Shown piece by piece: positions 1 through 64,000 of a stretch of DNA of 64,000 nt. A program made the position numbers and the translations under genes. Source of the stretch: Thermanaerosceptrum fracticalcis (GTDB lineage Bacteria > Bacillota > Peptococcia > DRI-13); the NCBI RefSeq assembly GCF_000746025.2, contig NZ_CP045798.1, forward strand, positions 2,737,001-2,801,000. Direction: 5' to 3'. The notes beneath the pieces are model-generated. The model did no database searches and was not told where the DNA came from. It saw only the letters and a list, made by a program, of their open reading frames with translations. How positions within the stretch are numbered: position 1 is the first letter of the stretch; the number at the start of each line of letters is the position of its first letter.

Positions 1-2
1 AG

Positions 3-245
3 CGGGATTTGGAACCTTTTGTGGGGAACAAGATTAGACTTAGGGCTAACCGGGGCAGAAAAAAGGTCATTGAAAAAACCGGCGTTCTTGAAAGCACTTA
101 TCCGAATATTTTTGTCGTACGCCTCGATGAAAAGCAGATAGAACGTCGCGTTTCCTTTAGTTATGCTGACATACTGACAGATGCTGTCCAGCTTACCGTT
201 TACCAGGGTGAAGAAGACATCAAAATACAGGCTCGAAGCTGCTGA
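3..245 (+). CDS. veg: Veg family protein, 5' end outside window
   Basis: Small beta-barrel Veg protein, known in Bacillus as a widely conserved protein linked to biofilm and spore outgrowth phenotypes. The visible 80 residues carry the family core, FVGNKIRLRANRGRKK followed by ETGVLE-like and FSYADILTDAV segments. The frame stays open to the window edge (R-D-L-E-P before the first TTG), so the true start lies upstream and the TTG at 9 is not the start. A Rho-independent terminator overlaps the stop codon. Identification rests on remembered family sequence. Confidence 0.85.
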   Translation, partial: RDLEPFVGNKIRLRANRGRKKVIEKTGVLESTYPNIFVVRLDEKQIERRVSFSYADILTDAVQLTVYQGEEDIKIQARSC

Positions 246-268
246 GAAATCAGCAGCTTTCTTTCTCT
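236..268 (+). terminator. Rho-independent terminator of veg
   Basis: A ten-base-pair stem, AAGCTGCTGA with TCAGCAGCTT around a GAAA tetraloop, is followed by a T-rich tail. The left arm contains the veg stop codon. Confidence 0.85.
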
Positions 269-395
269 TATAAAACTTAAATTTCCTTTGGTGCTCTATT
301 TTACCATTACCTCGAAAAGCGGCCTAAAGATGCCTATGATACGAGAAGTACCTGTAGAAAAATGCTAAAGTGACAACGATGGAAAAATTTTAAGT

Positions 396-422
396 TTGCA
401 GACCGGGGCGGTCTTGTATAAA
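396..422 (+). promoter_or_regulatory. Possible promoter of the CAP-domain gene
   Basis: TTGCAG at 396 and TATAAA at 417 are separated by 15 bases. A transcript starting near 429 would exclude the first Shine-Dalgarno-like AAGGAG at 425 but keep AAGGAGG at 444, which supports the downstream ATG at 457. The spacing is short, so this is tentative. Confidence 0.4.
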
Positions 423-456
423 ATAAGGAGTAGACTTTATGATAAGGAGGTTTTAT

Positions 457-1419
457 ATGCGTTTATCTTCAAGACTGGTTACCTGGCTCCTTTTGTGTAT
501 ATTTGTCATAGGTGTAAGTACCACAGTTTCCACTGCACCAGTACAGGCCCAGACCATTACATATACCGTGGGCATGCAGGCTATGGAAGGGCATCCCGAA
601 ATTTATGAGCTGCTAATCAACGGTGAGGTAGTGTTACGTTACCGTTCCATGTATGAGGGCTTTACGGCCCAAGAACGCGCCAAGATTATACTGGAGCGCA
701 TTCGCAATATGGGCAGTGACCTGGTAAAAGCCCCGGTGGTAACAGGCCGCATCAATGGTTCACCTGTCGTTCTCGTTAAAGAGAGGCTTCTCATCACCGT
801 TACCGAAGCCGACTGGGAAAGCAACAACTCCACAGGTGACGGTTTGGCCAAAGTTTGGGCGGAAAACCTCAATAAAGCCCTGAAAAATGATATCTCGCGC
901 GGGAATTCCGTCCCTCAATCCCAGGAACCCCAGAACCCTGCAGATAATGGAGGGACGGGAGATACAGGTGCCTCTCAACCCGGTGATACGACACAACCTG
1001 GTACAGGGGAAAACACGGGTGCACAGATTAATGCTACAGCCGAGGAAATTAAGATGCTGGAACTGATCAACAAAGAAAGAGCGGCGGCAGGTGTGGCACC
1101 TCTTAAGATGGATAACGAACTGGTGAGGATTGCCCGTCTCAAATCCCAGGACATGATTGACAAGAATTATTTCGATCACAACTCTCCTACATATGGCGAC
1201 CCCTTCACCATGATGAAGAATTTCGGGGTTAAGTACGGTTATGCTGGAGAAAATTTAGCCGGTAACCAAACGGTGGACAATGCCCATGTGTCTTTAATGA
1301 ATTCCCCCGGACACCGGAAGAACATCCTTAACCCCAACTACACCCATGTGGGCATTGGAATCAGAGAAGGCGGTCCTTATGGTAAGATGTTTACACAGAT
1401 GTTTATAAGTAAAAATTAG
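457..1419 (+). CDS. Secreted CAP/SCP-domain protein (YkwD-like)
   Basis: About 320 residues. Residues 1-31 form a signal peptide ending near APVQAQ, so the protein is exported. The next ~120 residues contain a segment with GEVVLRYRS and RAKIILERI, of a kind often found in Firmicute envelope proteins. A Pro/Gly/Thr-rich linker follows, then a C-terminal CAP domain (about 195-320) with HNSPTYGDPF, AGENLAG and NSPGHRKNIL. Such clostridial CAP proteins (YkwD, SafA-associated types) are envelope or spore linked, and their molecular activity is mostly unknown. The ATG at 457 has AAGGAGG six bases upstream; an in-frame ATG at 439 with AAGGAG eight bases upstream is the alternative. Confidence 0.8.
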   Translation: MRLSSRLVTWLLLCIFVIGVSTTVSTAPVQAQTITYTVGMQAMEGHPEIYELLINGEVVLRYRSMYEGFTAQERAKIILERIRNMGSDLVKAPVVTGRINGSPVVLVKERLLITVTEADWESNNSTGDGLAKVWAENLNKALKNDISRGNSVPQSQEPQNPADNGGTGDTGASQPGDTTQPGTGENTGAQINATAEEIKMLELINKERAAAGVAPLKMDNELVRIARLKSQDMIDKNYFDHNSPTYGDPFTMMKNFGVKYGYAGENLAGNQTVDNAHVSLMNSPGHRKNILNPNYTHVGIGIREGGPYGKMFTQMFISKN

Positions 1420-1433
1420 TCGGTATCCAGCAA

Positions 1434-1478
1434 GAGAGAGCCGGACCTCAACCCGCCTCTCCTTTTTTCTGTCTTTTT
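1434..1478 (+). terminator. Probable terminator after the CAP gene
   Basis: GAGAG-C-CGG pairs with CCG-C-CTCTC apart from one mismatch, and is followed by CTTTTTT. The stem is modest. Confidence 0.5.
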
Positions 1479-1641
1479 TCTGCATCCCTGCTTGGGCCTT
1501 TTTGAGTGTCCAGACACAATCCTCTGCCGCAATTCATACCATAAACTAACAGTAAGTATAGGTAATTTTAAGCACACATTTTCGTCTGTTGCATATACTT
1601 AACTGAATCTATATGAAGGCTGAAAGGAGGATTTGTGGACT

Positions 1642-3207
1642 ATGGCTCTTAATGTGACCACCAGGAAATTAAAGGTGGAAAATGTTGTAGGCGAGGCCAT
1701 GCGACAGGTTAATGTAGTAAGAAATATTACCTTGCCCGTCCTTGCCAAAAAAATTGAGAGTGTTGATACCAAAATCAGAAATGTAAAGTTTAAGATTATC
1801 GAGGATAAGATAATTGTTGAGGCAACACTCCACAAGCAAATTTATTATGTAGAATGCATTACCGGTGATGTTCAAGAATTTACGGTTCCTGACGAGAGAA
1901 TTACAGAATTTGTCCATATCGAAGGTGCGCGGCCCGGAATGGATGCAAGGGTTAGCGTGGAAGTTGAATACTGTGATGTGGAAGCTGTCGATATGGCAGG
2001 AGACCAGGGCTGTCATCGTGTCTTCCAGCAAACTTGCATCCTCAAGATTAAGGCGAAAGTCATTGAAATGGTAGAAATCGATGTTGTCACCAATGTTTCC
2101 GGCGAGGGCGTTACTCCCACCTTCCGTACCATTACTATTGACAATGTGATTGGCTCCGGGTGTGAGCAGTTCACGGTAAGTGACAGCTTAATACCACTAC
2201 CCGCCAATACGAAAAAAATTAAAAGTATTGATGCAGAGATAAGAGATGTTGAGAAGAAAGTTATTCCTAATAAAGTAGTAGTAAAAGGTACAATTCACAA
2301 GCAAATCTTCTATGTCATCGAACCCTCCGGTGAAGTAAAAGAAACTTCGGCCAATGTGCCCTTTAATGTCTTTGTGCCCATCCAAGGGGCAAAAGAAGGG
2401 CAGACTGTGATAACTGATATTAGAATTGAATTTATCGATAGTGAACTGGTGACACGGAATCATGAGAAATTTGTCAAAGAAACAATCGTCCTCGAGGTTT
2501 GTGCCAAGATTATTGATAGAGTAACCATCAATATTGTAACGGCAGTAGCCGGTGCCGAGGTAGAAACCCGCAGGATTAAGGTGGAAAGGATAATCGGTGA
2601 GGGCTGCCGTCAGGTAAACATCCTGGCCGATATTATTACACCTATGCCCGCCCGTAAAGTGGCTAGAGTAGATGCACGCCTCAGGGATTTACAGGGAGAA
2701 GCAATTCCAGACAAAGTAATCGTGAAGGGTACTTTACACAAGCAGGTTTACTATGTCTCGGCCGTAGATGACCAGCTCCGCGAGCTTTCCGTCGATGAAC
2801 CATTTACGGAATTTGTTCATGTGGAAGGTGCTGAGAAAGGCGATATGGTTGATGTGACGGGCCGCATCGAATTCGTAAATGTAGAAGCTGCCGCTGCCAC
2901 ACCTACCACCCACTGGCGTCAGACTGCCGTGCTGGAGATCTGCGCTAAAGTAACGGAAACCGAAGAAATTACGGTAGTTACTGCTGTTAAGGGGGCTGTA
3001 ACACCACCTCCGCCGCCTGCCCCGCCCTGCCCTCCCGGAACCACATTTGATTATGTAATTCAGAAGGGCGATACTTTAACGAGTATTGCCAGAAGGTTTG
3101 GTGTAACCGTTCAGGCGATCCTGGCTGTTAACCCGCAAATTACCAATCCCAATCTGATCTTTGCCGGACGTACCATCAAGATTCCCTGCCCGCCGGGTAT
3201 GGGTTAA
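1642..3207 (+). CDS. Triple SPOCS (DUF3794) domain protein with C-terminal LysM
   Basis: About 521 residues. Three imperfect repeats of roughly 150 residues each carry the SPOCS hallmark of a beta-rich core with KVIVKGTLHKQVYYV-type strands (ATLHKQIYYV, GTIHKQIFYV, GTLHKQVYYV) and a late ILEVCAKI-type strand. A Pro-rich linker (TPPPPPAPPCPP) leads to one LysM domain (about 470-518: YVIQKGDTLTSIARRFGV). SPOCS proteins are associated with the spore coat and envelope, and LysM would anchor the protein to peptidoglycan. There is no signal peptide, which fits delivery from the mother cell. Start: ATG ten bases after AAAGGAGGA. Upstream, GCATATACTT resembles a SigE-type -10 (CATANNNT), but no convincing -35 was found. 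Confidence 0.85.
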   Translation: MALNVTTRKLKVENVVGEAMRQVNVVRNITLPVLAKKIESVDTKIRNVKFKIIEDKIIVEATLHKQIYYVECITGDVQEFTVPDERITEFVHIEGARPGMDARVSVEVEYCDVEAVDMAGDQGCHRVFQQTCILKIKAKVIEMVEIDVVTNVSGEGVTPTFRTITIDNVIGSGCEQFTVSDSLIPLPANTKKIKSIDAEIRDVEKKVIPNKVVVKGTIHKQIFYVIEPSGEVKETSANVPFNVFVPIQGAKEGQTVITDIRIEFIDSELVTRNHEKFVKETIVLEVCAKIIDRVTINIVTAVAGAEVETRRIKVERIIGEGCRQVNILADIITPMPARKVARVDARLRDLQGEAIPDKVIVKGTLHKQVYYVSAVDDQLRELSVDEPFTEFVHVEGAEKGDMVDVTGRIEFVNVEAAAATPTTHWRQTAVLEICAKVTETEEITVVTAVKGAVTPPPPPAPPCPPGTTFDYVIQKGDTLTSIARRFGVTVQAILAVNPQITNPNLIFAGRTIKIPCPPGMG

Positions 3208-3244
3208 ACCACATACGTGAACCGTTAACCGTGAACCGATTATC

Positions 3245-3275
3245 AAGGGGCCGTAAATTCGGCCCCTTGTACTAT
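3245..3275 (+). terminator. Terminator after the SPOCS-LysM gene
   Basis: AAGGGGCCG pairs perfectly with CGGCCCCTT around TAAATT. The tail is only moderately T-rich. Confidence 0.65.
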
Positions 3276-3394
3276 TATTACCGGTTAGCGGGGGGCGGGT
3301 AGCGGGAAGCAAATTTTGATATTTTGAATTGTAAGATGATTAAAAACGCCTCTTCCCGTTAATACTGGTAATGTAGAGATTGAAGGAGGCGGTA

Positions 3395-4000
3395 ATGATG
3401 CGGCAGCGTGTCACTTTTCTTATACTGGTATTATTAATGCTTTTTTGTTTAACCAGCTCTCTTACCATTGAAGAACAGGTACCGGCTTTAATCAGGCTGC
3501 ACATCCTGGCTAACAGTGACAGTCCGGAGGACCAAATTCTTAAATATAAAGTCAGAGATCAGATCGTAAAGGCCATGCAGGAGAAATTTGCTTATTCTCA
3601 AAATCTCTCCGAGTCCCGGGAGATTCTTTTAGAAAACCTTCCGGAATTGGAACATGAAGCTGAAGTTGTGCTGCGTGAGGCAGGTAGTACATATAATGTA
3701 AAAGCTGTCTATGGACAGTTTAGTTTTCCCACCAAATATTATGGCAATTTTACCCTTCCCGCCGGACGTTACGAAGCTGTCAGGCTGGTGATGGGAGAAG
3801 GGGCAGGGGCTAACTGGTGGTGTGTTCTCTTTCCCCCGCTCTGTTTTGTGGATGGTGGCAACAATGCCGCCTACTTAGAGGAGAATATAGCTAAAGAACT
3901 GAAGACAGTAAAACATCAGAGTAAAATCGTAAAGATTAAGCCAGCCTTTAAGGTAGTAGAAATGTGGCAGGATACCCTGGCGAAAATCGCTAATAAATAA
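3395..4000 (+). CDS. spoIIR: Stage II sporulation protein R
   Basis: 201 residues with an N-terminal hydrophobic export segment (TFLILVLLMLFCL) followed by the SpoIIR signature IRLHILANSDSPEDQ and LKYKVRDQI, and the later NWWCVLFPPLCFVD block. In Bacillus, SpoIIR is made in the forespore under SigF, crosses to the intermembrane space and triggers SpoIIGA to process pro-SigE. The conserved cysteines of the WWC..PPLC region are present. AAGGAGG lies five bases before the ATG at 3395, and a second ATG follows at 3398. No clear SigF promoter was recognised upstream. Confidence 0.93.
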   Translation: MMRQRVTFLILVLLMLFCLTSSLTIEEQVPALIRLHILANSDSPEDQILKYKVRDQIVKAMQEKFAYSQNLSESREILLENLPELEHEAEVVLREAGSTYNVKAVYGQFSFPTKYYGNFTLPAGRYEAVRLVMGEGAGANWWCVLFPPLCFVDGGNNAAYLEENIAKELKTVKHQSKIVKIKPAFKVVEMWQDTLAKIANK

Positions 4001-4026
4001 ATACCTACTATGTACTGATTGGTGTT

Positions 4027-4071
4027 TAAAGCATAAGCTTGCCATGGAGGCAAACTTATGCTTTATTCTTT
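4027..4071 (+). terminator. Long hairpin terminator after spoIIR
   Basis: TAAAGCATAAG and CTTATGCTTTA enclose a second stem TTGCC/GGCAA separated by one mismatch, with a five-base loop and a T-rich tail. The A/T-rich symmetric arms could act in both directions. Confidence 0.8.
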
Positions 4072-4168
4072 TGTAGGGGGTGAAGAAAGATAAATAGCAT
4101 CCTTGTGTTTATGAACAATAAAAATTACAATAAAGATGTTATCTTCTGGATAGATTTAGGAGGAAAGC

Positions 4169-5572
4169 ATGTCAAACTCGCGTTTAAATGAATTACTCAG
4201 GCAGTTGCCCGCTGTGAATACGGTGTTAGTTTCAGAAAAAGGACGGGAACTCAGTGCCTTTTATGGACATGACCTGGTAGCGGAAGCAACAGGCCAGGTA
4301 TTGGGGGTATGGCGGCAGAGAATCATCGCGCAGGCAGGAGAAGTAGAACCGCCTTCATTGGCCTTTCTCCTAAAGGAAATAGAGTCTTACCTGATTTCTT
4401 TTGCCATGCCCCGCCTTAGGCGTGTCATTAATGCCACGGGAATTATCCTGCATACGAATTTAGGAAGGGCCGTGTTATCAAAGAACGCGCAAACAGCTGT
4501 GGCCTTGGCTGCTTCCTGTTATTCTAATTTGGAGTATGACCTGGGAAAAGGTGAAAGGGGGACCCGGTATGCCCATGTGGAAGAACTCCTGATTCGCCTG
4601 ACAGGTGCTGAGAGTGCCCTGGTTGTAAATAATAATGCTGCGGCGGTGCTTTTGGCCATGAATACCTTAGCTACAGGAAAGGAAGTTGTGGTTTCCCGTG
4701 GGGAACTGGTGGAAATAGGCGGGTCTTTCCGTATTCCGGAGGTGCTCAAACAGGGGGGAGCCACCCTGGTGGAAGTAGGTACGACCAATCGCACCCATCT
4801 TTATGATTATCAAAAAGCGCTAAACGAGAATACAGGACTGATCCTCAAGGTCCACACCAGTAATTACCGTATTATTGGTTTTACCAGGTCAGTGTCCCGC
4901 CATGAACTGCAAAAGTTAGCCAGGGCTAACGGTATCCCCCTGATGGAAGACCTGGGAAGCGGTTCTCTTTTGGATCTTTCGGCATGGGGATTCACCGGTG
5001 AACCTCCGGTGCCGCAGGTGGTAGCCGAGGGTGTGGACATTGTGACCTTTAGTGGCGACAAGCTCCTGGGAGGACCCCAGGCCGGAATTATTGTGGGCAA
5101 GAAAGAATATATCGATGCTATGAAGGCTAATCAACTAACCAGGGCCCTCCGGGTTGACAAATTTACCCTGGCTGCCCTGGAGGCCACCCTCAGGGAATAT
5201 TTAAGACCGGAAGAAGCCGTAAGAAATATTCCTACCTACCGGATGCTGGCAGCACCTTTGGAAGAATTAAGGGAAAAAGTCGAAAAGATTATGCGATCCT
5301 TAACATTTATCCAGGATAAAATAGAGGTACAGGCCTTAACAACCCAGTCACAAATGGGTGGAGGCAGTTTGCCCGGCCAAACGATTCCTTCCTGGGGAAT
5401 AGGGATAAAATTCAAAACCATTACCTTGGAAGAGGCAGAAAAAGCCCTTCGTCAACTGCCTGTCCCTGTCATTGGTTACATTGAGAGGGATACCTATATC
5501 CTGGATATGCGTACCCTCTTACCGGGTGATGACGAAGTGGTGATCAGGAGTATTTATGAAATTGTATCTTAA
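4169..5572 (+). CDS. selA: L-seryl-tRNA(Sec) selenium transferase
   Basis: 467 residues, full length for SelA. This PLP enzyme converts Ser-tRNA(Sec) to Sec-tRNA(Sec) using selenophosphate from SelD. Visible features: N-terminal helical domain, VINATGIILHTNLGRA block, and the PLP lysine in SGDKLLGGPQAG (about K298). A perfectly spaced AGGAGG precedes the ATG. The stop codon overlaps the Shine-Dalgarno of selD, so the two genes form one transcription unit. SelB and tRNA(Sec), needed to complete the pathway, are not in this window. Confidence 0.96.
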   Translation: MSNSRLNELLRQLPAVNTVLVSEKGRELSAFYGHDLVAEATGQVLGVWRQRIIAQAGEVEPPSLAFLLKEIESYLISFAMPRLRRVINATGIILHTNLGRAVLSKNAQTAVALAASCYSNLEYDLGKGERGTRYAHVEELLIRLTGAESALVVNNNAAAVLLAMNTLATGKEVVVSRGELVEIGGSFRIPEVLKQGGATLVEVGTTNRTHLYDYQKALNENTGLILKVHTSNYRIIGFTRSVSRHELQKLARANGIPLMEDLGSGSLLDLSAWGFTGEPPVPQVVAEGVDIVTFSGDKLLGGPQAGIIVGKKEYIDAMKANQLTRALRVDKFTLAALEATLREYLRPEEAVRNIPTYRMLAAPLEELREKVEKIMRSLTFIQDKIEVQALTTQSQMGGGSLPGQTIPSWGIGIKFKTITLEEAEKALRQLPVPVIGYIERDTYILDMRTLLPGDDEVVIRSIYEIVS

Positions 5573-5585
5573 GGAGGTGTTTGAC

Positions 5586-6677
5586 ATGGAAAAAGAGGTT
5601 AAAAATGTTTATCTTACCGCGCTGTCTACCAAAGGCGGCTGAGCAGCAAAAATCGGTCCTGGTGACCTGGCACAGGTCCTGTGCCATTTGCCACAAACTG
5701 AAATAAAAGACCCCCGCCTTCTGGTAGGGCTGGAGACAGCCGATGATGCGGGGGTTTACCAGATAAACGAAGAGACAGCCTTAATCCAGACGGTAGACTT
5801 TTTTACACCTGTGGTGGATGACCCTTATATCTTTGGACAGATAGCGGCGGCTAATGCCTTAAGTGACATATATGCCATGGGGGGAACTCCGATTACAGCA
5901 TTAAATATTATCGCTTTCCCCATGAATACCTTACCGGCTTCTGTTTTAGCCGAAATTTTACGGGGAGGGGCGGAAAAAATCAAAGAAGCAGGTGCCGTAC
6001 TTTTGGGAGGTCACAGCATCCAGGATGCAGAACCTAAATATGGTTTGTCTGTGACGGGGGTTGCCCATCCCACTAAAATTTGGACCAATGCCGGTGCGCG
6101 GCCTGGCGATATTCTGATTCTCACCAAGCCTTTAGGTGTTGGTTTGATTACTTCTGCTTTGCGTAAGAAAAAAGACCGGGAAGGAAATTTAATTTTGCAA
6201 TCCCCTGTGCCCCCGGAAGTAGAGGAAGCGGCCATTGATGTTATGACTAAACTCAATGACAAAGCTGCCTTGACCGGTCAAAAGGTGGGCATTAATGCTT
6301 GCACAGATATTACCGGTTTTGGACTTTTAGGGCATGCCTGGGAAATGGCTAAAGCAAGCCTGGTACAAATTGAGATTGACCTTCATGCGGTACCGGTCCT
6401 ACCGGGTGCTAAGGAGTTGGGCCTTAAAGGGTATATTGCAGGTGGCAACTGGGCCAATCTTAAATACATGGAGGATAAGGTTGAGTTTTTCCCAGAAATA
6501 GAAGCTATTGAAAAAAATATCCTGGCTGATCCCATCACTTCAGGGGGACTTTTGCTGTCTGTAGCTGCAGATCGGGCAGAGGAACTTTTAAAGGCGCTTC
6601 ATGAATCAGGTGTTACTGAAGCCCGTGTCATCGGCAGAGTCCTGGCAGGAGAGCCGAAAATAATTGTAGTGCCGTAA
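5586..6677 (+). CDS. selD: Selenide, water dikinase, selenoprotein (in-frame UGA = Sec)
   Basis: 363 residues when the in-frame TGA at 5640-5642 is read as selenocysteine 19. SelD makes selenophosphate from selenide and ATP. The N-terminus reads [18 protein letters not shown], which aligns with the catalytic Cys/Sec plus Lys of the family (GxU/CxxK); the rest is a typical AIRS-like ATPase ([38 protein letters not shown]). AAGGAGG overlaps the selA stop, seven to eight bases before the ATG at 5586. Starting at the TTG at 5688 would remove the catalytic residue and the glycine-rich loop, so the short reading is wrong. A hairpin just downstream of the UGA fits a bacterial SECIS. Confidence 0.95.
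5640..5686 (+). promoter_or_regulatory. UGA(Sec) codon and SECIS-like hairpin in selD
   Basis: Starting 25 bases after the UGA, TGGCACAG (5668-5675) pairs perfectly with CTGTGCCA (5679-5686) around a GTC loop. The apical sequence CAGGTCCTG resembles the GGUC apex of the E. coli fdhF SECIS, and the loop lies about 33 bases from the UGA, in the usual bacterial range. It would bind SelB and recode UGA. Confidence 0.85.
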
Positions 6678-6773
6678 ATACGGTTTTCCTGCTTTGCTTT
6701 CCGATACCCGCTTCCCGATTTCCGAAATAATTCTTTCTTTCCCGAGTAGTGGTAAAAATAGACAAGATTATTT

Positions 6774-6800
6774 AAGAGGGCTAAGGGCGGCCCTCTTTTC
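6774..6800 (+). terminator. Terminator of selAD
   Basis: AAGAGGGC pairs with GCCCTCTT around TAAGGGCG, followed by TTC. The 90 bases before it hold only a decayed GC-rich repeat (see findings). Confidence 0.7.
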
Positions 6801-6881
6801 ACTGGAAAAACAAATAGCAATAAATATCTTCCTACGGGTCACAGGTCACGGGGAGCGGGATACGTTCCCATAAGAGATTGG

Positions 6882-7448
6882 CTAAGGTAAATTGATTACC
6901 TGTCCGGGGTACAGTATGTCAGGATTAATACCGGGATTTGCCTTTATCAGGTCCTGTAAGGAAATACCCAGCTTTTTGGCGATTGCCCACAGGGTATTGC
7001 CTTTTTGAACGGTGTAAGTTCTGCCTCCTCCTTGGTTAGTGTTGGATGCAGGCGTAGTTGTGGGGTTGTAAGGAGGTAAGGGATAACCACTGCCATGGGC
7101 TCCGGAAATAATTTCTACTTCTGTCCCAATAGTGACAACCGGAAAGATGGCTTCGATATCGTGATTATACATACGAATGCAGCCAAGGGATACCGCTTTG
7201 CCTATAGAAGAAGGATTATTGGTCCCGTGAATACCGTAATTAGGCTTGCTAAGACCCAGCCAGCGTGTACCGTAGACCTGTTTGCCGTCCAGGATAACTT
7301 TATTGACAATAGTCCATTTTCCCACAGGGGAAGGATTGCTTGGTTTGCCGATGGCTATGGGATAGGAGTTATATAGTCTTTCTCCCTGATAGAGATACAA
7401 GCGCCGTTGGGTCAGATTAATGGTTATGGACATACCGCCTCTCATCAT
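6882..7448 (-). CDS. L,D-transpeptidase (YkuD) with C-terminal LysM
   Basis: 188 residues. The YkuD domain (about 6-115) contains IAIGKPSNPSPVGKWTI and the catalytic HGTNNPSSIG (His74) plus SLGCIRMYNHD (Cys90) motif. A short Gly/Thr/Asn linker leads to a LysM domain (about 142-188). The family forms 3-3 peptidoglycan cross-links through a cysteine acyl enzyme and is often spore-cortex related in clostridia. There is no signal peptide, so localisation is uncertain. Start ATG at 7448 follows AGAGGTG on the minus strand; a second ATG is adjacent. It points away from fmdB. Confidence 0.9.
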   Translation of the reverse strand: MMRGGMSITINLTQRRLYLYQGERLYNSYPIAIGKPSNPSPVGKWTIVNKVILDGKQVYGTRWLGLSKPNYGIHGTNNPSSIGKAVSLGCIRMYNHDIEAIFPVVTIGTEVEIISGAHGSGYPLPPYNPTTTPASNTNQGGGRTYTVQKGNTLWAIAKKLGISLQDLIKANPGINPDILYPGQVINLP

Positions 7449-7546
7449 ATTTTCACCTCTTCTGAATAAAATTTGAGATATTTTATGTTATGCGTAAGCG
7501 GTCAAGAGGTGAGAGGCCATGTCGAATGCCTTATTTTAACTATGTC

Positions 7547-7591
7547 TTGACGAAATAGATGATTTATGGGATTATACCCATAGGGGGTATA
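7547..7591 (+). promoter_or_regulatory. Promoter with CsoR-family-type operator upstream of fmdB-like gene
   Basis: TTGACG at 7547 is a good -35, with ATTATA or TTATAC at 7571-7577 as the -10. The quasi-palindrome TATACCC-ATAGG-GGGTATA (7573-7591) overlaps the -10 and the start site. It closely resembles the B. subtilis CsoR operator pattern (TACCC-N-GGGGGTA), so a CsoR/CstR/RcnR-type repressor is a likely controller. No such repressor is encoded in the window. Confidence 0.6.
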
Positions 7592-7609
7592 GGCAAGGAG
7601 GTGATCAGC

Positions 7610-7804
7610 ATGGCTGTTTACGATTTTTTTTGTAAAGCGTGTCAGGAACAATTCAGCGTGTCCTGTTCCATCAGTGAACGGAAAAATGTGAAGTGCCCAA
7701 AATGCGGGACTGGGGAAGTACAGCGTATCTATAAACCATTAGGCGTAATGAACAGCAATTCCCAAGCCGGCAGTTCACCACTCCCCAGTACTGGTTTTGG
7801 CTGA
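7610..7804 (+). CDS. FmdB-family zinc ribbon protein
   Basis: 64 residues with the FmdB pattern: MAVYDFFCKAC (Cys8, Cys11) and VKCPKCG (Cys29, Cys32), forming a zinc ribbon, then a low-complexity Ser/Gly tail. FmdB was named after a formamidase-operon regulator, and function is unproven for most members. The start ATG lies after AAGGAGGTGATC; the frame is open further upstream, but the operator and promoter occupy that stretch. A monocistronic unit with its own terminator. Confidence 0.8.
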   Translation: MAVYDFFCKACQEQFSVSCSISERKNVKCPKCGTGEVQRIYKPLGVMNSNSQAGSSPLPSTGFG

Positions 7805-7840
7805 GCTTCCTGTTAACAGGAACCGGAGGTTCTAAAGAAC

Positions 7841-7876
7841 GGAGCAGCCCACCCTTAGAGGTGGGCTCCCTTTTTT
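7841..7876 (+). terminator. Terminator of the FmdB-like gene
   Basis: GCCCACC pairs with GGTGGGC around CTTAGA, with flanking GGAGC/CTCC, followed by CTTTTTT. Confidence 0.85.
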
Positions 7877-7911
7877 AAAAACAAAATATCGAATGTATCA
7901 TGTATACGGTT

Positions 7912-7966
7912 TGTTAAAATAGTGTTAAAACTCGTTTAAGACATCATTAAAAACATATTAAAGAAA
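7912..7966 (+). promoter_or_regulatory. Pho-box-like array, five 11-base direct repeats
   Basis: Five consecutive units of exactly 11 bases share the core (T/C/G)(G/A/T)TTAA(A/G): TGTTAAAATAG, TGTTAAAACTC, GTTTAAGACAT, CATTAAAAACA, TATTAAAGAAA. Eleven-base spacing of TTAAA/TTAACA-type units is the arrangement bound by PhoP/PhoB dimers. The array ends 65 bases before the start of a Na/phosphate symporter, so phosphate-starvation control is likely. Confidence 0.7.
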
Positions 7967-8031
7967 GGCAAAATCAAGTAAAATATTTGGGGATAATATA
8001 GATAATGTAAAAAATTGGGGGAGTTGACAGC

Positions 8032-9699
8032 ATGAAGTTCAATTATCAGGAAATTCTCTTTCTTTCTTTAGGTGGACTGGCCTTCTTCCTTTTCGGTATC
8101 AAATACATGTCCGACGGCTTACAGTCGGTAGCTGGGGACAAGATGCGCGCCTTTTTGGAAAAGGGGACAAAAACACCATTGCGGGGTGTACTTACCGGTA
8201 CGCTGGTAACGGCCCTTATCCAGAGCAGTTCGGGAACGACAGTGTTAACAGTGGGTCTTGTTAACGCGGGGCTTCTCTCTTTACGCCAGGCTATTGGTAT
8301 TATTATGGGGGCCAATATTGGGACAACTGTCACCGCTTATCTCATTGGTTTTAAATTAGGTGACTATGCTTTACCCATTGCGGTAGTGGGAACTATTCTC
8401 TTGTTTTTTTCCAAAAATAAAAGATTAAATACAATTGGACAAGTCTTATTCGGTTTTGCCCTCCTTTTTTATGGCATGGAAGTTATGGGTAAAGGTTTAA
8501 AGCCTCTAAAAAATATACCCTTTTTTATTAACGCCATGACGAATATTGAAAATATGCCTGTACTGGGTGTTTTGGTGGGTACCGTTTTTACGGGTATTGT
8601 GCAGAGCAGCAGCGCTACTATTGGTATACTTCAGGAGCTTGCCTATCAGGGAGCTGTTACTTACCACCAGGCTGTGCCAATACTTTTCGGGGATAATATA
8701 GGGACGACTATTACCGCCCTCCTTGCCTCCATTGGTACTTCCGTAACTGCCCGGCGTGCCGCTTTAACCCATTTTATGTTCAATCTTATTGGTACTATTA
8801 TCTTCCTGCCTCTCTTTTTAGTAGGAATTTTCCCGGAAATCGTACGTTTGTTTACAGACTATATTTATATCTTGATACCGGGCTTTGAGGGAACCTGGGA
8901 AACCTTAAACATTAAGATGCAGATTGCCCAAACCCATGGTGTCTTTAATGTAAGCAACACCATTATTCACTTGCCTTTCGTTTCCCTATTAGCGGCTTTT
9001 GTGACGAAGTTAATCCCGGGTGAAGATAAAACCCTGGAGTTCGGTCCCAAATATCTGGAACCACGTCTCCTGGGCAACCCTTCTGTTGCCCTTTCCCAGG
9101 CGGGGAGAGAGGTACTGCGCATGGGTATGCTCGCTAAGGAATCCTTTTCCCACGCTGTAGCTTATTTCTTCACAGGATTGGAAAATGAAGCCAAGCAGTC
9201 CCTGCAGCTGGAGGAGATTATTGACGACCTGGAGAATAAAATTACGGAATACATTGTGAAGATTTCTGAGAAAAAGATGTCAACGGAAGAGTCAAATCAG
9301 GCCTATATTTATATTCAAGCTGTTAATGATATTGAACGGGTGGGCGACCACACAGAAAACATCGTAGAGTTAACCAAGGCCGGCATTGACCATGGGATAA
9401 GGTTTTCTATCGAGGCGATTGCTGACATGCGGAAAATGATTGACAAAACCCAGGAGACCTACGTTTGGGCTTTGGAGAGCCTGGAGAAAAATGATTTCGA
9501 GCTGGCGAAAAAAGTAGTAAAAAATGATGATTATATTGACGAGATGGAAAAAGAGTTTCGCCGGGCCCATATTACCCGTTTAAATGAAGGCGTATGTAAC
9601 GGTAACGCCGGGGCTATCTATCTGGATATTCTTAGTAACTTAGAGCGGATCGGGGACCATTCCGTGAATATTGCCCAGTACGTTCTGGGGGAAAGATAG
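8032..9699 (+). CDS. Na+/phosphate symporter with PhoU-like C-terminal domain
   Basis: 555 residues. The membrane part (1-335) holds two inverted NptA/PNaS repeats, each with the QSSS signature ([10 protein letters not shown] near 62 and [10 protein letters not shown] near 190) and GANIGTT / GDNIGTT motifs. The C-terminal cytoplasmic part (about 345-550) is a PhoU-like helical domain with two DxERxGDH elements ([18 protein letters not shown]). Typical of the YjbB/NptA family that moves phosphate in or out. ATG follows GGGGGAG. The Pho-box-like array upstream fits the substrate. Confidence 0.93.
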
Positions 9700-9746
9700 G
9701 GGATACGGGAAAGGTTAAGTTAAAGCAAGGAGGTAGTGAAAGAAAA

Positions 9747-10046
9747 ATGGCTGTGGCGGAAATTGTAGTGGTTCCTCTGGGTACGGGGAGCCCCAGCATC
9801 AGTGAATATGTGGCACAATGCCTGGAAATCCTGGCAAAAAACGAAAGGATCAAGTACCAGTTAACCCCTATGGGCACCATCGTAGAAGGAGAGGTTAGCG
9901 ACATCTTACGTCTTGTCCAGGAAATGCATGAGGTTCCCTTTAAAAATGGGGCTCTGCGGGTTTCCACTTCTCTGCGCCTGGATGAGAGAAGGGACAAGGA
10001 GCTTTCTATGGAAGGTAAGGTCAAAGCAGTTTTGGAGAAACTATAA
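9747..10046 (+). CDS. MTH1187/YkoF-type thiamine-binding protein
   Basis: 99 residues, ferredoxin-like fold family (UPF0045, MTH1187). Visible signature: [19 protein letters not shown] and [13 protein letters not shown], the latter around the ligand pocket. Members bind thiamine or its pyrimidine part; the cellular role is unclear. AAGGAGG precedes the ATG. It follows the symporter by 47 bases without a terminator between, so it may be co-transcribed. Confidence 0.85.
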
Positions 10047-10048
10047 AA

Positions 10049-10078
10049 GGCTCCCCTCACTCGGGGAGCCCCTTTATT
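10049..10078. terminator. Terminator between convergent genes
   Basis: GGCTCCCC pairs with GGGGAGCC around TCACTC; T-rich on the plus strand (CCTTTATT). It separates the plus-strand thiamine-binding gene from the minus-strand permease. Confidence 0.8.
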
Positions 10079-10083
10079 CACCT

Positions 10084-11697
10084 TCACATCACAAAAGCCA
10101 TGAGATAAGTTAAAAGGGAGATGAGAAGCACCATTCCGATACTGTGTTTTAGCGTATAGCGGAAAATGTCGGCTTCTTTTCCGACGAGACCGGTGGAAGC
10201 GGCGGCGACAGCCAGGGATTGGGGAGAAATCATCTTGCCGGCCACACCACCTGTGGCATTGGCGGCCACTGTGAGAACGGGGTTTACGCCAATCTGGGTG
10301 GCCGAAATTTTTTGCAGGTTACCAAAGAGGGCACAGGAAGAAGTATCGCTCCCTGTCAAGAATACGCCCAGCCAGCCCAGAATGGGGGCAAAGAAGGGGA
10401 ATAGCTTGCCGGATTTGGCTGCGCCTAAGCCCAGTGTGGCACTCATGCCGGAGTAATTGGCGATATAGGCAAAGCCCAATACACAGGCGATGGTGATCAG
10501 GGGGAATTTCAATTCTTTGAGATTTTCGATATAGGTGGCAATCCAGGTTTTGAAACTCATGCCCACCAGGAACATGGTAACGAGAGCAGCCAGAAGAATA
10601 CCGCTGCCTGCTGCGGCCAGCCAGTCAAAGGTATATACAGCTCCGTAGGGGCTGGGCTTGGTAACGATGGGAGCAGCCTTCAGGACCAGATTGTGCAAAC
10701 CGGGCCACTCGAAGGCGATATTAGTAGTTTTTAAGATTGCTTTGAATGAAGGAATACCCCACAGGGTAATGAAACCAGTGAGGACGATGAAAGGAGACCA
10801 GGCTTTGATGATCTGGCCGCTGGTATATCTGGGAGAGGTACCTGCGCTGGTGGCGGCCGCTTCATCGGCAAAACGGAAAGTATGGGAGGGGTGCCATACT
10901 TTGAGGAAGAGGGCCAGAGCCAAGAGGGAGACCAGGGAAGCGGCAATGGCGGGCAGTTCGGGGCCGATAAAGCTTGCTGTAGCCCACATGGTGAGGCCAA
11001 AGGATCCTCCGGAAACTAAAATGGCGGGAAGGGTTTCTTTTACACCTTTCAGGCCTGACATGGCCAGAACAACCCAGAAGGGTACGATTAAAGCCAGAAG
11101 TCCTAATTGGAATCCCGCTGCCTGGCTGATGGCTAACGGCTATAAACCCGCAGTCTTGGCTGCAGTAATGACGGGAATACCGATAGCGCCAAAAGCAACA
11201 GGGGCTGTATTGGCAATCATACACAGACCTGCGGCATAGAGGGGGTTAAAGCCCAGGCCTACCAGCAGGGCGGCAGAAATGGCCACCGGGGTGCCAAAAC
11301 CCGCTGCGCCTTCAATAAATCCGCTAAAAGAAAAACCGATCAAGAGTGCCTGTAAGCGGCGGTCATCAGTTAAGGAGGTGATGGACTGGCTGATTATTGC
11401 AAATTGGCCAGTTTTTACCGTGAGTTTGTATAAAAAAACGGCATTGATGACAATCCAGCCGATGGGCCAGAGCCCGACCAGGGCGCCGTAAATGGTGGAA
11501 TTTACAGCCATGGTGGCGGGCATTCCATAGGCGAAAATGGAGATCAGTACTGCCATAACCACTGTTGTCAAACCGGCGATATAACCCTTCATTTTCTTTA
11601 CAGCTAGGGCCCAAAAGAAATAAATAATGGGAAGAAGAGCTACCAGAGTGGAAAGAAAAATATTATTGAGAGGGTCATAAACTTGAGTCCAGTTCAT
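10084..11697 (-). pseudogene. lctP: L-lactate permease interrupted by a single in-frame TAG
   Basis: Reading through one amber codon (minus strand, 11142-11140) restores a full-length LldP/LctP permease of about 537 residues. The first part (185 aa) has [30 protein letters not shown] and ends [19 protein letters not shown]; the second continues in the same frame PLAISQAAGFQ...LALIVPFWVV and on to the C-terminus (325 aa from the next ATG). There is no frameshift and no other damage, so this is a recent nonsense mutation, a sequencing error or, less likely, recoding. The family imports lactate with protons. ATG follows AAAGGTGG. The divergent GntR-type gene is probably its regulator. Confidence 0.85.
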
Positions 11698-11793
11698 TTG
11701 GCGGCCACCTTTCTTTTATTTAGTTTATGGAGGAAGCAAAAGTGGTAAGAAACTAATTGACGCAGACACCCCCTTTCCCGTAATATTTTATAT

Positions 11794-11805
11794 ATAATCG
11801 ATTAT
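11794..11805. promoter_or_regulatory. Palindrome in the lctP-gntR divergent region
   Basis: ATAATCGATTAT is a perfect 12-base palindrome inside an AT-rich stretch, about 90 bases upstream of lctP. It may be an operator or part of the lctP promoter. No stronger evidence. Confidence 0.3.
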
Positions 11806-11881
11806 CTATATTATAGACATTTCCTTAAATTCCTGCAATTTGGAAAAGGGATATGTACATTTTCGCATAAATAACCTGTTT

Positions 11882-11908
11882 CTTAACTTCCTTGTTAAGA
11901 GGTATAAT
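11882..11908 (+). promoter_or_regulatory. Promoter and candidate operator of the GntR-type gene
   Basis: Inverted repeat CTTAAC-TTCCTT-GTTAAG (11882-11899) lies just upstream of a perfect TATAAT at 11903. The repeat covers the -35 region, a position suited to autoregulation by the adjacent GntR-type protein. Confidence 0.5.
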
Positions 11909-11945
11909 TTTTATATTACTATATTGATTTATTTGAGGTGTAGTT

Positions 11946-12617
11946 ATGCAGATATTCTCAAAGGGCAATATAAATCCTATTGAACGAAAGGTTCTGCGTC
12001 AGGATATTAAAAGGTTTTTATTGGACGCTATTGTCACTGGCCAGTTGAAACCTGGCGAGAGAATCGTGGAAACCAGAGTGGCTAAAGAATTGCAGGTGAG
12101 CCAGGCCCCCGTGCGGGAAGCCATCAGAGAATTGGAACAAATAGGTTTAATAGAGACCAAGCCCTTCCAGGGAGCTTTTGTTAAGGCTACATCGGTGAAA
12201 GAGCTTAGAGATGCTTATGCCTGCCGTGAGTTATTAGAAAGCTATGCAGCAAAGGAAGCTGCGCGGCTCATGACTGAAGAACAAATCAGGGAACTCCGGG
12301 AACTGGTGGAAAAAATGGTTGTCCTGGCCCAGGAAGGGGAACATGCGGCCTATGTAGAGCACGATACCGCTTTTCACCTGGCCCTGGTAAAGGCGGCAGA
12401 TAATTCTATGCTGGAAAAACTTTGGTCCATCGTCAGGATGGGTAATCTTGTTTTTGTTTCTACCCGCTTTTCCCGAAAAAGTTTGCCTGAGATGGCGGCG
12501 CAGCACCAGGGCATCTTAGAGGCTTTGGAAGAGAGGAACCCTGAGAAGGCTGCCGTCCTGGTGAAATCCCATATTGAGGGGTTAGCTGCAGAGATATTAA
12601 AAAGTTTAGAGAGATAA
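11946..12617 (+). CDS. GntR-family transcriptional regulator, FadR/FCD type
   Basis: 223 residues. An N-terminal winged helix (about 15-80) includes LKPGERIVETRVAKELQVSQAPVREAIRELEQIGLIE; a C-terminal FCD domain (about 90-215) includes the metal-ligand pattern EHDTAFHLAL and HQGILEALEERNPEKAAVLVKSHIEG. FCD regulators of the LldR type sense lactate or related carboxylates, and this gene is divergent from the lactate permease, so lactate-responsive repression is a reasonable inference. A terminator follows directly. Confidence 0.88.
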   Translation: MQIFSKGNINPIERKVLRQDIKRFLLDAIVTGQLKPGERIVETRVAKELQVSQAPVREAIRELEQIGLIETKPFQGAFVKATSVKELRDAYACRELLESYAAKEAARLMTEEQIRELRELVEKMVVLAQEGEHAAYVEHDTAFHLALVKAADNSMLEKLWSIVRMGNLVFVSTRFSRKSLPEMAAQHQGILEALEERNPEKAAVLVKSHIEGLAAEILKSLER

Positions 12618-12639
12618 AAACATTTAGAACCTTCCCATG

Positions 12640-12667
12640 AACCTACCAGACCGGTAGGTTATTTTTT
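12640..12667 (+). terminator. Terminator of the GntR-type gene
   Basis: AACCTACC pairs with GGTAGGTT around AGACC, followed by ATTTTTT. Confidence 0.85.
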
Positions 12668-12736
12668 GCTGTAAAGAATTAGTGGCATAAATAACCTTCT
12701 GCCATAGTATGTATAGTGGTGTCTTTGCTATATGAC

Positions 12737-13957
12737 ATGCGCGAAAGGTTGTTGATTCCTTTGAAAAAGTTGCTGAGCTTGCCCAAAAACAATATCGTGG
12801 CTGTCATTTTAGTGATGCTTTATGTGTTGGCAATCCTAAAAAATATTGGGGCAGGGGGGAGTATTGCCCTGGCCACCGAAAGGGAAGGAAGTAATTTTGC
12901 CAAAAAGATTGTATTCAGTGATGGGCTTACTAAATATCACTACACCTTGGCCGAATTAGCCCTCATGAGGGATAGGGAAGTTGAGGAAACAGCCCCTGAG
13001 GATACTGTACGCTGTATGGACCCGGCTTATCTAAGCTACCAGCTTCACAAACTGGCGGAGAAAGTGAATATCCCGACCCAGGATGCTAAACTTTACTTGG
13101 ATGAGCAAGGTTGGTTTCAGGTAAAGCCTGAACAGGAAGGCAGGGAACTTGATTTATCCTTGCTGATTACAAAATTGGCCAATCCCGGACTTTATCAGGA
13201 GGTGTATGAGTTACCCTTTAAAAAAATCGTGCCCAAGGTGACGTCCCAATATATTGAGGAAAGACTGCCTGTAAACCTCTGGTCCCAGTTTACCACTACC
13301 CTGGTGAATAACCCCGACCGCACCGAAAATGTAAGAGTGGCTAGCAAACAGCTGGACGCACTGGTAATTCCTCCGGGGCAGGAAGTTTCTTTTAACAAAG
13401 TCGTAGGGCCCCGCATTAAAGAAAGGGGTTACCGCGAGGCCAAAGTTATTGTGGGTGGCAGGTTTGAACCCGGCCTCGGCGGGGGTGTATGCCAGGTTTC
13501 CAGCACCCTCTATAACACCCTTCTTTTAGCCGGTTTAGAGATTAAAGAGCGGCATAACCACTCTGTGAGGATAGCCTACGTTCCCCTGGGACGTGATGCT
13601 ACCGTGGTGTATGGTTTAAAAGACTTAAAATTTATTAACAATACCGAAAGTTTCTTGCTGATCCGTACCCGCCTGGTGGGCCTGGAGTTGACCATCAGTC
13701 TTTATGGTGCAAAGAAGCCTTTCACCAGTGTAGAGATGGAAACAAAAGTAATCAAAACCCTTCCTTTTAAGGAAGTTCTCGTGGATGGAGATCTACAACA
13801 GGGGCAACAGCGCAAAGTCATTGAGAAGGGACAGCACGGTTACCTGGTAGAGACGTACCGCCTTTTGACTTTTAACCAGGAGAAGAAGAGAGAATTAGTC
13901 TCAAAAGATTACTACGCCCCTATGCATATGCTGGTAGCAGTTAGAAATACCCCTTAA
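12737..13957 (+). CDS. VanW family protein
   Basis: About 406 residues. One N-terminal transmembrane segment (NIVAVILVMLYVLAIL) anchors an extracytoplasmic part. The VanW domain is clear near 215-300: IPPGQEVSFNKVVGPR, GGGVCQVSSTLYNTLLLAGL, ERHNHS and YVPLGRDATV. The family is widespread in Gram-positive envelopes, is found in some vancomycin-resistance clusters, and lacks a proven biochemical role. The start is uncertain: the frame opens with GTG at 12716, and no candidate has a strong ribosome site. ATG 12737 is chosen. Confidence 0.85.
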   Translation: MRERLLIPLKKLLSLPKNNIVAVILVMLYVLAILKNIGAGGSIALATEREGSNFAKKIVFSDGLTKYHYTLAELALMRDREVEETAPEDTVRCMDPAYLSYQLHKLAEKVNIPTQDAKLYLDEQGWFQVKPEQEGRELDLSLLITKLANPGLYQEVYELPFKKIVPKVTSQYIEERLPVNLWSQFTTTLVNNPDRTENVRVASKQLDALVIPPGQEVSFNKVVGPRIKERGYREAKVIVGGRFEPGLGGGVCQVSSTLYNTLLLAGLEIKERHNHSVRIAYVPLGRDATVVYGLKDLKFINNTESFLLIRTRLVGLELTISLYGAKKPFTSVEMETKVIKTLPFKEVLVDGDLQQGQQRKVIEKGQHGYLVETYRLLTFNQEKKRELVSKDYYAPMHMLVAVRNTP

Positions 13958-14040
13958 TTTAAAGGTTTGCGGAGAAAGTATAAAAATTTAAATAAAAATT
14001 CAGGACTAACCCCCAGAAAGAGACACTGCCTGGCGAAATA

Positions 14041-14054
14041 TTCTTACGTAAGAA
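14041..14054. promoter_or_regulatory. Perfect 14-base palindrome upstream of the CuAO-like gene
   Basis: TTCTTACGTAAGAA lies 40 bases before the start codon of the next gene, within the likely 5' region. Its position suggests an operator, but no cognate regulator is identified. Confidence 0.35.
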
Positions 14055-14093
14055 AAAATAGTCAAGGAGGTGTCTCCCTTTCGAGGGGAAAAG

Positions 14094-14912
14094 ATGAAAA
14101 AATTGTCAACAAGTCTAATGATTGCTGTATTGTCTTTAGGGCTCATGACCACCAGCGCCCTGGCTAAAGGTAAGCCGGAATGGGCGGGACCGAAGGAAAA
14201 GAGCAAGGCTGCTGTCACTACAACTACTACTGCAACCACTACTATGACTACATCATCTAGTGAGGAGGATAGCACCGGCACTCCTGCCGTTCCTACCGAA
14301 CCTACAAGGAATGAGACCAAAAACAAAGGAAAGGCTAAGAAATTGGAAGAGCGCATTAAAGTGAGAGGCATGAACCTGAAGTTTGATGTTCCTCCGGTCA
14401 TTAAGGAAGGGCGTACCCTTATCCCTGTGAGAGCTATTATGAACGGGCTGGGCGCCAAAGTCGAATGGAACGGGGAAGCCAAAACAGTTATCATCATCCG
14501 TGGCGACAAGGTTATCGTCTTGAATCTGGGTACCGGTGAAACAACGGTTAACGGTCAGATTATCAGCCTTGATGTCCCCGCCCAGACCCTGAACAACAGG
14601 ACCTTTGTTCCCCTTAGATTCATTGCCCAGACCTTAGGTGAACCAGTAAACTATGACGAGAATACAGGTGATATCAGTATCGGTGACGGAACAACCACTC
14701 CTGCTGAGGGGACAAACACAGAAACAGAGGAGACAACCCCAACCGGTATGAACAACCAAACTGATAACGGCACTCCAGCGGAAGGTACTACCACACCTAC
14801 TGACAGCACAAACACTACCGGCGACGGGAACAACACTACTACAACCGGTGAAGCAGGAACGACAACGGACAATACTTCTACCGGGCAAACTGAAGAAGGG
14901 ACAGCCCCGTAG
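14094..14912 (+). CDS. Secreted protein with copper-amine-oxidase-like N-terminal domain
   Basis: 272 residues. Signal peptide 1-23 (ends near SALA), a Thr-rich spacer, then the domain of Pfam CuAO_N1 type at about 85-195: FDVPPVIKEGRTLIPVRAI, GAKVEWNGEAKTVII, NNRTFVPLRFIAQTLGEPV. The tail (about 200-272) is a Thr/Asn/Gly/Glu low-complexity stretch without recognised anchoring motif. This domain is very common in clostridial envelope proteins and does not imply amine oxidase activity. AGGGG lies before the ATG. A separate GTG at 14070 could extend it but would spoil the signal peptide. Confidence 0.82.
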   Translation: MKKLSTSLMIAVLSLGLMTTSALAKGKPEWAGPKEKSKAAVTTTTTATTTMTTSSSEEDSTGTPAVPTEPTRNETKNKGKAKKLEERIKVRGMNLKFDVPPVIKEGRTLIPVRAIMNGLGAKVEWNGEAKTVIIIRGDKVIVLNLGTGETTVNGQIISLDVPAQTLNNRTFVPLRFIAQTLGEPVNYDENTGDISIGDGTTTPAEGTNTETEETTPTGMNNQTDNGTPAEGTTTPTDSTNTTGDGNNTTTTGEAGTTTDNTSTGQTEEGTAP

Positions 14913-14950
14913 AAAACCAAACGAATAGCTGAGCTTAGTTTAAGCATAAA

Positions 14951-14976
14951 AAAACGCAGCGCAAGCTGCGTTTTTC
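14951..14976. terminator. Bidirectional terminator
   Basis: AAAACGCAGC pairs with GCTGCGTTTT around GCAA, with A and T runs on either side, between convergent genes. Confidence 0.88.
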
Positions 14977-14988
14977 TCTTCCCATTAT

Positions 14989-16323
14989 TTAGCTCGTCAG
15001 ATCCTTTGTGACAGATTCCGGTTCCAGGGCTTTAACGGCATTGACTAATCCCTCGCCCTGGGTGTTGGCATCAACCGAAGTGACTCTAGAACAGCTGCTT
15101 TTCAATCTTAGTTTTACCTCTTCTGGTGTTAAGTAAGGCTGGGCTTCTAAAAGCTGGGCGATGATGCCGGCACAAACCGGTGTAGCCATAGAGGTGCCTG
15201 AAAGGCTAATATACCAGTCATCTATTACATTTTTATCTTTATTTGTCTTATCCAGGAAGGATCCTTTGGCCTTTGCGGAGATAATGTTTGTTCCGGGAGC
15301 CAGTACATCCGGTTTGGTTAGCCCGTCGATGGTGGGACCCCTGCTGGAGAAATCGGCTACCTTATCATCAAATAATTGAGGAGTATTGAGGTCGTCACTG
15401 GCCCCTACCGTGATGATGTCCTGGTGGATTCCCGGGGAATTGATGGTTTTTGTTTCCGGGCCGTCATTTCCGGCGGCGGCACAAACGACGATACCGCTCT
15501 GCCACAGTTTACCCACAGCCTGGCACACAGGGTCTTCCCGGTACGATTCTGTGGCTTTGTAGCCCAGGGAGAGGGAAACGATTTTAATATTATATTTTTC
15601 TTTGTTGTTAAGGCACCATTCTAAGCCTTTAATCACCTGGGAAGCCTTTCCCGAACCTATCTTGTTGAGAATTTTAATTCCGATAAGGTTAGCCTGGAAG
15701 GCCGGGCCCCGGTACTTCCCCGAGGAGGCATATCCATTACCGGCGGCGGCCCCTGCGCAGTGGGTACCGTGGCCATTATCGTCATAAGGTTTGGTATTTT
15801 TATTATTTATCAGGTCTACAAAGTCGATAATCCGGTTTACCGGTTCGAGAAAATCAGGATGTGGATATATTCCGGTATCCAGTACGGCGATGGTTACCCC
15901 TTTTCCCGTGTACCCTTGATTCCACAGTTGATTAGATTTTACTGTGGGGACAGCCACATCTAAGAGGGCCCGCACTTCCCGGTCCAGGTAAATCTTAGAC
16001 ACCAGGGAACTACCGGCCAGTTCTTTAATCGCTTTTACAGAGAGTCTGGCGGAATAGCCGTCAATCAGTTCCAGTGTCTCTATTCGTTTACTGTGTCTGG
16101 CAAGAAGGGATTCCAGCTGTGTTCGGGATTCTTCCCCGCGCAGGGGGGCCGATTTCACGATAACGTGAACTTTACGGAATTTGTTCTGATACCACTGGTA
16201 AATTTTTTGCAAGAAACAGGGTATTTTAGATACTGAGCGATAGAGATTCACTACTTCCCCGCGTAATTCCTTGTCTAATTTGTGGGAGTTTGACCTCAGC
16301 CAGTTTAATTCTTGGATGTCCAT
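14989..16323 (-). CDS. S8 subtilisin-like serine protease, AprX type
   Basis: 444 residues, close to the length of B. subtilis AprX (about 442). Catalytic triad motifs are all present: VTIAVLDTGIYPHPDF (Asp), NGHGTHCAGAAAG (His), SLSGTSMATPVCAG (Ser), with the oxyanion Asn in AAAGNDGPE. An N-terminal propeptide-like region (about 1-115) precedes the catalytic domain. No signal peptide is visible, which agrees with an intracellular protease. AAGGAGG sits six bases before the ATG at 16323; the upstream in-frame ATG at 16341 contains that ribosome site inside its first codons, so it is not used. Confidence 0.9.
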   Translation of the reverse strand: MDIQELNWLRSNSHKLDKELRGEVVNLYRSVSKIPCFLQKIYQWYQNKFRKVHVIVKSAPLRGEESRTQLESLLARHSKRIETLELIDGYSARLSVKAIKELAGSSLVSKIYLDREVRALLDVAVPTVKSNQLWNQGYTGKGVTIAVLDTGIYPHPDFLEPVNRIIDFVDLINNKNTKPYDDNGHGTHCAGAAAGNGYASSGKYRGPAFQANLIGIKILNKIGSGKASQVIKGLEWCLNNKEKYNIKIVSLSLGYKATESYREDPVCQAVGKLWQSGIVVCAAAGNDGPETKTINSPGIHQDIITVGASDDLNTPQLFDDKVADFSSRGPTIDGLTKPDVLAPGTNIISAKAKGSFLDKTNKDKNVIDDWYISLSGTSMATPVCAGIIAQLLEAQPYLTPEEVKLRLKSSCSRVTSVDANTQGEGLVNAVKALEPESVTKDLTS

Positions 16324-16448
16324 AGAGCGCCTCCTTTTCATGTCTTTGTTTCATACTACGAAAAAGACAGAAAAAGGGTGCACTGGAGGAGGATAAAAAG
16401 GTTATCACGGCTAATATAGAAAGGTAAATTGTTTTAGGGGGTAACCGG

Positions 16449-17432
16449 ATGAAAAAGTTGATGGCCACCTTATTGATCGCCACAGCCGTACTAACCAGCT
16501 GCAGTAAAACGAATGAAGCGCCACCACTGCCTCAATCCCCACCACCTACCGTGGGAGTGAAGGAACCCCAGCCACTGCCCCAGGCACAACAAAAGCCCCG
16601 GCTACCCGGAACTTTGTGTGTCATGGTGGATAATTATTATAAAGCCCGTCCCCAGAGTGGATTGGACAAGGCCGAGCTTGTCTATGAGATTTTGGCGGAA
16701 GGCGGCATCACCAGGTATCTGGCTCTCTTCTATCAGGAACCTGCCGAGAAGATCGGGCCAATTCGCAGTGCCCGTTACTACTTTGTCCAGCTGGCCCGGG
16801 GCTACGACGCCCCCTTTGCCCACGCCGGGGGCAATGCTGATGCCTTGGCGCTCATTCCCAAGATTGGGGTCAAAGATTTGGATGAAATATATAATGCCGG
16901 GGGATACTTCTGGCGTGATAACAATCGGCAGATGCCCCATAACCTGTATTCCAGTACTGAAAAACTGCTGGCCGGGGCCCAGGCCAAAGGCTATAAGCTC
17001 ATTCCTCCTTCCCTGCCGGTGGGCAGTACCTGGGAGGGCATTGCCCATAAACCGGAAATTACCTTCGATTATTCTTCGGGAAAATATACCTACCAGGCGT
17101 CCTGGGTCTATGAGAACCAGCGTTATACGAGGAAAATAAACGGCAAACCCCACCTGATGGAGGATGGGGCTACCATTGTTGCCGATAACCTTATCGCCAT
17201 GGTGGCTCCAACCAGGGAAGTAGTCAAAGAAGAGTTAGAATCGGAAATAAAATTGATTGGCAAAGGAGAAGCCCGTTATTTTATCGACGGAAAAATGATG
17301 AAGGGGTCTTGGGAGAAGCCTTCTCCGGAAAGAAACATTCGCTTCTTAGACGAGAAAGGGCAGCCCGTAAAATTCAAACCCGGTAAAACCTGGGTACAGG
17401 TTCTACCGGGTTGGGGGAAGCTTACCTCGTAG
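16449..17432 (+). CDS. DUF3048 (YerB-like) lipoprotein
   Basis: 327 residues. Lipoprotein signal with lipobox LTSC (Cys18), Pro-rich linker to about 55, then DUF3048 with CVMVDNYYKARPQSGLDKAELVYE, EGGITRYLALF and GPIRSARYYFVQLA, followed by the C-terminal half DUF3048_C. YerB in Bacillus has no firmly established role. It is convergent with the deacetylase, only four bases between stop codons, with no obvious terminator between. Confidence 0.88.
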   Translation: MKKLMATLLIATAVLTSCSKTNEAPPLPQSPPPTVGVKEPQPLPQAQQKPRLPGTLCVMVDNYYKARPQSGLDKAELVYEILAEGGITRYLALFYQEPAEKIGPIRSARYYFVQLARGYDAPFAHAGGNADALALIPKIGVKDLDEIYNAGGYFWRDNNRQMPHNLYSSTEKLLAGAQAKGYKLIPPSLPVGSTWEGIAHKPEITFDYSSGKYTYQASWVYENQRYTRKINGKPHLMEDGATIVADNLIAMVAPTREVVKEELESEIKLIGKGEARYFIDGKMMKGSWEKPSPERNIRFLDEKGQPVKFKPGKTWVQVLPGWGKLTS

Positions 17433-17436
17433 ATTG

Positions 17437-18273
17437 TCAATAGCGATTCATTTTATTGATAAAGCCCTGTAGCGCATCACTCTTATTAATCCGTATCCGG
17501 CTAAGATTATAAAGATTTTCTTGGAAGGTGGCCGCCCCGTACCTGGTGGTTACCGCTCCCAGGTAACCGGCTTTTCTCACTTCTTCCCTTACCCGGGCAT
17601 TATGGCGCCCAGCGGGATAGCAGAAGGTTGTTACCTTTTTACCTGTTATCTTTTCCAGCTCTTTTTTGGAAAGCTGGATTTCCTTCTTTAACCTGGCGGG
17701 GCTTATTTTAGTTAAATCCGGGTGGGTCAGGCTGTGGGAACCTATTTCCAGTCCATACCCGGACATTTCTTTAATCATCTCTGTGGTCAAACCACCCGGT
17801 GTATTAATCTTGGCTGTATGTAAGTAGAGGGTGGCCCGGAAATTATAATCCTTGAGGATAGGGAAGGCTTCGGTATAGATGCTGCGGTAGCCGTCATCAA
17901 AGGTGAATATGACTGGCTTGGCCGGTAAAGGAGTTCCCTTCTGCCAGTGATTAAGGGCTTCAGCTACTGTAACAGCCGTATACCCCTGTTCTTTAAGATA
18001 GGCTATTTGCCGGCGTAAAACTGCAGGTTCGGTATAAAGCTGTTCATAAGGGCCGGAATAATCTTCAATTACATGATACATGAGGATAGGAATGGTGGTA
18101 ATCTTCTTATTTTCTTCCGGCGGTGGCTGCTTGGCCGGCTCTTTTTCCAGAGCGCCCACAGGAGGGATGCTCACCAGATCAGGAGGCTCCTCTTTAGATG
18201 GTGTTCCTGTGAAGGCCAGGGTCGTTAGGAGGACAGTGGAAATAGTTATGGCTGATAGGGTTCTCCAGAACAA
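17437..18273 (-). CDS. Polysaccharide deacetylase family protein (NodB domain)
   Basis: 278 residues. N-terminal hydrophobic signal or anchor (1-22), Pro-rich spacer, then the NodB fold: ILMYHVIED, VIFTFDDGYRSIYT (metal-binding Asp-Asp), EIGSHSLTHPDL (two histidines), FCYPAGRHN. These enzymes remove acetyl groups from peptidoglycan or other N-acetylated polymers outside the cell. Start ATG follows AGGAGGTGAG on the minus strand. Confidence 0.9.
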   Translation of the reverse strand: MFWRTLSAITISTVLLTTLAFTGTPSKEEPPDLVSIPPVGALEKEPAKQPPPEENKKITTIPILMYHVIEDYSGPYEQLYTEPAVLRRQIAYLKEQGYTAVTVAEALNHWQKGTPLPAKPVIFTFDDGYRSIYTEAFPILKDYNFRATLYLHTAKINTPGGLTTEMIKEMSGYGLEIGSHSLTHPDLTKISPARLKKEIQLSKKELEKITGKKVTTFCYPAGRHNARVREEVRKAGYLGAVTTRYGAATFQENLYNLSRIRINKSDALQGFINKMNRY

Positions 18274-18368
18274 AGTCTCACCTCCTATTTGATAAGACCA
18301 TTATACACTTTTTCCTGCAGGGGCTAAACATGGTAAAGTCAGGAGGAAGTGAAAAGGAAGGATGAAAA

Positions 18369-18824
18369 GTGCTGAAAAAACCTTTCGTAGAAATTTATAC
18401 CGATGGAGCCTGCTCGGGTAATCCGGGTCCGGGAGGATGGGGGGCCATACTCATTTATGAGGGTAAAGAGAAAGAGCTACAAGGCAAAGATCCCCATACG
18501 ACCAATAACCGCATGGAACTTATGGCGGCCATTCAGGCCCTCAAAGCTTTGAAATATCCCTGCAAGGTTCGTTTATACAGTGACAGCGCTTATCTGGTAA
18601 ATGCTTTTAAAAACGGCTGGTTAGCCAAATGGCAGGCCAACGGGTGGAAAACTTCCCAGCGGCAGGCCGTGGAGAACCAGGACCTGTGGCAGGAATTACT
18701 GGAGCTTGCGAAAATCCATGACATAGAGTGGGTGAAGGTCAAAGGCCATGGGGATAACCCCTATAATAACCGCTGTGATAGACTGGCCGTGCAAGCCATC
18801 GAATACGTGAACCGTGAATCGTGA
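18369..18824 (+). CDS. rnhA: Ribonuclease HI
   Basis: 151 residues, standard for RNase HI, which cuts RNA in RNA-DNA hybrids. All catalytic acids are visible: YTDGACSGNPGPGGW (Asp), NRMELMAAI (Glu), LYSDSAYLVNAF (Asp) and NNRCDRLA (Asp), plus the basic handle region WQANGWKTSQRQ and the KGHGDNPYN loop. GTG start at 18369 after GGAAGG. The last codons run into a short intergenic-type repeat (CGTGAACCGTGAATCGTGA), so the C-terminal VNRES is probably repeat-derived. Confidence 0.93.
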   Translation: MLKKPFVEIYTDGACSGNPGPGGWGAILIYEGKEKELQGKDPHTTNNRMELMAAIQALKALKYPCKVRLYSDSAYLVNAFKNGWLAKWQANGWKTSQRQAVENQDLWQELLELAKIHDIEWVKVKGHGDNPYNNRCDRLAVQAIEYVNRES

Positions 18825-18886
18825 AAACGGCATAAACGTAGCAAAAGTATACAATAGAAAACAGCCAATTTGCTGCCGTGAAAAAG

Positions 18887-18926
18887 AAAGGGAGTACCAC
18901 TGTGATTACCGTGGTTCTCCCTTTTT
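18887..18926. terminator. Bidirectional terminator between rnhA and kamA
   Basis: AAAGGGAG-T-ACCAC pairs with GTGGT-T-CTCCCTTT with one mismatch; a T run follows on plus and an A-rich arm gives a T run on minus. Confidence 0.8.
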
Positions 18927-18937
18927 ATATAGGAGGG

Positions 18938-20167
18938 CTATTGTTTTTCCTGGATTACTTCATACTCGAAGTCCAGCATACCTGCTACTCCATAAGTCTC
19001 CACCCTTTCTCCGGCACAGGAAGGGCAGGAACAACTGCTTTTGTTCTCATCAGGCTCTGCATAAACAAAGAGCTTCCCTTCATAGTTCCTAAGGATGACC
19101 TGGCGGTCCGACTGGGAGATGAGGTACTGGGGATTGACGGGTATTTTGCCGCCTCCGCCCGGAGCATCGATGACATAATGGGGAACAGCCAGGCCGGAGG
19201 TATGACCCCGTAAACTCTCCATAATCTGAATCCCTTTACCTACCGAGGTTCTAAAGTGTCCTATGCCGCGGGACAGGTCGCACTGGTAGATGTAGTAGGG
19301 GCGCACACGGATGGTTAAAAGTTTTCTCATTAACTCTTTCATGATGTGAGGACAATCGTTTACCCCTTTTAAAAGAACGCTCTGGTTCCCCACAGGTATA
19401 CCGTGGTTAGCCATCCGTTCACAGGCAGCCTTGGACTCCGGGGTTATTTCTTTGGGATGATTGAAATGGGTATTGATCCACACCGGGTGGTATTTTTGGA
19501 TCATCTGGCAAAGCTCTCTGGTGATGCGCTGGGGCAGGACCACGGGAGTACGTGTCCCGATGCGAATGATTTCCACGTGGGGAATAGCGCGGAGTTCTTT
19601 TAAGAGGAATTCGATTTCCGAGTCGGGCAGTGTAAGGGGATCACCACCGGAGATGATCACGTCCCGGATGACCGGGGTCTTCCTAATATATTCCAGGGCT
19701 ATCTCTACCTGTTTACGGGGAAGAGCCCTGTCTTTTTGTCCTGCCATACGGCGGCGTGTGCAGTGACGGCAGTACATGGAGCACTGGTCTGTGACTAAGA
19801 GCAAGGCCCGGTCCGGATAACGATGGGTTAAACCGGGGACAGGTGAATCGCTTTCCTCATTAAGGGGGTCATCCATGTCACATTTATAAGAAACTAACTC
19901 CTGCACGGAAGGAATAGCCTGCTTTCTGATGGGACAATTAGGATTTGCCGGGTTCATTAAGGAGGCATAATAAGGGGTGATGGCCATGCGGAACTGTGTC
20001 AGGCAGGCGGAGATTCCCTTTACTTCTTCCGGTGTCAGGTCTATGTAGTTTTGCAGTTCCTCAGCATTGGTAATACGGTTTTTAATATGCCAGCGCCAGT
20101 CGTTCCACCGGGATTTGCTTTCTATAGACAATGATTGGGTCAGCACTTCCTGTATGTTCATTGCCAT
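18938..20167 (-). CDS. kamA: L-lysine 2,3-aminomutase (radical SAM, KamA family)
   Basis: 409 residues. The radical SAM cluster motif is CSMYCRHC (Cys129, 133, 136); the PLP lysine is in APGGGGKIPV. The C-terminus has the zinc-type cysteines SCSCPSC, with the partner Cys in NDC. In clostridial lysine aminomutase two Asp residues hold the lysine side chain; both appear kept here (QCDLS and VIDAPGG), whereas glutamate 2,3-aminomutases replace them. Beta-lysine could feed lysine fermentation or the osmolyte N-epsilon-acetyl-beta-lysine, but neither kamDE nor ablB is nearby. AAAGGAGG precedes the ATG by eight bases. Confidence 0.88.
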   Translation of the reverse strand: MAMNIQEVLTQSLSIESKSRWNDWRWHIKNRITNAEELQNYIDLTPEEVKGISACLTQFRMAITPYYASLMNPANPNCPIRKQAIPSVQELVSYKCDMDDPLNEESDSPVPGLTHRYPDRALLLVTDQCSMYCRHCTRRRMAGQKDRALPRKQVEIALEYIRKTPVIRDVIISGGDPLTLPDSEIEFLLKELRAIPHVEIIRIGTRTPVVLPQRITRELCQMIQKYHPVWINTHFNHPKEITPESKAACERMANHGIPVGNQSVLLKGVNDCPHIMKELMRKLLTIRVRPYYIYQCDLSRGIGHFRTSVGKGIQIMESLRGHTSGLAVPHYVIDAPGGGGKIPVNPQYLISQSDRQVILRNYEGKLFVYAEPDENKSSCSCPSCAGERVETYGVAGMLDFEYEVIQEKQ

Positions 20168-20274
20168 AGGCGATACCTCCTTTATCTAAAACCTACAACC
20201 CATTATAGCATTAATAGGTTGTCGATTGCAAGATATAGTAATTTTCTACCAGTGATTTTTTCACCATACAACTA

Positions 20275-20306
20275 CAAAAAAACCTAAGGCTGGAGCCTTA
20301 GGTAAA
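20275..20306 (-). terminator. Terminator of the small minus-strand gene
   Basis: ACCTAAGGC pairs with GCCTTAGGT around TGGA; on the minus strand the stem is followed by TTTTTTT. Confidence 0.8.
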
Positions 20307-20315
20307 AAGAGGGAA

Positions 20316-20453
20316 CTAGTCTTCTTTTATCTGTTTTATCTCGGAGGCAAAAGGGTCAAAGACATCATCCACTGGACGCCCCATAGCTAAGAGAGCTAGT
20401 TTCTCCCGTAAACTGCTCTTCGTTCGCCAGGCACGGTCGCGTTTATAGAGCAT
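20316..20453 (-). CDS. Small 45-residue protein, unknown function
   Basis: Short frame starting MLYKRDRAWRTKSSL and ending FASEIKQIKED. A strong AGGAGGTGGT lies just before the ATG, and a terminator follows ten bases after the stop, so it has the layout of a real monocistronic gene. The N-terminal half is basic, the C-terminal half acidic; no membrane segment and no cysteines. It is transcribed toward kamA but separated by the terminator. I do not recognise a family. Confidence 0.65.
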   Translation of the reverse strand: MLYKRDRAWRTKSSLREKLALLAMGRPVDDVFDPFASEIKQIKED

Positions 20454-20558
20454 TGACACCACCTCCTGTTATTTATTGTTTTACGAATTGTTAATTTGCA
20501 TGCTCACCAGGGGTCAAAATATTTGCGGCTAAATTATTAATTTATTAATAAATAGGAA

Positions 20559-20587
20559 TTGAATTTAATACTTTAACATGCTAAAAT
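20559..20587 (+). promoter_or_regulatory. Promoter of the amino acid ABC transporter operon
   Basis: TTGAAT at 20559 and TAAAAT at 20582 are separated by exactly 17 bases, about 43 bases before the substrate-binding protein gene. Confidence 0.65.
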
Positions 20588-20629
20588 AGCGACATGAAAA
20601 ATACAATAGTTTGAGAGGAGATAAACTAA

Positions 20630-21481
20630 ATGTTAAGGAAATCCCTTCTGGTAACACTGATTCTTTTACTCGGGTTTAGTCTTATTTTTACGGGCTGTGG
20701 GAAGAAAGAAGAGCCCAAGCCTCAACCCCAGCCGGCGCCTGCTCCGGCACCCCAACCTGCTGCTGAAAACAGCCTGGAAAGGGTTAAAAAGGCAGGGAAG
20801 ATTGTGGCAGGTTTAGACGATGCTTATCCTCCTATGGGTTTCAGAAACGAAAAAGGCGAACTGGTTGGTTTTGATATAGACATGGCTAAAGAAATCAGCA
20901 AGCGTATCGGTGTGGAGATTGTTTGGCAGCCCACTGTCTGGGATACGGTGGTTGCTTCCTTAAAAGCCAAAAAGTTTGACGTGATTATTTCCGGAATGAA
21001 CATCACAGAAAAGAGACTGGCGGAAGTGAATTTTGCCGGTCCTTACGGAAAGGCCGGTCAGGCCCTGGTTGTGAAGGCAAGTAACAATACCATCAAAACC
21101 ATTAGAGATGTAAAACCTGGTAAGTTAGGTACCCAGTCCGGCAGCACCGGTTACGAATATGCCAAGAATAACGGCTTTAAAGACGACCAGATGAGACTCT
21201 ACAAGGAATTCCCCCTGGCTTTTAATGACTTGGCTATTGGACGGATAGATGCTATCATCATTGATGCCTTTGCCGTTAAGACTTACCTGGATAAAAAACC
21301 CGGTACTTTCAAGCAGGTTGGGGACATCATGGGTGATGAAAAGATCGGTATTGCTGTTCGGAAAGAAGACAAGGAACTTCTCGATGCTCTGAATAAAGCC
21401 ATTGCTGATATGAAGAAAGACGGCACCCTGACTAAGATTTCCGAAAAGTGGTTAGGATTTGACATTACCAAAGATATTTAA
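20630..21481 (+). CDS. Polar amino acid ABC transporter, substrate-binding lipoprotein
   Basis: 283 residues. Lipobox FTGC (Cys23), a Pro/Ala/Gln spacer, then a family 3 solute-binding fold: KIVAGLDDAYPPMGF, GELVGFDIDMAKEISKRIG, TVWDTVVASLKAKKFDVIISGM, IGIAVRKEDKELLDALNKAI, ISEKWLG. Captures a polar amino acid outside the membrane and hands it to the downstream permease; the exact substrate cannot be read from sequence. GAGAGGAG precedes the ATG. A strong hairpin after the gene may let it be made in excess over the membrane parts. Confidence 0.92.
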   Translation: MLRKSLLVTLILLLGFSLIFTGCGKKEEPKPQPQPAPAPAPQPAAENSLERVKKAGKIVAGLDDAYPPMGFRNEKGELVGFDIDMAKEISKRIGVEIVWQPTVWDTVVASLKAKKFDVIISGMNITEKRLAEVNFAGPYGKAGQALVVKASNNTIKTIRDVKPGKLGTQSGSTGYEYAKNNGFKDDQMRLYKEFPLAFNDLAIGRIDAIIIDAFAVKTYLDKKPGTFKQVGDIMGDEKIGIAVRKEDKELLDALNKAIADMKKDGTLTKISEKWLGFDITKDI

Positions 21482-21532
21482 GTATAATAAACACGTGGTT
21501 TATACCGTTAATAATTAATATTGCAAATATGA

Positions 21533-21572
21533 GGCTTCCGCCGTGGTTTTCAGGCGGAAGCCAGTCTTTCTG
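21533..21572 (+). terminator. Intercistronic hairpin between binding protein and permease
   Basis: GGCTTCCGCC pairs perfectly with GGCGGAAGCC around a ten-base loop, followed by AGTCTTTCT. Probably a partial terminator or 3' stabiliser giving more binding protein than permease. Confidence 0.65.
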
Positions 21573-21588
21573 TGTTGGGGGATGAGTT

Positions 21589-22242
21589 GTGGATTCAATA
21601 AACTATATTTTTAACATTCTGCCGCTCCTCTTAAAGGGAGTTGTTACAACTGTAGAGCTTTCCGCCCTGGCCATTTTCTTTGGGACATTTATCGGGCTGG
21701 CCATAGCTTTGGCCAAAATATCCAAAAACCCCCTCTTAAATATGGCGGGCCGCTTTTATACATGGATTTTTAGGGGTATCCCCCTTTTGGTACAGCTCAT
21801 TTTTATATATTATGCTTTACCGTCAGTAGGAATTGAATTCACAGAATTTGAATCGGCGGTAATAGGGCTTAGTCTCTGCGGCGGTGCCTACATCGCTGAA
21901 ATCATACGTGCTGCCATTCTCTCCATTGATAAGGGTCAAATGGAAGCTGCTCTTTCCCTAGGGATGACTTATGCCCAGGCTATGCGCAGAATTATTATTC
22001 CCCAGACTTATCGCCGCTTGATTCCGCCCATGGGAAACGAGTTTATTACCCTTACGAAAGACACAGCTCTGGTTTCTGCGATTGCCATGACTGAAATCTT
22101 GCGTCATGCCCAGATACGGGCAGCTGCCGATTTCAGGCCCCTGGAAAATTATGCTGCGGCTGCCCTCCTTTATCTCGCCTTAACAACTATCTTTACCATA
22201 GTGTTCAATAAGGTGGAGAACAAGTTGGCCTTATCGGAATAA
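21589..22242 (+). CDS. Polar amino acid ABC transporter, permease (HisM/GlnP family)
   Basis: 217 residues with about five membrane segments. The family EAA loop is present: [29 protein letters not shown], and the N-terminal [19 protein letters not shown] is typical of the His/Glu/Gln subfamily. A homodimer would form the pore. GTG start at 21589; an ATG at 21582 is out of frame. Confidence 0.92.
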
Positions 22243-22264
22243 GGCATCTTGGGGAGGTTTTTGG

Positions 22265-22987
22265 ATGATTAGTGTAAGAAATCTCAGTAAACGCTTTGGC
22301 AGCTTACAAGTTCTAAGGGATGTCAGTTTAGAGGTGGCCCCTGGTGAAGTTGTCGTAATCATAGGCCCCAGCGGTTCGGGTAAGAGTACTTTGCTGCGCT
22401 CCCTCAATTACCTGGAGAAACCGGAAGCGGGAGAAATCATTATCAACGGCGAGCGTTTAGGCCAAAATCCCCGTGATGTCATACGCATGCGGAGTCAAAT
22501 TGGCATGGTGTTTCAAAGGTTTAGTCTTTTTCCCCACATGACTGCCCTGGAAAATGTTATTGAAGGACCTGTAACCGTGAAAAAAGTTCCCAAAGAAGAG
22601 GCTCTGGCCAAAGGGAAAACCCTTTTAGAAAAGGTGGGACTGGGGGATAAACTTACTTCCCGCCCCTCCCAGCTTTCCGGCGGCCAGCAGCAGCGGGTAG
22701 CTATCGCCCGGGCTTTAGCCATGGAACCCCTGATCATGCTTTTTGATGAACCTACTTCGGCCCTGGACCCGGAACTGGTAGGAGAAGTCCTTGCCGTTAT
22801 GAAGGACTTGGCCAAAGAAGGTATGACCATGGTGGTGGTCACCCATGAAATGGGTTTTGCCCGTGAAGTGGCAGACCGGGTTCTCTTTATGGATGAGGGA
22901 CGTATTATCGAAGAAGGGAAGCCGGAGGGGATCTTTAGTAACCCCCAAAATGAAAGGACCAGAGCTTTTTTAAGTAAGATACTCTAA
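22265..22987 (+). CDS. Polar amino acid ABC transporter, ATP-binding protein
   Basis: 240 residues. Walker [11 protein letters not shown]-loop [13 protein letters not shown], signature [15 protein letters not shown], Walker [16 protein letters not shown], and H-loop VVVTHEM are all intact; GlnQ/HisP type. It follows the permease by 22 bases and completes the uptake system. Confidence 0.94.
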
Positions 22988-22996
22988 AAGTTTGTG

Positions 22997-23032
22997 AAAC
23001 GCTGCAAGCTGCGGCGTTTTGTTTTTTTTCTT
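22997..23032 (+). terminator. Terminator of the amino acid ABC operon
   Basis: AAACGC-T-GCA pairs with TGC-G-GCGTTT, followed by TTGTTTTTTTT. Confidence 0.8.
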
Positions 23033-23155
23033 TATAAGAAAAGGAAAAAGGGGGCGAGGATAGAATACTAAATAAGGTATAAACCAATCGTGGAGAGCTT
23101 TTACCCTGGCAAAAGCGACCTTATCTACATATCATATAATAAGGGGGTGCTTCCC

Positions 23156-24043
23156 ATGCGGTTAATGAAAGGTGCTATTATCATACTCCTGGTATTTGTT
23201 ACCCTTTCCATAGCTTACCTGGGGATTGCCGTTGCCGCCTCATCCTGGTATCCTGAACTGAACATGGAGACCCAGTTTAAGTTTTCTAATATTCAGAAAA
23301 GAATAAATGATTTACAGGCAAAGTTTAAGGCCAATCCCTTAGAACCGGTGAATATCACCCTGACTGATAATGAATGTGAGGGGATCTTTAAAAACCTGAT
23401 AAAAAATGATACTAAATTTCAGTACATGATTAAAGGTGTAGGATTGAAAATAACCAATGGTTTACTGGATGTAAAAACCAACATAGAACTTTATACCTAT
23501 AAAATCGGCCTTTCCGCTGTCCTCAAGCCTTATTACCAGGAGGGGACACAGAATTTTGTCTTGCGGCTGGATCAGTTTAAAATTGGGCCCATGCCCTTAC
23601 CTCCCCGTTTGGTTTTATACTTTGTGAACAAAATAAATCCCGGCCAGATCCTGGTAATTCACAAAGATACCATGACCCTCAATCTCAAAGGGCTCCCCTT
23701 TGATTTGGCCTATTTAAAGTTGGATAATCATACTTTGCAAGCAGCTTTTGCCCTATCTACCGCTAAAGTCACTAAAATGGTGACGAAGGAGACGGTTCTC
23801 TTACAGGAAGTTACTCAATCGCTAAAAACGGTAGAAAAAAATCTAAACTCGCCTCAAGCTAAAGATTTTATATCCTCACTAAAGAATAAAGCCTCCCTGG
23901 CTCCTGCTGATGTGGAAAAAGCCAAACAAATATATGACCAGTTATCTTCTAAGGATAAGGAGCTTCTAAAACAAAATCTGGAGGGGCTTCTTAACAAACC
24001 CGAGGTTCAGGAGGCTCTTGCCAAATATGGTTATAAACTATAG
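23156..24043 (+). CDS. Membrane-anchored protein, YpmS/DUF2140-like in part
   Basis: 295 residues. One N-terminal transmembrane helix (GAIIILLVFVTLSIAYLGIAVAA), then an extracytoplasmic domain in which PVNITLTDNECEGIFKNLI and KIGLSAVLKPYY resemble the YpmS-like pattern of a lipid-binding-type barrel; about 100 extra helical residues follow at the C-terminus (KDFISSLKNKASLAPADVEK to the end). The function is unknown and the family link is tentative. The start ATG at 23156 follows AAGGGGGTG; the frame is open 66 bases further upstream without a ribosome site. A short terminator follows at once. Confidence 0.6.
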   Translation: MRLMKGAIIILLVFVTLSIAYLGIAVAASSWYPELNMETQFKFSNIQKRINDLQAKFKANPLEPVNITLTDNECEGIFKNLIKNDTKFQYMIKGVGLKITNGLLDVKTNIELYTYKIGLSAVLKPYYQEGTQNFVLRLDQFKIGPMPLPPRLVLYFVNKINPGQILVIHKDTMTLNLKGLPFDLAYLKLDNHTLQAAFALSTAKVTKMVTKETVLLQEVTQSLKTVEKNLNSPQAKDFISSLKNKASLAPADVEKAKQIYDQLSSKDKELLKQNLEGLLNKPEVQEALAKYGYKL

Positions 24044-24065
24044 AGGCAAGGGCCTCTTTTTTTGG
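24042..24065 (+). terminator. Terminator overlapping the YpmS-like stop codon
   Basis: AGAGGC pairs with GCCTCT around AAGG, followed by TTTTTTT. Confidence 0.8.
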
Positions 24066-24434
24066 TGCTATACAATAATTTGCAAATACCCTCAAAAATA
24101 CATTACTGGAAATCGTACGCATATACCGGAATCCACAAGGAGGTAAGTAACAGTTACAGATTAATTGAACAAAAGTAAATAATTAGACAGTTTCAAAATC
24201 GTAGAATTTACCTACAATCATGGTACTAACCCCAATATTAATCTTAGTTCCCTTACCTTTTCCATTAAACTGGTTTCTTCCATGCTGGCAGAAAAAGTAG
24301 CCGAACAAGTCGAGGGATTGCTCGTTTTACCCCCGGTTAATGTGGGGGTAAGCCACAATCTAACCAGGGTTTTACCGTGGTTATTTTTTTGAATAAAAAG
24401 ATTAAATAAAATCTGAATTTACTTACTTTAATTC
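24066..24434. other. Intergenic stretch upstream of rbsR, two hairpins and no clear gene
   Basis: A lone AAGGAGG at 24138 is not followed by a start codon. One unassigned open frame of about 60 codons runs 24200-24391 without a good start. TTACCCCC (from 24337) pairs with GGGGGTAA, then AACCA...TGGTT is followed by ATTTTTTT near 24385, which looks like a terminator. This may be the end of a decayed gene or of a short untranslated RNA; nothing further can be supported. Confidence 0.4.
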
Positions 24435-24493
24435 TTGATTTTGGTAAATCTTCAGGGTAAAATTAAGTTAAACGTTTTAGTAAAACGTTTAAC
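24435..24493 (+). promoter_or_regulatory. rbs operon promoter and LacI-type operator
   Basis: TTGATT (24435) and TAAAAT (24458) are 17 bases apart. Immediately downstream, GTTAAACGTTTTA (24467-24479) and TAAAACGTTTAAC (24481-24493) are exact inverted copies around a central G, forming a 27-base palindrome over the start site. Each half contains the CG-centred AAACGTTT core typical of LacI/PurR/RbsR operators, so two overlapping readings are possible. Confidence 0.85.
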
Positions 24494-24513
24494 TAACAAA
24501 GGAGTAGGGAAGT

Positions 24514-25512
24514 ATGACCGTAACGATTAAAGATATCGCACGTGCTGCTGATGTCTCAATAGCCACTGTTTCCAGGGTATTAAATAACAAGGCCGATGGT
24601 ATTACCGAAGAGACCAAGGCAAAAATACGGAAGGCAGTTAAAGAGTTAAATTACCGTCCTAATGCTATTGCCCGAGGACTTATTACGAAAAAAACTCATA
24701 CCATCGGTCTGGTCTTACCCGATATATCCAACCCCTTTTTTCCGGAGATTGCCCGGGGCGTAGAAGATGTAGCTAAAGAAGCAGGCTATAACGTTTTTTT
24801 ATGTAATACCGATGACGACAGTAAGAAGGAAAGGGGATATGTCAAAGCTCTTAGGGAGAGGCAGGTGGACGGGATAATTTTTACGGCAAGCGCCTTAAAG
24901 AATTCTGAGGATATAACTGAACATGTGGGGAAAATGCCGTTTATTCTGGTAGACCGCAAACCTGACAATCTCCCTGACGCACCGGGAGTATTTCTGGATA
25001 ACCTCAAAGGAGGATATCTAGCCGCCAAACATCTGATTGAGAAGGGGCACCGGGAGATTGCTTTAATATCAGGACCCCTGCAGTCCTATAATGCCCGGCA
25101 AAGGCTGGAGGGATTTAAGAAAGCCTTACAGGAAGCAGGTATCAGGTATAAAGATAAGCTGATCAGAGAGGGAGACTACAAACGTTCCGGCGGGTACCGG
25201 GCGATGGAAAAACTCCTCAGGGAAGGAGTTGAATTTACTGCTGTCTTCGCCAGTAATGACTTGATGGCCGTCGGGGTAATGGAAATGTTAAGGGAAAAAG
25301 GCATAGCCATACCTGAACAGGTGGCCGTTGTCGGCTTCGATAATATCTATTTGTCTACAGTTGTAGCTCCCAGGCTTACAACCATCAGCCAGCCGACATA
25401 TCAAATGGGAGCCCAGGCAGCCCAAATGTTATTAACCTGTTTACAGGGGAGAGAGTTGGATGAAAAACAGAAAGTATTCTCTCCACAATTGATTATCAGG
25501 GAGAGCAGTTAG
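24514..25512 (+). CDS. rbsR: Ribose operon repressor, LacI family
   Basis: 332 residues. HTH at the N-terminus (VTIKDIARAADVSIATVSRVLNN), hinge NYRPNAIARGLI, then a periplasmic-binding-protein-like sensor (THTIGLVLPDISNPFFPEIARGVE, FASNDLMAVGVMEMLREKGIAIPEQVAVVGFDN). First gene of the ribose operon and 21 bases behind its own palindromic operator, so autoregulated repression relieved by ribose is likely. ATG after AAAGGAG. Confidence 0.93.
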   Translation: MTVTIKDIARAADVSIATVSRVLNNKADGITEETKAKIRKAVKELNYRPNAIARGLITKKTHTIGLVLPDISNPFFPEIARGVEDVAKEAGYNVFLCNTDDDSKKERGYVKALRERQVDGIIFTASALKNSEDITEHVGKMPFILVDRKPDNLPDAPGVFLDNLKGGYLAAKHLIEKGHREIALISGPLQSYNARQRLEGFKKALQEAGIRYKDKLIREGDYKRSGGYRAMEKLLREGVEFTAVFASNDLMAVGVMEMLREKGIAIPEQVAVVGFDNIYLSTVVAPRLTTISQPTYQMGAQAAQMLLTCLQGRELDEKQKVFSPQLIIRESS

Positions 25513-25522
25513 GGGGAGTTAG

Positions 25523-26449
25523 ATGAAACCTAGAATTACAGTTATTGGCAGTCTTAATATGGACATGGTCATTCAGATTGATAGTTTCCCTCTCCCGGGG
25601 CAAACAGTATTGGGAGGAAACCTGGATTACATCCCGGGCGGTAAAGGCGCCAATCAGGCTGTAGCCGCGGCGAGGCTGAAAGGAGATGTGGCCCTGATCG
25701 GCAAGGTGGGAACGGACGCTTTTGGGCAGGTATTACTGGATAACCTGTTAAAAAACGGTGTAGACGTAAGTGCGGTAAAGCGTGAAAACGTGTCTTCGGG
25801 TGTAGCCTTAATCACAGTAACACCGTCGGGAGAAAATCAAATTGTTGTCTCACCGGGAGCCAATTCTTTAGTAAACGCCGATTTTGTGCAGGAGCATGAA
25901 AATACCATCAGGTCAGCACAGGTACTACTCCTGCAATTGGAAACCCCATTAGCTGCCGTTAAACGGGCTGTGGAACTGGCCAAAGAAGCAGGGGTGCTGG
26001 TTATTTTAAATCCTGCTCCGGCCCAGGCGTTACCCGAAAGTCTCTTAAATCAGGTTGATGTCCTGACCCCTAATGAGACGGAGTTATCAATTTTAAGCGG
26101 GGTGCCTGTGCAAAATATGGTGGAAGTGTACACAGCCAGCCGAATTCTTCTGGAGAAAGGGACAAAATGTGTCGTTACAACGTTAGGAGATAAAGGGGCC
26201 TTTTTGTGCAGTCCCAATATAAATGTCTTAATTCCAGGGTATTCCGTGAAGGCCATCGATACAACAGCGGCCGGAGATTCCTTTACAGCGGCTTTGGCCG
26301 TGGCTGTGGCTCAAGGAAAACCCCTGCCGAAAGCTGTTAAATTCGCAAATAAAGTTGGGGCCCTTACTGTAACTAAAAAAGGGGCTCAACCATCTTTACC
26401 CCTTTTAGATGAAGTAGAAAAATATCCGTTCAAGGAGGGTTCAGCGTGA
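25523..26449 (+). CDS. rbsK: Ribokinase
   Basis: 308 residues, PfkB family. Signatures: IGSLNMDMVIQIDSFPLPGQTV, the substrate-binding GGKGANQAVAAARL near 39-52, NPAPAQALP, TPNETELSIL, and the catalytic DTTAAGDSFTAALAVA (Asp base and anion hole). Phosphorylates ribose to ribose 5-phosphate. The stop codon overlaps the rbsD GTG. Confidence 0.95.
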   Translation: MKPRITVIGSLNMDMVIQIDSFPLPGQTVLGGNLDYIPGGKGANQAVAAARLKGDVALIGKVGTDAFGQVLLDNLLKNGVDVSAVKRENVSSGVALITVTPSGENQIVVSPGANSLVNADFVQEHENTIRSAQVLLLQLETPLAAVKRAVELAKEAGVLVILNPAPAQALPESLLNQVDVLTPNETELSILSGVPVQNMVEVYTASRILLEKGTKCVVTTLGDKGAFLCSPNINVLIPGYSVKAIDTTAAGDSFTAALAVAVAQGKPLPKAVKFANKVGALTVTKKGAQPSLPLLDEVEKYPFKEGSA

Positions 26450-26847
26450 AAAGAAGGGGGATCTTAAATCACCGGATTATGGATACAATTGCCCGGATGG
26501 GGCACGGGGATTTACTTGTTGTTGCGGATGCCGGTTTACCCATACCGGCAGAAGTGGAACGCATTGATATCGCCTTGATAAGAGGTGTGCCCGATTTCCT
26601 TACTGTTTTAGATGCCGTCCTGGATGAACTGGTTGTGGAAGAGGTTGTCCTTGCTCAGGAAATGTCAGCGGTAAGTCCAGAACTGGAAGATAAAGTCCGC
26701 CAAAGAATAAGTCAACCGATTACGAGGATAGCTCATGAAGAATTTAAACAATTGACCAAGAAGGCTATTGCCGTTATCAGAACAGGCGAGTGTACATCAT
26801 ACGCCAACATCATCTTGAAGTCGGGGGTTAATTTTAGGGAGGTTTAA
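26446..26847 (+). CDS. rbsD: D-ribose pyranase
   Basis: 133 residues. RbsD interconverts beta-pyranose and furanose ribose so that ribokinase gets its preferred form. Signature parts: GILNHRIMDTIARMGHGDLLVVADAGLPIP, FLTVLDAVLDEL, and the C-terminal VIRTGECTSYANIILKSGV. GTG start overlaps the rbsK TGA, with AAGGAGGG upstream. Confidence 0.95.
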   Translation: MKRRGILNHRIMDTIARMGHGDLLVVADAGLPIPAEVERIDIALIRGVPDFLTVLDAVLDELVVEEVVLAQEMSAVSPELEDKVRQRISQPITRIAHEEFKQLTKKAIAVIRTGECTSYANIILKSGVNFREV

Positions 26848-26849
26848 AT

Positions 26850-28340
26850 ATGCCAAGACCTCTACTACAAATGAAGGGAATAGCAAAATCGTTTCCCGGG
26901 GTGAAGGCCTTGGATGATGTAGAGCTGGAACTGCAGGAAGGTGAAGTGCTAGCTCTACTCGGGGAGAATGGCGCCGGAAAATCATCCTTAATGAAAATCC
27001 TTAGCGGGGTCTACCAGGCCGATCAAGGGATGATAAAAATTTCGGACCAAGAGGTTAAGATCACTTCACCTAAAGACGCTCAGTACTTGGGGATTGCTAC
27101 GATTCACCAAGAGTTAAATTTGATTCCCCAATTATCTGTGGCTGAAAACATTTTTTTAGGCAGGGAATTCACGAATAAGTTTGGTACGATCGATTGGCGG
27201 AAAATGGCAGAGGAAGCCGGCAAAATATTAGCTGAACTGGATTTGAATATTTCGGCCCAGGCCCTGGTAGGAGACCTGGGTATTGCTGAACAGCAAATGG
27301 TGGAAATAGCCAAAGCTCTATCTCTTAAGGCACGAATCATTATTATGGATGAACCCACAGCCACCCTAACAGAAAAAGAAACGAACAGATTGTTTAAGGC
27401 AATTAAGCGGTTACGCTCAGAAGGGAAATCAATAATCTACATATCCCATCGCTTGGAAGAAGTCTTTATGTTTTGCGATCGTTTAATGGTCCTTAGGGAT
27501 GGGAGGTATATTGATAGCAGGGATGTTGACAAAACCGATATCGAAGAAGTTATCCAAATGATGGTAGGAAGAAATTTAGAAGAGAAGTATCCGAAGATCC
27601 AAGGGGTGCCCCAGGGTGAAACCCTGGCAGTCAAAGGTCTTTCCATAGAAAAAAAACTCTATGATATAAATTTTTCCTTACGGGCAGGGGAAGTTCTGGG
27701 TGTGGCAGGACTTGTCGGTTCTGGTAGAACAGAGTTGGCCAAAGCAATTTTCGGTTTTCTACCCATCACACAAGGCAAAATTTTGCTGGAAGGTAAGGAA
27801 GTGCAAATAAATAATCCCAGGACTGCTATCGGCAAGGGAATAGCCTATGTTCCGGAAAATCGCAAGGAGGAGGGCCTCATCCTCGGCCTTTCTGTGCGGG
27901 AAAATATCACCCTGGCCTCTTTAAATGCCCTATCGTATTTTTGGGGAAGTATTAAGAAGAAAGAGGAGGTTAACAAGGTAGATGATTATATCTCCCGTTT
28001 TAATATCAAAACACCCCACCGGGAACAGCCGATTAAGAATTTGAGCGGAGGAAACCAGCAAAAGGTGGTTTTAGCCAAATGGATGCTGACGAAGCCAAAA
28101 GTTTTGATTCTTGATGAACCGACCCGGGGAATTGATGTAGGCGCAAAAGTAGAAATATATCAATTAATCAACCAGTTAAAACAATGGGGTGTAGCCATTA
28201 TGGTTATCTCCTCCGAACTGCCTGAAGTTTTGGGTGTGTCTGACCGGATTATGGTTATGTCTCAAGGAAGAGTCTCAGGTTTCTTCGACAGCAAAGAAGC
28301 CTCCCAGGAAAAAATAATGGTCAAGGCTTTAGGAGGGTGA
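26850..28340 (+). CDS. rbsA: Ribose ABC transporter, duplicated ATP-binding protein
   Basis: 496 residues with two ABC domains. Domain 1: Walker A LGENGAGKSS, GIATIHQELNLIPQLSVAENIFLGRE, LGIAEQQMVEIAKAL, IIIMDEPTATLT. Domain 2: degenerate Walker A GLVGSGRTEL, LSGGNQQKVVLAKWM and VLILDEPTRGIDVGAK, as in the CUT2 family where only one site is fully active. Works with RbsC and RbsB. Confidence 0.96.
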   Translation: MPRPLLQMKGIAKSFPGVKALDDVELELQEGEVLALLGENGAGKSSLMKILSGVYQADQGMIKISDQEVKITSPKDAQYLGIATIHQELNLIPQLSVAENIFLGREFTNKFGTIDWRKMAEEAGKILAELDLNISAQALVGDLGIAEQQMVEIAKALSLKARIIIMDEPTATLTEKETNRLFKAIKRLRSEGKSIIYISHRLEEVFMFCDRLMVLRDGRYIDSRDVDKTDIEEVIQMMVGRNLEEKYPKIQGVPQGETLAVKGLSIEKKLYDINFSLRAGEVLGVAGLVGSGRTELAKAIFGFLPITQGKILLEGKEVQINNPRTAIGKGIAYVPENRKEEGLILGLSVRENITLASLNALSYFWGSIKKKEEVNKVDDYISRFNIKTPHREQPIKNLSGGNQQKVVLAKWMLTKPKVLILDEPTRGIDVGAKVEIYQLINQLKQWGVAIMVISSELPEVLGVSDRIMVMSQGRVSGFFDSKEASQEKIMVKALGG

Positions 28341-28342
28341 AA

Positions 28343-29281
28343 ATGAAAAACTGGCTGAACAAACAAAATTTTTATAAGTTACGGTCCCTGTTGGGCCTTA
28401 TACTTCTTGCCATTATTTTAACCCTTCTAACGGATCGTTTTTTAACGCTAGCTAATTTAACCAATGTTTTGCGGCAAACTTCCATCAATGCCATTATTGC
28501 CGTAGGAATGACAGTAGTAGCGATAACAGGCGGGATCGATCTTTCCGTTGGCTCCATTCTGGCTTTTGCCGGGGCGTTTACTGCGGGCCTTTTAACTAAG
28601 GGGATGCCTGTAGGGCTTGCCGTTATGGCCGGATTATTAACCGGTGTGGCTGCGGGTCTGGTCAATGGTCTTTTGATAACACGGGGCAAGATTGCTCCTT
28701 TCATCGCAACCCTGGCGATGATGACGATGTTAAGGGGGGCTACTTACATATACACCGACAGCCGTCCTATCACCGGACTGGGAGACGGCTTCCGCTGGCT
28801 GGGTTGGGGGACTATTGGACCATTGCCTGTTCCCGTATTATTAACCGTATTGACTTTTTTAGCCGGTTATTATCTGTTGAAACACAATAAATTGGGCCGT
28901 TATTTGTATGCCGTTGGTAGTAATGAGGAAGCAGCGAGGCTTTCAGGGATTGATGTAGGTAAGACAAAAGTATTCGCTTATATGCTTTGTGGTTTTCTTG
29001 CCGCACTAAGCGCCATCATCTCCACCTCCAGGCTTGATTCAGCCCCGCCCAATGCCGGGATGCAAGCGGAAATGGATGCTATTGCTGCAGCTGTTTTGGG
29101 GGGTACAAGTTTATCGGGCGGTGTAGGTGGTGTGACAGGAACCTTTGTTGGCGCATTAATTATTGGTGTTTTAAATAACGGTTTGAATTTGCTGAATGTT
29201 TCTTCAAACTATCAGCTGGTAGCAAAAGGGCTTGTCATTCTTTTAGCCGTTTTACTGGACAGAAAAAGTAAGACAGCATAA
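28343..29281 (+). CDS. rbsC: Ribose ABC transporter, permease
   Basis: 312 residues, highly hydrophobic, with the CUT2 permease signature VGMTVVAITGGIDLSVGSILAFAG and RYLYAVGSNEEAARLSGIDV, and the late AAAVLGGTSLSGGVGGVTGTFVGALIIGVLNNG. ATG at 28343 is five bases after AGGAGGG, just beyond the rbsA stop; an upstream GTG at 28337 is the alternative. Confidence 0.95.
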   Translation: MKNWLNKQNFYKLRSLLGLILLAIILTLLTDRFLTLANLTNVLRQTSINAIIAVGMTVVAITGGIDLSVGSILAFAGAFTAGLLTKGMPVGLAVMAGLLTGVAAGLVNGLLITRGKIAPFIATLAMMTMLRGATYIYTDSRPITGLGDGFRWLGWGTIGPLPVPVLLTVLTFLAGYYLLKHNKLGRYLYAVGSNEEAARLSGIDVGKTKVFAYMLCGFLAALSAIISTSRLDSAPPNAGMQAEMDAIAAAVLGGTSLSGGVGGVTGTFVGALIIGVLNNGLNLLNVSSNYQLVAKGLVILLAVLLDRKSKTA

Positions 29282-29372
29282 AAAATAACCTTATTTATAT
29301 GCAGGGAGGTGAGAATCCTGCTTACACTCTAACAAATAGTAAGAAATGTCAAAAAACAGGAGGTAGGTTGTA

Positions 29373-30287
29373 ATGAGGAAAAAATTAACTGTTCTGTTGC
29401 TCTTAGTTTTTGTCCTGGGGATCGTAGCAGGCTGCGGCAGTACCAAGCCTGAACCTGCTAAAAAAGATGAAAAAACAAAAATGGGTTTGGTTATCTCCAC
29501 CCTTAACAATCCCTTTTTTGTAACCCTGAAGGAAGGGGCGGAAGCCAAAGCCAAGGAACTTGGAGTTGAACTGATTGTATTGGATTCCCAGAACGACTCT
29601 ACCAAGGAACTGGCCAACGTGGAAGATTTGGTGACCAAAGGGGTAAAACTTATTTTAATCAATCCTACTGATAGTAAAGCGGTGGCCAATGCCATTAAGG
29701 TGGCCAATGATAAAAAGATTCCTGTTATAACCCTCGACAGAGGTGCAGACGGCGGCGAGGTAAAGGCTCATATTGCTTCTGACAACGTGGCCGGAGGAAA
29801 GATGGCAGGAGAATTTATTATCGAAAAACTGGGTGGTAAAGGAAAAGTAGTGGAACTTGAAGGTATCCCCGGAACCTCCGCTGCCAGGGACAGGGGAAAA
29901 GGCTTTAATGATGCCATTGGCTCCAAGCCTGAAATTAAAGTAGTGGCGAAACAGGTCGCTGATTTTGACCGTCAAAAGGGTTTGGCTGTAATGGAAAATA
30001 TTTTACAAGCGCAAAAGGAGATAAACGCCGTCTTTGCGCATAATGATGAAATGGCGTTAGGAGCGTTAAAAGCCATTGAAAGCGCCAAACGTACCGGTAT
30101 TATTGTTGTAGGCTTTGACGCTACGGATGATGCGGTCAAAGCTGTCAATGAAGGGAAGTTGGCTGCAACTGTCGCTCAGCAGCCTTCGCAAATCGGCTCC
30201 CTTGGTGTGGAAACTGCTGCCAAAGTATTAAAGGGAGAAACGGTTCATAAGTTTATACCTGTTGGTTTAAAATTGGTAAAAAAATAA
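29373..30287 (+). CDS. rbsB: Ribose ABC transporter, substrate-binding lipoprotein
   Basis: 304 residues. Lipobox VAGC (about Cys21), then a family 4 sugar-binding fold: [108 protein letters not shown]. Exported and lipid anchored. A 91-base spacer containing a small GCAGG/CCTGC hairpin separates it from rbsC. Confidence 0.95.
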
Positions 30288-30382
30288 TTGTAATAAAAAC
30301 AAAAAGCGAGGCGCCTTTCCATCAGGGGCAGGTGCCTTAGTCTTTATGGGGACTGTAAACAGTATATTAAATATTATCCATG

Positions 30383-30411
30383 GAAGCTCCTTGCGGGGCT
30401 TCTCTTTTTTT
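30383..30411 (+). terminator. Terminator region after rbsB
   Basis: GAAGCTCC pairs with GGGGCTTC around TTGC, followed by TCTTTTTTT. A weaker hairpin (AGGCGCCT with AGGTGCCT) lies 45 bases earlier, nearer to the rbsB stop. Confidence 0.8.
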
Positions 30412-30437
30412 ACAAATGTACGGCTTGTATAGCAGGT

Positions 30438-30465
30438 ACACCTGAGATAACCGGGGCATAGAATA
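30438..30465 (+). promoter_or_regulatory. Sporulation sigma (SigK/SigE-type) promoter of cotJABC
   Basis: ACA at 30438 and CATAGAATA at 30457 are 16 bases apart. This equals the Bacillus SigK pattern (AC, 16-17, CATANNNTA); the -10 also satisfies SigE (CATANNNT). It lies 30 bases before the cotJA start, suited to mother-cell expression. Confidence 0.6.
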
Positions 30466-30494
30466 CAATATAAATGCGCAAAGGAGGGATTTTT

Positions 30495-31043
30495 TTGCGA
30501 AACTTTACCTTTAAAGTCATACCTGTGCCGCCTGAACCATCCAAGAAGAATGGTGGCAAGGTAGAAAATACAGAGGGGTGCCCTGCTCCTTACAAACCTT
30601 ATCCACCCCCACCCCAGGCACCGATGCCCTGTCCTCCTCAAAAGCCTTGTCCCACACCACCTGAGCCGGTTTTACCAGCACCACCGGAGACACCTTTACC
30701 CTGTCCGCCTACTTATTCCCCATATCCCCAATATCCCCAATATCCCCAATATCCTTCCTCCGTTTTACCCTCTCCGCCTGAGATGTCTTTGCCCTATCCA
30801 CCTACCTATCCCAGCTATCCTCCCCATGCTTATCCACCCCCTTATCCCCAGCCGCCCTTTAGGTTGGCCCATGCCTATGTACCCTGGCAGTACTACAATG
30901 TAGTCTATAGTCCTGCCGAGGCCCTCAGTAGGGGCACCCTGTTTCCTGACCTGTATCAGCCCCAAGGGGAGTACGGTCCGTGCGAAGGACCTCAACCCTG
31001 CTCTTTAGTATTCCCGCGGGGAGGTGCTTCCTATGGCAGTTGA
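30495..31043 (+). CDS. cotJA: CotJA-type spore coat protein with large Pro-Tyr-rich insert
   Basis: 182 residues. TTG start at 30495, seven bases after AAGGAGG. The C-terminus carries the short CotJA core: LAHAYVPWQYYNVVYSPAEALSRGTLFPDLYQP. Before it stand about 120 residues of proline-rich sequence (PPPPQAPMPCPPQKPCPTPP and PYPPTYPSYPP types). A nine-base tandem repeat near 30720-30752 encodes PQY units. Usual CotJA proteins are about 80 residues, so the N-terminal extension is unusual. The 3' end overlaps cotJB by 11 bases. Confidence 0.75.
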   Translation: MRNFTFKVIPVPPEPSKKNGGKVENTEGCPAPYKPYPPPPQAPMPCPPQKPCPTPPEPVLPAPPETPLPCPPTYSPYPQYPQYPQYPSSVLPSPPEMSLPYPPTYPSYPPHAYPPPYPQPPFRLAHAYVPWQYYNVVYSPAEALSRGTLFPDLYQPQGEYGPCEGPQPCSLVFPRGGASYGS

Positions 31044-31299
31044 TATGATGAAGGAGTGTATGGACCTCTTAAGAAGAATCCAGGAGATGGAGTTTGTGGC
31101 ACTGGAGCTGAATCTTTACCTGGATACCCATCCTGATGATACCAGGGCCTTGGAAGATTATAATCGTGCAGCGAAAGAACTGAAGGAACTAAAAGAAAGA
31201 TACGATGAATTATGTGGACCCATCCTTAGCTATGGCCATTCCCGCAACAGGGGAAACACCTGGCTCTGGGTAGAAACCCCCTGGCCCTGGGAAATGTAG
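31033..31299 (+). CDS. cotJB: Spore coat protein CotJB
   Basis: 88 residues. CotJB pattern: LLRRIQEMEFVALELNLYLDTHPDDTRALEDYN and the C-terminal WLWVETPWPWEM. Encoded with cotJA and cotJC as in Bacillus, where the three form a coat sub-operon expressed in the mother cell. ATG at 31033 has GGGGAGG eight bases upstream inside the end of cotJA. Confidence 0.93.
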   Translation: MAVDMMKECMDLLRRIQEMEFVALELNLYLDTHPDDTRALEDYNRAAKELKELKERYDELCGPILSYGHSRNRGNTWLWVETPWPWEM

Positions 31300-31314
31300 A
31301 AGGGAGGAAGCAGT

Positions 31315-31887
31315 ATGTGGATTTATGAAAAGAAATTACAGTATCCTGTCAAAGTATCGGGCAAAAACCCCCGCCTGGCCAAATGGATTATTACCCAATA
31401 TGGGGGGCCGGATGGGGAATTGGGTGCTTCCCTGCGTTATTTGAACCAGCGCTATTCCATGCCTACAGAGCAAACCCGGGCTTTACTTAACGACATTGGT
31501 ACTGAAGAACTTGCCCATCTGGAGATTGTCGGAACCATAGTTTATAAGCTGACTAAAGATGCCAGCGTTGAAGAATTGAAAGCCGCCGGATTGGGCGGGC
31601 ACTATGCCGACCACGACAGGGCCCTGTTCTATGTTGACGCTACGGGTAACCCCTGGACCGCTGCCTATATCCAGGCCAAGGGTGATCCTATTGCTGACCT
31701 GGTGGAAGATATGGCTGCCGAGGAGAAGGCCCGAGCCACTTACAACTGGCTGATCAACCTTTCCGATGATCCGTGTGTCACTGATGTTTTGCGTTTCCTA
31801 AGAGAACGTGAAGTAGTGCACTTCCAGCGTTTCGGCGAAGCCTTAAACCATGTCCAGGAGTATATGAAAGAAAAGAAATTCTTCTAA
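31315..31887 (+). CDS. cotJC: Spore coat manganese catalase CotJC
   Basis: 190 residues, ferritin-like four-helix family. Metal-ligand elements are visible: GTEELAHLEIV, AEEKARATYNWL and REREVVHFQRFGEAL, matching the E...ExxH pattern of Mn catalases. In Bacillus CotJC is a coat-associated catalase-like protein. A strong AGGGAGG precedes the ATG. Short copies of its 3' end recur at 33.26 and 39.86 kb. Confidence 0.93.
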   Translation: MWIYEKKLQYPVKVSGKNPRLAKWIITQYGGPDGELGASLRYLNQRYSMPTEQTRALLNDIGTEELAHLEIVGTIVYKLTKDASVEELKAAGLGGHYADHDRALFYVDATGNPWTAAYIQAKGDPIADLVEDMAAEEKARATYNWLINLSDDPCVTDVLRFLREREVVHFQRFGEALNHVQEYMKEKKFF

Positions 31888-31893
31888 ACAAGG

Positions 31894-31917
31894 AGGGGAG
31901 CCGGCTCCCCTTTCTTT
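31894..31917 (+). terminator. Terminator of cotJABC
   Basis: GGGGAG pairs with CTCCCC around CCGG, followed by TTTCTTTT. Confidence 0.8.
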
Positions 31918-32005
31918 TACGGATGTTGTGGGAATAATGGATATATAGTTCATTTTTTATACAAAGTAATGTGTCCATTGTCAAATATTACATAAAAAAT
32001 TCTCC

Positions 32006-32068
32006 TTGACTAATATACCCCCATTAGGTATATTGGTAATAGAGCCAAATACCCAGGGAGGGTATATT
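32006..32068 (+). promoter_or_regulatory. Promoter with two CsoR/CstR-type operators
   Basis: TTGACT (32006) and TATATT (32029) are 17 bases apart. AATATACC (32012-32019) and GGTATATT (32027-32034) form a perfect inverted repeat filling the space between and over the -10. A second pair, ATACCC-AGGGA-GGGTAT, follows near 32050-32066, downstream of the start site. TACC...GGTA inverted repeats are typical of CsoR-family sites, and CstR of that family controls sulfur genes. Confidence 0.7.
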
Positions 32069-32085
32069 GAACGGAGGTGTTGTTT

Positions 32086-32595
32086 ATGTCAAAAGGTTGG
32101 CATTGGTTAAAAGCAGGTATGTTAATGGGTATCTTAAACGCGGTTTTATTAATTTTTTATGGTAAACTGTTGGGGGCATCAACGGCATATGTCAGTGTAA
32201 TAGGAGGACTCTTGCGTTATGTAACACCAAGTTTTGTGGCCCAAAATCCCTATTTTAAGCAGACTCCTCTTGGAATGACATTTGAAGTTGCCCTACTCCT
32301 TGGTGTTGTATTGGGGGCACACTTAGCCTTTAGAAGTAACAATCATGTTAAAGAAGAATTTTCTTCTGTTTGGTTCCAACGCTTTGGCCCTAACAAGACC
32401 AAAAGGTATATTTTTGCCTTTTTCGGGGGTGTGCTCTTAATTTTCGGAGCACGCCTAGCAGGTGGCTGTACTTCAGGGCATGTATTAAGCGGTTGGTCTC
32501 AACTGTCAGTTAGCAGCTTATTGTTTGGTTTGGGTATGTTTGCAGCCGGCCTTCCTACAGCGAGGTTATTATTTAGAAGGCAGAAGCTGAGTTAA
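32086..32595 (+). CDS. YeeE/YedE family sulfur transporter, first half
   Basis: 169 residues, about four or five membrane segments, with the family hallmark GARLAGGCTSGHVLSG, whose cysteine is thought to relay thiosulfate in the TsuA subfamily. Full-length YeeE/YedE proteins carry two such halves; here they are encoded by two genes, 12 bases apart. Substrate thiosulfate or another sulfur (or selenium) compound is inference. ATG at 32086 after GGAGGTG. Confidence 0.85.
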   Translation: MSKGWHWLKAGMLMGILNAVLLIFYGKLLGASTAYVSVIGGLLRYVTPSFVAQNPYFKQTPLGMTFEVALLLGVVLGAHLAFRSNNHVKEEFSSVWFQRFGPNKTKRYIFAFFGGVLLIFGARLAGGCTSGHVLSGWSQLSVSSLLFGLGMFAAGLPTARLLFRRQKLS

Positions 32596-32607
32596 GGAGG
32601 TATCATA

Positions 32608-33225
32608 ATGATTGAAATAATCATCGCCCTAATAGTGGGAAGTATCTGGGGTTACATTTTATACAAAGCCATGGTATGTGACCACGGCTGTATTATCGGA
32701 GGCCTTTCTTTGAAGAATCTGACTATGCTGCTGGTCATCATGACCTCAGTAGTAACAACGGCACTTATCATTTATCCACTAAGTGCAGTAGGTATTGTTA
32801 AGCTTATACCTAAACCTACCTATGTTTTAGGTAATGTCTTAGGTGGGGCTATCTTGGGGATAGGAATGGCTCTTGCCGGCTACTGTCCCGGCACCGCAAT
32901 TGCTAGTTTAGGTTCCGGTAAGATAGATGCATTGGTAACAATTATGGGAGGTTTAGCGGGGGCAGTATTATATGCTGTTATGTTCCCTGTGCTTAAACCT
33001 TATCTGGTTGATCCTCTTTCTTACGGCAAGATTACCTTACCAGATCTATTGGCTGTAAAAATGGGGATCCCCACACTGCTTTCTGCATTTATCCTGATTG
33101 GATTATTTATTGTAGCTATTGTTTATATGGCCAAATTACAAGGTAAACTCATTCATGCCCCCCTGGATAAAGTAAGTAAAAAAGGAGAAACTTTATCTAA
33201 ACGATTGGTAGGAACTAATCAATAG
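32608..33225 (+). CDS. YeeE/YedE family sulfur transporter, second half
   Basis: 205 residues with about five membrane segments. It contains the paired hallmark GIGMALAGYCPGTAIASLGSG and MVCDHGCIIGGLSLKNL near the N-terminus. Strong AAGGAGG before the ATG. Probably assembles with the preceding half as a heterodimer. The basic C-terminal tail (KVSKKGETLSKRLV) faces the cytoplasm by the positive-inside rule. Confidence 0.85.
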   Translation: MIEIIIALIVGSIWGYILYKAMVCDHGCIIGGLSLKNLTMLLVIMTSVVTTALIIYPLSAVGIVKLIPKPTYVLGNVLGGAILGIGMALAGYCPGTAIASLGSGKIDALVTIMGGLAGAVLYAVMFPVLKPYLVDPLSYGKITLPDLLAVKMGIPTLLSAFILIGLFIVAIVYMAKLQGKLIHAPLDKVSKKGETLSKRLVGTNQ

Positions 33226-33261
33226 TTCTTTTTAAAGACGGTTGTCTAGAATATGCCACCT

Positions 33262-33330
33262 TTAAAGGATTACATGAAAGAGAAGAAGTTTTGCTCAATA
33301 GATATGGGGAGCGTTGGCTCCCCATTATCT
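33262..33330 (+). pseudogene. Remnant copy of the cotJC 3' end and its terminator
   Basis: LKDYMKEKKFC is encoded at 33262-33293, against QEYMKEKKFF at the end of cotJC, and is followed by hairpin ATGGGGAGC-GTTG-GCTCCCCAT, which resembles the cotJC terminator GGGGAG-CCGG-CTCCCC. The YeeE/YedE pair therefore lies between two copies of the cotJC tail plus terminator. The hairpin now ends the transporter operon. Confidence 0.7.
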
Positions 33331-33360
33331 TTATGGAATTGGATTTTTATTATATTTGCG

Positions 33361-34068
33361 TTAATGCTGGCTTTGTTTCGCCATGTTTACTATGGACTCA
33401 GCTAAAACTTCCATGGGATCCAGCAGCGGTACGGGAAAATCCTCTGGCTTTAAAACCAGGGGGATTTCTGTACAACCAGCTATTAGAGCTTGACTCCCTC
33501 TTTCGATTAATTCAAATCCGGCCTGTACCAGTAAGCATTTGGGATAAATGCCTGTATTGCCATTTTTGATGCCATTGATACCATAAATAGCTTTCATGAT
33601 CTTTTCCTGGCTAGAATCATCAGGGTAAATAATCGTGTAAGATGAGAGATGTTTGTCGTACAATTTGGATTTTACAGTACCAGTAGTGGCGAGGACTCCG
33701 ATTTTTTCCACGTGAGGATAAGATGTTTTAATTCTTTTATTCAGTTCTTCCAGGGCATTGACTAGAGGAAACGGCAATTCTTTTTGCACTTCATCGAAGA
33801 AATAATGTGCGGTTATACAGGGTATTGCCCCTATGTTAACCCCTAATGAGGCCAGATTTTTACCAGTTCTAACCATTGTTTCCACAGGGCTGGGTCCGTG
33901 GCCTAATATGGCTGATGTTCTATCTGGAATTTTGGGGTTTGAATCAATGATAATCCTCAAGTGATCCTGGTCTTTTTCAACTGGAGTGGCTTTGATAATC
34001 TTTAAAAAGAAATTTGCAGTAGCTTCAGGCCCCATACCGCCTAAAATACCGATTATTTTTTCGCTCAT
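33361..34068 (-). CDS. Aspartate/glutamate racemase family protein
   Basis: 235 residues. The family start IIGILGGMGPEATANFF is clear. The two catalytic cysteine regions are IPCITAHYFFDEV and IAGCTEIPLVL, so both acid-base thiols appear present. Such enzymes interconvert L and D aspartate or glutamate without cofactor. ATG at 34068 lies after GGGTGAG; a TTG 15 bases earlier is possible. It sits beside an IS21 element and near other glutamate/aspartate genes. Confidence 0.88.
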   Translation of the reverse strand: MSEKIIGILGGMGPEATANFFLKIIKATPVEKDQDHLRIIIDSNPKIPDRTSAILGHGPSPVETMVRTGKNLASLGVNIGAIPCITAHYFFDEVQKELPFPLVNALEELNKRIKTSYPHVEKIGVLATTGTVKSKLYDKHLSSYTIIYPDDSSQEKIMKAIYGINGIKNGNTGIYPKCLLVQAGFELIERGSQALIAGCTEIPLVLKPEDFPVPLLDPMEVLAESIVNMAKQSQH

Positions 34069-34221
34069 AATACTCACCCACAATGCTTATTATGGAGTCG
34101 TGGAAAGTAATTATTTTCCTTATTTCTTGACTCTATGTAAACGTCAATATCAAATGTACCAAAAACGCTAATATTTTTTGTACCACTTTGAGCTAATTTC
34201 TACCAATAAAATTCCCAGTAA

Positions 34222-34977
34222 TTAATTTCCAAAAATGGTTCTTCGATTTTCTAGTCTGTAGCTTGGGCCATCCAGGGTAAATATCTCACACTGGTGGGCC
34301 AGACGGTCGAGGATTGCGGCGGTTATCATACTGTCACCTATGAACTCACTCCATTCCTCGAAGCTTTTGTTACTGGTCAAGATGATAGATGTTTTTAGAT
34401 ACAGTAAATTCACTAATTCATATAGCTTGTTCGCGTCCTGTTTAGAGATGGGCAAGAAGCCCACCTCGTCCAGGATGACCAGATCACTGTTCTTTATGGC
34501 CTTGACCCTTCTTGCGGCCCTAGGGCTGATTTCCGAAGTCTTTAGAATCCGCATCAACTCGTCAAGACTGATGAATGATACGTGATATCCGGCCTCTACC
34601 GCCTTCAACCCGAGTCCGATTGAAAGCCTCGTTTTGCCGAGCCCGGTAGGACCCAGGAACATGATGTTATAAGCCTTCTCCAGCCAGGCCAATTCAGCCA
34701 GTTGTTTGATGTGAGCTTTGCTTATCCCTGTAAAACCCTTACGGTTAAAATCAAAGCTGTCTAATCCTTCTACATAGGGGAAACAAGCAGCTTTCAGCCT
34801 TTTTGCTTTTCCTTTGGCGTTTCTGCCGTCAATTTCAAGGTTTAATAACTTATCCAATACATCAAGCGGTGTCTTGTTGGCCAAGGCCGCCTCCGCAACA
34901 ACCGTCTCGAGACTGTGGGAAGCTTCGATAAGGTTCAGTTGTTTCAGCTTGGACGCCACAACAGTTAATTCAGCCAT
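34222..34977 (-). CDS. istB: IS21 helper ATPase IstB
   Basis: 251 residues, AAA+ of the DnaC type. Walker A GPTGLGKTRLS, Walker B LVILDEVGFLP, sensor-type LTSNKSFEEWSEF, and a C-terminal DRLAHQCEIFTLDG. Directs target choice and stimulates IstA. Overlaps the 3' end of istA by 13 bases; intact. Confidence 0.95.
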   Translation of the reverse strand: MAELTVVASKLKQLNLIEASHSLETVVAEAALANKTPLDVLDKLLNLEIDGRNAKGKAKRLKAACFPYVEGLDSFDFNRKGFTGISKAHIKQLAELAWLEKAYNIMFLGPTGLGKTRLSIGLGLKAVEAGYHVSFISLDELMRILKTSEISPRAARRVKAIKNSDLVILDEVGFLPISKQDANKLYELVNLLYLKTSIILTSNKSFEEWSEFIGDSMITAAILDRLAHQCEIFTLDGPSYRLENRRTIFGN

Positions 34978-36527
34978 GTTCCGGCGCCCCCTTTCAGGCA
35001 GTTGATCATATCCTGCAGATTTCTTTTGGCCACTTTAAGGCTGGATAAGCTTGAATTGTTTGTGGTATGAATATCCGAGGGGACCGGCTTGTTCTCTGTT
35101 TCCTTTATGCCCTGGCTAAAATGGATGACCGCATCCCGAAAATCAACCGCACTGTTAAGTTCATTTGTCAGGCAATACTGAAGGGCCGCGTCCACAGCCT
35201 CGCTGCTGTATTGACTGATGGTCTTTTCGATTAACTGGAACTGATCCCTGACATATCTTTTCTTCCCTGCATGTATCCGGTCAAGATACTTTTCAGCTGT
35301 AGCAGGGTCTAAAAATCTGGCTTTTAAAGCCTCTTTCATGCCGGCAATCTTAATGTTCTTGTTTCTGATATGATTGTTGTTTTGGATTAATTTACCCTTT
35401 TCCAAGCATATCTTGTGCCTGGCCAGCAGTATATCGCAAAAACCGGCATATATAAGCAGTTCATCTTCCTGAATCTGCAATTGGACATCTTCATAAACTC
35501 CAAAACTTCCGGTGGGTACGGTATATCTGCTGCCCTCATACATGACGGTGTTGTCTTTTCTGATTTTTCGCAGTAATATATTACTATCAGGATTTTCTAT
35601 TTTGTATGATACCGGAGTGAGGTAGCCACGTTCTATTTCAAACACCTCAGCCGGTATTTTCTTTGTAATTGAGTGTTTTTTGGCGTTACCGGTTCTGTGA
35701 AGCCATTTTTCAAATTCCTCATCCCATATCCATTGTTCGGAATATTGCCGATATCTTGCGAAATTGTACTTAAAGAATTTTACCACAGCTTCAATCCGGC
35801 CCTTACTTGGCGGATCGCCTTTCCGGCAGAGGTAGATATTCAGCTTCTCGTTTTGTCTGAACGCTTCAAACTCTTTTGTATAAAGTATATCGCCATAATT
35901 TTCATCCACTGCAATCAGCCTGTCCTGGTCAAATACCAGTTCTTTAGGCTTGCCGCCCATCCATTCAAAACAGCATTTAATGGCGTTTACCATATCCATA
36001 GCATCCGGTGGTTTTGAAAACCATACCCCGTACTTATATCTTGAAGTTGAAAGCACAAACCCAATACAGTAAAGTTTCTGATATCGCCTTGTCCGAACAT
36101 TTTCGACTGATATGGTCCCAATATCAACCTGCATCTGCAATCCCATCGGAGGATCCAGGACTGCTTCATAGTTGCGGTCATCACCTTCCGGCTTGATATT
36201 GTAATCTATCCGTAACATTCGGACATATCTTCTGACACTGTTTTCTGCCAGAGTCGGGTTGTACTTTTCTTTTAACCAATCATAAATTTGGGCAGCGGTT
36301 ATTTCACGATAAGTCCGCAACCATGAGATAATCAACTCTTTGTGTTGCTCAAGGCTGGATTTCTTAGCCGGTTCGAGGATTGTCTCCTGAAACTCATCAG
36401 GTGTCATATCCCAGTATTTCTTAACAGTATTACGATGAATCTGTAGCATTTTTGCCACCTTACGTTGTTTAAAACCTTCACTTTTCATTACCTGAATTTT
36501 ACTGTACATGTGCCACCTCTTAATCAT
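34965..36527 (-). CDS. istA: IS21 transposase IstA
   Basis: 520 residues. N-terminal HTH (GFKQRKVAKMLQIHRNTVKKYW), then a DDE catalytic core: MQVDIGT (D), ELVFDQDRL (D), SKGRIEAVVKFFKYNF (E), and a C-terminal IstB-contact region. ATG at 36527 after GGGAGGCG. No internal stops, so probably active. Confidence 0.95.
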   Translation of the reverse strand: MIKRWHMYSKIQVMKSEGFKQRKVAKMLQIHRNTVKKYWDMTPDEFQETILEPAKKSSLEQHKELIISWLRTYREITAAQIYDWLKEKYNPTLAENSVRRYVRMLRIDYNIKPEGDDRNYEAVLDPPMGLQMQVDIGTISVENVRTRRYQKLYCIGFVLSTSRYKYGVWFSKPPDAMDMVNAIKCCFEWMGGKPKELVFDQDRLIAVDENYGDILYTKEFEAFRQNEKLNIYLCRKGDPPSKGRIEAVVKFFKYNFARYRQYSEQWIWDEEFEKWLHRTGNAKKHSITKKIPAEVFEIERGYLTPVSYKIENPDSNILLRKIRKDNTVMYEGSRYTVPTGSFGVYEDVQLQIQEDELLIYAGFCDILLARHKICLEKGKLIQNNNHIRNKNIKIAGMKEALKARFLDPATAEKYLDRIHAGKKRYVRDQFQLIEKTISQYSSEAVDAALQYCLTNELNSAVDFRDAVIHFSQGIKETENKPVPSDIHTTNNSSLSSLKVAKRNLQDMINCLKGGAGTWLN

Positions 36528-36765
36528 TTTTCGCCTCCCATAATATTACTTTTTTGGTTCCGCACCAATTAAGATAATACCATGAAAAGCCATAATATTT
36601 GCCATTACTGGCTTATTTTAGTGGCACACTTTTCATTAGCGTTTTTGGTACACTTTATTTTAGCATTTACACTCTATCATATACGAGACCGTAAACCTTG
36701 AGAAATAATGTTTGCTGATTAATTAATTAATAAATTCTATAATTTCAACTGAAAAAGCGAAAAAA

Positions 36766-36808
36766 TAAACACAAGCAACGTAACTATCCCTCAATTTGCT
36801 TGTGTTTA
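36766..36808 (-). terminator. Terminator of the LysR-type gene
   Basis: TAAACACAAGCAA pairs perfectly with TTGCTTGTGTTTA across a 17-base loop; on the minus strand a T-rich run follows. Confidence 0.7.
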
Positions 36809-36839
36809 CGCTTTAAAGTAAATAATTTGGAATTTACCT

Positions 36840-37760
36840 TCAATTACTTTTTTTAAATTTTTTAGAATCGATAAATGCTTTTAATTTACTGTCTGCGGTC
36901 GGCAATTCTGAAAGAATTTCTAAAAACTTATATATAGATGGTGAGAAGACTGCGTTTCTCTTAAATAAAACATATATATCCAGGAATAATGGTGGTGTGT
37001 TTGTTATCTGGACAAGTGTACCATCCGCAATTTCTTCTTTAATGAGAGAAAAAGGTAAAATAGATATTCCGAGGCCATTTAATACTGCTTGTTTGACGGC
37101 CTGTGTATCACTGTATTCAATTGTTGAATTACAGCCAACTTCCTTAAAGAGATTGTTAAACTTGCTGCGAAAAACTGTATCCGTTGTATAGTTTATAAAT
37201 GGATAATCACTGATGCAGTTTGAGGATTTATGTTTTGCCAAAAGATCATGATGCCCGGCCCAGATAACTTCTTCCGTAGTAATTTTGAATTGCTCAAATT
37301 GTTCGTGGGATATTTTATCATGGACCAGGCCAATATAAAACTGGTTTTCCAGCAGCCCGTTGAGCGTCTCTTTAGTACTCATGAAGAGACGGACACATAC
37401 ACTTCCATCAGGTACACGGCTCTGGTATTTCTTGAGAATTGGCGGGAGGAGATAGTTAATAATATGGGTGGATACGCCTAAAGTAAGAGCAGCGCTTTTT
37501 TTCCGGTAACTTGCCAAGGCCATCTGAGCTTCATTATATATGGCCAGCATGTGTTCGGCATATTTATATAGCTCGTTCCCGGCTTCGGTAATGATTAACT
37601 TCTTGCCCTGTCTTTCAAACAATAAAACTCCGAATATTTCTTCCAGGTTTTGTATTTGAGCCGTAATAGTTGGTTGGGAAAAATTCAGCTTTTCTGCAGC
37701 CTGAGTTATGTTTTGCAGTTGAGCAACCAGTAAAAACGTTTTTAGCAGGCGAGTATCCAT
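36840..37760 (-). CDS. LysR-family transcriptional regulator
   Basis: 306 residues. N-terminal winged HTH: MDTRLLKTFLLVAQLQNITQAAEKLNFSQPTITAQIQNLEEIFGVLLFERQ. The C-terminal effector domain has the usual SALTLGVSTHI and GLGISILPFSLI elements. Transcribed away from the glutamate dehydrogenase remnant and the symporter, so it may once have controlled them. AT-rich relative to the neighbouring core genes. Effector unknown. Confidence 0.9.
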   Translation of the reverse strand: MDTRLLKTFLLVAQLQNITQAAEKLNFSQPTITAQIQNLEEIFGVLLFERQGKKLIITEAGNELYKYAEHMLAIYNEAQMALASYRKKSAALTLGVSTHIINYLLPPILKKYQSRVPDGSVCVRLFMSTKETLNGLLENQFYIGLVHDKISHEQFEQFKITTEEVIWAGHHDLLAKHKSSNCISDYPFINYTTDTVFRSKFNNLFKEVGCNSTIEYSDTQAVKQAVLNGLGISILPFSLIKEEIADGTLVQITNTPPLFLDIYVLFKRNAVFSPSIYKFLEILSELPTADSKLKAFIDSKKFKKSN

Positions 37761-37907
37761 GTACTCAACTCCATTCCCAGCTTAAGGATGTCCTCTGAGT
37801 ATGAGTATATAAGAAAGTATGGTTCTGAATGTTATTAACTAAAACAAATAAATAAATCTAATTAACTCATTATTAACGTCTATTTTACCAGAGTAAATGT
37901 AGCAGAT

Positions 37908-38141
37908 ATGATTAAAATTGTTGCTATAAGTGATGGATCCGGCGGGTTATATAAAAAGGATGGCATAGATGTAGACTCAGCCATCAAATATATGGAAAAA
38001 CACAGGACTTTAAGGGGATATGATGAGGAGGGCATAACTTCTATCACAACAGCAATTACTGACCCTGGATGTCCAAGGCTAAGAAAATCAGGGGCATTTT
38101 CCAATAAAGTTAATTATAAGATTAATGTATCTTACCAGTAG
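37908..38141 (+). pseudogene. Internal fragment of glutamate dehydrogenase
   Basis: The frame encodes MIKIVAISDGSGGLYKKDGIDVDSAIKYMEKH and RGYDEEGIT, which match the NAD-binding domain of Glu/Leu/Phe dehydrogenases (KVVAVSDSSGGIYNPDGLDI type). The substrate domain, the Rossmann start GNVG and the C-terminus are missing, and the last 30 codons look unrelated. Truncated on both sides, so not functional. Confidence 0.65.
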
Positions 38142-38545
38142 AATCAAGACTTTTTAACTGGTAAGAATACTATTGTTAATTCAGGTCATGGCAGTAGCTA
38201 AGAGGTGTTGTCGCAAAAAGTCATTGTTATATATATATCTGCGGAATTCCTACTTATAAATAGCGGGACTGGCTAAAAGAATAAAAGAAGTGCTGTAGAC
38301 CTTTTACATTATGTGAAAGACAATAAAAGATTTCTATATAGTAATAAATATCATCTATTTCGATTTATTTAAATCACCTGATAATATTAAATTAGCAAAA
38401 ATTATCAAAACAATTCGAATTAACCGAGCTTTAAAGATTAAATTGGTGCAACCTACGTACTGGTTTCCATCGGTACAGCAGGGGTCCCGGGTGCTGCTGT
38501 AACGAATTAATGCTATACCCATTTTTTGATAAGGAGGATTTTTAA
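38142..38545. other. Degenerate intergenic stretch with a symporter remnant
   Basis: ACTGGTAAG inverted against CTTACCAGT (38131-38165) forms a hairpin after the dehydrogenase fragment. The rest is AT-rich without a gene, except for 38448-38510, where a frame encodes VSIGTAGVPGAAVT. This equals the conserved ASIGTAGVPGAG block of the dicarboxylate/amino acid symporter family encoded directly downstream. It is a leftover of another copy. Confidence 0.55.
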
Positions 38546-39763
38546 GTGAAATTAACTACAAAAATTTTTATCGGTCTCCTTCTTGGTGTAATAGTGGGGC
38601 TTGTTTTCAGCAGTTCAACAGCATTTATCAATACCTGGATTAAACCCTTTGGTATCCTTTTCATTAATCTGATTAAGATGATCATTGTACCTATTGTCTT
38701 TGCTTCTTTAATTGTAGGATCTGCTTCAGTAGGAGATGTTAGAAAGCTAAGCAGGATGGGCGGCAAGACCTTAAGTTATTATCTGGTTACCACTGCCCTG
38801 GCTGTTACTATCGGTTTAATCATTGCCAACATTATTAATCCCGGCATGGGCTTAACCCTTCCAGCCAACGCTAAATACGCCGGGAAGGAAGCTATGCCCA
38901 TATCCCAGGTGCTGCTGGACATCTTTCCCACTAATCCCGTCAAAGCCCTGGTAGATGCTAATATGCTGCAGATCATCGTATTTGCAATCTTTGGTGGCAT
39001 TGGTATTACCCTCGTGGGGGAAAGGGGCAAGCCGGTGTTAAGTTTCTTCGACGGTTTTGCCGAAATAATGTACAAGATTACAGCCATAATCATGGAATTT
39101 GCTCCTTACGGCGTGTTTGCATTGATCACGCCCGTGGTGGCCGCTAACGGACCCAAGGTACTGCTCCCGCTGGCTGCAGTAATTACCGCTGTTTATCTGG
39201 CATGTATCTTGCATGCTGTAATTGTTTATTCAATTGTTGTGAAAATGCTGGCAGGCATGAGCCCCTTTAAGTTTTTTAAGGGTTTCTCGCCGGCTATGCT
39301 GATAGCCTTTTCTACATGCAGTAGTTCTGCTACCTTGCCTGTTTCCATGAAGTCCGTTGAAGAGAATCTTGGCGTCAGCAAGGAAGTTTCCAGTTTTGTC
39401 ATGCCTTTGGGTGCGACTATTAACATGGATGGGACGGCCATTTACCAGGGTGTGTGTGCAGTCTTTGTAGCCCAGGTCTTTGGTATGGACCTGACTATTG
39501 GCCAGATGTTCACCGTTATCCTAACAGCAACCCTTGCTTCTATAGGTACAGCAGGAGTACCCGGGGCAGGTCTGATCATGTTAACCATGGTTCTTCAGTC
39601 TATCGGCTTGCCCCTGGAAGGGATTGCTCTTATTGCCGGAATTGACAGGATCCTGGATATGATCAGGACCACTGTCAATGTGACGGGCGACGCCAGTGCG
39701 GCTGTCATTATTAACCGCAGTGAAAGCAAGTACTTGAGCCAGGTCGAGAAGGTAACCGCTTAA
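38546..39763 (+). CDS. Dicarboxylate/amino acid:cation symporter (DAACS family)
   Basis: 405 residues, GltP/DctA family. Landmark motifs: FINLIKMIIVPIVFASLIVG, TCSSSATLPVSMKSVEE (serine-rich reentrant loop), GATINMDGTAIYQGVCAVF, ASIGTAGVPGAGLIMLTMVL and DRILDMIRTTVNVTGDASAAVI. The last two bind substrate carboxylates in the family. Glutamate, aspartate or C4-dicarboxylates are likely substrates. GTG start eight bases after AAGGAGG. Confidence 0.93.
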   Translation: MKLTTKIFIGLLLGVIVGLVFSSSTAFINTWIKPFGILFINLIKMIIVPIVFASLIVGSASVGDVRKLSRMGGKTLSYYLVTTALAVTIGLIIANIINPGMGLTLPANAKYAGKEAMPISQVLLDIFPTNPVKALVDANMLQIIVFAIFGGIGITLVGERGKPVLSFFDGFAEIMYKITAIIMEFAPYGVFALITPVVAANGPKVLLPLAAVITAVYLACILHAVIVYSIVVKMLAGMSPFKFFKGFSPAMLIAFSTCSSSATLPVSMKSVEENLGVSKEVSSFVMPLGATINMDGTAIYQGVCAVFVAQVFGMDLTIGQMFTVILTATLASIGTAGVPGAGLIMLTMVLQSIGLPLEGIALIAGIDRILDMIRTTVNVTGDASAAVIINRSESKYLSQVEKVTA

Positions 39764-39854
39764 AAATACATGCAAGTTTGTTAATTGAGAAAAATATGAC
39801 TGCACACCAACAGAGGGGCCAAGCTGCTGACAAATATCGTCCCTGTGACTTTCT

Positions 39855-39968
39855 CGGGAAGCAGGAGTGGTCCAATACATGGGCTTCGGTAAAGCTTTAA
39901 ACCATGTGCAGGATTTAAAGAAAATATACACAAACAGCAGACGCCGCCCGTTTGCTGTTTTTTTTTTA
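39855..39968 (+). pseudogene. Second remnant of a cotJC-like 3' end, with terminator
   Basis: 39855-39926 encodes REAGVVQYMGFGKALNHVQDLKK, clearly related to the cotJC end REREVVHFQRFGEALNHVQEYMK. The preceding sequence breaks the frame. Hairpin AAACAGCA (39932) with TGCTGTTT and a nine-base T run follows, ending the symporter transcript. Confidence 0.7.
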
Positions 39969-39984
39969 TGCTCTAATTTAGTTA

Positions 39985-41418
39985 TTAGTGTATTATGGAC
40001 CATTGTTTATCTAAGTAAAAATTAATCTCCTTAAAACCCAGGGGAATGTCAGCGACCTCGGCCGTGAAGGGGTCTAAGGCGAACAAATCACTTTTATCAA
40101 CTTGGTGGATGCTGGTTTTCCCCAGGGCTCTGACTGCTTCTTTTATTTCTTCATTACAGGCTTCAAGAAAATTAGCTAAGTTTTTTGCTCCCTTATTTAC
40201 ATTTAGTTTATGTTGAAACTTGCCTTTGTAAAAAACTACTCCTGTAGGAGGTTCCCAAGGTATGGATTTTAAGACTTGGGTATGACTCATGGCAAATAAA
40301 GCAATACTGCCAATATATACGGCATCCGCCCCCAGGGCTATAGCCTTAAGAAAATTACCCGGTGTCGCTAGGCCTCCTGCCATAATTAAACTAACTTTAT
40401 CTTTAAGTCCATGTTTTTGAAAATAATTGGTGGCTCTAGTTAAAGCAAATAAGGTAGGTAAACCGAAGTCGTCCTGTAGTACAGGGGCTGTGCCTTTAGT
40501 GGCTGCTTCACTACCATCAAGTGCAATAACATCAATTCCTGCTTCTAAGGCAATTTCTAAATCTTCCTCTATGTATTTACTTGCTGCTAATTTTACGCCT
40601 ATAGGAACACCTTCGGTGACCTCCCTTAAATATTTTACTAAGTGATATAAATAGTTTGGTTCTTTGATTCCGGGAAAATTAGCATGAATTATTGCCCGCT
40701 CGCCCCAACGCAAACCCAGCATTCTTTTAATTTTCCAATTAATTTGTTTATCTTCAATCTTGTGACCTACTCCAGCCCTTGCTCCCTGTCCAAGATGAAT
40801 CTCAATCATATCAGCTTGTTTTAAAATTTTTTCAGATTTACTCCATTTACCCCTGTTATATTGGAGAATAAGCTTGGCTGCCGCTTTTCTTTCCGCAGGT
40901 AAAAAAGCGCCTTCACCGGTATTCGTAGCTGTACCGGCTATTGTACTTCCTTTGGCCAATGCTATTTTGGCTTTTGCCGACAAGGCCAGACCATAGGCCA
41001 TGCCTGAAATAATAATGGGCATTTCTATTTTTAAAGGTTTTTTAGCACTGGGGCCGATAACCACCCTGGTGTCTATGTCGGTTCCTTCATCAGTTGGTAA
41101 CCTGTGTAATTGGGCACAATTAAACATAATACCATCTAAATTGGGAAATGTTTTAGGACTTCCTAAAGGGCGATTAATCATTTTACCTTTCTGGGCCCTG
41201 AGATTAGTCTCGACAATGGTTTGGAGCCCAACTTTCCGGGATGCAGAAACAAATTCCCATAAATTTTCAGAATAAGAGTCCACCATTAATCTTTGAATAA
41301 AACTATTACTGACTTTTTTAATCGCCCTTCTACCAAGCCAAATAGTACCTAATGCACCTAAAATGCCTAAAGGGGTGGAAAATAATAATTTTCTGAGCCA
41401 ATCATTATTTTTAGTCAT
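39985..41418 (-). CDS. FMN-binding glutamate-synthase-like protein
   Basis: 477 residues, homologous to the central and FMN domains of glutamate synthase large subunit, without the glutamine amidotransferase and C-terminal gltB parts. Visible: one N-terminal hydrophobic segment (LGILGALGTIWLG), IIISGMAYGLALSAKAKIALAKGS, GEGAFLPAER, EIHLGQGARAGVGHKI, GVKLAASKYIEEDLEIALEAGIDVIALDGSEAATKGTAP and GGLATPGNFLKAIALGADAVYIGS. Stand-alone members may make glutamate with separate partners or act on other substrates. ATG at 41418 after AAAGGAAG. Confidence 0.85.
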   Translation of the reverse strand: MTKNNDWLRKLLFSTPLGILGALGTIWLGRRAIKKVSNSFIQRLMVDSYSENLWEFVSASRKVGLQTIVETNLRAQKGKMINRPLGSPKTFPNLDGIMFNCAQLHRLPTDEGTDIDTRVVIGPSAKKPLKIEMPIIISGMAYGLALSAKAKIALAKGSTIAGTATNTGEGAFLPAERKAAAKLILQYNRGKWSKSEKILKQADMIEIHLGQGARAGVGHKIEDKQINWKIKRMLGLRWGERAIIHANFPGIKEPNYLYHLVKYLREVTEGVPIGVKLAASKYIEEDLEIALEAGIDVIALDGSEAATKGTAPVLQDDFGLPTLFALTRATNYFQKHGLKDKVSLIMAGGLATPGNFLKAIALGADAVYIGSIALFAMSHTQVLKSIPWEPPTGVVFYKGKFQHKLNVNKGAKNLANFLEACNEEIKEAVRALGKTSIHQVDKSDLFALDPFTAEVADIPLGFKEINFYLDKQWSIIH

Positions 41419-41424
41419 ATCCAA

Positions 41425-41827
41425 CTTCCTTTGCTTGATGTTTACATTTATTTTTTCAATAAACTGCCCTTTCTATAAGTGTCCAGGGCCGGAGTTCGGC
41501 AGTTGATAGGCAAAAATGGGCCTTTTTCAAAACCCCGATCCTTATATATCAAGGCTTTCGGGATTCGGAAACTCGGGAAAATGCTCAAAATCATAGGCAC
41601 ACGTTTTGCCTTGTTGAGTACGTGTCAACTCAAATAAAAATCTAACCCAAAAGAATGAGTCAGGGGAATGAGTCAGGGGGACGGTTCCGGTGACTTGTTA
41701 TGCGGGAGCGGGAAGGTATCTAGGTGCTGGCAGGGCTTTAGGAGGTATTTTGCTCTCGAATATAGGAAAGAACGGAAAACATATACAGGCGTAGCGATTA
41801 ATAATAATAACAGTAAAATGAATAAGG
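41425..41827. other. Intergenic stretch with repeat-like and palindromic sequence
   Basis: No convincing gene. ACACGT...ACGTGT (near 41600-41628) and the doubled GAATGAGTCAGGGG (41654 and 41669) with an inverse TGACT near 41690 look like the end of a decayed transposable or REP-type element. An AGGAGGT at 41740 is not followed by a start codon. Confidence 0.35.
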
Positions 41828-41868
41828 AAAACAGAAGCTGTAAGTTTTAGTCTTACGGCTTCTGTTTT
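41828..41868. terminator. Strong hairpin upstream of acoR
   Basis: AAAACAGAAGC-T-GTAAG pairs with CTTAC-G-GCTTCTGTTTT around TTTTAGT. The arms are A-rich and T-rich, so it can terminate in either direction. It isolates acoR from upstream sequence. Confidence 0.75.
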
Positions 41869-42071
41869 GGACTGGGTCATAATACTCCCGATAAGAAGGA
41901 GAAGGATATTTTATTTATTTGTTGAATAATGTCCTCGTAAGCAGTTTCTTTTAAAAAATGGAAAAAGTAATGCTGGCAAGGCATATATATTGCGGAAGAA
42001 GAATAAACACATACATATATTTCAGAATATTATATAAAATATTCAAGAAATAGAACGGAGGTGTACTTAAA

Positions 42072-44042
42072 ATGAAATTACAATCCAATTCACAAGTATC
42101 GCCCTACAATACACAATCTATTTACGATAAGCTAATCGTTGATTCATGGAATAGGAGTTATGCGGCTAAAGTTGATCAAGCTGATGGTTGTTGTAACAAT
42201 GTCTTGACTGCTCAGGATATCAAACAAGTTTTGGATAATAATTATGAGTTGATGCAAATAGCAAAACCACTTATGGAGAATATGTATGAGGTCATTAAGA
42301 ATTCCGGTTTTATACTGGTATTAACTGATGAAAGTGGCCGTATAATTGAAAGTTTTGGAGACAGGGAAATTATTTATGATGCAAAGAAACTCAATTTTAT
42401 ACAAGGGGCCAGTTGGCTGGAAAATGAAGTAGGCACCAATGCCATCGGCACGGCATTGGTTATAGGGAAATCTATTCAGATTACAGGGGCAAAACATTAC
42501 TGTAGAAAACATCATACATGGACCTGTTCTGCTGCGCCTATTTATAATAAAAACGGTCAAATTATGGGTGTAATAAATATTTCGGGGCATGCAAGCAGTG
42601 AACATCCCCATACCTTAGGGATGGTTACATCTCTGGCCAAAACAATTACTGTCCAATTTACTATTAAGCAAATGAACCAGGACTTATTGGCATCTCATAA
42701 TAAATTAGCCAAAGTGTTTGATAAAATTTCTGATGGCTTGATAGAGATAGATAAAAATAACCGTATTATTAATATAAATCCTGTTGTAAGGAATATTTTG
42801 GGAAAGTCTGAACATGAAATAATGGGCAGGTGTGTTGCCGAAATTTTGGATGCTAATTTATTGTTTAATGATAACTCGAAAAATGATAAATATATAAACG
42901 AATCCATCCTGAAAAACGAAGTTTTGGGAGATAAATACCTAATTCTTGGTGAACAAATATTTGACAGAAGTGGTAAGAAAAACGGCGGATTAATTATTTT
43001 AAAAAAATTAAATGAGACCAGAAAATTGGTTAATAGTTTTAGCAATGAAATAAATTTATTTAATTTCGAAGATGTAATTGGCAACAGTGATCTCATGACG
43101 GAAGCTAAACGCAAGGCATCCCTGGCTGCCGAAAGTATGGTCAATGTGATACTACAGGGTGAGAGCGGTACTGGGAAGGAACTCTTTGCCCAATCTATTC
43201 ATAGTAAAAGTTGGCGGAGAAAAGGTCCATTTATTGCTATAAACTGCGGTGCCATACCAAGGGATTTGATTGTCAGTGAATTATTTGGCTACGATGAGGG
43301 AGCTTTTACTGGTGCAAGAAAAGGGGGAAAACCCGGCAAATTTGAAGAGGCCAACGGGGGGACTCTTTTCCTGGATGAAATCGGAGAATTGCCTCTTGAA
43401 CAGCAGGTGGCACTGTTGAGAGTTCTTCAGGAAAGAAAAGTCAGCCGCCTTGGGAGTCACAAGTTAATACCATTGGATGTTCGTATTATTTGTGCAACAA
43501 ATAAAAATCTTGTGGAAGAAGTAGCAAAAGGAAAATTCAGACAGGATCTTTACTATCGCCTCAATGTTTTATGCATTAATATTCCACCCCTTAGGAGCCG
43601 CCGGGAAGATATTGTGCCGCTCTTTCAACACTTTTTAAAGAAACACGAAGATCAGTTGGGGAAAAAATTTATGTTTGAACCGGAAGTTTTAAGATGTTTG
43701 GAGCGTTATGACTGGCCCGGAAATGTCCGGGAATTACAAAATATCGTTGAAAGGATGGTCTGTTTGGCTCAGGATGGCATTATCAGTCTATCCGGACTGC
43801 CTGCGGAAATGATACCTGGACAGGGGACAGAATTACAACCGGAATCTTTGTTCACTAACAGGTTTGATCACATTTCCCACAACAGAGAGGAGAGAAAACT
43901 TATGGCTGCGGAAAATGAGCGGCGGGAAATCATCTTCCTTTTAAATAAAAACGGGGGTAATGTCAGCCTTACCGCCAGAGATATGGGGGTATCACGGAAT
44001 ACCATATACCGTAAAATGCGTGCATATGGGATAAAAAACTAA
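42072..44042 (+). CDS. acoR: Sigma-54-dependent activator of acetoin catabolism
   Basis: 656 residues. N-terminal GAF sensor (about 75-200: GFILVLTDESGRIIESFGD, EVGTNAIGTAL), a PAS domain (about 210-310), an AAA+ central domain (about 330-565) with Walker A GESGTGKELFAQ, the sigma-54 contact loop GAFTGA, and Walker B GGTLFLDEIGELP; a C-terminal Fis-type HTH (GGNVSLTARDMGVSRNTIYRKMRAYGI). The gene lies immediately before a -24/-12 promoter driving acetoin dehydrogenase genes, so it is their activator, as in other AcoR systems. CGGAGGTG precedes the ATG. Confidence 0.94.
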   Translation: MKLQSNSQVSPYNTQSIYDKLIVDSWNRSYAAKVDQADGCCNNVLTAQDIKQVLDNNYELMQIAKPLMENMYEVIKNSGFILVLTDESGRIIESFGDREIIYDAKKLNFIQGASWLENEVGTNAIGTALVIGKSIQITGAKHYCRKHHTWTCSAAPIYNKNGQIMGVINISGHASSEHPHTLGMVTSLAKTITVQFTIKQMNQDLLASHNKLAKVFDKISDGLIEIDKNNRIININPVVRNILGKSEHEIMGRCVAEILDANLLFNDNSKNDKYINESILKNEVLGDKYLILGEQIFDRSGKKNGGLIILKKLNETRKLVNSFSNEINLFNFEDVIGNSDLMTEAKRKASLAAESMVNVILQGESGTGKELFAQSIHSKSWRRKGPFIAINCGAIPRDLIVSELFGYDEGAFTGARKGGKPGKFEEANGGTLFLDEIGELPLEQQVALLRVLQERKVSRLGSHKLIPLDVRIICATNKNLVEEVAKGKFRQDLYYRLNVLCINIPPLRSRREDIVPLFQHFLKKHEDQLGKKFMFEPEVLRCLERYDWPGNVRELQNIVERMVCLAQDGIISLSGLPAEMIPGQGTELQPESLFTNRFDHISHNREERKLMAAENERREIIFLLNKNGGNVSLTARDMGVSRNTIYRKMRAYGIKN

Positions 44043-44062
44043 CTATACACTTACTGTACATA

Positions 44063-44112
44063 TGTAGCAAAAGTGTCATCAGATGTAATCACCGTGGGAC
44101 ACTTTTGTTACA
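44063..44112. promoter_or_regulatory. Inverted-repeat activator site (candidate AcoR UAS)
   Basis: TGTAGCAAAAGTGTC (44063-44077) and GACACTTTTGTTACA (44098-44112) are inverse copies with one mismatch, spaced by 20 bases. The centre is about 120-140 bases upstream of the expected start, the usual enhancer distance for sigma-54 activators. No T tract follows, so it is not a terminator. Confidence 0.65.
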
Positions 44113-44145
44113 TCATGAGTGTAATTAAACACAACATGGTTTTAA

Positions 44146-44190
44146 AAAACAGCCACCTTGCCGCTTATAGGCGGGGTGGCTGTTTTAGCT
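44146..44190 (+). terminator. Terminator of acoR
   Basis: AAAACAGCCACC pairs with GGTGGCTGTTTT around a loop with its own CCGC/GCGG stem. It ends acoR just before the aco promoter, with only 15 bases between. Confidence 0.8.
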
Positions 44191-44201
44191 TTTTAAAGGG
44201 G

Positions 44202-44218
44202 TTGGCACGATACTTGCT
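44202..44218 (+). promoter_or_regulatory. Sigma-54 promoter of the aco operon
   Basis: TTGGCACGATACTTGCT matches the -24/-12 consensus TTGGCAC-N5-TTGCW at every conserved base, with GG at 44204 and GC at 44216. Transcription should start near 44229. Confidence 0.92.
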
Positions 44219-44293
44219 ATATGTTCGGTTATAAAAGCAGTTAAACAGAGAGCTCTTTTTCCGAGGCAACCTGTTATGAAAGGAGGTGATATG

Positions 44294-44653
44294 ATGGGGC
44301 GCAAGCGATTCATTATCGAAATAGGCAGTGGTGCTGATCTCCATGGAGAAGATGTCACCAAGGCAGCGCAGAGAGCTGTAAAAGATGCCATATCCCGGAG
44401 CTGCCTGTGTGGCCTCTCGGATATTTTTGGCATCAGTGATCCTAACGAGATGTATATTGAGGCAAGAATCGGCTGTCCATATCCCGAAAGACTGGACAAA
44501 GAAGAAGTGATTAAAATGATACCTTTTGGCTCTGTTAACTTGGAAGTGGTGCCTGGGGGCTTAACAGTACCCGGATTAAAACTCCCCATGCTGGGGGAGG
44601 GTGAGCAAATTGTGATAGTGGTAGCGGCCCTTACTGTATTTATCGATATTTAG
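44294..44653 (+). CDS. Lin0512 family protein, first gene of the aco operon
   Basis: 119 residues. Family pattern: KRFIIEIGSGADLHGEDVTKAAQRAVKDAISRSCLCGL and EARIGCPYPERLDKEEVIKMIPFG. The fold is expected to be a small ring-forming alpha/beta protein; no enzymatic role is established. It lies between the sigma-54 promoter and acoA, so it is co-expressed with acetoin dehydrogenase. ATG at 44294 is seven bases after AGGAGG; an ATG at 44291 is too close. Confidence 0.82.
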   Translation: MGRKRFIIEIGSGADLHGEDVTKAAQRAVKDAISRSCLCGLSDIFGISDPNEMYIEARIGCPYPERLDKEEVIKMIPFGSVNLEVVPGGLTVPGLKLPMLGEGEQIVIVVAALTVFIDI

Positions 44654-44735
44654 CAGTTTTAAGCAGCAGAAATTTTTATTACGTTCCGCTGTAATAAAAA
44701 GCCTTATTCAGAAAAAGGAAAAGGAGGAGACATGG

Positions 44736-45698
44736 ATGGAGATTACAAAAGCTGAATTGCTAAGTTTTTATGAAACTATGGTAACGATTAGAACTTTTGA
44801 AGAAAAGGCAGCTGAACTTTTTGCAGCTGGCAAACTTCCCGGTTTTGTCCATCTCTATATCGGAGAAGAGGCAGTTGCTACAGGTGTGTGTGCAAATTTG
44901 ACCGACAAGGATTATATAACCAGTACCCACCGTGGTCATGGTCACCTGATTGCCAAAGGCGGCAGGATCGACTTAATGATGGCAGAGCTCTTTGGTAAGG
45001 CTACCGGCTATTGTAAAGGGAAAGGCGGCTCTATGCATATAGCTGACGTAAACCTGGGTATCCTGGGTGCTAACGGTATTGTGGGAGCAGGGCAACCTAT
45101 TGCTGCCGGTGCCGCTTTCGCCTGCAAATACAAAAAAACCGATGCCGTAGCAGTATGCTTCTTTGGTGATGGTGCTTCAAACCGCGGTACGTTCCATGAA
45201 TCGTTAAATATGGCCTCCATTTTTAAATTGCCCGTAATTTTCGTCTGTGAGAACAATATGTACGGCATCTCTAATTATCAGAAGAACCATATGAATGTAA
45301 GCGATATCTCTGACCGCGCTGCGGCATACGGAATTCCCGGTGTCACAGTGGACGGCAATGATGTTGTGGCAGTTTATGAAGCCGCCGCAGAAGCTGTTGA
45401 CCGTGCCAGAAAAGGTGATGGACCTAGTTTAATTGAGTGCAAAACGTGGCGACACCGGGGACATTTTGAAGGAGATCCATGCATTTATAAAGACCCGAAA
45501 GAGCAGGAAGCCTGGCTGAAAAAGGATCCAGTCTTAAGCTTGGAAAAGAAATTGACAGAACTGAAATTTGCTACTGTTGTGGAGTTAGAAGAAATTAAAG
45601 CTGCTGTTAAAGAAAAAATAGATTCTGCAGTTTTATTTGCGCAAAATAGTCCTGATCCCGATCCTGATGATGTTTTGACTGATGTTTATGCAAGTTAA
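44736..45698 (+). CDS. acoA: Acetoin dehydrogenase E1 component, alpha subunit
   Basis: 320 residues. Thiamine diphosphate E1-alpha: THRGHGHLIAKGG, the TPP motif GDGASNRGTFHESLN...NN (GDG then ENN about 28 residues on), and the loop TWRHRGHFEGDP. With AcoB it cleaves acetoin to acetaldehyde and a hydroxyethyl group passed to the E2 lipoyl arm. Family-level similarity to pyruvate dehydrogenase is high, but acoR and acoX in the operon point to acetoin. AAGGAGG precedes the ATG by eight bases. Confidence 0.93.
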   Translation: MEITKAELLSFYETMVTIRTFEEKAAELFAAGKLPGFVHLYIGEEAVATGVCANLTDKDYITSTHRGHGHLIAKGGRIDLMMAELFGKATGYCKGKGGSMHIADVNLGILGANGIVGAGQPIAAGAAFACKYKKTDAVAVCFFGDGASNRGTFHESLNMASIFKLPVIFVCENNMYGISNYQKNHMNVSDISDRAAAYGIPGVTVDGNDVVAVYEAAAEAVDRARKGDGPSLIECKTWRHRGHFEGDPCIYKDPKEQEAWLKKDPVLSLEKKLTELKFATVVELEEIKAAVKEKIDSAVLFAQNSPDPDPDDVLTDVYAS

Positions 45699-45720
45699 TT
45701 TACTATGGAAAGGGTGAGAA

Positions 45721-46695
45721 ATGATGAAACAAATGACATATGCTGAGGCTTTAAGAGATGGTATCCGTCTGGAAATGCAAAGGGATCCCCATGTATATTT
45801 GGCAGGGGAGGATGTGGGCATCTTTGGAGGCTGTTTTGGCCAAACTGCCGGTTTATATCAGGAATTTGGGCCTGAACGCATTGTTGATACACCCATAAGT
45901 GAAACGGCTATTGTGGGGCATGCTGTGGGAGCGGCGGCTGCGGGCTTGCGTCCTATAGTAGAGATCATGTTTATTGATTTTATGGGTGTTTGTATGGATG
46001 AAATTTTAAACCAGGCTGCCAAAATGCGTTATATGTTTGGCGGCAAAGCTAAAGTCCCTATGGTAATTCGGACACCGTGCGGTGCGGGGGTAAGTGCAGC
46101 CGCCCAGCATTCCCAGAGTCTGGAAGCCTTTTTTGCCCATATTCCGGGTATCAAGACGGTAATGCCCTCAACACCTGCTGATGCAAAAGGTTTAATGTGT
46201 GCCGCTATCCGTGACGATAATCCAGTCATCTATATCGAACATAAAATGCTGTTGGGATTACAGGGGGATGTGCCGGAAGGAGAGTATGTGATTCCTTTAG
46301 GGAAAGCGGATATTAAGCGAAGGGGTTCAGATGTTACAATTGTGGCCTGGTCCGCCATGGTTCACAAGGCTTTAGCTGCTGCGGAGGCCCTGGCTAAAGA
46401 GGGAATTAGTGCTGAAGTACTGGACCCGCGAACCTTAAATCCTTTAGATAAAGACAGCATTTTAAACTCCGTAGGTAAAACCGGAAGACTGGTGATTGTT
46501 CACGAGGCCACCAGGACAGGGGGATTTGGCGGCGAAATCGCCGCTATAGTGGCGGACGAGGGATTTGATCTTCTGAATGCTCCTATTAAACGCGTAACGG
46601 CTCCAGATGCTCCTGTACCTTTCAGCCCTGTGCTGGAGAGAAAATATTTACCCAGTGAAGAAAAAATCATCAACGCTGTTAAGGAATTGTTCTAG
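45721..46695 (+). CDS. acoB: Acetoin dehydrogenase E1 component, beta subunit
   Basis: 324 residues. E1-beta signatures: TYAEALRDGIRLEMQRDPHVYLAGEDVG, VDTPISETAIVGHAVGAAAAGLRPIVEIMFIDFMG, and the C-terminal transketolase domain DVTIVAWSAMVHKALAAAEAL, DPRTLNPLD, HEATRTGGFGGEIAA. Forms the alpha2beta2 E1 with AcoA, 22 bases upstream. Confidence 0.94.
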   Translation: MMKQMTYAEALRDGIRLEMQRDPHVYLAGEDVGIFGGCFGQTAGLYQEFGPERIVDTPISETAIVGHAVGAAAAGLRPIVEIMFIDFMGVCMDEILNQAAKMRYMFGGKAKVPMVIRTPCGAGVSAAAQHSQSLEAFFAHIPGIKTVMPSTPADAKGLMCAAIRDDNPVIYIEHKMLLGLQGDVPEGEYVIPLGKADIKRRGSDVTIVAWSAMVHKALAAAEALAKEGISAEVLDPRTLNPLDKDSILNSVGKTGRLVIVHEATRTGGFGGEIAAIVADEGFDLLNAPIKRVTAPDAPVPFSPVLERKYLPSEEKIINAVKELF

Positions 46696-46705
46696 TAATT
46701 CAGCC

Positions 46706-46732
46706 GGTGAGCAGGAGTCTGTCCTGCTCACC
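46706..46732 (+). other. Intercistronic hairpin between acoB and acoX
   Basis: GGTGAGCAGGA pairs with TCCTGCTCACC, eleven perfect base pairs around GTCTG. No T tract follows, so it more likely protects or processes the mRNA than terminates it. Confidence 0.6.
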
Positions 46733-46795
46733 ACTATATTGCAGTACAGGAAAGGCTGGGACGTAGTCCTCCAAGTTAGATTAAGGAGGTGAAGG

Positions 46796-47824
46796 ATGGC
46801 TACGGTGGGGATTATTGCTAATCCTGCCTCTGGTAAGGATATTAGACGCTTGGTGTCATATGGCACAGTATTCGATAATCAGGAAAAAGTGAACATAGTG
46901 CGTCGTATCTTACTGGGATTAGCTGCGGTTAAGGTAAAGAGGGTAGTATATATGCCCGATTATTACGGAATTGTACCTAAGGCTGTGGAGGGACTAAAAA
47001 GCCATGACAGGCTGTCCATGGAAATCATTAGTGCAGATATAAATCTTACGGGGACCCAGCTGGATTCGTACAGGGCCGCTCAGGTGATGGAAAGCTCCAA
47101 GGTTGATTGTATTATTACTCTGGGTGGAGATGGTACTAACCGTATGGTGGCCAAGGGATGTGGCAGCATTCCCCTTCTGCCTGTTTCCACGGGAACGAAC
47201 AATGTATTTCCCACTATGGTGGAAGGGACTGTTGCTGGCATGGCGGCAGGCGTAGTGGCCAGAGGAATAGTAAACCATTTCCCCGTTGTACAGCCAACAA
47301 AAAAGTTAATTGTTTATAAAAATGGGTTGCCTATTGATATAGCACTGGTCGATGCAGTAGTACTGCGTGAAAAATTCATTGGCTCACGGGCCATATGGGA
47401 AGTAAATCATTTGGTGCAGGCGGTAGTCAGCAGGGGGGAACCTCATAATATAGGGATAGCCTCTGTAGCAGGTTACCTCAACCCCATAGGAACTTCAGAT
47501 AAAGAGGGTTTATCCATAGAGTTCGGGAGAGGAAATTTCAAAGTGCTTGCACCTATCGCGCCGGGGTTGATCGTGCCGGTAGAGATTAAGACATCTCAAA
47601 AGATAGGGATTAATGGAAAAGTAAAAGTTAAAAGTACTCCATGTATTATCGCCCTGGACGGGGAAAGAGAAGTAGAGGTAAATGAAGAGGACGAGGCATA
47701 TATAGAGCTTACCTTTGACGGGCCCAAAGTAGTAGATGTAAAAGCGGCTTTGCGTGCAGCAGTAGACGGAAGTCATGGCTCTGGGATGGAAGAACTGCAT
47801 AAAGAGTTTGTGTTACAGGAGTGA
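46796..47824 (+). CDS. acoX: Acetoin catabolism protein X (NAD kinase-like)
   Basis: 342 residues. ATP-NAD kinase-like fold: GIIANPASGKDIRRLVSYG, the nucleotide motif ITLGGDGTNRMVAKGCG and PVSTGTNNVFPTMVEGTVAG. AcoX accompanies acetoin dehydrogenase operons in several genera, but its reaction is unproven. AAGGAGGTG lies before the ATG; the 3' end is followed by acoC after only seven bases. Confidence 0.9.
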   Translation: MATVGIIANPASGKDIRRLVSYGTVFDNQEKVNIVRRILLGLAAVKVKRVVYMPDYYGIVPKAVEGLKSHDRLSMEIISADINLTGTQLDSYRAAQVMESSKVDCIITLGGDGTNRMVAKGCGSIPLLPVSTGTNNVFPTMVEGTVAGMAAGVVARGIVNHFPVVQPTKKLIVYKNGLPIDIALVDAVVLREKFIGSRAIWEVNHLVQAVVSRGEPHNIGIASVAGYLNPIGTSDKEGLSIEFGRGNFKVLAPIAPGLIVPVEIKTSQKIGINGKVKVKSTPCIIALDGEREVEVNEEDEAYIELTFDGPKVVDVKAALRAAVDGSHGSGMEELHKEFVLQE

Positions 47825-47831
47825 GAAATGT

Positions 47832-49025
47832 ATGGCTTTTGAAATTTTTATGCCAAAAATGGGGTTGACCATGTCCAAAGGAACTGTGGCCAAGTGGTTG
47901 AAAAAAGAGGGCGATGCAGTTAAAAAAGGCGAAGAAATTTTAGAGGTTATGACTGAAAAGATTACTAATACCATTGAAGCCCCTGCCGATGGTATCCTGC
48001 TGAAAATAGTAGTACCCGAAGGCGAGGAAGTATACATTGGCTCTTTGTTAGGCATCATCGGTGCGGCTGGAGAAACTCTTGATGGAATTGGGAATAAGCC
48101 ATCAATTTCACCTGCCATTGCAAGCGGAGGAGAGGGTGTTGAGAAAATAAAAATAACACCTGCTGCCCGTAAACTTGCGCAAGAAAATGGCATTGATTAC
48201 ACAAACCTTAGCGGGACCGGTCCGGGAGGGCGTATTACCAGAGAAGATATAGAAAAGGCCATCGCTGGTTTAGCTCCTGAGCCTGCTAAAAGGGAAACAA
48301 ATGTCTATGAAGAAAAGGCGGAATCAGATAGAAAGAACATTGCTGAGGTTATCCCCTATACAGGCATGAGAAAGGCTATCGGGGATAACATGGCCCACAG
48401 TTGGGCAGTTGCCCCCAAGGTGACCCATCACGTCAGTGTTGATGTTACCAATCTTTTAACCTTACGTAAGACATTGAATGAAGACCGGAAGGAAAAAGAA
48501 AAAATATCAATTTCAGACCTGTTGGTGAAAATTGTGGCCAAAGCCCTGGAAATGAAGCCCCATATCAACGTTACCCTCGATAAAAGTGAGATCAAGGTTT
48601 TAAATGACATAAACATCGGTTTGGCAGTCGCTTTGGAAAAAGGATTGGTCGTACCGGTTATCAGAAATGCAAATAAGAAAAGCTTATCGCAAATCAGCAG
48701 GGAAGTAAAAGAACTGGCCCAGAAGGCCCGTGAAAATAGAATAAGCCCTGAGGAAATGAGGGGTGGTACCTTTACAATCACAAATTTAGGCCCTTACGGT
48801 TCCGTAGACTGGTTTACACCCATTATCAACCAACCGGAAGCGGCGATTTTGGGAATAGGCAGAATAGTAGAACAACCCGTAGTTTATCAAGGCCAGATTA
48901 CAATACGTCCCATGATGGGATTATCCCTTGCTTTTGACCATAGAGTGATTGATGGGGCGCCGGCAGCTGAATTTTTAGCCGTTGTTCTTAAACTTATTGA
49001 ATCACCCATGAAAGTACTGATTTAA
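47832..49025 (+). CDS. acoC: Acetoin dehydrogenase E2, dihydrolipoamide acetyltransferase
   Basis: 397 residues. Lipoyl domain at 1-80 with the modified lysine in VMTEKITNTIEAPADG, a peripheral-subunit-binding domain near 115-155 (ITPAARKLAQENGIDYTNLSGTGPGGRITREDIEKA), and the catalytic domain with FDHRVIDGAPAAEFL (His and Asp of HxxxDG). Transfers the acetyl group to CoA. ATG at 47832; a longer upstream reading would overlap acoX and displace the lipoyl start. Confidence 0.93.
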   Translation: MAFEIFMPKMGLTMSKGTVAKWLKKEGDAVKKGEEILEVMTEKITNTIEAPADGILLKIVVPEGEEVYIGSLLGIIGAAGETLDGIGNKPSISPAIASGGEGVEKIKITPAARKLAQENGIDYTNLSGTGPGGRITREDIEKAIAGLAPEPAKRETNVYEEKAESDRKNIAEVIPYTGMRKAIGDNMAHSWAVAPKVTHHVSVDVTNLLTLRKTLNEDRKEKEKISISDLLVKIVAKALEMKPHINVTLDKSEIKVLNDINIGLAVALEKGLVVPVIRNANKKSLSQISREVKELAQKARENRISPEEMRGGTFTITNLGPYGSVDWFTPIINQPEAAILGIGRIVEQPVVYQGQITIRPMMGLSLAFDHRVIDGAPAAEFLAVVLKLIESPMKVLI

Positions 49026-49086
49026 GAAATTTAAAAGAATCACCTAAGTAATAATTTGCCAATCTTTAAATGGAGTTGTCGAATTT

Positions 49087-50493
49087 ATGAGAAAACGTAT
49101 CGTTATAATAGGAGGCGGGCCGGGTGGTTATGTGGCTGCCATTCGTGGGGCACAACTCGGGGCGGAGGTCCATCTCGTAGAATCAGACCGTTTGGGAGGC
49201 ACGTGTTTAAACATTGGGTGTATACCTACAAAGACTCTTCTGCATACGGCCGAATTGTACCGGATAGTAAAAAATGGGGCAAAAATAGGTCTTAAAACTG
49301 ACGGGCTAAGGGTGGAATGGCCAGTGCTGATGAAACGCAAGGAGGCCGTAGTTAATAGCCTTGTTCAGGGAGTCACGGCTCTCTTAAAAGCCAACAAAGT
49401 GGCGGTTTACAAGGGACACGCTGTATTGCAGGATGAGCGTACAGTAAAAATTGACGCTCCTACCCCCCAGACCCTTTCGGCAGACGCTATTATATTGGGA
49501 GTTGGTTCCGTTCCGGTGAAGCCCCCCTTTCCCGGTGCAGACCTACCCAATGTGCTTGACAGTACGGCTGCATTGAGTTTACCTGAAATACCGTCATCGC
49601 TGGTCATTATCGGTGGCGGGGTTATTGGGACTGAGTTTGCCGCACTCTACAATTCCCTAGGTACTAAGGTAACAGTTGTGGAAATGCTGCCTGAGATACT
49701 GCCGGCCGTTGATGGCCAAATTGTATCGGTAATTAAAAAAGATTTAAGCAGCAGGGGTGTGGATTTTCTCACTGAGGCACGTTTATCAGAAGTACGGGAC
49801 GCTAAAAAGGGATTAACAGCAAAAGTTCTGACCGGGCAAAATCAGCTTGAGATAAACGGTGAATATGTGCTGGTAGCGGTAGGGCGCAGGCCAAATACTG
49901 AAAATCTGGGTCTTGAGTCAGTAGGGGTCAAGACGGAAAAGGGAGCAATCCTTGTAAATGAGCATTTTGAGACCAATGTACCGGGTATTTATGCTATAGG
50001 TGACTGCAATGCCCAGACAATGCTTGCCCATGTAGCCTCGGCTCAAGGAATTAGAGCGGTGGAACATGCCCTGGGATATCGCTCCTTTTATAACAGGAAA
50101 GTCCTACCATACTGCATATACACAAGTCCCGAAGTTGCCGGTGTAGGACTTACGGAAGAACAGGCCCGAAACCAGGGATTGTCGTACCGGACTGGCATCT
50201 TTCCCTTAGCCGGAAATGGCAAATCAATCATAGAACATTGTGAGAATGGTTTAGTTAAGATAATTGCCGATACAAAGTACAAAGAAATACTCGGAGTCCA
50301 TATTGTTGGGCCGCATGCAACGGATTTGATTGCTGAAGGGGCTTTGGCTATCAGTCTGGAAGCAACTGTTGAGGAATTAATTGCCCTAATCCATGCCCAT
50401 CCTACCATTAGTGAGGCTGTAGCAGAGGCGGCTCATGCTGTTATAGGAAACCCCATTCACTGGCCGCCAGGAGTAAAAAAAGACATAATGTAG
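49087..50493 (+). CDS. acoL: Dihydrolipoyl dehydrogenase (E3)
   Basis: 468 residues. FAD motif IIGGGPGGYVAAIRGAQLG, redox disulfide GGTCLNIGCIPTK, NAD motif VIIGGGVIGTEFAALYNSLG, second FAD motif GIYAIGDCN, and the dimer-interface catalytic HAHPTISEAVAEAAH. Reoxidises the lipoyl arm of AcoC with NAD+. The ribosome site is weak (GGAG ahead of TTGTCGAATTT), suggesting lower expression than the other subunits. Confidence 0.93.
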   Translation: MRKRIVIIGGGPGGYVAAIRGAQLGAEVHLVESDRLGGTCLNIGCIPTKTLLHTAELYRIVKNGAKIGLKTDGLRVEWPVLMKRKEAVVNSLVQGVTALLKANKVAVYKGHAVLQDERTVKIDAPTPQTLSADAIILGVGSVPVKPPFPGADLPNVLDSTAALSLPEIPSSLVIIGGGVIGTEFAALYNSLGTKVTVVEMLPEILPAVDGQIVSVIKKDLSSRGVDFLTEARLSEVRDAKKGLTAKVLTGQNQLEINGEYVLVAVGRRPNTENLGLESVGVKTEKGAILVNEHFETNVPGIYAIGDCNAQTMLAHVASAQGIRAVEHALGYRSFYNRKVLPYCIYTSPEVAGVGLTEEQARNQGLSYRTGIFPLAGNGKSIIEHCENGLVKIIADTKYKEILGVHIVGPHATDLIAEGALAISLEATVEELIALIHAHPTISEAVAEAAHAVIGNPIHWPPGVKKDIM

Positions 50494-50909
50494 ATTCCGG
50501 TAGCCATTGCTGCCAAATAAGAAAAAATTACAAGGGACGGCTCTTCATTCGGGAGACCGTCCCCCAGTTTATACAGGAGTGACAGTTTCCGATACCGGCC
50601 TAAACATGGAGCCGTCCCAGGCCGGGGTTGTTTCAATATAGCCTAAAGTATCGGCACCAAAGAGGCCAATTACCCTTTGCAAGGCAAGAAGGCTATAACG
50701 CCCTTTTATGTTGCTTTCCAAAGGATAGTTGAAAACTGGTTGTAGTACCAAAAGTGGTTTTGTGAAATCCTGTAGCCCCTGCTACACCTACAACTGGAAA
50801 TTAATGTCGCCAAACTTGGGATTTAATATACTTTTATATTATAAGGGATTAAAATAAGATTAGTATAAGCGTTTAATAAATTAAGAATAGGGAGTTGACT
50901 CAAGACAGC
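50494..50909. other. Terminator and minus-strand coding remnant after the aco operon
   Basis: GGGACGG pairs with CCGTCCC across a 16-base loop (50534-50563); its T tract is poor. On the minus strand 50569-50751 stays open for about 60 codons (FNYPLESNIKGRYSLLALQR, GLFGADTLGYIETTPAWDGS) and looks like the C-terminal end of a lost gene I cannot name. 50752-50894 is AT-rich and likely holds the promoter of the next gene. Confidence 0.45.
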
Positions 50910-51518
50910 ATGGGAAAAGTAATTTTATACAAATTACACAGGGATGACACCTATTTGTATAATATGTTTGGCGACTACACTTATCTGACCGGAGGTTATT
51001 ATAAGTCATTGGATTGTGAACTATCCCAGATAAGAATTATGCCTACGACGGAAGAAGCCCTTGATGCTTATGTTGTTCCTTTGGCCATGAAGAAAGCACA
51101 GTTATCCAATCTCAAAACACCTGAATATGAAATTGTTACTGAGAAAATGATACCGCCGGTTCTGGCTTATCCAATCAATCCATTTACTTCGAAATGTGAG
51201 GTAATTATTGAAAAGGAAGATGTGGAGAAAAAATTGAAAAAGCTTACAATGAACGGTAAATATGCTGTCATCTGCCAGAAATTGCCCTCCGATTACAGGA
51301 TTGACGTGGTCCGCTGCATTTTAGGGCTAACTCTGGAACAGGAATATAAAGAGTTTGCCATGTCTATTTTTGAGACCTTTCATCTGCCGCTCATGAAAAT
51401 TAGGATAATTGTTACGGTCGATGAGTATTTGTTTTCCGCTATTGAACCGCTGCCTTATGATGAATTGACTTTGAAAGAAAAGAAGATTATTGAGGAGATG
51501 GGGACATGGCAAAGATAG
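50910..51518 (+). CDS. RimK-like ATP-grasp N-terminal (RLAN) domain protein
   Basis: 202 residues. It resembles the RLAN domain that normally forms the N-terminal half of single-chain RimK-family proteins: GKVILYKLHRDDTYLYNMFGDYTYLTGGYYKS near the start, SQIRIMPTTEEALDAY, then a long middle part and the end MKIRIIVTVDEYLFSAIEPLPYDELT. Here it is a separate gene that overlaps the ATP-grasp gene by 13 bases, which implies coupled translation and a complex. ATG at 50910 has no strong ribosome site; a TTG at 50895 abuts GGGAG too closely. Confidence 0.7.
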   Translation: MGKVILYKLHRDDTYLYNMFGDYTYLTGGYYKSLDCELSQIRIMPTTEEALDAYVVPLAMKKAQLSNLKTPEYEIVTEKMIPPVLAYPINPFTSKCEVIIEKEDVEKKLKKLTMNGKYAVICQKLPSDYRIDVVRCILGLTLEQEYKEFAMSIFETFHLPLMKIRIIVTVDEYLFSAIEPLPYDELTLKEKKIIEEMGTWQR

Positions 51519-52387
51519 CAATTTTTACGGAACGTTATACCATCAGAAGCTCGGTGGAACTAGCGGCACTCACAAATTACAGGATGGCTGCCTTTGAGCT
51601 GGGACATCAGCTTGATTTCCTGTTTCGTAATGAATTAAAGTACTTGAGCAATTATGATGCTGTTTTTATCAGGGCTCTGACCGACCCTCTCAATACTAGC
51701 TATGTTGTGGCCCGGCTGGCTCAGATGCAGGGCCAGCGTGTAATTGACGACCCTGAAAGCATACGAATCTGCTGTGACAAAGTAAATATGTACAAACGCC
51801 TGCTGCAGCATCAAATACCGATGCCCGAGACAATATTTTTAGATAACAAAGAGGTTAGCAAGGAAAACGCCTGCGAATTGTTTGAAACCTTGGGAATCCC
51901 CCTGGTTTTGAAGGCTCCAAATAGCAGTTTTTCTCATTATGTGGAAAAGGTTAATTCTCCTGATGAATTCGTCAAGTTCGGAAAGAAATTTTTGCGGAGA
52001 GCGGATCGGATTATTGTCCAGCAGTATATTCCCAGTGATTATGACTGGCGTGTTATCATCCTGGACGGGAAAGTATTGGCCGTGGCTAAATACATATTTG
52101 CCCAGAATACATGGCGGACCATGGACCGGGCGGAAGACGGACAGTTGGCTAAGGTAGTCGGTGTGGACGCAAGCAAAGCCAATCCAGCCCTGTTGCAGGT
52201 TGCTGTTAATGCGACCAGGACAATAGGCCGGAGTTTATATGGCGTCGATGTTAAAGAGGTTGACGGCGAATATTACGTCATCGAAGTAAATGATAATCCT
52301 AATATCGACGCTGGAAATGAAGACCAGGCCAGCCCGGAAATTTATAAAAATATTGTACGGTATCTAGCGGGTGAAGAATTTGAATAA
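51506..52387 (+). CDS. RimK-family ATP-grasp ligase
   Basis: 293 residues. ATP-grasp core: DDPESIRICCDKVNMYKRLLQHQIPMPETIFL, LGIPLVLKAPNSSFSHYVEKV (ATP-binding Lys), IIVQQYIPSDYDWRVIILDGKVLAVAKYI, and the metal-binding EVDGEYYVIEVNDNPNIDAGNEDQ. Enzymes of this type join a carboxylate to an amine through an acyl phosphate, often adding Glu or other amino acids to peptides or small molecules. Substrate unknown. GAGGAG before ATG lies within the RLAN gene. Confidence 0.88.
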   Translation: MAKIAIFTERYTIRSSVELAALTNYRMAAFELGHQLDFLFRNELKYLSNYDAVFIRALTDPLNTSYVVARLAQMQGQRVIDDPESIRICCDKVNMYKRLLQHQIPMPETIFLDNKEVSKENACELFETLGIPLVLKAPNSSFSHYVEKVNSPDEFVKFGKKFLRRADRIIVQQYIPSDYDWRVIILDGKVLAVAKYIFAQNTWRTMDRAEDGQLAKVVGVDASKANPALLQVAVNATRTIGRSLYGVDVKEVDGEYYVIEVNDNPNIDAGNEDQASPEIYKNIVRYLAGEEFE

Positions 52388-52850
52388 GCTTTCATCACGG
52401 AAAGCCGTGGCGGCAGATTTAAGGCAATTGATGGAAATAGAAAAAAAGTGTTTTCCGGAATGTGATGTTTTTTCGCGGCGTAATATGCGACGGATGGTAA
52501 ATAATCCAAAATGTTCAATCTTACTTGATGTTTTAGAATATGAGCAAGAGGTTGTTGGTTATGCTGTTTACCTGACGAGACGCAACAGCCAGACGATAAG
52601 GCTATATTCCCTGTGTCTTCTACCATGCTACACCGGGCAGGGCTTAACCAGAAAATATTTGGAGGAACGGTTAAAAGATTTTGCCTTAAGATTTTCGAAG
52701 GTAATCTTAGAAGTACGCCAGTCCAATAAGGCGGCAATCAGGCTTTACCACGGGTTGGGTTTTGAGCTTGGACAGATTCTTGAAGGATATTATGCTGACG
52801 GGGAAAGGGGTTATCGCATGGTTAAGAATCTGAAGCCGAAATTACCATGA
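52371..52850 (+). CDS. GNAT family N-acetyltransferase
   Basis: 159 residues. GNAT pattern: RKAVAADLRQLMEIEKKCFPECDVFS, the acetyl-CoA loop LLPCYTGQGLTRKYLEERL (Q-x-G-x form) and LEVRQSNKAAIRLYHGLGFELGQILEGYYADGERGYRM, a RimI-like end. The GTG start at 52371 overlaps the ATP-grasp gene by 17 bases. Operonic with it, so it may acetylate the ligase product or a cognate substrate. Confidence 0.88.
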   Translation: MKNLNKLSSRKAVAADLRQLMEIEKKCFPECDVFSRRNMRRMVNNPKCSILLDVLEYEQEVVGYAVYLTRRNSQTIRLYSLCLLPCYTGQGLTRKYLEERLKDFALRFSKVILEVRQSNKAAIRLYHGLGFELGQILEGYYADGERGYRMVKNLKPKLP

Positions 52851-53174
52851 AATGGGCATAAGCAACACCATTCCCGGAATTTTACAAGTGGTGAGAATTT
52901 AAAGGCCTGATTATGATTAAATCTACAGCTAATGAAGGAGGAGGTAACCCCCCCATTAATTTTTTAGAAAAATGTGCTCTGTTGGGAGCCTTAACCACTA
53001 TACCATATTGTCAAGAAATTGTGGGAAGAGGTTGGTAGAGAAGTACCAGTTGTCGTTCTGAAATGGTAAGTAAAATTATGGAATGGCTTAAAGTAGAACC
53101 TAACTGGCGCTTGGGTATTCAACTGCACAGATTGCTTGGAGTACAATGATAAAGTATATAAGTTCCGATCTAAA
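52851..53174. other. Intergenic stretch after the GNAT gene, no intact gene
   Basis: GAAGGAGGAGG at 52933 is not followed by a usable start. Two short coding-like pieces, EKCALLGALTTIPYCQEIV (near 52970-53025) and MEWLKVEPNWRLGIQLHRLLG (near 53080-53140), suggest a decayed gene with frame breaks; the second recalls the C-terminus of radical SAM QueE-type proteins, but that is only an impression. Confidence 0.35.
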
Positions 53175-53212
53175 CAAAACACACTACCTAATAATTTAGG
53201 TAGTGTGTTTTG
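53175..53212 (-). terminator. Terminator of the menaquinone operon
   Basis: Seventeen perfect base pairs, CAAAACACACTACCTAA with its complement, around TAAT. On the minus strand it follows the phosphorylase stop codon directly and ends in TTTTGTTT. Confidence 0.88.
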
Positions 53213-54052
53213 CTACTTATAAACCTTATTTAAAAGGGTCGGCTTACGTAAATCCTGACATTCACAGCCACATTCCCCAAAGGTCAGTTCCTTCATGGCC
53301 TGACCCAGAATTTTCCCAATTCTGGGGGCATCTTGGTGAAAAATCTCTGCCAGTTCCCGGTGTTCCCAGGCTTTGACAATACCTTCTCCATAATTCACTA
53401 CGGTATAAAGTCCAGCAAAACAAGCCCCAATTTCTCTCGCCAGATATACCTCAGGACAGAGGCTCTGCCCCACGATATCGCCACCCCACTGTTTAAGCAT
53501 CTGACATTCGCTGGGGCTCTCAAAATGCCGTCCATCGGTAACTACATAGACCCCGCGAGAAAAGACTCGTTTCAAGGGATAGGCTTCCGCTGTCCGGTAT
53601 AAGAGGTCGCGGAGTTGGGGACACAGGGGTTGACGCATAATCAAAAGCTGGTTAGTTCCCAGATCCACATCCTTCCGTAAAGAAAAATCAATATAATCAT
53701 GGGGGATAACAATGTCTCGAGGGTCTAAGAGGTGGTTGAGACTCCCCACGCCCCCTTCACTGATGACCTTCTTGACACCGGCCTCCCGCAAGACCCAGAA
53801 GACCTGACGTGAGGCTTGGGCCCGGGTAACACCTGAACGCCAGCCGTGCATATGACAGCTTAATACCTGATAATCTTCCTTCCCTCTCACCTGAAAGAGG
53901 GTGAAGGGCGGGCTTTCTCCAAAGGGTGTTTTATAAACTAGTCCTTCCTCTAAAAACTCTAGGGATTCGTCTTGGAGGTCCTGGGGAAAATTCATGCCCA
54001 GGGTTCCCGATCCCCCGATGAATCCTAATAACGCCGGTGGTACACTTACCAT
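53213..54052 (-). CDS. MTAP-like purine nucleoside phosphorylase in the menaquinone operon
   Basis: 279 residues. Phosphorylase family hallmarks: LLGFIGGSGTLGMNF, SEGGVGSLNHLLDPRDIVIPHDYIDFS, TDGRHFESPSECQMLKQWGGDIVGQSLCPEVYLAREIGACFAGL. Methylthioadenosine phosphorylases have the same architecture. Position after mqnE, mqnA and mqnC suggests it replaces MqnB by removing adenine from aminodeoxyfutalosine (or recycles methylthioadenosine/5'-deoxyadenosine). The C-terminus has an unusual CGCECQ cysteine cluster. ATG at 54052 after AGGTG; a GTG nine bases earlier overlaps mqnC. Confidence 0.82.
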   Translation of the reverse strand: MVSVPPALLGFIGGSGTLGMNFPQDLQDESLEFLEEGLVYKTPFGESPPFTLFQVRGKEDYQVLSCHMHGWRSGVTRAQASRQVFWVLREAGVKKVISEGGVGSLNHLLDPRDIVIPHDYIDFSLRKDVDLGTNQLLIMRQPLCPQLRDLLYRTAEAYPLKRVFSRGVYVVTDGRHFESPSECQMLKQWGGDIVGQSLCPEVYLAREIGACFAGLYTVVNYGEGIVKAWEHRELAEIFHQDAPRIGKILGQAMKELTFGECGCECQDLRKPTLLNKVYK

Positions 54053-54064
54053 ACATCTCACCTA

Positions 54065-55093
54065 CTAATAGACTTTTAGAATGTTATAGAGGGTATCCCT
54101 TAAAGCGGGCCTTTTGCCCGTATCTTTAATGAGTTGAATCATGCTTTCTTTCTCCATGGTATAGGCCGTACCAGCGGCTTTTACCACGTTTTCTTCCAGC
54201 ATAATGCTCCCTAAGTCGTTAGCGCCAAAATAAATGGACATTTGTCCCATCTGGGGTCCTTGCGTAACCCAGGAACCTTGGATGGTTTTAAAGTTATCCA
54301 AAAAGAGTCTGCTCACAGCCAGGAAACGCAAATAGCGGATGGAAGAAATCTTTTTGCCCTCTAAGGCCGTATGAGCCGGTTGAAAAGTCCAGGGAATAAA
54401 TGCCCTGAAGCCTCCCGTTTTATCCTGTAAATCACGAATTTTCTCCAAATGTTCTAAGAGTTCTTCTTCCGTCTCTATACTACCCATCATCATGGTGGCC
54501 GTAGATTCCATGCCTATTTTATGGGCTTCTTCCATAATTTCCAGCCAGCGATTACTGGATATTTTTCTGGGACTGACGGTTTGTCTGACTCTATCCACCA
54601 GAACCTCAGCCCCGCCGCCTGGTACAGAATCCAGCCCCAGCTCTTTTAGTCTAAGAAGAGTTTCTTTGATGCTGAGGCCTTCCAGTTTGGCGATATGATC
54701 TATCTCCGGTGGAGACAGGGAGTGGATGGTCACAGAAAAACGTTCCTTGATTTTGGAAAAAACCTGAGCAAAATATTTCAGTCCCAGAGAAGGATGGAGT
54801 CCCCCTTGCAGCATCACCTGGGTAGCACCCATCTCCTGAGCTTCTTTCACCTTTTCACAGATTTCCTCTACAGTAAGTACATATCCTTCAATATTACCTT
54901 CTTCACGGTAAAAAGCACAAAACTTGCACTGAACCTGGCAGATGTTTGTATAATTAATATTTCTATCCACCACAAAGGTAATATATCCTTGGGGATGGAT
55001 TTTATCTCTCATGGCACAGGCAATTTCCGCTAATTCCAAAGTATCAGCTTGTTGTAAGAGTTTTAAGGCCTCTTTTTTTGTTAGGCGAGCCAT
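54065..55093 (-). CDS. mqnC: Cyclic dehypoxanthinyl futalosine synthase (radical SAM)
   Basis: 342 residues. Radical SAM motif CQVQCKFCAFYR after DRNINYTNI, then EGYVLTVEEI, TQVMLQGGLHPSLGL and PGGGAEVLVDRVRQTVSPRK, all typical of MqnC rather than MqnE. Cyclises dehypoxanthine futalosine in the futalosine route to menaquinone. Directly abuts mqnA (one base between). Confidence 0.93.
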   Translation of the reverse strand: MARLTKKEALKLLQQADTLELAEIACAMRDKIHPQGYITFVVDRNINYTNICQVQCKFCAFYREEGNIEGYVLTVEEICEKVKEAQEMGATQVMLQGGLHPSLGLKYFAQVFSKIKERFSVTIHSLSPPEIDHIAKLEGLSIKETLLRLKELGLDSVPGGGAEVLVDRVRQTVSPRKISSNRWLEIMEEAHKIGMESTATMMMGSIETEEELLEHLEKIRDLQDKTGGFRAFIPWTFQPAHTALEGKKISSIRYLRFLAVSRLFLDNFKTIQGSWVTQGPQMGQMSIYFGANDLGSIMLEENVVKAAGTAYTMEKESMIQLIKDTGKRPALRDTLYNILKVY

Positions 55094-55927
55094 TTATTTC
55101 ACCTCGATAAAATTAAGCTGGTGGATAGGCTTGATAATACCCTGTTTCGCTAAACACTCATAGTAACTTAAGAGGCCTTTTTTGTGTTCTTCATCAAAGG
55201 AAAACTCTAGTCCGCGGAAATAGTGAGTAAGAAACTCCGGTGTATATATTTCCCAACGCGCTGCGTCCTTGACGATCTCTTCCAAATGCTTGATACTGTA
55301 TTGCATAGAGGAAATAAAGGCTTCGTATACCCTTTGCACGAGATGGGGTTTTTCCTGGGCAAATTCCTTGCGTACAGCCCAGACGGCATAGACCATCTTG
55401 TGGCCGGTAAATTCCTTCCACTCTACACCCAGGTCATAAAAATATAAACCAGGGGGCTTTTGATAAAAAGCCCGGAGGGCATGGTCGCCGATTAAAAGAG
55501 CTGCCTCTCCCTCCAAAAGCATGGAAGGTAAATCAGGAGGACAGACAAAATATTCACAGCGAAAATTATATTTTTGCTGTATGATAATTTTCAAGAGATT
55601 TACTGAGGTAGCCGAAGTGTTAGTTAAAGCAATGCGTTTCCCGTCCAGTTCTGTGATAGGTACTTGACTCACCAGGTAGATGCTGTTTACAGGCCCGTCG
55701 GCACTTACGGTTAAATCAGGTAAAAGAAGTAAATCATGATGATTCTGAGCATATTCAATAGAGGAAATAGGGCTAATATCTAATTCCCGGGCAAGCAATT
55801 TACGGTTTAATTCCGTGGGTGTGCCCTTGATTAATTCAATATCTAAAAGTATTTGCTGATTCTTGACTAATCCGTAATAAAGAGGCAGACAATTTAAAAA
55901 CTGGATGTGTCCAACCCTGGGCCGCAT
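55094..55927 (-). CDS. mqnA: Chorismate dehydratase
   Basis: 277 residues, periplasmic-binding-like fold without signal peptide. Pattern: RVGHIQFLNCLPLYYGL, LDISPISSIEYAQN, TSATSVNLLKIII, LIGDHAL. Removes water from chorismate to give 3-enolpyruvylbenzoate, the first futalosine-pathway step. The stop and start codons of its neighbours touch, so it is tightly coupled to mqnE upstream. Confidence 0.92.
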   Translation of the reverse strand: MRPRVGHIQFLNCLPLYYGLVKNQQILLDIELIKGTPTELNRKLLARELDISPISSIEYAQNHHDLLLLPDLTVSADGPVNSIYLVSQVPITELDGKRIALTNTSATSVNLLKIIIQQKYNFRCEYFVCPPDLPSMLLEGEAALLIGDHALRAFYQKPPGLYFYDLGVEWKEFTGHKMVYAVWAVRKEFAQEKPHLVQRVYEAFISSMQYSIKHLEEIVKDAARWEIYTPEFLTHYFRGLEFSFDEEHKKGLLSYYECLAKQGIIKPIHQLNFIEVK

Positions 55928-57010
55928 CTATTTATCCTCCTCATAAACCTTAATCACATTGTAGAGGGTATCTCTTTCTACGGGAATATACCCCATCTCC
56001 TTAATGCGGGCCAAGAGTTCTTCTTTCGTAATGCCCTGGGCCGTTTTAGCACCGGCAGCATGTGTTATTTTCTCTTCTACTACAGTTCCGTCCAGGTCAT
56101 CCACACCAAACTCCAGGGAAAGTTGGGCCAAGGATATACCCAGCATTATCCAGAAAGCCTTGATATGAGCAAAATTGTCTAAGATAAGACGAGAAATGGT
56201 AATTACCTTTAAATCCTCTACGGCTGTGGTCCTTTTAAGATGGGCTAATTCTGTATTTTCAGGGTGGAAAGGAAGAGGAATAAAGGATTGGAATCCCCCC
56301 GTCCTATCCTGCAGTTCACGTAATTTGAGGAGATGATCGATGCGTTCTTCCCATGTCTCCACATGACCGTACAGCATCGTCGCATTAGTTTTAAATCCCA
56401 GTTCATGTGCAGTCTTCATAACCTCCAGCCAGCGCTCTCCCGAGGCTTTTTTAGGGCAAAGGTCTTGCCGTATACGAGAACTGAATACTTCTGCCCCTCC
56501 ACCGGGTAGGGATCCCAGACCTGCTTCTTTTAAGAGACTTAGGACTTCGCGAATAGTTTTCCCGGAAATTTGTGCAAAATAGTCTATTTCCACAGCAGTA
56601 AAAGCCTGTAGGTGAAGATGGGGAAAGGTTTTATGCAAGGTCTTAATCACATCATAATAATATTCAAAGGGGAGAGTAGGATGAAGGGCGCTAACAATGT
56701 GTAGTTCCGTAATGTTATCGGGTATAGATTCATAGACCCTTTTGAGCACGTCTTCCATAGACATAACATAGGCGCCTTTAGCATCCTTATCCCGACCGAA
56801 AGCGCAAAATTTACATTTGGAGACACAGACATTGGTCAGGTTAATATGGCGATTGACATTAAAATAGACGTATTTCCCTGTTTTTTGCCTTTTTATCCAA
56901 CGGGCTAAACGCCCCAGAAACAAGAGGTCATTACATTTTACTAAAGTTAAGGCATCTTCCTGGGTCAGCCTTTCCCCTCGGTAAACTTTTTCTTCAATAG
57001 CTTTTAACAT
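55928..57010 (-). CDS. mqnE: Aminodeoxyfutalosine synthase (radical SAM)
   Basis: 360 residues. Radical SAM motif CVSKCKFCAFGRD after NVNRHINLTNV, then KGAYVMSMEDVLKRVYE, HIVSALHPTLPFEYY, LGSLPGGGAEVFSSRIRQDLCPKKASGERWLEV and GHVETWEERIDHLLKLRELQDRTGGFQSFIPLPFHPENT, all diagnostic of MqnE. Joins enolpyruvylbenzoate to the adenosyl group of SAM. ATG at 57010 after AAAGGTG; GTG at 57031 is an alternative. First gene of the mqn operon. Confidence 0.93.
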   Translation of the reverse strand: MLKAIEEKVYRGERLTQEDALTLVKCNDLLFLGRLARWIKRQKTGKYVYFNVNRHINLTNVCVSKCKFCAFGRDKDAKGAYVMSMEDVLKRVYESIPDNITELHIVSALHPTLPFEYYYDVIKTLHKTFPHLHLQAFTAVEIDYFAQISGKTIREVLSLLKEAGLGSLPGGGAEVFSSRIRQDLCPKKASGERWLEVMKTAHELGFKTNATMLYGHVETWEERIDHLLKLRELQDRTGGFQSFIPLPFHPENTELAHLKRTTAVEDLKVITISRLILDNFAHIKAFWIMLGISLAQLSLEFGVDDLDGTVVEEKITHAAGAKTAQGITKEELLARIKEMGYIPVERDTLYNVIKVYEEDK

Positions 57011-57060
57011 TTCTTCGACACCTTTCTCCACAAAATTACTAGTAAGATATTCGTGAGAAG

Positions 57061-57090
57061 GGCTATATTTCCTTCCCTTTTAATATAGCC
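57061..57090 (-). promoter_or_regulatory. Leader hairpin upstream of mqnE
   Basis: GGCTATATT pairs with AATATAGCC across 12 bases, in the mqnE 5' leader. On the minus strand a TATAAT-like element lies about 30 bases before it. It may be a weak attenuator or RNA stabiliser; unproven. Confidence 0.35.
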
Positions 57091-57191
57091 ATTTTTATCT
57101 AAAGGTTAAATTATAGGTAATTGTTCTATTTTCGATACATTGTCCTCCAACTAATTGCTTGAGGTATTTGGGTATTTAGGTTTATGATTAG

Positions 57192-57220
57192 TTGAGAGCC
57201 TTATGTGTACATGCTATAAT
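57192..57220 (+). promoter_or_regulatory. Promoter of pabABC
   Basis: TTGAGA at 57192 and a perfect TATAAT at 57215 are exactly 17 bases apart. Confidence 0.75.
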
Positions 57221-57276
57221 TACTTTCAAACTGTCCTTTATACTATATCCGGGAAAAAAGAGGTTTGTTTGTTACG

Positions 57277-57873
57277 ATGATTCTTATGATTGACAACTAC
57301 GATTCCTTTACCTATAACCTGGTTCAGTACTTGGCGGAAATGAAAGAAGAGGTTCAGACTTATCGCAATGATGAGATAAGCTTAAGTGATATTCATAACA
57401 TTCGTCCCCAGATGTTGGTTATTTCTCCTGGACCCTGTACTCCTAAGGAAGCGGGGATTTCCTTAGAGGTAATCCGGGAATTTGGGGGGAAAATACCCAT
57501 ATTAGGTGTCTGCTTAGGTCATCAGGCTATTGGACAAGTCTTTGGCGCAAAGGTTGTTCGTGCAGTAAAACCAATGCATGGTAAAACATCAAAAATCAGC
57601 CATGATGGCAGAACTATCTATCGCCAATTAAAAAACCCTCTTACGGTGTGTCGTTACCATTCCCTAATTTTGGACCCGGCAACAATTCCTTCTTGCCTGG
57701 AAGTGTCCTCTTGGACCATGGACGGGGAAATTATGGGAATAAGACATAAGGAGTATCCGGTGGAGGGAGTACAGTTTCATCCGGAAGCCATTCTCACTGA
57801 GCAAGGAAAGGAACTTTTGAAAAATTTTATCCAAATTAGCAAGACCTTTAATAAAGAGCGGAGGACTAATTAA
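57277..57873 (+). CDS. pabA: Aminodeoxychorismate synthase, glutamine amidotransferase subunit
   Basis: 198 residues, class I amidotransferase. Triad: nucleophile Cys in [11 protein letters not shown], His in [10 protein letters not shown], and Glu next to it (HPE). Start [19 protein letters not shown] is the usual PabA/TrpG beginning. Releases ammonia for PabB. Pairing with pabB and pabC makes folate, not tryptophan, the main role, though PabA can serve both. ATG at 57277; AGAGG lies somewhat far upstream. Confidence 0.92.
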
Positions 57874-59292
57874 ATGCAGGCAGTAAATAGAGTAATGATG
57901 CAATCTGTTGAAACCTCACTCAATGCCTTTGAAATATTCCTGCTTTTTAAAGATGAACCTTATAGTTTTTTTCTGGACAGTGGAGTTTATGGAAAACTGG
58001 GTCGGTATTCCTTTATTGGAAGCAGACCTTTTTTGATTTTTAAAAGTAAAGGACAACGAGTAGAAATTATCCAGGGGAATGAAAGCATAATAATCCAGGG
58101 AAACCCTTTTGAAATATTGAGATGCTATTACCATCGTTACAAGATTGATAACCCCACAACCTTACCCTTTGTTGGGGGGGCAGTTGGGTATTTTGGTTAT
58201 GACCTAAATCAACAGATTGAAAAGTTACCTTCTCTTAAACCTGATGATGTCAAAATTCCTGATTGTATACTCGGTTTCTACGATTCCGTTATCATTTTTG
58301 ATCACTTGGAAAATCAGGTGTTTATAGCGGCTACGGGTTTACCTGAAAAGGAACCAAGCAAAGCATTAAAAAATGCAGAAAGAAAAATCTTAGAGCTAAA
58401 ACACAGGATAACAACTAGTTCCTTGACAGATATGGAAATACCTCAAACTCCTCAAGAGGATATTCTACTTACATCCAACTTTACCCGGGAATCTTATCTT
58501 GGAGCTGTCCGGCAAGCTCTGGATTACATCTATGCCGGAGATATCTATCAAGTTAACCTTTCCCAACGCTTTTCAGCCAATTATTTTGGAGACCCTATTA
58601 GTCTATATAAAAATTTACGGGAGATTAACCCTGCCCCTTTTGCCTCCTTTCTTAATTTCTCTGATGTAGTGGTCGTCAGCAGTTCTCCGGAGAGATTCCT
58701 CAAGTTAACGGATGGCATTGTGGAAACCCGCCCTATTAAGGGTACGCGTCCCCGGGGCCTGACACTGGAAGAAGATTTAGCTCTTCGTGAGGAACTTCAA
58801 AATAGCATTAAGGATCAAGCTGAACTGGTTATGATTGTAGATTTAGAAAGAAACGATTTGGGGCGTGTATGTGAGCCAGGCAGTGTCCAGGTTACGGAGT
58901 TGTTTACTATAGAGGAATATGCCACTGTTTTTCATCTGGTTGCGACGATTAAAGGGCAGCTAAAAGAAGACAAAGATGCTATCGATCTCTTGAAGGCTGC
59001 TTTTCCTGGCGGTTCTATTACCGGAGCCCCGAAAATAAGGGCTATGGAGATTATTGAGGAATTAGAAACTACTAAGAGAAACATTTACACAGGATCCATT
59101 GGTTACCTGGGTTTTGATGGAGATATGGACCTCAACATCGTGATTAGGACCATTGTTATTAAGGATAAGAAGGTCTATTTTCAGGTGGGTGGGGGTATTG
59201 TAGCTGATTCTGACCCTGAGAAAGAATATCAGGAAACCTTAGACAAAGCCAAGGCTCTGATTAGGGCTCTAAAGGGGAAGGTTGTTACGTAA
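57874..59292 (+). CDS. pabB: Aminodeoxychorismate synthase component I
   Basis: 472 residues. Chorismate-binding fold: DYIYAGDIYQVNLSQRFSA, SSSPERFLKL, the active-site motif PIKGTRPRG (Lys typical of PabB, where TrpE has PIAGT), MIVDLERNDLGRV, PGGSITGAPKIRAMEII, GSIGYLGFDGDMDLNIVIRT. Aminates chorismate to 4-amino-4-deoxychorismate. Its stop codon overlaps the pabC start (TAATG). Confidence 0.94.
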   Translation: MQAVNRVMMQSVETSLNAFEIFLLFKDEPYSFFLDSGVYGKLGRYSFIGSRPFLIFKSKGQRVEIIQGNESIIIQGNPFEILRCYYHRYKIDNPTTLPFVGGAVGYFGYDLNQQIEKLPSLKPDDVKIPDCILGFYDSVIIFDHLENQVFIAATGLPEKEPSKALKNAERKILELKHRITTSSLTDMEIPQTPQEDILLTSNFTRESYLGAVRQALDYIYAGDIYQVNLSQRFSANYFGDPISLYKNLREINPAPFASFLNFSDVVVVSSSPERFLKLTDGIVETRPIKGTRPRGLTLEEDLALREELQNSIKDQAELVMIVDLERNDLGRVCEPGSVQVTELFTIEEYATVFHLVATIKGQLKEDKDAIDLLKAAFPGGSITGAPKIRAMEIIEELETTKRNIYTGSIGYLGFDGDMDLNIVIRTIVIKDKKVYFQVGGGIVADSDPEKEYQETLDKAKALIRALKGKVVT

Positions 59293-60134
59293 TGAAGGAA
59301 GCAGTTGTGGGAAAAATCGTGAAGGGAGCATTGGTTATAAATAAAGAACCCGTGGTTTCTTGTTGGGATCAAGGCTTACTTTACGGCTACGGGATTTTTG
59401 AAACTATGCGGGTGTATAGGGGGAGGGTCTTTGCCTTAAATCCGCACCTTAAGCGCTTGGCTAAGTCATGTAGCCAGCTGGGCATCAGTAATAATTTACC
59501 CCTCGAGGATATGGCTACCAGGATCCAGGAATATGCAAAGGTAATGGGGGCAGGGGCTATTCGGCTGACTATAACAAAAGGCAATCCCTCAAGGGATATT
59601 GACTCCATGTTCATTCTAACATGGCGTGATTTAATTTATTCGTCTCAGGATTATGAAGAGGGCTTTTCGGCAATCATCTCTCCAGTCAGAAAAAATCAAA
59701 CTTCTCCACTGGTGTATCACAAAACCTTGAACTTCATGGACAACATCCTGGCAATTGAGGAGGCTCGCAGATTAGGCTCTCGAGAGGCTCTTTTTCTTAA
59801 TATAAATCACCATTTAACAGAAGGAACTATGAGCAATCTCTTTTTTCTTAAAAACGGGTTCCTCCATACGCCTGCCATAACCTGTGGATTACTTGGAGGG
59901 ATTACCAGGCGGATTGTTATCGACCTTGCTGTTACCAGAGGATACCGGGTAGTGGAGGATCAATATTTCCTGGAAGATCTTTTAGGAGCTGATGAAGCCT
60001 TTTTGACCAATTCTCTGATGGAAATTATGCCCCTGGTTAAAGTGGATGGCAGAGCTATTGGCCATGGAAAACCAGGGAAAGTAACGGTTGAACTTTTGCG
60101 GCATTACCAGATGCTTACCATGGAGTCTTTTTAA
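59292..60134 (+). CDS. pabC: 4-amino-4-deoxychorismate lyase (class IV aminotransferase fold)
   Basis: 280 residues, PLP fold type IV. WDQGLLYGYGIFETMRVYRGRVF, the PLP lysine in YHKTLNFMDNILA, EALFLNINHHLTEGTMSNLFFLKNG, and TPAITCGLLGGITRRIV. Produces p-aminobenzoate and pyruvate for folate. Branched-chain or D-amino-acid aminotransferases share this fold, but the operon decides. Ends 17 bases before a tRNA 3' fragment. Confidence 0.9.
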   Translation: MKEAVVGKIVKGALVINKEPVVSCWDQGLLYGYGIFETMRVYRGRVFALNPHLKRLAKSCSQLGISNNLPLEDMATRIQEYAKVMGAGAIRLTITKGNPSRDIDSMFILTWRDLIYSSQDYEEGFSAIISPVRKNQTSPLVYHKTLNFMDNILAIEEARRLGSREALFLNINHHLTEGTMSNLFFLKNGFLHTPAITCGLLGGITRRIVIDLAVTRGYRVVEDQYFLEDLLGADEAFLTNSLMEIMPLVKVDGRAIGHGKPGKVTVELLRHYQMLTMESF

Positions 60135-60150
60135 TTGACGGATCTTTTTA

Positions 60151-60194
60151 GTGGGTGCAAGCCCGTGGGAGTTCAAATCTCTTCAGCCGCACCA
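60151..60194 (+). repeat. 3' fragment of a tRNA-Leu-like gene (attachment-site-like)
   Basis: GTGGGTGCAAGCCCGTGG looks like the long variable arm of tRNA-Leu, then GGGAG-TTCAAAT-CTCTT is a T arm, then CAGCCGC with discriminator A and encoded CCA. The 5' half is missing: GCGGCTG is not found upstream, where pabC runs. Such 44-base 3' tRNA ends are what integrases leave at the far junction of an integrated element. Confidence 0.7.
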
Positions 60195-60300
60195 CTGATA
60201 TTAAGGCCTCCGGGCTACACAAGAACAAAGACACGTATCTGTTTGACACGTTCGGCTACCTGGCGCAGGTGGACATGGCCGGGAACGATTTCGTTTTTTC
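60195..60300 (+). pseudogene. Short C-terminal coding remnant, GC-rich
   Basis: Reading after the tRNA fragment gives IKASGLHKNKDTYLFDTFG, then YLAQVDMAGNDFVF, with G/C-ending codons unlike the surrounding genes. It runs into the kinase fragment near 60295. Could be the tail of a mobile-element gene; I do not recognise the family. Confidence 0.4.
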
Positions 60301-60437
60301 GCCCATCCCCATCGGGGGTGCATGATGGAATATTCCAAAGAGCGGTTGTCAATGTAATTTCCGCCGGTGTCAAAGGCCACCACCTTACAGCTGCCTGTTC
60401 CGATATCTCCTACGATAAAGGCTATTTTTTCACACAT
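60294..60437 (-). pseudogene. Truncated FGGY carbohydrate kinase, N-terminus only
   Basis: MCEKIAFIVGDIGTGSCKVV, AFDTGGNYIDNRSLEYSI and HPRWGWA match the first 48 residues of xylulokinase/gluconokinase-type proteins, including the phosphate-loop DIGTGSCK and the EYxxxHPRxGWA motif. GGGAGGTTAA precedes the ATG, and it follows rpiR by 19 bases. The remaining about 450 residues are gone; the break falls where the GC-rich remnant begins. Confidence 0.75.
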
Positions 60438-60456
60438 TTAACCTCCCGATTTTTGC

Positions 60457-61317
60457 TTAATAACGTTTCAAAGCAATACTCTTTCTTACCTTTTCGATGG
60501 CGGAGAAGCTCTCGTTCTGACGTAAAAAGGAGACGCCGACAATGAGTAAATCTATGATGCAAAGATGGGCGATTCTGGCGGCCATGGCGTCGCTCCGGAA
60601 TGTGGTTTCCCGGGCTGAAACGTAGAGGGATATGTCGGCAACCTTGGTAATGGGTGATTTCATGTAACTGGTAATGCAGATGGTCTTAGCCCCCGCTTGC
60701 CGGGCATGTTTGAGGGTCTGAATGATATCCTTGGAGCTTCCCGAATGAGAAATACCTACGGCCACATCTTTCTCCGTTAAAAAACCGGCAGAAATAATTT
60801 GCATGTGGGGATCCACGTATGCTGCAGATTGAATGCCGGTTTTAAACATTTTATGATGGGCATCCAGTGCAATAAAGCCCGAAGAGGCTACACCATAAAA
60901 ATCAACTTTTCTGGCCTGGGCGATAGCGTTAACAGCCTGTTCCAGGCTGTTGTAATCAATCATTTTGAGGGTATCGCTCAATGTTTGCATACCGCTGTAA
61001 AATACCTTTTGTGCGATGGCAGGCATGCTGTCTGTTAGTTCAATCTCTTCATGAATTCCCTTAATAGGATCTACCAGGTCCCCAAGCAGGCCGTTTTTTA
61101 GTTCTTGAAAACCGGTACAGCCAATTTTCTTGCACAACCTTACAATTGTGGCGAGAGATGAGTTAGTCTTTTCCGATAAACAGGTAATAGTCATGTCCAG
61201 GATATTTTCCGCGTTATTCAGGATATAGTTAGCTACATTTTTTTCTGCCGGTTTTAAACTGGGCTCAATGCTGCGCAACCGTACCAGTACCCCCATAGGT
61301 TTGGTTACAGTGTTCAT
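60457..61317 (-). CDS. MurR/RpiR family transcriptional regulator
   Basis: 286 residues. N-terminal HTH_6 (RLRSIEPSLKPAEKNVANYILNNAENILDMTITCLSEKTNSSLATIVRLCKKIGCTGFQELK) and C-terminal SIS sugar-phosphate domain (KVDFYGVASSGFIALDAHHKMFKTG, VAVGISHSGSSKDIIQTLKHARQAGAKTICIT). Senses a phosphorylated sugar or sugar acid. Divergent from the TRAP operon and formerly upstream of a sugar kinase, so control of sugar-acid uptake is likely. ATG at 61317 after AAAGGGGTGG. Confidence 0.9.
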   Translation of the reverse strand: MNTVTKPMGVLVRLRSIEPSLKPAEKNVANYILNNAENILDMTITCLSEKTNSSLATIVRLCKKIGCTGFQELKNGLLGDLVDPIKGIHEEIELTDSMPAIAQKVFYSGMQTLSDTLKMIDYNSLEQAVNAIAQARKVDFYGVASSGFIALDAHHKMFKTGIQSAAYVDPHMQIISAGFLTEKDVAVGISHSGSSKDIIQTLKHARQAGAKTICITSYMKSPITKVADISLYVSARETTFRSDAMAARIAHLCIIDLLIVGVSFLRQNESFSAIEKVRKSIALKRY

Positions 61318-61633
61318 TGCCAACCACCCCTTTCTTTTTTGTTATCTTCTAGAATTCTATATTTTTCGTTTTTATCCTCCAGATTTAGAAAAAAACTTTT
61401 CGCTAAAATCATCTTGTGCTAGTAATCAAAAGGGTTTAGTGAGTTTTATCACGAAAATATACAGTGTCCTTATCTCTGTATACAGGAAAAAATTTTATTT
61501 TTCAAGCAGGAGTTTTCCAAAGCATGTCTAATAATTTTAAGTGATTAAAAATATTTCGAAAAAGGAGGGTATAAAAAACTTTTTTACTCTGCTTCAAGTT
61601 GAGCATTATTTAAGATGGGGAGGTTATTTTTGC
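61318..61633. promoter_or_regulatory. Divergent rpiR-dctP control region
   Basis: CTGTATACAG (61476-61485) is a perfect palindrome and is followed at once by GAAAAAATTTTATTTTTC, which is nearly symmetric and of the A/T-rich kind RpiR proteins bind. No unambiguous -35/-10 pair was found. A frame opening at 61541 without ribosome site was not used. Confidence 0.4.
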
Positions 61634-62689
61634 ATGAAAAAAACTACATTAAAATTTTTAGCGCTAATTTCTCTGGTTGTTTTCACACTCGGCATCTTTG
61701 CGGGCTGTGGGGCACCCAAGCAAGATCAAAAAGCGCCTGTAGCCAAACCTGAAGAACAAAAGGCCAGGGTAATCAGGGCAGGTATTGGCCTTAATGACAA
61801 GCACCCCCAGTATCAAGGACTGTTAAAGTTTAAGGAAATCGTGGAAAGAGAAACAAAAGGTAAGGTCCAGGTACAGATTTTCCACAGTGGCCAGTTAGGC
61901 GATGACAGGACCATGATGGAAGCCCTGCAGTTAGGTACCCAGGAAATGACCTGTCCTTCCACTGCCCCAATTGCGAACTTTGTTCCCGAGTTTTCCGTAT
62001 TTGATTTCCCCTTCCTCTTTCCTAACACTGCCGTTGCCGATAAAGTTTTAGACGGGCCTATCGGTAAAGAACTGTTGGATAAACTGCCCAAGCAAAATAT
62101 GATAGGTCTTGCTTATTGGGAAAACGGCTTCCGTGATCTAACAAACAGCAAGAAAGAAATTAAAACCGTGGCCGATCTGAAAGGCCTTAAGATACGGACC
62201 ATGGAAAACAAGCTCCACCTGGATGCCTTCCGACTCCTGGGAGCCAATCCTACCCCCATGCCTTTCCCCGAGCTTTTCACCGCTATGCAGCAAAAAACTG
62301 TAGATGGGCAAGAGAACCCGGTCGCTACCATTTACCTGCAGAAATTTTATGAAGTTCAGAAATATGTAACAGATACAAGCCACATCTATAGCCCCTTCGT
62401 TCTTCTGATGAGCAAGAAATTCTGGGATGCTTCCACTCCCGAAGAACAGGCCATCTTTAAGAAAGCTGCCGAAGAAGCCCGTGACTATGAGAGAAAACTC
62501 AACCGTGAAGCTAACGCCAAGTATTTTGACGAACTGGCTAAGGCGGGCATGACTGTAACAAAGCTTACCCCGGAAGCCAGAGCGGAGTTTGTGAAAACTG
62601 TTAAACCAGTTTATGATACCTACAAGGAAAAAGTCGGTGCTGACCTCCTTGCCAGAGTTTTAGCCGAGATTGAAAAAGCTGGTAAGTAA
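61634..62689 (+). CDS. dctP: TRAP transporter substrate-binding lipoprotein
   Basis: 351 residues. Lipobox FAGC in LGIFAGCGAP, then DctP fold: RAGIGLNDKHPQYQGLLKFKEIVERETKGKVQVQIFHSGQLGDDRTMMEALQLGTQEMT, GLAYWENGFRDLTNSKKEIKTVADLKGLKIRT (family arginine that binds carboxylate), and DGQENPVATIYLQKFYEVQKYVTDT. Ligand probably an organic or sugar acid; beside RpiR and the kinase remnant this suggests a sugar acid. ATG at 61634 after GGGGAGG. Confidence 0.93.
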   Translation: MKKTTLKFLALISLVVFTLGIFAGCGAPKQDQKAPVAKPEEQKARVIRAGIGLNDKHPQYQGLLKFKEIVERETKGKVQVQIFHSGQLGDDRTMMEALQLGTQEMTCPSTAPIANFVPEFSVFDFPFLFPNTAVADKVLDGPIGKELLDKLPKQNMIGLAYWENGFRDLTNSKKEIKTVADLKGLKIRTMENKLHLDAFRLLGANPTPMPFPELFTAMQQKTVDGQENPVATIYLQKFYEVQKYVTDTSHIYSPFVLLMSKKFWDASTPEEQAIFKKAAEEARDYERKLNREANAKYFDELAKAGMTVTKLTPEARAEFVKTVKPVYDTYKEKVGADLLARVLAEIEKAGK

Positions 62690-62731
62690 GAATACAGTAA
62701 ACTTCATAAATCAACTATATAATTAAGGGAG

Positions 62732-62756
62732 GGAGATGGGCTAAAAGCCCGTCTCC
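62732..62756 (+). terminator. Intercistronic hairpin between dctP and dctQ
   Basis: GGAGATGGGC pairs with GCCCGTCTCC (one G-T) around TAAAA, then CTTATCC. Likely a partial terminator or stabiliser that keeps binding-protein levels above the membrane subunits. Confidence 0.55.
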
Positions 62757-62776
62757 TTATCCTATGGGAGGTATTT

Positions 62777-63277
62777 ATGAACTTCCTTAGAAAACTCAAC
62801 GAGAACTTTGAAGAATATGTGTGTGTAATTTTATTTTCTTTAATGACTTTTTTTACTTTTTCCCAGGTTCTGGCCCGGTTTGTCTTTAACTTTTCCCTGG
62901 CCTGGACTGAAGAACTGGGAAGGTATGCTTTTGTCTGGTTGGTATATATGGCGGCGGCGGCAGCCATAAAACATGCGCGTCATATCAGGGTTGAAATACT
63001 TATTGTACTGTTTAAAGGAAAACTGCGTTCTCTGATGTTTATTGTGGCAGACACTATTTGGCTGATTTTTTCTTTATACCTGGTGCGGGACGGCATTACG
63101 GTGGTTTCCATGGTTATGGGGCACGGTCAAACTTCTCCCGCGGTAGGCGTTCCTATGGGCTGGATATATACAATTATTCCCTTCGGCTTTGCCATCATGT
63201 CCCTGCGTCTTATCCAGCGTTTATTCACAGATATTAAATCACTATTCCGGGCTCCTTCATCGCAGCCGGAAGTATAA
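62777..63277 (+). CDS. dctQ: TRAP transporter small membrane subunit
   Basis: 166 residues, four membrane helices. Family motif region FNFSLAWTEELGRYAFVWLVYMAAAAAIKHARHIRVEIL, and PMGWIYTIIPFGFAIM in the last helix. Bridges the large subunit in the Na+-dependent TRAP system. Good GGGAGG before the ATG. Confidence 0.92.
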   Translation: MNFLRKLNENFEEYVCVILFSLMTFFTFSQVLARFVFNFSLAWTEELGRYAFVWLVYMAAAAAIKHARHIRVEILIVLFKGKLRSLMFIVADTIWLIFSLYLVRDGITVVSMVMGHGQTSPAVGVPMGWIYTIIPFGFAIMSLRLIQRLFTDIKSLFRAPSSQPEV

Positions 63278-63297
63278 AGGCAAAGGAGGGAAGCATC

Positions 63298-64000
63298 ATG
63301 TCTATACCGGCAATATTAGGAATTGCCTTAGTGGTAACTATGCTCCTGGGGGTTCCCATTGCCATTGCCATCGGGGTATCCACGATGGCGGCACTGATGG
63401 CTGGGGGTATTCCCACTACTTTTTTAGCCCAGGGGGCCTTTACTTCAGTAGATAATTTTCCTTTAATGGCCGTACCTTTCTTTATCCTGGCCGGAACATT
63501 AATGGAAACAGGCGGATTATCCCAGCGCATTGTCAACGTGGCTTCCCGGCTTATGGGTAATGTGACGGGGGGATTAGCCATTGTCACAGTAATGGCCTGT
63601 ATGTTTTTCGCCGCTATTTCCGGGTCCGGCCCGGCTACGGTGGCCGCCATCGGGGGCATTATCATCCCGTCAATGATCAAACGTGGCTATGGGCGGGATT
63701 ATGCCGGGGCTGTGGCTTCTTCCGGCGGGTCCCTTGGTATTCTTATTCCCCCCTCCATTCCCATGATCGTTTATGGTATTGTTGGCAATGTCTCCATAAG
63801 CAGTATGTTTATTGCCGGGATCATACCCGGAATTTTAGTAGGTCTGGCCCTCATGCTTGTCTCCTACATTATTGCCAGGAAGAGAGGCTACACAGGGTCT
63901 GGAGAAAAGTTTAGCCTGGCTGAACTGGGAAAAGCTGTCTGGGAAGCAAAGTGGGCCTTGTTTGCTCCCATTCTCATCTTAGGTGGGATTTATGGGGGTA
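63298..64000 (+). CDS. dctM: TRAP transporter large membrane subunit, 3' end outside window
   Basis: At least 234 residues, cut by the window edge. DctM signature: MLLGVPIAIAIGVSTMAALM, NFPLMAVPFFILAGTLMETGGLSQRIVNVASRLMGNVTGGLAIVTVMACMFFAAISGSGPATVAAIGGIIIPSMIKRGYGRDYAGAVASSGGSLGILIPPSIPMIVYG, which carries the conserved ISGS loop. Forms the sodium-coupled transport channel. ATG after AAAGGAGGGAAGCATC, 20 bases behind dctQ. Confidence 0.94.
   Translation, partial: MSIPAILGIALVVTMLLGVPIAIAIGVSTMAALMAGGIPTTFLAQGAFTSVDNFPLMAVPFFILAGTLMETGGLSQRIVNVASRLMGNVTGGLAIVTVMACMFFAAISGSGPATVAAIGGIIIPSMIKRGYGRDYAGAVASSGGSLGILIPPSIPMIVYGIVGNVSISSMFIAGIIPGILVGLALMLVSYIIARKRGYTGSGEKFSLAELGKAVWEAKWALFAPILILGGIYGG

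Follow-up and report, generated by a model that had tools for sequence, protein, structure and literature searches.

Three overlapping genes of Thermanaerosceptrum fracticalcis, encoding an RLAN protein, an ATP-grasp protein and a GNAT acetyltransferase, raise the question of what such a cassette makes and what the RLAN protein contributes to it. They lie in a window of 64,000 nucleotides, which is the whole stretch of DNA analysed here. An initial annotation had read them as genes expressed together, whose ligase and acetyltransferase could build and cap an amide, and had taken the RLAN and the ATP-grasp as two halves that are normally fused and are separated here. The overlaps of 13 and 17 nucleotides between the three open reading frames are as that annotation gave them (Table 1). 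The RLAN start was placed at the ATG at 50910, with an in-frame TTG at 50895 lying directly on a purine run, and the GNAT start at the GTG at 52371, from which an in-frame TTG at 52380 would shorten the second overlap to 8 nucleotides. Within the RLAN gene, the GAGGAG lies 8 nucleotides before the ATG of the ATP-grasp gene, which is the usual layout of coupled re-initiation. A programmed frameshift joining the two products was considered, the overlap being in the -1 frame; no slippery heptamer was seen there, and this reading was rejected since the Shine-Dalgarno-like site before the ATG is the simpler explanation.

Table 1. Position of the RLAN/ATP-grasp/GNAT cassette and its elements within the window
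Feature	Position	Strand	Evidence
RLAN protein, 202 aa, predicted degenerate (inactive) ATP-grasp fold	50910..51518	+	PF14401, 50.8 bits (cut-off 25); AlphaFold2 model from 44 aligned RLANs, pLDDT 93.8; Z 13.0 to 5i47; catalytic positions replaced
Central RLAN block (~residues 62-115), ATP-grasp lid-like, absent from fused RLANs	51092..51254 (approximate limits)	+	Split/fused alignment; profile alignment to ATP-grasp residues 60-180
Shine-Dalgarno-like GAGGAG inside RLAN and conserved 13-nt overlap, ATGGCAAAGATAG	51485..51518	+	Sequence; 13 nt exact in 34/46 loci
LysX/RimK-like ATP-grasp ligase, complete, 293 aa	51506..52387	+	RimK PF08443, 56.3 bits (cut-off 21); 43-relative alignment; AlphaFold2 model, pLDDT 91.4; LysX 3vpd, Z 28.5
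GNAT N-acetyltransferase, RimI/Ard1 type, 159 aa	52371..52850	+	Acetyltransf_1 PF00583, 50.9 bits (cut-off 20.7); TIGR01575 below cut-off; nearest structures; alignment

The gene upstream encodes a dihydrolipoyl dehydrogenase and ends 416 nucleotides before the RLAN ATG. Downstream, a convergent row of genes on the minus strand (53213-57031) encodes an MTAP-like nucleoside phosphorylase, MqnC, a menaquinone-biosynthesis protein and an MqnE-like protein; it is a futalosine-pathway menaquinone cluster, in which the phosphorylase possibly provides the nucleosidase step. These flanking genes are unlinked to the trio elsewhere, except in the near-identical genome behind loci L004 and L010. Counts of candidate promoters and terminators dedicated to the trio were not above those in shuffled sequences.

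The initial annotation had advised a search for the trio in other genomes, and it is indeed found there. A scan of assembled genomes, one per species, returned 46 related loci. By label they fall in Bacillota, Deinococcota (Trueperaceae), Planctomycetota, Zixibacteria, Gemmatimonadota, Calditrichota, Bipolaricaulota, Ignavibacteriota and Pseudomonadota; most are metagenome bins, for which such assignments may be in error. The RLAN is a separate gene directly 5' of the ATP-grasp gene at every one of the 46 loci, and at none is it fused before the ATP-grasp domain. The two genes overlap, as called, by exactly 13 nucleotides in 34 loci, and the same geometry is present in L015, where the RLAN frame is broken, and in L055, where the start was called late, which brings the count to 36/46. 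In L046 the overlap is 16 nucleotides. Nine loci have lost it, of which eight carry the label Planctomycetota and the ninth, L053, is unlabelled and branches with these. In L015 (9362-10013; likewise L008, G255) the RLAN is split into two overlapping frames through sequencing error, frameshift or decay, and the ATP-grasp and GNAT genes are intact. Consistent absence of the GNAT from orthologous loci had been named as grounds for giving up the cassette; it adjoins the pair in 44 of the 46, on the same strand in 32 and convergently in 12 (Trueperaceae and kin). It is missing beside the pair in L011, where 4 kb downstream were checked, and in L028, so acetylation may be dispensable. Because the set is conserved in loci from many phyla, the trio is not a chance arrangement, and is a real conserved system of at least eight bacterial phyla.

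Clustering of the open reading frames around the 46 loci gave clade-level synteny (Trueperaceae, Planctomycetota) as the only conservation outside the trio, with no trio-specific neighbour across phyla. A link to the spore coat was considered and rejected, since CotJ-like genes occur upstream in L002 and L014 only: in one Clostridia bin (L002:15-1258, the same as L014) the trio follows CotJA/B/C-like spore-coat genes, an arrangement not seen at the other loci. Evolutionary distances of RLAN and ATP-grasp correlate at 0.93 and those of either with the GNAT at 0.66-0.67, values that shared ancestry alone inflates in such mirror-tree comparisons. The distribution of the system is patchy, with 5 of 60 near-relative genomes and approximately 1% of 398 genomes across the phylum carrying it.

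The ATP-grasp protein had been taken for a half, and in this the initial annotation was mistaken. The gene includes its own pre-ATP-grasp domain, and its AlphaFold2 model aligns end to end with LysX (3vpd), ArgX and RimK (Z 26-28.5 for the group, 26-27 for RimK). The residues K92, K136, R182, D248, E260 and N262, among them the conserved lysine pair and the Mg ligands (D248, E260, N262), are invariant in the alignment of 43 relatives. The protein is thus predicted, from its sequence, to be a live, amide-bond-forming ligase. Although it shares the full-length fold and the ATP/Mg residues of these alpha-amino-acid ligases, it falls below the cut-offs for the RimK family of alpha-L-glutamate ligases (TIGR00768; 88.6 bits against 143.4) and for LysX (TIGR02144; 79 bits against 275.6), and unlike them is accompanied by an RLAN and a GNAT. 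With LysX and ArgX as its top structural matches, the enzyme might be expected to carry out a similar step on an amino-group carrier protein of the LysW type; the low LysX_arch score, the lack of any match to LysW (TIGR01206) in the window's genome and the absence of a conserved gene for a small carrier next to the trio make this very improbable. ATP-grasp proteins of the same family, without an RLAN, are also carried by phages on viral contigs (L066:4827-5762, also L067; L068:4908-5879), in L066 between terminase-like and portal-like genes.

The RLAN protein poses a different problem. It and all 44 aligned relatives match PF14401, none of the 44 matches any ATP-grasp model in Pfam, and a sequence search with it against solved structures returned no match. 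Its AlphaFold2 model nevertheless has the ATP-grasp fold. The best Foldseek match of the model is ArgX (E value 2.1e-7), and with VIA-align, where a Z of 7-8 is typical for models that lack relatives, the best 50 listed matches are all enzymes of the ATP-grasp fold, the top one being 5i47, a RimK-domain ATP-grasp (Z 13.0 over 186 residues). Some 181-191 of the 202 residues were aligned with members of the LysX/ArgX/RimK group. When the RLAN and ATP-grasp models are compared, the elements follow in the same order and are often of equal length, the helices pairing as 64-74/28-38, 83-90/47-54, 92-101/56-65 and 152-163/102-113. Profile-profile comparison of the RLAN with its own ATP-grasp partner gave P 6.7e-4, and P 2.3e-5 with the fused sequences added and the register unchanged; this register matches the predicted secondary structure, and a control comparison with the GNAT profile gave P 0.76. 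At the equivalents of K92, K136, R182, D248, E260 and N262 the RLAN has V, A, D, R, A and E, respectively, the last three positions being mapped by the order of secondary-structure elements and a shared hairpin turn rather than by an inspected superposition. In 43/44 sequences an Arg or Lys occupies the position that corresponds to the Mg ligand D248. The residues which bind ATP and Mg are therefore not kept, and the structural model predicts that the RLAN has an ATP-grasp fold of its own, in degenerate form. It is not half of an enzyme whose other half is the ATP-grasp, as the initial annotation supposed, since it is predicted to be an ATP-grasp in its own right and the protein encoded next to it is complete. 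Our literature search found no paper naming PF14401, no described function or fold of an RLAN, and no paper on inactive or degenerate ATP-grasp domains.

The initial annotation had noted the separation of the two genes as a departure from the usual fusion. Fused RLAN-ATP-grasp proteins are found in records of Legionella, Azospirillum, Tistrella, Pseudomonas and Aeromonas, and one Bacillota genome (G174) encodes GNAT, RLAN and ATP-grasp as a single open reading frame of 660 residues. In the tree of ATP-grasp sequences, inferred by a quick method and with long branches flagged, the split forms group together (SH-aLRT 100) apart from the fused proteins, at the end of a long stem, and one change between the fused and split states is needed. 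Because the split forms make up one clade, the split state is, on this sequence comparison, old and common to the clade, and does not reflect a fission in the genome of the window. Alignment of split and fused forms indicates that the fused RLANs are without approximately 50 central residues, which are part of the ATP-grasp-like fold. The RLAN of the window is the fuller form, and the missing block may be the reason that the relation to ATP-grasp was not seen from the Pfam model.

The nearest of the fused systems are on plasmids of Azospirillum and Tistrella, where a fused "RimK family" protein is partnered by a GNAT-DUF3335 protein, giving the same three domains together with a C39-like one; in loci L059 and L060 the fused RLAN-ATP-grasp gene directly adjoins the one for GNAT-C39. 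They differ from the window in joining RLAN and ATP-grasp in a single chain, with an RLAN that lacks the block of ~50 residues, whereas here the genes are separate, the RLAN is longer and the genome holds no DUF3335. Another ligase-rich RLAN operon is present on a plasmid of Legionella adelaidensis (L057:41-3232), in which a fused RLAN-ATP-grasp gene is followed by overlapping genes of the glutamate-cysteine ligase family and for an N-formylglutamate amidohydrolase.

For the third protein, the nearest solved structures are N-alpha-acetyltransferases (Ard1/Naa10/RimI), and RimI/Ard1 (Naa10) are its closest sequence relatives. In RimI, a Glu/Tyr pair is catalytic. The corresponding E114 and Y126 of the GNAT, 12 residues apart as in RimI, are invariant in the alignment, and the acetyl-CoA loop of the window's protein is slightly degenerate (TGQGLT). 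It differs from RimI in scoring below the TIGR01575 cut-off (65.7 bits against 86.4) and in that a canonical RimI is encoded separately elsewhere in the window's genome. In 18 of the 46 loci the GNAT continues into a C39-like domain, DUF3335 (PF11814), which is often found fused to GNAT domains (PMC10318531). Mapped on the ATP-grasp tree this trait needs at least six changes, so that, from the sequences, the association has been gained or lost repeatedly. The observation of the initial annotation that no C39-type peptidase gene is adjacent holds here, where DUF3335 has no match anywhere in the genome; it does not extend to the 18 sister loci.

A type of predicted amide-ligase system combining RLAN, RimK and GNAT-C39 was reportedly recognized by Iyer et al. 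in 2009. The best reading of the cassette is as a variant of this known RLAN/RimK/GNAT type, in which the C39-like domain is variably present. The set of domains was thus already known; what appears to be new is an RLAN that is both split off and of full length, and the view of it as a dead ATP-grasp.

The RimK likeness and the C39-like domain bear on what such a system would act upon. RimK adds amino acids to ribosomal protein S6. By analogy, the ATP-grasp might extend a protein recognized by the RLAN with amino acids, either at its C-terminus or on a side chain, and the GNAT and C39-like domain would cap this tag or take it off. The structures closest to the ATP-grasp include that of RimK, the C39-like (papain-like) domain on the GNAT in 18 loci fits the logic of a writer and an eraser, and a linked precursor gene is lacking, as expected for a housekeeping target. 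Moreover, RimK and RimB are a described precedent of a ligase/protease pair (PMC12239564). The patchy distribution would be odd for a housekeeping target, however, and the window's genome offers no other RimK-family protein above cut-off for comparison. Protein tagging is the main rival to the explanation given below, and we consider it unlikely.

Peptide processing was considered as well, C39-like peptidases being typical of it. In a graspetide-like system for ribosomally synthesized and modified peptides, the RLAN would bind a short precursor, into which the ATP-grasp would introduce lactam or lactone linkages and which the GNAT would acetylate; PsnB, a graspetide ligase, is among the Foldseek matches of the RLAN model. 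The initial annotation had suggested looking for conserved short open reading frames near the trio, and none were found among those linked to the locus in 94 flanks. The short frames close to the trio of the window, and those of L005, match none from these flanks of related loci, and those which match among Trueperaceae track conserved neighbouring genes; a ribosomal precursor peptide is therefore unlikely. In addition, sequence and fold group the ligase with LysX and RimK, and the C39-like domain belongs to DUF3335; clustering of the open reading frames around the 46 loci showed no conserved transporter next to that domain. A peptide product of this kind is quite improbable.

We lean slightly towards a different explanation, in which a dead/live pair of ATP-grasp proteins of the LysX/RimK type forms an amide bond and the GNAT, which resembles RimI/Ard1, places an acetyl group on an amino group of either substrate or product. 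The simplest reading of the initial annotation, a co-translated and conserved cassette for amide bond formation and N-acetylation, is supported to this extent by the sequences. Like LysX, ArgX and RimK, the ATP-grasp would phosphorylate a carboxylate with ATP/Mg and then link it to an amino acid by the latter's amino group; this amino acid is probably glutamate or one of comparable acidity. We infer that the RLAN, as a dead relative, pairs with the live enzyme, both being made at one site through overlapping translation; such pairing is supported by the occurrence of the two as one polypeptide in Proteobacteria and of all three domains in the single frame of G174. By analogy with other dead/live enzyme pairs, the RLAN would hold the acceptor or activate the ligase. 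Given its build, the GNAT would act on substrate or product by acetylating an alpha-amino group. What results would be a dipeptide, an oligopeptide or an amino-acid conjugate that carries an N-acetyl group, or else a protein with a capped extension, and the C39-like domain, where present, would trim this product or reverse its formation.

Ngg may serve as a precedent for the pairing of acetylation with ligation: in the synthesis of NAGGN it acetylates glutamine and forms a peptide bond to a second glutamine, so that acetyltransferase and ATP-grasp chemistry together yield an N-acetyl dipeptide (PMC8070244). The cassette differs in that TIGR03103 (Ngg) is not among the families listed for either window protein and in that it has no AsnO-like partner. 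The best score to TIGR03103 in the genome (191 bits against a cut-off of 569) belongs to another locus outside the window, ~43 kb downstream of the trio (G000:C1:2832063-2833013), where a frame of 908 residues with ATP-grasp similarity perhaps encodes a cyanophycin synthetase.

A wider proposal is tentative, and one we lean slightly against: all RLAN domains would be degenerate ATP-grasps, of which the split, full-length RLAN would be a revealing intermediate, and RLAN and ATP-grasp would form an obligate dead/live heterodimeric ligase. Together with the GNAT, this ligase would yield an amide-linked, N-acetylated product, either a metabolite or a protein tag not described so far, across eight or more phyla.

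As a dead ATP-grasp, the RLAN would acquire a testable role, what has been called an "N-terminal domain" becoming a member of a dead/live enzyme pair, and its travelling with ATP-grasp proteins would be explained. Since the cassette is compact, conserved in distant phyla, without other conserved partners and small enough to be expressed whole, its product can be sought directly.
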